A stretch of DNA of 14,889 nt from Patescibacteria group bacterium (lineage in GTDB: Bacteria; Patescibacteriota; Patescibacteriia; UBA2591; PGYQ01), in assembly GCA_020057535.1 (NCBI GenBank), contig JAGVFS010000083.1, forward strand, positions 1 through 14,889, given 5' to 3'. Each line of letters opens with the position of its first letter. Position 1 is the stretch's first letter. The translations under genes and the position numbers were made by a program. Of the stretch, positions 1-14,889 are shown in pieces. The notes under the pieces are model-generated. The model was not told the origin of the DNA. It saw nothing but the letters and a program-made list of their open reading frames with translations, and did not search any database.

Positions 1-29
1 GTAGCATTTTTATGTAATTTAATTTGCAT
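1..29 (-). CDS. Possible 5' end of a leftward gene cut by the window edge
   Basis: An ATG at 29-27 on the minus strand opens a frame (M-Q-I-K-L-H-K-N-A) that is uninterrupted to the window edge. It is only nine codons long, so identity cannot be judged. The reason to list it is position: it starts 8 nt downstream of the -10 box of a near-consensus sigma70 promoter at 66-38, the same spacing seen for other genes here that look leaderless. It could equally be untranslated leader, with translation beginning at a second minus-strand ATG at about 7-5. Confidence 0.25.
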
Positions 30-68
30 ACGTTAGAATTATACCACCTAACGTATCGTTAGTCAACA
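28..68 (-). promoter_or_regulatory. Leftward sigma70 promoter overlapped by a palindromic operator (copy 1)
   Basis: On the minus strand TTGACT (66-61) and TATAAT (43-38) are separated by exactly 17 nt, a near-perfect housekeeping promoter. A perfect 15-bp dyad, CTAACG-TAT-CGTTAG, occupies 48-62, covering the spacer and part of the -35 box. A second CGTTAG half-site lies at 31-36, giving an ATACGTTAG/CTAACGTAT inverted repeat (28-36 and 48-56) around the -10 box. This is the usual layout for repression by a dimeric DNA-binding protein. The same module recurs at 13232-13286. The regulator is not identifiable here. Confidence 0.65.
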
Positions 69-107
69 GGGTAATGACATTAAAATAGGGTGACATTATA
101 CATATAC

Positions 108-135
108 TTGACTAATAATTAAACTTCACTAAACT
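108..135 (+). promoter_or_regulatory. Putative promoter of the pseudopilin gene
   Basis: TTGACT at 108-113 and TAAACT at 130-135 are spaced by 16 nt. The -10 box ends 6 nt before the ATG at 142, so a transcript would begin at or almost at the start codon. No Shine-Dalgarno sequence is present. The -35 is good, the -10 only moderate. Confidence 0.4.
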
Positions 136-141
136 ACAAAT

Positions 142-639
142 ATGGTAAAAATAATTATTAAAAATTTAATTACTAAAAAAATATTTTTAAAAAACAATAA
201 AGGTTTTAGTTTAGTTGAATTATTAGTTGTCATTTCAATTATTGTTTTGTTATCTACCATTGCTATGGTTAGTTTAAATAGCATAAGACAAAAAGCCAGA
301 GATACAAAAAGAATTGCTGATGCTAAACAAATTTCAATTGCTTTAGATTTTTATTTTGATAAAAAAGAACTCTATCCTATAACAACCACTGCTATTATTT
401 TAGGAACAAAAAATTATTCTTGTTTAAGTGAAAATGGATTTGTTGCGTCATGTAACGCAGAACTTGTTTATATGAAATCAATACCTTCTGCGCCAATTCC
501 TCCAATAGAAAATCAATACACTTACATTTCCAACGACGGCAATAATTATCAATTATCTTTTATTTTGGAAAAAATTAATCAAAATCTTGGTCCGGGAGTT
601 AATTGTTTAGTTACAAAAGAAAAAATTCAATGTAATTAA
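142..639 (+). CDS. Type IV pilin-like protein (prepilin with class III signal)
   Basis: A 165-residue protein with the prepilin processing signature. After a basic leader of about 21 residues (many Lys) come G21 | FSLVELLVV, with Glu at +5 of the mature protein, and a hydrophobic alpha-helix to about residue 42. Prepilin peptidase would cut after G21 and N-methylate F22; the helix then anchors the subunit in the membrane and packs into a pilus or pseudopilus. The C-terminal globular domain carries four cysteines (C94, C104, C155, C164), which could form two disulfides outside the cell. Such single-gene pseudopilins are common in CPR genomes, where pili are thought to serve host attachment or DNA uptake. 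No pilus assembly genes are in the window, so major pilin versus minor pseudopilin cannot be decided. Confidence 0.85.
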   Translation: MVKIIIKNLITKKIFLKNNKGFSLVELLVVISIIVLLSTIAMVSLNSIRQKARDTKRIADAKQISIALDFYFDKKELYPITTTAIILGTKNYSCLSENGFVASCNAELVYMKSIPSAPIPPIENQYTYISNDGNNYQLSFILEKINQNLGPGVNCLVTKEKIQCN

Positions 640-736
640 TTACTTTTCGTGTTTATAAGTTTATTACGAGCAAAATAAAATAACTTCTAATAAATATTGG
701 CTACTTCTTAAAATTACTTTGTTGTTTATCCTCTCT

Positions 737-745
737 TGTTATAAA
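737..745 (+). promoter_or_regulatory. Extended -10 promoter element before the GH57 gene
   Basis: TG-n-TATAAA (TG at 737-738, hexamer 740-745) is an extended -10 element with no convincing -35. The hexamer ends 8 nt before the ATG at 754, predicting a leaderless or nearly leaderless mRNA. The rest of the 640-753 gap shows no gene. Confidence 0.35.
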
Positions 746-753
746 CTAGTAAT

Positions 754-2007
754 ATGAAAAATAAAAATAGCAAAATTTCTCTACAAACTACTACAAATTA
801 CAAACCGCAAGTCAATTCTATATTTTGGCTTAATCTATTACATATTTATCAACCGCCCGAACAAAAAAAAGAAATAATTAAAAAAATAACTAGCCAAAGT
901 TATTCTAAAATTTTAAACATTTTAAAGAAACATCCAAAAGAAAAAATCACTTTAAATATTAATGGTTCTTTGACTGAACAATTTGATAAATATGGATTTA
1001 AAAATATTATTAACGATATAAAAAAATTAGCTGAAAATAATCAAATTGAATTAGTTGGTAGCGCTAAATATCATTTTATTCTTCCTCTTGTTCCAGAACA
1101 AGAAATTATCCGTCAAATAAAATTAAATTATCAAACTAATAAAAAATATTTTGGAAAAATTTATCAACCAAAAGGATTTTTTATTCCCGAATTAGCTTAT
1201 AGTAAAAAAGTGGCTAAAATTTTAAAAAAACTCGGCTATCAATGGATTGTTTTAGATGAAATAGCAAATAAAATTAATCTATCTAATTTCGTCAAAACTA
1301 CGACAAACAAACCAATTAACGAACAAGATAATTTTTATCAAATAAAAGGATTAAATAATTTTTTTGTTTTTTTTAGAAATCGCGAGATAAGCAATTTATT
1401 TTTTACTGGGGAAATAAAAAATTCTAAAGATTTTTTTAGAATTTTAAAAAAAAATAATCTTCCAAAGAATACATTAATTACCGCTTTAGACGGAGAAAAT
1501 TTAGGACACCACCAATTAAAAATGGCTGAAATTTGGCAAGAAATTTTAGATTCAAAAAAAACACAAACAATAACTTATTCCGAATATCTTAATCGCGAAT
1601 TAAATTCAAAAAATATAAAAATAATTGAACCTCAAAAATGTAGTTGGGCTTCAAAAAAATCAGAATTAAAAAAAGGAATTCCTTTTGCCTTATGGAATAA
1701 TCCAAATAATGAAATTCATCAATTACAATGGAAACTTTCAAGATTAGCCATTAAAATCGTTTCACAAACTAACGAAAATAAAAATATTAGAGAACAATTA
1801 GATCAAGCTTTGTTTAGTTGTCAATATTGGTGGGCTAATTATGGTTTACATTGGGGTCCAGGAATGATTAAAAAGGGGGCTGAAAAACTATTAAAAATAA
1901 TTGAATTAGCTTATGACGCAAAATTTATAAAGTTAAATTTTTTACAAAAAGCGAAAAAATTATATAATAAAATTATTATAACTACAAAAAAAATTAATTT
2001 ATGTTAA
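754..2007 (+). CDS. Glycoside hydrolase family 57 protein (alpha-glucan-active type)
   Basis: A 417-residue cytoplasmic protein (no signal peptide) with the GH57 layout. The N-terminal strand motif LHIYQPP (29-35) is the family's first conserved region. GFFIPE (141-146) carries the likely catalytic nucleophile E146, and ALDGENLGHH (244-253) carries the likely acid/base D246. The Trp-rich stretch CQYWWANYGLHWG (356-368) followed by a KGAEKLL helix matches the C-terminal helical part of the family. GH57 enzymes retain configuration on alpha-linked glucans (amylase, pullulanase, branching enzyme, glucanotransferase); the exact activity cannot be read here. At ~420 residues it is near the short end of the family. 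The stop overlaps the ychF start by 7 nt, suggesting co-transcription and coupled translation. There is no SD; a likely extended -10 ends 8 nt before the ATG. Confidence 0.8.
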   Translation: MKNKNSKISLQTTTNYKPQVNSIFWLNLLHIYQPPEQKKEIIKKITSQSYSKILNILKKHPKEKITLNINGSLTEQFDKYGFKNIINDIKKLAENNQIELVGSAKYHFILPLVPEQEIIRQIKLNYQTNKKYFGKIYQPKGFFIPELAYSKKVAKILKKLGYQWIVLDEIANKINLSNFVKTTTNKPINEQDNFYQIKGLNNFFVFFRNREISNLFFTGEIKNSKDFFRILKKNNLPKNTLITALDGENLGHHQLKMAEIWQEILDSKKTQTITYSEYLNRELNSKNIKIIEPQKCSWASKKSELKKGIPFALWNNPNNEIHQLQWKLSRLAIKIVSQTNENKNIREQLDQALFSCQYWWANYGLHWGPGMIKKGAEKLLKIIELAYDAKFIKLNFLQKAKKLYNKIIITTKKINLC

Positions 2008-3056
2008 AAGTTGGAATTGTTGGTTTGCCCAATGTAGGCAAATCAACCTTATTTAAAGCTCTAACAAAAAAACAAGTAAATATCGCTGATTATCCTTTTT
2101 GCACTATTGAACCAAATATCGGAATTGTTGAGGTGCCAGATGAACGTTTAAAAAAATTAGCTACTATCTCGCATTCAGCTAAAATTATTCCAACGGTTAT
2201 TGAATTTATAGATATTGCTGGTTTGGTTAAAGGGGCATCAAAAGGAGAAGGGCTTGGTAATAAATTTCTTTCTCATATTAAAGAAGTAGACGCCATTGCT
2301 CATGTGGTAAAAAAATTTAAAGAAGATTATTCTCAATCTGATATTCAAATTATAAACCTAGAATTAATTTTATCTGATTTAAATGTAATAGAAAAAAAAA
2401 TAGAGACTTCCAAAAAACAAAACAAAAATAATTCTGATAAAATTTTATTAAAAACTATTGAAATTTTAGAAAAAATAAAAAATAATCTTGAATATGAAAA
2501 ATTAGCTAAATCAGTTGATTTATCAGAAGAAGAAAAAAATTTAATTAAAGAATTAAATTTGCTTACTTTAAAACCAATACTCTATGTTTTTAATATTAAT
2601 GAAAAAGAATTAACAAATTCCCAACCTCTAATTTCCAACTCCCAATTCCCAACTTTTTATTGTAAAATTTGCGCAAAATTAGAGGCAGAATTAGCTGATT
2701 TATCTGAAGAAGAAACGCGAGAATATATAAAAGAATTAAAAATAAAAAATACTGGCTTAGATCAGCTTATCACAGCCAGTTATGAAATTCTTAATTTAAT
2801 TACTTTTTTTACTTCCGGCCCTCAAGAAACTCGAGCCTGGACTATTATTAAAGGAGCAAAAGCCCCAGAAGCCGCCGGAAAAATTCATACGGATTTTCAA
2901 AAAGGATTTATTAAAGCGGAAGTAATTAATTGGCAAAACTTTATTGAAGCAGGAGACGAAGTAAAAGCTAAAGAAAAAGGATTAATGCGTTTAGAAGGAA
3001 AAGACTATATCGTTCAAGATGGCGACGTGATCCATTTTAAATTTAGTGTAAATTAA
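2001..3056 (+). CDS. ychF: Redox-regulated GTPase/ATPase YchF (Obg-like)
   Basis: A 351-residue protein, close to the family's usual ~360. The P-loop is GLPNVGKST (8-16), switch I contains YPFCTIEPN (31-39), and the G3 region is DIAGLVKGASKGEGLGNKF (71-89), all diagnostic of YchF. The G4 position reads NINEKE, the YchF variant that relaxes guanine specificity so the enzyme prefers ATP. The last ~85 residues form the TGS domain, entered by FFTSGPQETRAWTI. YchF binds ribosomes and affects stress responses and translation. Its ATG lies inside the end of the GH57 gene, so translation is probably coupled. A run of six degenerate 7-bp repeats (2617-2658) codes for a short, Ser/Asn/Pro-rich variable loop just after the G4 motif; the core fold is intact. 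Confidence 0.95.
   Translation: MLKVGIVGLPNVGKSTLFKALTKKQVNIADYPFCTIEPNIGIVEVPDERLKKLATISHSAKIIPTVIEFIDIAGLVKGASKGEGLGNKFLSHIKEVDAIAHVVKKFKEDYSQSDIQIINLELILSDLNVIEKKIETSKKQNKNNSDKILLKTIEILEKIKNNLEYEKLAKSVDLSEEEKNLIKELNLLTLKPILYVFNINEKELTNSQPLISNSQFPTFYCKICAKLEAELADLSEEETREYIKELKIKNTGLDQLITASYEILNLITFFTSGPQETRAWTIIKGAKAPEAAGKIHTDFQKGFIKAEVINWQNFIEAGDEVKAKEKGLMRLEGKDYIVQDGDVIHFKFSVN
2617..2658 (+). repeat. Six degenerate 7-bp tandem repeats inside ychF
   Basis: Six consecutive 7-nt units, each beginning AA (for example AATTCCC, AACCTCT, AATTTCC), fit the consensus AAYTYCY apart from the last, AACTTTT. Total length is 42 nt, a multiple of three, so the ychF frame survives. The same heptamer consensus appears outside genes at 3080-3107 and, with more T, at 3701-3749. 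Confidence 0.7.
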
Positions 3057-3079
3057 ACAAAAAATTTTTACAAAATTTT

Positions 3080-3107
3080 AAATCCCAATTTATAACTTCT
3101 AATTATT
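3080..3107 (+). repeat. Short degenerate 7-bp repeat array behind ychF
   Basis: Four 7-nt units (AAATCCC, AATTTAT, then AACTTCT and AATTATT) with the AAYTYCY-like pattern seen inside ychF. The array stops 1 nt before the MITE-like element that starts at 3109. Confidence 0.45.
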
Positions 3108-3108
3108 T

Positions 3109-3223
3109 ACTAAGCTTTGGTAAATTTTATTAATTTCTCTTAAATAAATATTTTTTAAATAAAAAAAATTATTTTGGCTAAAATAAAGGATTTGTAATAT
3201 TGTTTAGAATTTTTGCCAAAGTT
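3109..3223 (-). mobile_element. MITE-like element 1 (non-autonomous relative of the IS at 7137)
   Basis: About 115 bp bounded by imperfect terminal inverted repeats: ACTAAGCTTTGGTAAA at the left end and TTTTTGCCAAAGTT at the right. Bases 3171-3223 match the reverse complement of 5581-5633 at 49 of 53 positions, and the left end also matches the other end of that second element. The left-end sequence is shared with the left end of the transposase-bearing IS (ACTAAACTTTGGCAAA at 7136-7151). It has no coding capacity. Its right end lies 3 nt from the stop codon of the minus-strand rpsT, so it forms the 3' UTR of rpsT. No clear target-site duplication is seen. Confidence 0.65.
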
Positions 3224-3226
3224 TTA

Positions 3227-3493
3227 TTATTTAAATAGAACATTAAATTTTTTCATCATTCGCGATTTTTTTCTAGCAGCAGTATTTTTCTTAATTATCT
3301 TCTTTTGCGCGGCCCTATCTAAAGCTTTTTGTACTGCATAAATCAATTTTTTGGCCTCTTCTTTTTTTTGAACAACAAAAACTTTTTGAGTTTCCTTAAT
3401 TAAATCTTTAAGCTTTTTTTTGACATTTTTATTTCTTAATTGTCTTTTTTTATTTTGTCTTAAAGATTTAATAGCCGCTTTTTTTATAGGCAT
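3227..3493 (-). CDS. rpsT: Small ribosomal subunit protein bS20
   Basis: An 88-residue, extremely basic helical protein beginning MPIKKAAIKSLRQNKKR and containing ALDRAAQKKIIKKNTAARKK, the conserved C-terminal region of bS20 that binds 16S rRNA. The length matches the family (85-90). It is a cytosolic structural protein of the 30S subunit. It is a single gene, divergent from dnaG across 257 bp, which is unusual because the classical partner of dnaG-rpoD is rpsU (bS21). The leader is U-rich (TTTTAATTTTTT just before the ATG) without an SD. The stop codon is followed within 3 nt by MITE-like element 1. Confidence 0.95.
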   Translation of the reverse strand: MPIKKAAIKSLRQNKKRQLRNKNVKKKLKDLIKETQKVFVVQKKEEAKKLIYAVQKALDRAAQKKIIKKNTAARKKSRMMKKFNVLFK

Positions 3494-3700
3494 AAAAAAT
3501 TAAAATTAAAAATAGGTAAAATGTAAAATAATAATACAAAGTTTAAAATAATCCTTCGACTGATGGATAAAATTAAATAATTTGTTTTACATTTTTCATT
3601 TTATATTTAAATTAAAAATTAATACTTTTTTTAAAAAATTATAAATTATATATAACATAAATTTATTTTTAAGTAAAGATTTTTAAATTAATTTAAATTT

Positions 3701-3749
3701 AACCTCCTATTTTTTATTTTCTAATTTCTCACTTTTCACTTCTTATTTT
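3701..3749 (+). repeat. Pyrimidine-rich 7-bp repeat array leading into dnaG
   Basis: Seven consecutive 7-nt units (for example TATTTTC, TAATTTC, TCACTTT, TCACTTC) run from 3701 to 3749; one T follows, then the dnaG ATG at 3751. There is no SD. The array would form a U/C-rich mRNA leader. The rest of the 3494-3750 intergenic stretch is AT-rich with no gene; it holds short mutually inverted AAATGTAAAA/TTTTACATTT segments (near 3523 and 3584) whose role is unknown. Confidence 0.55.
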
Positions 3750-3750
3750 T

Positions 3751-5580
3751 ATGGATAACATTACTGACGAAATTAAATCACGATTAGATATTATTGAAAT
3801 AATTCAAGAATATCTTCCACAACTTAAACAAGCTGGAACTAATTGGAAAACTTTTTGTCCTTTTCATAATGAAAAAACCCCATCTTTTACGGTTTCTCGA
3901 GAAAAACAAATATGGCATTGTTTTGGTTGTTCAGAGGGTGGCGATATTTTTTCTTTTATTATGAAAATAGAAGGAATAGAATTTGTTGACGCTTTAAGAA
4001 TTCTAGCTAAAAAATCCAATGTGATTTTAAAAAAACAAGACCCTCAATTAACAAATCAACGCGCTAAATTATTGGAGATTTGTCAATTATCAACGGATTT
4101 TTATCATCAAATTTTAATAAAATCACCACAAGGACAAATTGCCCGAGAATATTTAAAAAAACGAAAAATTTTCAGTTCAATAGCTAAAAATTTTCAATTA
4201 GGTTTTGCCACAGATTCATGGGAAAATTTAACAAACTTTTTATTAAGTAAAAAATTTAAAGAAAATGAAATTATAGAAAGCGGAATAGCGATCAAAAGTG
4301 TAAATTTATCCGCAAAAAACAAGAATAAAATTTATGATCGTTTTAGAAATAGATTAATGTTTCCAATTTACGATGTTCACGGAAATGTCATTGGATTTAG
4401 CGGAAGAATTTTAGAAGACAAAAAAAACGAGGCTAAATATATTAATACGCCACAAACTTTAATTTATAACAAAAGTCAAATTCTTTACGGCTTAGATAAA
4501 GCAAAACAAGAAATTAAAAAAGAAAATTTAGCTGTATTAGTAGAAGGAAATATGGATGTTATAAGTTCTCATCAAGCTGGAATTAAAAATGTAATCGCTT
4601 GTTCTGGAACAGCTTTAACATTAGAACAAATTAAACTCTTAAAAAGATATTCTTCTAATTTAGCCCTATCTTTTGATCTAGATTCAGCCGGTCAAAAAGC
4701 CACAAAACGCGGAATTGATATTGCTTGGCAACAAGAACTAAATATCAAAATAATTAAATTACCAAAAGGAAAAGATCCAGATGAATGTATAAAAAAAGAC
4801 GCCAACATCTGGCAAAAAGCAATCAAAGATTCTCAATCAATCATGGAATATTATTTTGATTCTGTTTTTTTAAATTTACCAAGAACAGGTTACGATCTAT
4901 CCATAGAAAATAAAAAAAATGCAACCAAAATTTTACTCCCAATTATTTCAAAATTAACTAATAAAATTGAACAAGAACACTGGTTGCAAAAATTAGGAGA
5001 ATTTTTAAATATCGATGAACAAATTTTAAGAGATTCTCTAATTAAAGAGAATACCAATTTTAACTCAAAGTCAATGTCAAAAGAAAAAAATAATTTATCA
5101 ACAAATAAACAAATTCCGTTAATTGATGAGCAAAATTTATTATTAGAAGAAAAAATTATCGGAATGATTTTTAAATTTCATAAAAATTTAAAAGAAATCA
5201 TTTTAAAATTTCCCATTAATATATTACAAAATAAAAAACTCTTGGAACTTGCAAAAAATTTTATTAAAGATTATATTAAAAATGAAGAAAAATTTAATGA
5301 GGATCAATGGATTAAAAGCATTTCAAAAGAAATGGCAAATTATTTTAATACTTTAATTTTTGCAGCAGAAAAAGATTTTTTAAATTTTGATTCTTCAATT
5401 GAATATGAAATTCAAAAAAATATTAATATCTTAAAAAAAAATATTCTTGATCAAAAATTAAAAATAATTGAAGAAAAATTTAAAAAAGCCGAAAAAGAAA
5501 AAGATTGTGAGAAAATTAATTTTTTAGAAAAAAAATTTAAAGAAATAATTGAACAATTAAATGAAATAAATTATTTATAG
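3751..5580 (+). CDS. dnaG: DNA primase DnaG
   Basis: A 609-residue bacterial primase that makes RNA primers at the replication fork. The N-terminal zinc-binding domain has C36-x2-H39 (CPFH) and C57-x2-C60 (CFGC), which is the CHC2 finger. The central catalytic core ends in a TOPRIM fold with VEGNMDV (E265, D269) and FDLDSAG (D309, D311), the metal-binding acidic residues. The usual EGYMDV motif has Asn instead of Tyr here, a mild variant. After about residue 390 come the linker and the helicase-binding helical C-terminal domain, rich in Lys and Asn as expected at this base composition. The start at 3751 fits the family N-terminus (ITDEIKSRLDIIEII). It precedes rpoD as in the macromolecular-synthesis operon, but a MITE-like element begins immediately after its TAG stop. 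Confidence 0.97.
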   Translation: MDNITDEIKSRLDIIEIIQEYLPQLKQAGTNWKTFCPFHNEKTPSFTVSREKQIWHCFGCSEGGDIFSFIMKIEGIEFVDALRILAKKSNVILKKQDPQLTNQRAKLLEICQLSTDFYHQILIKSPQGQIAREYLKKRKIFSSIAKNFQLGFATDSWENLTNFLLSKKFKENEIIESGIAIKSVNLSAKNKNKIYDRFRNRLMFPIYDVHGNVIGFSGRILEDKKNEAKYINTPQTLIYNKSQILYGLDKAKQEIKKENLAVLVEGNMDVISSHQAGIKNVIACSGTALTLEQIKLLKRYSSNLALSFDLDSAGQKATKRGIDIAWQQELNIKIIKLPKGKDPDECIKKDANIWQKAIKDSQSIMEYYFDSVFLNLPRTGYDLSIENKKNATKILLPIISKLTNKIEQEHWLQKLGEFLNIDEQILRDSLIKENTNFNSKSMSKEKNNLSTNKQIPLIDEQNLLLEEKIIGMIFKFHKNLKEIILKFPINILQNKKLLELAKNFIKDYIKNEEKFNEDQWIKSISKEMANYFNTLIFAAEKDFLNFDSSIEYEIQKNINILKKNILDQKLKIIEEKFKKAEKEKDCEKINFLEKKFKEIIEQLNEINYL

Positions 5581-5703
5581 AACTTTAACAAAAATTCTGA
5601 ACAATATTACAAATCCTTTATTTTAGTCAAAATATTTTCTTGAATAAACCATTTATTTAAAAAAAATATTTCCTTTAAGAAAATAAAGTTTGCCAAAGTT
5701 TAG
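5581..5703 (+). mobile_element. MITE-like element 2 between dnaG and rpoD
   Basis: About 123 bp with ends AACTTTAACAAAAATTCT (5581-5598) and AAAGTTTGCCAAAGTTTAGT (5685-5704). It is the reverse complement of element 1 at 3109-3223: 49 of 53 identical over the conserved end, and both terminal repeats align. The middle is more diverged. Its first base directly follows the dnaG stop TAG, and a TAG also follows its right end (5701-5703), which could be the trace of a short target duplication. It has no ORF. It widens the dnaG-rpoD gap to 332 bp and may uncouple the two genes. Confidence 0.65.
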
Positions 5704-5813
5704 TAATAGCCAATAATGAGCAATGTAAATGTAAATAGACAAAATAAAATACAAAATAAATTTAAAATAAAATTTTTATTATGTTAAATATATAAAATGA
5801 TTTTTGTAAAATG

Positions 5814-5819
5814 TATAAT
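5814..5819 (+). promoter_or_regulatory. Possible -10 box for rpoD
   Basis: A perfect TATAAT preceded by TG lies in the dnaG-rpoD gap, downstream of the MITE-like element; no -35 is recognisable. It is 93 nt before the rpoD ATG and would give rpoD its own promoter with a U-rich leader. In DNA this AT-rich such a hexamer can occur by chance. Confidence 0.25.
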
Positions 5820-5856
5820 AAAAATTATTTAACAGGATAATTTTTAAATTTATTTT

Positions 5857-5912
5857 GATTTTTACATTTTTAATTGTCATTTTGCATTTTGATCTTTTAT
5901 TTTGCATTTTTT
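5857..5912 (+). repeat. T-rich 7-bp periodic leader running into the rpoD ATG
   Basis: Eight 7-nt blocks (for example CATTTTG, CATTTTG, ATCTTTT) can be laid end to end from 5857 to 5912, the last ending exactly at the ATG at 5913. The periodicity resembles the array ahead of dnaG. The leader contains no SD. The rest of 5704-5856 is AT-rich with no gene visible. Confidence 0.45.
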
Positions 5913-7133
5913 ATGAAAAAAAAACTTAATAAAAAAAATAAACAAAAAGTTAGACGATCTTTTTGTGTTAAAAAAAACAAAAAAATCATTCTTCAAAAAA
6001 CAAACAAATCTCTAGATGATAAAAAAATAGAAAAAAAAATAAAATTAGCTTCTTGGCCAGAAGAAGAAGAAAATAAAATAATAGCAAAAGGAAAAATGAG
6101 AGGATTTCTTACGGAAAATGAAATTTTATACGCTTTTCCAAATTTAGAAGATTATATCTCGGAATATGAAAATTTTTTAATAAAATTAGAAAAAAACGCC
6201 ATTCAAATAATTAAAGGGAAAGAAGGATTTTTTTCTCAAATTTTAGAAGAGGGAAAAAATGCAAAAGAAAATAAAAAAATTCCTCAAAAAACATCTATTT
6301 TAGAATCTATTTCATTTGATTCTATTCAAATGTACTTAAAGGAAATAAATAAAACCCCTCTTTTAACCTCAGAGGAAGAAGTTTATTGGGCTAAACAATT
6401 AGAAAAAGGTGATCAAGTAGCACAAAAAAAATTAGTTGAATCTAATTTAAGATTAGTGGTTAGTATTGCTAAAAAATATATTGGTCGTAATTTATCTTTT
6501 TTAGATTTAATTCAAGAAGGAAATATTGGTTTATTTCGAGCAGTAGAAAAATTTGATTATCGAAAAGGTTATAAATTTTCTACCTATGCTACCTGGTGGA
6601 TTAGACAAGCAATAACCAGGGCTTTAGCCGATCAATCAAGAACCATTCGTTTGCCAGTACATATAGTAGAAACTATTAATAAATTTCATCAAATTGAACG
6701 CAGTTTAATTCAAGATTTAGGACGAGAACCTTTACCTAAAGAAATTGCCACAGAAATGGAAGAAAAATTAGATAAAGTTTTTCATATCATTAAAATTTCT
6801 CAAGATACTATTTCCCTAGAAACTTCTGTTGGAGATGATGATAGCGACAGCACTTTAGAAGATTTTCTTGAAGATGTTAAAGCAATATCTCCAGACAAAG
6901 CAGCAGCAATGAAATTACTTAAAGAATATATAAAAGAAATTTTAAATGAATTAACCCCTCGAGAACAAAAAATTTTAGAAATGCGATTTGGCTTAACTGA
7001 AGACGGTTCTCATACTTTAGAAGAAGTTGGTTATGAGTTTGGCGTGACTAGAGAAAGAATTAGACAAATTGAAACAAAAGCTTTGTCTAAAATTAGACAA
7101 CATAAAGACATGATAAAATTAAAAGACTATTAA
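5913..7133 (+). CDS. rpoD: Primary RNA polymerase sigma factor (sigma70/SigA)
   Basis: A 406-residue housekeeping sigma factor that directs RNA polymerase to -35/-10 promoters. A region 1.1-like segment ([19 protein letters not shown]) follows a very Lys-rich N-terminus. Region 1.2 is [17 protein letters not shown]. Regions 2.1-2.4 include [35 protein letters not shown] and the -10-recognising helix. Region 3 follows, and region 4 contains [15 protein letters not shown] and the helix-turn-helix [19 protein letters not shown]. Having all regions marks it as the primary, not an alternative, sigma. The open frame extends upstream to a TTG at 5874, but those 13 residues are hydrophobic and fall in the T-rich leader, so ATG 5913 is preferred. 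The stop is followed by the left end of an insertion sequence. Confidence 0.95.
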
Positions 7134-7136
7134 TAA

Positions 7137-7663
7137 CTAAACTTTGGCAAATTTCTTGAAATATGAGATAATATAAAAATATGAATATTCCAATTTTACA
7201 AATACCCAAAGATATTCAAATATTTTGCCAAAACTATAAAAATAATTTCAGCGTGCCGCAATTTAAACACTTTGAAAATTTTATTACAGGGATAATTATT
7301 AATGATAAAGCTGATATTTATACTTTAAGCAAAGGATTTGAACAAGGTAGACATTACGATAGTTTGCATCATTTTGTTTCTGAGAGTGATTGGAATATGG
7401 AAGAAATTATGAAAACTTCCATATCGGTTATTAAACATTTACCAGATGAAAGCAAAAGATTTTCTTTTAAAGGGTGGTTAATAATAGATGATTCTTTGAT
7501 TGAAAAATTTGGAAAAATGATGGAAGCCGTTAGTAAACAATATGATCATACAGAGCAAAGATATTTTAAATACGCTCACTGTCTAGTCGCGCTTATTTAT
7601 GCAGATAAAAATGGAAACCGTTATCCTTTAAAATTTGATCTTTATCAAACTGAAGATGATTGT
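7137..7663 (+). mobile_element. Truncated insertion sequence (left end plus partial transposase)
   Basis: The left terminal repeat, ACTAAACTTTGGCAAA (7136-7151), begins 2 nt after the rpoD stop and matches the ends of the two MITE-like elements at 3109 and 5581. It is followed by a transposase promoter and the first ~160 codons of a DDE transposase. No right terminal repeat occurs before 7950, and coding similarity switches to an aminoacyl-tRNA synthetase tail at about 7660-7690, so the right half has been lost by deletion or recombination. The precise junction is an inference. Confidence 0.6.
7144..7172 (+). promoter_or_regulatory. Transposase promoter within the IS left end
   Basis: TTGGCA (7144-7149), 17 nt, then GATAAT (7167-7172): each hexamer matches consensus at five of six positions. 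The -35 box is part of the terminal inverted repeat. The -10 box ends 8 nt before the ATG at 7181, so the transposase mRNA is probably leaderless. Confidence 0.55.
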
Positions 7664-7720
7664 CAAGAAATAACGGATTCGCTAGTTCGACAAAATATAA
7701 AATCAGAATATTACGAATGA
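7181..7720 (+). CDS. Truncated DDE transposase (IS701/IS4-like) fused to a synthetase remnant
   Basis: A 179-residue frame. Residues ~1-160 look like the N-terminal half of a DDE transposase: LHHFVSESDWNMEEI (62-76) resembles the conserved 'FvsespWd' stretch of IS701-type enzymes, and WLIIDDSLIEKFGK (99-112) contains the first catalytic Asp. YDHTEQR and HCLVALIYADKNGNRYPL continue the catalytic core. The second Asp and the Glu are missing, so it cannot be active. From about residue 162 the sequence fits better with an asparaginyl-tRNA synthetase C-terminus, which continues in the same frame beyond the TGA at 7718-7720. Family assignment to IS701/DDE_5 is from motif resemblance only. Confidence 0.6.
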   Translation: MNIPILQIPKDIQIFCQNYKNNFSVPQFKHFENFITGIIINDKADIYTLSKGFEQGRHYDSLHHFVSESDWNMEEIMKTSISVIKHLPDESKRFSFKGWLIIDDSLIEKFGKMMEAVSKQYDHTEQRYFKYAHCLVALIYADKNGNRYPLKFDLYQTEDDCQEITDSLVRQNIKSEYYE

Positions 7721-7870
7721 TATATAAATTTACGAAAACTTCCAAACTATAAAACAACTTCTGGCTTTGGATTGGGAATAGAAAGATTCATCACTTGGAG
7801 CTTGTATCGCGATGATATTAAAGATGCAATTTTATATCCAAGATTAAAAAACATTAAGACATATCCTTAA
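7664..7870 (+). pseudogene. asnS: C-terminal remnant of an asparaginyl-tRNA synthetase-like gene
   Basis: After the TGA at 7718-7720 the same frame continues YINLRKLPNY, then SGFGLGIERFITW and DIKDAILYPR, ending at TAA 7868-7870. This is class II synthetase motif 3 (GFGLGIER) and the C-terminus of the AsnRS subgroup; AspRS differs at GGIAFGLDR. The residue expected at the TGA is the Trp of the AsnRS 'Y-x-WYLDLR' motif, so a TGG to TGA change is the simplest explanation. Everything upstream of about residue -18 relative to that Trp has been replaced by transposase sequence. It is non-functional as a synthetase. The G+C is higher than in the left-hand genes, like the cassette downstream. Confidence 0.6.
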
Positions 7871-7876
7871 GAATAT

Positions 7877-7937
7877 AAGGAGTTTTTGATTTTGGGCAGA
7901 GGGGTTAGGGGTGAATGCCCAAAATCAAAAACGCCTT
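7877..7937 (+). terminator. Strong hairpin terminator between convergent units
   Basis: A 22-bp stem, 7877-7898 pairing with 7916-7937, with one mismatch (A7881/G7933), encloses a 17-nt loop; the inner 17 bp, GTTTTTGATTTTGGGCA and its complement, are perfect. TTTTT follows on the plus strand, so it is a Rho-independent terminator for the asnS-like remnant. It also lies just beyond the stop of the minus-strand methyltransferase and probably ends the cassette transcript too, though the U-tract on that side is weaker. The loop is G-rich (GAGGGGTTAGGGGTG). Confidence 0.85.
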
Positions 7938-7949
7938 TTTGAATTTTAA

Positions 7950-8633
7950 CTATCTTTTCCTTCCTAAATACGACCAAAATATTTGAGGTTTATACGATGT
8001 CGGGTTTGGAAGCGGCAAATTATTAAAGAGATAGAGGTGCTCGGTGATAAAATATAGATAGAAATTATTATATATATCATCAGACGAAAGCCTGATAGGC
8101 CCGTCATTAGTTGGAGAAGGAATCATTCTATTTGAGAAAGAACGTAAGAAAAAAATCCCCTCTCTTTTTAAAAGAGATGCTACTTTTTCTGCATATTTGT
8201 TTCTATCTGCTATCGGAACATGGTGGAAACATCCTTGGTCAAAAATAAAATCAAAAGTTCCCTTAAGCCCTTTTTCTTCTAGTTTCAGAAAATCACAACA
8301 AATAAAATTCACATCAGCTCCTACGAGTTTTGCATATTTCTTAGCTACCTCTATTGTTTTAGGAATAAAGTCAATGCCGGTAACGTTCATGCCATGCTTC
8401 GCTAAAAAGCAAGATTCAACGCCGATACTGCATCCAACCTCAAGGACTTTCATGCCAGGTGAAATTACCCGATCTTTTAAGAGCCTTTGAAGCTCTGTCC
8501 CAACTGCTAATGTGATCCATGGCGTATTCGTAAGATCCATTTTATTTTCTTGTTTTTTGTCAAAAAATTTCTTTACGCTATCTAAATTTGATTGCAATAA
8601 AAAATTTTCAAAATTTTCTTGTGGTTTTTCCAT
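7950..8633 (-). CDS. Class I SAM-dependent methyltransferase
   Basis: A 227-residue soluble protein with a Rossmann methyltransferase fold. Motif I is VLEVGCSIG (63-71), the acidic residue that binds the SAM ribose is D88 in TGIDF, motif II-like CCDF lies at 112-115, and FDFIFDQGCFHHV (127-139) is the post-motif strand typical of small-molecule methyltransferases. The acceptor is not predictable. It is the last gene of the minus-strand cassette, 16 nt after the radical SAM gene, and ends (TAG) 12 nt from the shared terminator. No SD precedes the ATG. Base composition is like the rest of the cassette and unlike rpoD or dnaG. The partnership suggests it methylates a cassette product (O-, N- or C-methylation). 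Confidence 0.85.
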   Translation of the reverse strand: MEKPQENFENFLLQSNLDSVKKFFDKKQENKMDLTNTPWITLAVGTELQRLLKDRVISPGMKVLEVGCSIGVESCFLAKHGMNVTGIDFIPKTIEVAKKYAKLVGADVNFICCDFLKLEEKGLKGTFDFIFDQGCFHHVPIADRNKYAEKVASLLKREGIFFLRSFSNRMIPSPTNDGPIRLSSDDIYNNFYLYFITEHLYLFNNLPLPNPTSYKPQIFWSYLGRKR

Positions 8634-8649
8634 ATTAAGATTAATTTAA

Positions 8650-9654
8650 TTATTTTAATTTAATTATTGTATACAAATTAATGGGACACTTTTCACAATA
8701 AAAGAACAAATTTTCTCTAAAATCATCAAATTTTTTACTCTGCCATATTTCCGTGAAAGATGTGTTGAATAAATTTCCCATTATTGGTTCGTGCGTATAT
8801 TCGACAGCATTGCAAGGATGAACATCTCCGTTTGCAAGAATTAAGGCGAACCACTGAGGCCTAGTACACTTTTTTAATTTTTGACTTTTGGGTCGATATA
8901 ATCCGTTCGCCCAATCGGCATCAGATATTCTTTTAGAAAAGAGATTTTTCAGTGCGAACTCATTCTCGTTGCTGTTTTTTTCTGGCAAACCGGAAATTTC
9001 GTTCAAACAATCTTTAATAATTTTGTCTCGGAAATTTAAAATTTCGTTAATGTCTAACTGTAACTCCTGGTTAAAATCACCCTCTAAGTAAGATATTGCC
9101 ATTTCAGATACTCCTAACTCTCTATTTAATTTTATCAAACCTGGGATATGTTTATAATTATTTTTGTTTATCAATGTTTGGGTTTTTATTTTAAAATCAG
9201 GAAATTTTTCTTGCAAATTAGAAAAAATTCTTATTGTATTTACAGCGCTTTGCCATAATCCATGTTTATTTCTCATTTTATCGTGTATATCGGGTTTGTG
9301 GCTATATAGCGAAACATAAACGCTGTTTAATCCAGCATTAACCATGTCCACAGCTTTATCTGTAGTTAAAACACTGCCGTTGGTATTTATATTGACAAAA
9401 CAATTTCTGTTTTTACCTGCCTTAACTAATTCCAGAAGGCCGGGGAAAAGAGTTGGCTCACCTCCGCTTATATCGATTCTTTCCAAACCCAAAGAAATAG
9501 CTTCATCGAAAATTTTTTGCCAATCTTGAACATTAAGATTATTTTTCCCCAACAGGCTCCTATGCAGAAGTTTCCTTGTTCCACAAGTGGAACAATTCGC
9601 CGTGCAGGCAAATGTCGGCTTTATTACAAGGTGTTTTATTTTGTATATATTCAT
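8650..9654 (-). CDS. Radical SAM protein with C-terminal SPASM-like cluster domain
   Basis: A 334-residue protein. The N-terminal radical SAM motif is C17-x3-C21-x2-C24, which ligates the [4Fe-4S] cluster that cleaves SAM; GGEP (64-67) binds the SAM methionine, and the TIM-barrel strands NINTNG and VYVSLYS follow. The C-terminal part has C263, C281 and C320-x2-C323 (CTRP, HPCN, CEKC), with the 'NGDVHPC...GNL...EIW' pattern of SPASM/Twitch auxiliary-cluster domains. Such enzymes perform peptide modification, sugar dehydrogenation or cofactor chemistry; no precursor peptide gene is visible nearby. It lies 7 nt behind lysS and 16 nt before the methyltransferase, so the three are surely co-transcribed. 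The substrate is unknown. Confidence 0.9.
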   Translation of the reverse strand: MNIYKIKHLVIKPTFACTANCSTCGTRKLLHRSLLGKNNLNVQDWQKIFDEAISLGLERIDISGGEPTLFPGLLELVKAGKNRNCFVNINTNGSVLTTDKAVDMVNAGLNSVYVSLYSHKPDIHDKMRNKHGLWQSAVNTIRIFSNLQEKFPDFKIKTQTLINKNNYKHIPGLIKLNRELGVSEMAISYLEGDFNQELQLDINEILNFRDKIIKDCLNEISGLPEKNSNENEFALKNLFSKRISDADWANGLYRPKSQKLKKCTRPQWFALILANGDVHPCNAVEYTHEPIMGNLFNTSFTEIWQSKKFDDFRENLFFYCEKCPINLYTIIKLK

Positions 9655-9661
9655 TTTGAAA

Positions 9662-11152
9662 TTATTTATCTGGCTTAAGTAATGGAAACATCACAACGTC
9701 ACGTAAATTTGGTTGTTGTGTCAAGAGTGCAACTATTCTATCAATGCCCATTCCCCAGCCTGACACCGGAGGTATTCCATATTCCATAGCCTCAACAAAT
9801 TCGTCGTCTTTAAGCATTGCTTCTTCGTCCCCATGTTTTCGCATATCCATTTGTTTTTCAAATCTTTCTTTTTGATCAACCGGATCAATCAGTTCGCTAT
9901 ACGCATTAACTATTTCCCATCCATTTATAATCAATTGAAACCGATCAGTTACCATAGGATTATCATCGTTTCTTCTAGCCAATGGAGAAATATCTATCGG
10001 ATGATGAATTAGAAAAGTTGGTTCAATAATTTTCTCTCGCGAAACCGCTTTGTATAATGCATCTATAAGATTTCCTCGGCCAAGACTCTCAATTTTATCA
10101 ATAGAAATTTTCTTCTCCTTAATAATATTTTTTAATTCTTTAACGTCGGGGAACTCGTCAATATCGATTCCGCAGTCCTGCAAAATTAAATTCTTAAAGG
10201 AAACCGTTTTCCAGGGCAACGAAAGATCAACTTTTACTAATTCTCCTTTACGGTTCAATATTTCTATTTTTAATTCCCCCTTTATTTTCTTTATAATCTC
10301 AGCTAACATTTGCTCTGTAAAACGCATATTCATTTTATAATCCCAATAAGCGCAATAATGCTCCACCATAGTAAAATCCTGCAGATGACTTGGATCCACC
10401 CCCTCGTTGCGGAATGATCTAGCTACCTCATAGATTTTCTCAAAACCGCCGATTATTGCTTCTTTAAGATATATTTCTGGCGCAATTCTCAAATAGACAT
10501 CATTGCCGTAAGCGTTATGATGAGATTTAAACGGTTTGGCCAAAGCTCCAGAAGGGGTATTGCAAAGAATAGGAGTTTCGACTTCTATAAAACCATTATC
10601 ATGATAATGGTTTCTGAGCTCCCACAAAAACCTACTCCTTATTATAAATCTTTTTTTAGTTTCTTCATTCATTATTAGATCCAAATATCTTTTTCTATAT
10701 TTCAATTCCGTATCTTTTATTCCATGCCATTTTTCCGGAAGCGGCCTCATGGCTTTACTTAAGAATTCATATTTTTTAACCATAATGGAAATTTCCCCTT
10801 TTTTTGTCACAAAAACTTCTCCCTCTACACCGAGGAAATCTCCCATATTTAGAAAGTTTAATATTGTTTTATATTCTACCTTCCCTATAACATCCTCTTT
10901 AAATATAATCTGTACCCTACCGTAAAAATCTTGCAGATGAGCGAAAGTAATTTTACCCATATCCCTTAGCAAAACAACTCTTCCTGCAGACTTAACTCTG
11001 GCTCCTACGGCCATTTTTTTAATTTGATCTAAAGCCGTCTCTTTATTATATTTCGATCCGAATGGAATAATTTTTTTCTCTCTCATCAGTTTAATGATTT
11101 CTATACGGTTTCTTCTTTCATTATTAAGATTAGTCTCTTTATTATTTTGCAT
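9662..11152 (-). CDS. lysS: Class II lysyl-tRNA synthetase
   Basis: A 496-residue enzyme, the family's normal length, that charges tRNA-Lys with lysine. An N-terminal OB-fold anticodon-binding domain (about 50-135, with GRVVLLRDMGKITFAHLQD) is followed by the class II catalytic core: motif 1 ending GFIEVETP (187-194), motif 2 FRNEGVDPSHLQDFTMVE (247-264) and motif 3 GWGMGIDRI (465-473). YLRIAPEIYLK and the C-terminal FPLLKP are LysRS-specific. All catalytic motifs look intact, so it should be active. It is the central gene of the cassette, 10 nt after the phosphoribosyltransferase and 7 nt before the radical SAM gene. Whether it is the cell's only LysRS, or a second copy supplying lysyl-tRNA or lysyl-AMP to the cassette pathway, cannot be told from this window. 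Confidence 0.95.
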   Translation of the reverse strand: MQNNKETNLNNERRNRIEIIKLMREKKIIPFGSKYNKETALDQIKKMAVGARVKSAGRVVLLRDMGKITFAHLQDFYGRVQIIFKEDVIGKVEYKTILNFLNMGDFLGVEGEVFVTKKGEISIMVKKYEFLSKAMRPLPEKWHGIKDTELKYRKRYLDLIMNEETKKRFIIRSRFLWELRNHYHDNGFIEVETPILCNTPSGALAKPFKSHHNAYGNDVYLRIAPEIYLKEAIIGGFEKIYEVARSFRNEGVDPSHLQDFTMVEHYCAYWDYKMNMRFTEQMLAEIIKKIKGELKIEILNRKGELVKVDLSLPWKTVSFKNLILQDCGIDIDEFPDVKELKNIIKEKKISIDKIESLGRGNLIDALYKAVSREKIIEPTFLIHHPIDISPLARRNDDNPMVTDRFQLIINGWEIVNAYSELIDPVDQKERFEKQMDMRKHGDEEAMLKDDEFVEAMEYGIPPVSGWGMGIDRIVALLTQQPNLRDVVMFPLLKPDK

Positions 11153-11162
11153 ATTTTATAAT

Positions 11163-11642
11163 TTAATTTTGAACTTTTGAAAGTTTACCATCGCAAGCAA
11201 CGCGAATTAAACACTTAGCTTTTAGTCCGGTTTCTTTTTCAATTCTCTCCAACCCACCATACCCGATTTTTTCTGCAACTGCGACGATACTCAAAATACG
11301 AATGCCCGCGTTCCTTAATAGCTTAATCATCGCTATTAGTGTGCCTCCCGTGTCAATTATATCTTCAACTAAAATCACCCTGTCTCTTTTTTTTACGCCA
11401 TGCAAATACATTTTACCATGAGTATATGAATTTCTGAAATCTATGCACAAAGCCCCCCTTAGACCGGGCGGATTCCATTTAACTAGCGCTAGAGATTTTT
11501 TCAGTTTATACGCCATTAATGCGGCAATATAACCACCGCGATCTTCTTCTCCCACGATTTTATTTGCCTTATCAAAGTTTGTAGCCCCGGATAACTCCTT
11601 AACTACGTCCTCCAATAGTTTATAACAAGTTTCCGGCTTCAT
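11163..11642 (-). CDS. Phosphoribosyltransferase (type I, APRT/OPRT-like), 5' end frameshifted
   Basis: A 159-residue type I PRTase. The PRPP-binding loop VILVEDIIDTGGTL (89-102) has the two acidic residues followed by TGGT. An early GEEDRGGYIAA (31-41) resembles the 'GieaRGfilaa' region of adenine PRTases. Such enzymes join a base to PRPP or, in salvage, form nucleotides. The start given is the first ATG in this frame, but residues similar to the expected N-terminus lie upstream in the +1 frame (11643-11727), so the native start is probably ATG 11727. This start has no SD and overlaps the upstream frame. The gene ends 10 nt before lysS. The base specificity is unknown; the cassette context suggests a nucleotide-linked pathway. 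Confidence 0.75.
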   Translation of the reverse strand: MKPETCYKLLEDVVKELSGATNFDKANKIVGEEDRGGYIAALMAYKLKKSLALVKWNPPGLRGALCIDFRNSYTHGKMYLHGVKKRDRVILVEDIIDTGGTLIAMIKLLRNAGIRILSIVAVAEKIGYGGLERIEKETGLKAKCLIRVACDGKLSKVQN

Positions 11643-11727
11643 GATCGATCAACTTATTGATAATATATTTTCTGCCCTCTATTTTGATAACCGGTTGTCG
11701 GTCGAATGCTTTAATAATTTCTCTCAT
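11620..11727 (-). pseudogene. Out-of-frame N-terminal segment of the phosphoribosyltransferase
   Basis: From ATG 11727 a 35-codon frame reads MREIIKAFDRQPV, IEGRKYIINKLIDHE and then a short tail to a TAA at 11620-11622. The 'PVxxIxGxxYxxNxLxDH' pattern is what I would expect at the N-terminus of this PRTase type. If one G is removed around 11636-11638 the frame runs directly into PETCYKLLEDVV of the downstream ORF. With this start the gap to the glycosyltransferase stop is 10 nt, matching other cassette gaps; with the downstream start it is 95 nt. It is either a true 1-nt insertion, an assembly error or, less likely, a programmed frameshift. Confidence 0.6.
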
Positions 11728-11737
11728 TTTATATTTG

Positions 11738-12976
11738 TTAATTTTTAGTAGTTTGTAAAATTTTTTCGGAAACTGATTTCGCCCCCTTGAAGAATGGAAT
11801 AAACTTTCTGATAGCAGATTTCTGCATAGTCACTAAATTTTTCTTTTTGTTAAAATCGTTTACTATCTTTCGGAATTTTTCTTTGTACTCTTTACGAAAT
11901 TCCGTATCATCAAAATACTTATTTGTAAAATACCTTATCATGGCCATAGACTCGTCTATTTTTCTTATGTTTATAAGATCTGAACAACTTAAGGTAAATA
12001 GTAGATTTGGAAATACAGAATCTCTCTTATTTTTTATTTTTTCAGTAATTATTAAATACTCATAAACATGGCCGTTATGATTGTCGGGCAAAAATATAAG
12101 AGGTGTGTTTGAAGCCAATGATTCAAATATAGTGGTAAATCCGCATGGAACCAACACCACGATGGCTCTATTTATTTCTTTCAAGAATTGTTCATGGTTT
12201 AATGCCACAAGATTGAATAAAACTTTCTTATCAAATCTACTTCTTTTAATAATTTCAATTACGCTCGGGTGTCCAGTTAAAACAAAGCGCTTGGCTGAGG
12301 AAAAATTTTTTATTTCCTCTGATATCAGATCGATAATCATTTTGGCATATCTGACTGCGGTACTCAAATTAGTTACGGGAGAAATACCTCCGCTAAGCGA
12401 TACTAAAACAGTGTCTTTTTTACATTTTTTAGCAAAAGTTAAATCAATCATTGATCCAACATTTTCAACCTTATTTTTGGTTTCTCTTATAAACTGTGGC
12501 GTACCTTGAGTAAAAATTCTATCAGAGAAAAGATGCCCTAGCAGTTGCCTGTCATCCGGCATCATTCTGCGAATTATTTTTATTCCTTGGTTTGAATCCA
12601 GACGTTTCAACGATTCAAATTTTTTTAAAACCTGCTTACTGTTTTTCCATATCCAAAAACGACTCATGCTATCAGCGTAAAAAACAGGGGTATTACTTTT
12701 CTTCCCCATGAACGCCAAAAATGGATCCATCACCGACACCACGGCGTCATAATTTTTAAAGTTTATCTTTAGGTAATCTTTGTTCGATTTTACACAAAAA
12801 ACGTTAATAAAAGATCCTGTCTTTTTGCAAAAATCAAAAGATGTATCTACACCAACAAAATCCACTAATGCACCTTGTTTTTTTAGTTCATGTCCAATAG
12901 CAGACGCTTTTCCTGCTGGTCCATAAGCCCATGATTGAGCGCCAACTAGAATTTTAGTTTTTTTATATTTTTTCAT
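11738..12976 (-). CDS. GT-B fold glycosyltransferase-like protein
   Basis: A 412-residue protein with a two-domain GT-B layout (MurG/UGT-like). The N-terminal Rossmann domain starts KILVGAQSWAYGPAGKASA (8-26), a Gly-rich acceptor-side loop followed by helix 'IGHELKKQGA'. The C-terminal domain starts with the beta-strand LVSLSGGISP (191-200), typical of the nucleotide-sugar binding half, and carries PCGFTTIFESLASNTPLIF (277-295), where a conserved Glu normally contacts the donor ribose. No signal peptide or membrane segment is evident, though the C-terminus is basic and could sit at the membrane. Donor and acceptor are unknown. It is the first gene of the minus-strand cassette, 353 bp from atpA. 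No SD precedes the ATG. Confidence 0.7.
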   Translation of the reverse strand: MKKYKKTKILVGAQSWAYGPAGKASAIGHELKKQGALVDFVGVDTSFDFCKKTGSFINVFCVKSNKDYLKINFKNYDAVVSVMDPFLAFMGKKSNTPVFYADSMSRFWIWKNSKQVLKKFESLKRLDSNQGIKIIRRMMPDDRQLLGHLFSDRIFTQGTPQFIRETKNKVENVGSMIDLTFAKKCKKDTVLVSLSGGISPVTNLSTAVRYAKMIIDLISEEIKNFSSAKRFVLTGHPSVIEIIKRSRFDKKVLFNLVALNHEQFLKEINRAIVVLVPCGFTTIFESLASNTPLIFLPDNHNGHVYEYLIITEKIKNKRDSVFPNLLFTLSCSDLINIRKIDESMAMIRYFTNKYFDDTEFRKEYKEKFRKIVNDFNKKKNLVTMQKSAIRKFIPFFKGAKSVSEKILQTTKN

Positions 12977-12996
12977 GCTGTGTTGATATAATTGAA

Positions 12997-13074
12997 TTAG
13001 CGAAAATATTTGGTAGAATAAATAAAAAATAATAAAATTAATAAATCGTTTTCGTAGCGGAGCAGAGAAAACAC
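12997..13074 (-). CDS. Possible 25-residue leader peptide ahead of the cassette
   Basis: A GTG at 13074-13072 starts a 25-codon frame ending at TAA 12997-12999, 20 nt before the glycosyltransferase ATG. It is preceded by AGAGGGG about 7 nt upstream, the only SD-like sequence in a good position in the whole window. The predicted peptide is hydrophobic in the middle (DLLILLFFIY). This could be a small membrane peptide or leader ORF, or chance. Confidence 0.2.
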   Translation of the reverse strand: MFSLLRYENDLLILLFFIYSTKYFR

Positions 13075-13128
13075 CTTATTACCCCTCTTAAATTAATAAA
13101 AAAGAAATTTTTAAATTTTTTAAAACAA

Positions 13129-13144
13129 TTGGGCGATAGCCCAA
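13129..13144 (-). terminator. Hairpin terminator between atpA and the cassette
   Basis: TTGGGC and GCCCAA flank a 4-nt GATA/TATC loop. On the minus strand the hairpin is followed by TTGTTTT, a usable U-tract. It would stop readthrough from atpA (stop 185 nt upstream) or end a short transcript started at the promoter near 13255. A 6-bp stem is modest. Confidence 0.5.
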
Positions 13145-13191
13145 AAAAGGAAAGGAATATTTCAGCTAACTCGTTTTTATATAAACTAAAT

Positions 13192-13223
13192 GTATAATAT
13201 CGACCTTTTGTTGCATATTATAC
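13192..13223. repeat. Nine-bp perfect inverted repeat
   Basis: GTATAATAT (13192-13200) and ATATTATAC (13215-13223) are exact complements around a 14-nt loop. It lies between the palindromic promoter and the terminator hairpin, and could form a stem in a minus-strand transcript or be a protein site. The arms contain only AT pairs plus one GC, so RNA stability would be low. Confidence 0.4.
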
Positions 13224-13231
13224 GAACTTAA

Positions 13232-13286
13232 TTGTTGACTAACGATACGTTAGAATTATACTACCTAATGTATCGTTAGCTAACAA
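13232..13286 (-). promoter_or_regulatory. Long palindromic promoter/operator (copy 2)
   Basis: Two 22-nt arms (13232-13253 and 13265-13286) form an imperfect palindrome around the 11-nt loop AATTATACTAC. Within it are two 15-bp dyads of the form CTAACG-N3-CGTTAG (13239-13253, exact; 13265-13279, one change), centred 26 bp apart. The loop contains TATAAT on the minus strand (13260-13255), with TTAGCT 17 nt upstream (13283-13278). On the plus strand TTGACT (13235-13240) and TATACT (13257-13262) are 16 nt apart, so the site might fire in both directions. About 36 bp match copy 1 at window start with two changes. The minus direction leads to the cassette, but a terminator hairpin intervenes at 13129. 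Confidence 0.6.
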
Positions 13287-13329
13287 CTAATAAAATAAAT
13301 TTTATTTTTTTATTTTTGCCTATTTAATT

Positions 13330-14883
13330 TTATAAATTAAATCTCTTTTTAAATTCTTTAATTGCATCTCTTAATTTTTTATCAATTTCTTCAGTTAGTT
13401 CTTTTTTTTCTTTAATTTCATCTAATAATTCTTTTTGTTCTAATTTGAAATATTCAAGAATTTTTTTCTCGAATTCTTTAATTTTATCAACAGAAATATC
13501 ATCAAGAAATCCTTGGGTTGCGGAAAAAATTACTACCACTTGATATTCAGTTGGCATTGGTTCATATTGTCCTTGTTTTAAAATTTCAGTCAAACGTTTT
13601 CCTCGTTCAATTTGCTTTCTTGTTGTTTCATCTAAATCTTGCCCAAATTGAGCAAACGCGGCCAATTCTCTAAATTGAGCGAGTTCAAGTCGTAATTTTC
13701 CAGCGATTTTTTTTATAGCTTTGGTTTGAGCTGACGATCCAACACGAGAAACTGAAAGACCGACATTTACCGCTGGTCGAATTCCTTGATAAAATAAATC
13801 GCTTTCTAAATAAATTTGTCCATCAGTAATTGAAATAACATTTGTTGGAATATAAGCTGAAACATCTCCGGCTTGCGTCTCAATAATTGGCAAAGCGGTT
13901 AATGAACCTCCACCATTTTTTTCATCTAATCTACAAGCGCGTTCTAAAAGTCTTGAGTGTAAATAAAAAACATCTCCTGGATACGCTTCTCGTCCTGGCG
14001 GTCTACGAAGTAATAAAGAAATTTGTCGATACGCCCAAGCATGTTTTGATAAATCATCGTAAATTATTAAAACATCTTTTCCTTGATCCATAAAATATTC
14101 TCCAATCGCGCAACCTGAATATGGAGCAATAAATTGCAAAGAAGCCGGTTCAGAAGCAGAAGTTGTTACTATAACAGTATATTCCATAGCTCCCTTTTCT
14201 TCTAACTTTGCCACAATTTTAGCAATTTTTGATTCTTTTTGACCAATGGCTACATAAATACAAATTGGTCTCATTTCTTGTGAAACTGATTTTTGATTTA
14301 TTATCGCATCAATTACTAAAGCTGTTTTTCCTGTTTGTCGATCTCCAATAATTAATTCTCTTTGTCCTCGACCAATTGGAATCATTGAATCAATCGCTTT
14401 AATCCCAGTTTGTAAGGGAACGTTAACAGATTTTCTATCAATAACGCCAGGAGCGATTTTTTCAATTGGATAAAATTTTTCTGAATTAATTTCCCCTCGT
14501 TCATCAATAGGCCTACCTAAAGCATTTACAATTCTACCAATTAAATTATTACTAACCGGTATTTCTAAAATTTTTCCAGTTGATTTTACAATATCTCCCT
14601 CTTTAATATTCTCATATTCTCCTAAAACAATAACCCCGACTAAATCTTGCTCTAAATTTAAAACAACTCCATAAATCCCGCCTTCTTTAGAATGTCTTAA
14701 CGACGCGGGATAAATTTGATTTTGAAATTCTACCATTTCACTCATTTTCACATCAGAAAGACCAGATATTTTCGCAATCCCATCTCCCACTTCTAAAACA
14801 ATCCCAGTTTTTTCAATAGAAATTTCCGATTCAAATTTTTCTATTTGTTTTTTTAAAGTTTGAATAATATAATCTTTGTCCAT
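13330..14883 (-). CDS. atpA: F1F0 ATP synthase subunit alpha
   Basis: A 517-residue F1 alpha subunit, complete by family length. The N-terminal beta-barrel is followed by the nucleotide-binding domain with Walker A GDRQTGKT (180-187) and [14 protein letters not shown], the Walker B/alpha-specific stretch. [23 protein letters not shown] and the signature [13 protein letters not shown] with the arginine finger follow, then the helical C-terminal domain. Alpha subunits carry non-catalytic ATP sites in the alpha3beta3 ring of the membrane-bound synthase. The start ATG is 6 nt from the window edge, so atpH or atpF presumably lies beyond it. No atpG follows downstream as it does in almost all atp operons; instead come a regulatory region and the cassette. 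Base composition is AT-rich as in the left-hand genes. Confidence 0.97.
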
Positions 14884-14889
14884 AAAAAA

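Follow-up and report, generated by a model that had tools for sequence, protein, structure and literature searches.

Within the window, the whole 14,889-nt stretch of patescibacterial DNA analyzed here, an ORF check showed that five ORFs, all read in one direction from the minus strand, occupy positions 7950–12976. They lie inside a larger insertion, and the features of the region are as follows.

7146..13291, no strand: whole insertion in the rpoD/atpA interval, missing in the same-genus genome G626 (blastn)
7181..7720, plus strand: IS701-type transposase, 5′ fragment (profile positions 4–146 of 363 matched)
7721..7867, plus strand: C-terminal piece of a class II synthetase resembling AsnRS, in frame behind the transposase stop
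7937..13170, minus strand: block common with Falkowbacteria L005 (one HSP, 5,238 alignment columns, 90.5% identity)
7950..8633, minus strand: class I SAM-dependent methyltransferase (dN/dS 0.101)
8650..9654, minus strand: radical SAM/SPASM enzyme (rSAM) with CxxxCxxC and GGEP, best VIA-align match BlsE (dN/dS 0.129)
9662..11152, minus strand: second full-length class II lysyl-tRNA synthetase (LysRS), above the NCBIfam cut-off, of a cassette-linked clade (dN/dS 0.069)
11163..11727, minus strand: purine-type phosphoribosyltransferase (PRTase); ORF 11163–11642 open, 5′ part 11643–11727 in another frame (dN/dS 0.088, 159-codon core)
11738..12976, minus strand: GT-B glycosyltransferase (GT), distantly related to cytosylglucuronate synthase, TIGR04467 (dN/dS 0.142)
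13228..13290, no strand: inverted repeat whose 26-nt arms are 85% complementary; lies at the insertion's right end, outside the L005-common block

The gene set claimed in the earlier note was recovered: the methyltransferase, radical SAM/SPASM enzyme, class II LysRS and PRTase all matched, and the GT, for which no Pfam match was obtained at E up to 0.001, has a predicted model with a GT-B fold. The same note described one operon with 7–16 nt gaps; the five genes are indeed co-directional, but the gaps measure 16, 7, 10 and 95 nt. In the Falkowbacteria copy the PRTase begins 10 nt past the GT, whereas in the window a one-base length difference from L005 near 11640 breaks its frame. The 95-nt gap takes in the original PRTase 5′ end. 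dN/dS was low in all five genes (0.07–0.14). All five are genuine genes in a single orientation, and they move as one unit. An Rfam search of region 7100–13400 at E up to 0.1 returned no match, and a PHROGs search returned no specific match.

The idea of a transferred, conserved cassette held up when its gene order was sought in other genomes: the same block, in the same order, recurs at 90.5% identity and between different flanks in a Falkowbacteria genome, which belongs to another order. The scan that found this copy used two short peptide patterns and is blind to divergent copies; a second GT locus in the same genome, for example, escaped it. In the same-genus genome G626, rpoD and atpA are directly adjacent, forming an empty site. 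In blastn against L080, window positions 5893–7145 matched 1–1278 and positions 13292–14889 matched 1267–2823; because these two matches overlap by 12 bp, the edges of the insertion are approximate. When the surroundings of the Falkowbacteria copy were searched for repeats, no repeat of the tRNA end turned up. The hand counts of G+C on single 60-base lines given earlier (lysS 27, GH57 12, atpA 13) were exact, and the composition unlike both flanks that had been read from them stood in part. GC3 was 30.8% in the cassette (1,633 codons) versus 14.3% in six flanking genes (2,396 codons; Fisher P=8e-36), with atpA at 14.5%, so that the difference in GC3 holds on both sides. Overall G+C separated the block (33.7%) from the left flank (24.3%) but not from the right flank (31.2%; atpA 31.9%; 60-base lines, P=0.33).

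The cassette LysRS is complete and canonical, scoring 526.3 bits against the TIGR00499 cut-off of 427.6 and carrying PF01336 (OB-fold anticodon-binding) and PF00152 (catalytic) domains. In length, score and domains it resembles the bacterial class II LysRS; it differs in being a second, transferred copy in a GT/rSAM-linked clade. A search for another lysS, proposed earlier, found a second full-length LysRS in both the window's genome and the Falkowbacteria genome. In the LysRS tree, which leaves out L071 (G584) and the partial L072, the other LysRS of the window's genome is the housekeeping copy and the cassette LysRS falls in a different clade, so it is not the vertical copy. Among the 120 LysRS listed of 7,829 matches, all 13 sharing a contig with a GT or rSAM belong to the cassette clade, co-location being deduced from equal “longest contig” lengths and not from reading contigs. 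On the contigs compared, excluding the close relative 4864, identity to the window copy was 64–69% for LysRS, 44–65% for GT and 48–60% for rSAM, making LysRS the best conserved of these three linked genes. In an alignment of 146 LysRS, a single column separated the cassette clade at 85%, and E. coli shares the cassette residue there.

The sole NCBIfam match of the GT below E 0.001 was cytosylglucuronate synthase TIGR04467 (BlsD/MilC), at 33.8 bits against a curated cut-off of 300. This cut-off was exceeded in none of the 380 class genomes; TIGR04467 matches were present in 41 of them, and those at the listed places were mostly weak and confined to the C-terminal part. In six-frame scoring the window GT reached 24.8 bits, below G552 (59.8), G680 (26.3) and G487 (26.1), so TIGR04467 fails to distinguish it from GTs with weak, C-terminal matches. 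We took the matches in class genomes mostly as MurG-like background, being weak and C-terminal, with case-by-case follow-up for G552 and G448 only. By hhalign, the GT aligned with the A4 group (99.5%, 349 columns), indicating near full-length homology to TIGR04467-like proteins, where A4 consists of three members scoring only 60.4, 51.6 and 49.0 bits with TIGR04467 and includes no true BlsD or MilC. The MJ1255 glycosyltransferase model also matched 30 of 32 GT relatives. Near-threshold matches in G008 (9e-4) and G451 (1.6e-4) were excluded from the family count, the GT alignment omits the partial sequence P0032, and the distance test covered 12 sequences, namely 10 of the 33 listed GT relatives together with the window and L005 copies. 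A profile search of the PDB with the GT gave nothing below E 0.15. Searching viral contigs with the GT alignment gave 13 pattern matches, of which none was confirmed. Plasmids contained no match to the window GT; the L048 GT matched six plasmid records (five Streptomyces, one Embleya) at 21–23% identity, and of three of these records that were inspected, one carries no annotation, while in the other two, whose gene table is incomplete, no radical SAM gene was listed within 12 kb.

CxxxCxxC and GGEP motifs are common to many radical SAM enzymes. In the cassette rSAM they correspond to C17, C21 and C24 and to G64-G65-E66-P67, and are invariant in 58 aligned rows; both are required for BlsE activity, according to PMC3715490. 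Against the CGA decarboxylase model TIGR04466 (BlsE) the rSAM scored 55.1 bits, short of the cut-off of 400; this model ranked 22nd among its 51 NCBIfam matches, and the BlsE sequence match spans only about residues 7–190. When the predicted rSAM model was compared with known structures, BlsE was the best match by VIA-align, while the Foldseek E-value placed SuiB above BlsE.

BlsD/MilC is the cytosylglucuronate synthase and BlsE/MilG the decarboxylase of blasticidin S and mildiomycin biosynthesis. CGA synthase uses UDP-glucuronate and free cytosine, and BlsE is the next blasticidin enzyme after BlsD. Judged by sequence and structural models, the GT and rSAM point, distantly, to this pair: the cassette has a GT-B enzyme with a TIGR04467 match and, with two genes lying in between, an rSAM that has BlsE as its best VIA-align match and carries both motifs. 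By contrast, both proteins score far below the curated cut-offs and, by that rule, neither is an ortholog; their partners are a purine-type PRTase and a full-length LysRS, and the cassette resides in Patescibacteria, not Streptomyces. A further difference is that a search for a nucleotide-sugar dehydrogenase came up empty in the window's genome, which is 92.5% complete, and found one in the Falkowbacteria genome; UDP-glucuronate would therefore be imported, or another sugar used. Blasticidin-type clusters also include a gene freeing cytosine from CMP and peptide-attachment genes, and BlsK is reportedly a tRNA-dependent aminoacyltransferase. Neither a CMP hydrolase, peptide-attachment genes, a tRNA-dependent transferase nor an exporter was recognized among the five cassette genes by Pfam and NCBIfam. 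For the synthetase, the closest parallel is AcmD of the ascamycin cluster, an extra AlaRS that is both supplier and resistant copy (PMC12945691). Like AcmD, the cassette LysRS is an additional complete synthetase beside a housekeeping one, falls among ordinary synthetases and belongs to a small-molecule-type cluster; unlike AcmD, it is specific for lysine, not alanine, and has no recognized AcmF-like partner.

Our preferred reading, to which we give about even chances, is that the cassette is a rare mini-pathway, spread by horizontal transfer, whose product is a small, glycosylated compound resembling a nucleoside; the product and the role of LysRS are what we infer. The phosphoribosyl- or lysyl-linked intermediate put forward in the earlier note is conjectural. 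The PRTase would handle a base, either using it up together with PRPP or releasing it from a nucleotide. The GT would transfer a sugar from a nucleotide-activated donor to this base or to an acceptor like it, cytosine being the acceptor of BlsD; the rSAM would remodel the sugar, a step that in the case of BlsE is a decarboxylation; and the methyltransferase would cap the product. LysRS may supply activated lysine (Lys-AMP or Lys-tRNA) or be a product-resistant copy, perhaps both like AcmD. Against this pathway, the PRTase frame is broken in the window copy as sequenced.

Besides lysyl supply, the possibility that LysRS acts as a resistant target has to be taken seriously. In its strict form, which we consider possible if doubtful, the other four genes make a LysRS inhibitor, which might mimic a lysyl-nucleoside, and the cassette enzyme is an insensitive target copy that would allow translation to continue while taking no part in synthesis. 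SbzA and AcmD are precedents (PMC12945691). This would fit a complete, canonical LysRS that retains its anticodon-binding domain, is extra to a full-length copy in both genomes and is better conserved than GT and rSAM, with no aminoacyl-tRNA-using transferase recognized among the five genes. However, no resistance change was seen, the sole clade-separating column carrying the residue found in E. coli, and we know of no inhibitor. Modification of a surface glycan or lipid, in which the GT and methyltransferase decorate, the rSAM alters a sugar and LysRS feeds lysylation, appears unlikely: no lysyl-lipid or lysyl-glycan transferase, flippase or lipid-carrier enzyme was recognized among the five genes, and the PRTase would have no obvious role. 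A viperin-like anti-phage or nucleotide-modifying defence island is very improbable. PADLOC matched viperin models to the rSAM (best 61.9 bits), a MADS model to the methyltransferase (86.7 bits) and, weakly, two models to the PRTase (17.4 and 16.0 bits), and a transposase remnant adjoins the block; yet we read these matches as superfamily-level, the NCBIfam viperin model NF038283 gave the rSAM 55.4 bits against a cut-off of 180, and neither GT nor LysRS had a PADLOC match. An rSAM alignment search of viral contigs picked up two weak loci, with 29 and 38% identity across some 100 residues, and seven phage records matched at 22–29% identity. Assembly of unrelated neighbours by transposition, to which the IS701 and AsnRS fragments of a rearranged site might point, is scarcely credible given the identical order at 90.5% identity in Falkowbacteria, the low dN/dS of all five genes and GT/rSAM/LysRS pairings deduced down to 44% GT identity. 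Chance adjacency is thus largely refuted for GT, rSAM and LysRS on inferred co-location, and for these three genes the refuting conditions named in the earlier note turned out in favour of a cassette; linkage of the PRTase and methyltransferase was found in two genomes only, and the case for its being non-random extends to those two genomes only.

Returning to the nucleoside-type pathway, a broader proposal, which we put forward tentatively and think rather improbable as a whole, is that the cassette represents an undescribed class of mobile natural-product cassettes of Patescibacteria. It would combine a BlsD/BlsE-like core with a methyltransferase, a purine-type PRTase and a dedicated LysRS acting as supplier and resistant target. 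An episymbiont would use it to make a lysyl-nucleoside directed against hosts or rivals, with their LysRS or ribosome as the target. Among the literature matches listed, titles and abstract starts contained nothing about such a cassette. CPR bacteria (Patescibacteria) are predicted symbionts. One soil survey calls biosynthetic clusters in CPR “rarely reported” and counts 110 peptide-type (LAP) clusters across 93 CPR genomes (PMC7298704). Our results suggest that minimal, supposedly host-dependent cells can gain a small-molecule pathway as one unit. The duplicate LysRS is a direct clue to the product or its target, and expression of the five small genes in a laboratory host is feasible. With a compact cassette whose chemistry is other than LAP, a built-in synthetase copy, an empty site that can be seen and a second copy, 90% identical, from a different order, chemical interactions of CPR bacteria would become testable.

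The cassette comprises five genes, flanked in the window by rpoD and atpA:

7950-8633, minus strand, methyltransferase
8650-9654, minus strand, radical SAM/SPASM protein (rSAM)
9662-11152, minus strand, lysyl-tRNA synthetase (LysRS)
11163-11642, minus strand, phosphoribosyltransferase (PRTase)
11738-12976, minus strand, glycosyltransferase-like protein (GT)

A pattern scan with the GT alignment, covering 84,980 species with one genome each, gave a single confirmed locus, L005, in Candidatus Falkowbacteria RIFOXYC2_FULL_36_12. L005 carries all five genes in the same order as the window, and the two loci align in a single HSP (5,238 columns; identity, 90.5%) with its ends at window positions 7937 and 13170. 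The genome treated as that of L005 (G448) belongs to the same class as the window's and is not within the 26 genomes of the window's order. Between the two copies, dN/dS was 0.07-0.14 across the five genes (computed for the PRTase on a 159-codon core), with dS of 0.33-0.47. An empty site was found in one of three genomes of the same genus: in G626, the sequences adjoining window positions 7145 and 13292 join with a 12-bp overlap, and rpoD lies next to atpA. In the second, rpoD and atpA are on separate contigs, with different genes after rpoD; in the third, atpA was not found. In the alignment, TAG interrupts the rpoD match of G626 (C13:83-1264) twice in frame; this may reflect an alignment edge or a true lesion. 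Transfer of the cassette is well supported.

The earlier note had described the cassette as foreign in base composition from three 60-base G+C counts. These counts were exact on recount, and third-position G+C separates the cassette (30.8%, 1,633 codons) from its flanks (14.3%, 2,396 codons; atpA, 14.5%), but overall G+C gives no separation from the atpA side. The intergenic gaps are 16, 7, 10 and 95 nt. The last is not an ordinary spacer, because the PRTase of the Falkowbacteria copy begins 10 nt past the GT; the window PRTase differs from that copy by one base in size near 11640, which places its first codons in another frame.

The insertion also holds, beyond the limits of the shared block, two gene fragments (7181-7867), the 5′ part of an IS701-type transposase and the end of an AsnRS-like protein; after the transposase stop, the same frame runs into the last 49 residues of the AsnRS-like protein. 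These fragments are a rearrangement remnant at the insertion site. At the right edge, also outside the shared block, is a 26-nt inverted repeat (13228-13290), a putative operator or element end; TATAAT sits between its arms on the minus strand. In L005 (682-834), the block starts approximately 80 nt past a tRNA-Cys gene, and tRNA genes are common island sites; no matching repeat was found on the far side of the block. After the cassette, L005 has two genes for GNAT acetyltransferases (6147-7393), beyond the shared block.

The GT and rSAM families are rare. At least 33 GT proteins, counting the window's own, were among the matches listed from a database of 5.8 billion, the search being word-based, so that distant relatives were missed. 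With the GT alignment at E ≤1e-3, three of 379 phylum genomes matched: the window's (6e-199), G342 (1.5e-16), whose GT is a divergent relative, and G008 (9e-4). Among the 26 order genomes, the only strong match was in the window's genome (G451 gave 1.6e-4), and among 10 genomes of the order of G448, G448 alone matched, twice. The rSAM family was found in three of 380 class genomes (E ≤1e-40) and one of 379 phylum genomes (E ≤1e-35).

When co-location was inferred from equal size of the longest contig, GT and LysRS shared 10 contigs, GT and rSAM six, and rSAM and LysRS eight; all three were on five (4416, 6065, 8567, 17019 and 22607). When the contig sizes were shifted 100 times as a control, these pairs coincided on 0.16, 0.19 and 0.65 contigs on average and on no more than 2, 2 and 3, respectively. 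Pairwise protein distances correlated (r = 0.80, n = 8; 0.87, n = 12; 0.73, n = 10); no more than 3 of 5,000 permutations reached such values. This is expected of genes moving together, though shared ancestry alone gives the same. At a second locus of the Falkowbacteria genome (L046:4737-12948; G448:C7), another GT of the family adjoins another rSAM of the family, which strengthens the case for linkage. Besides this rSAM, the locus encodes three more radical SAM proteins, one of them B12-type, and a TrpB-like enzyme, and is perhaps another small-molecule cluster; a phosphatase-like gene was noted by eye. Linkage of GT, rSAM and LysRS has good support, and since the GT-rSAM pair occurs in two different gene sets, it looks like a core to which the other genes are variable additions.

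Related genes were seen in three other genomes. A Patescibacteria cluster in G342 (L010:4277-18012; C3) holds a distant GT-family member (hhalign, 99.4%; no NCBIfam match). Its translations, judged by eye, add several radical SAM genes, three aminotransferase-like genes of DegT type, and deacetylase-like and ITPase-like genes. The top match of the class sample to TIGR04467, the cytosylglucuronate synthase model (60.4 bits; L048:1110-7632; G552:C7), lies near a cytidine deaminase and, by eye, a methyltransferase-like gene. At L047:4900-9157 (G549:C9), a family rSAM adjoins a methyltransferase and a short GT-like gene, recognized by eye without a family match, and a gene resembling ATP sulfurylase/APS kinase was likewise noted.

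The earlier note had asked whether the genome has a second lysS. It does: the cassette copy and another on contig C74, 41% identical, are both full length. Two copies were likewise present in the Falkowbacteria genome, at 94% and 49% identity. At E ≤1e-40, 24 of the 26 order genomes matched LysRS and two did not, and only the window's had two copies. In a tree of 146 sequences (120 of 7,829 matches, as listed, with order genomes and E. coli), the C74 copy paired with a same-genus LysRS (support 1.0) and the cassette copy was placed elsewhere, in a clade of 28 (support 0.84) with L005, 13 contig-linked LysRS and other matches, several of them named as Patescibacteria. Duplication of LysRS is well supported. 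The cassette LysRS scores 526.3 bits (cut-off, 427.6) and has both OB-fold and catalytic domains; at the 85% level only one column distinguished its clade from the remaining sequences, and in that column E. coli carries the clade's residue. More erosion would be expected in a biosynthetic enzyme that no longer charged tRNA.

In the proposed pathway, the PRTase, purine-type by a score under the cut-offs, would handle a base, and glycosylation, radical remodelling, methylation and a step involving lysine would follow in that order. LysRS may feed lysine or protect the cell; for AcmD, the AlaRS of the ascamycin cluster, PMC12945691 describes both supply and protection. No aminoacyl-tRNA-using enzyme was recognized among the five genes, which slightly favors protection or direct use of lysyl-AMP. 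Titles and abstract openings yielded nothing on this gene combination. The cassette GT and rSAM distantly resemble the BlsD/BlsE pair of the blasticidin route. Counting against the literal route, a search for a nucleotide-sugar dehydrogenase found none in the window's 92.5%-complete genome but gave matches in the Falkowbacteria genome and in all 14 controls, 13 of which exceeded the cut-off; a different sugar, or one obtained from a host, may be used. Functionally, the cassette is best read as a nucleoside-like pathway, to which we give about an even chance.
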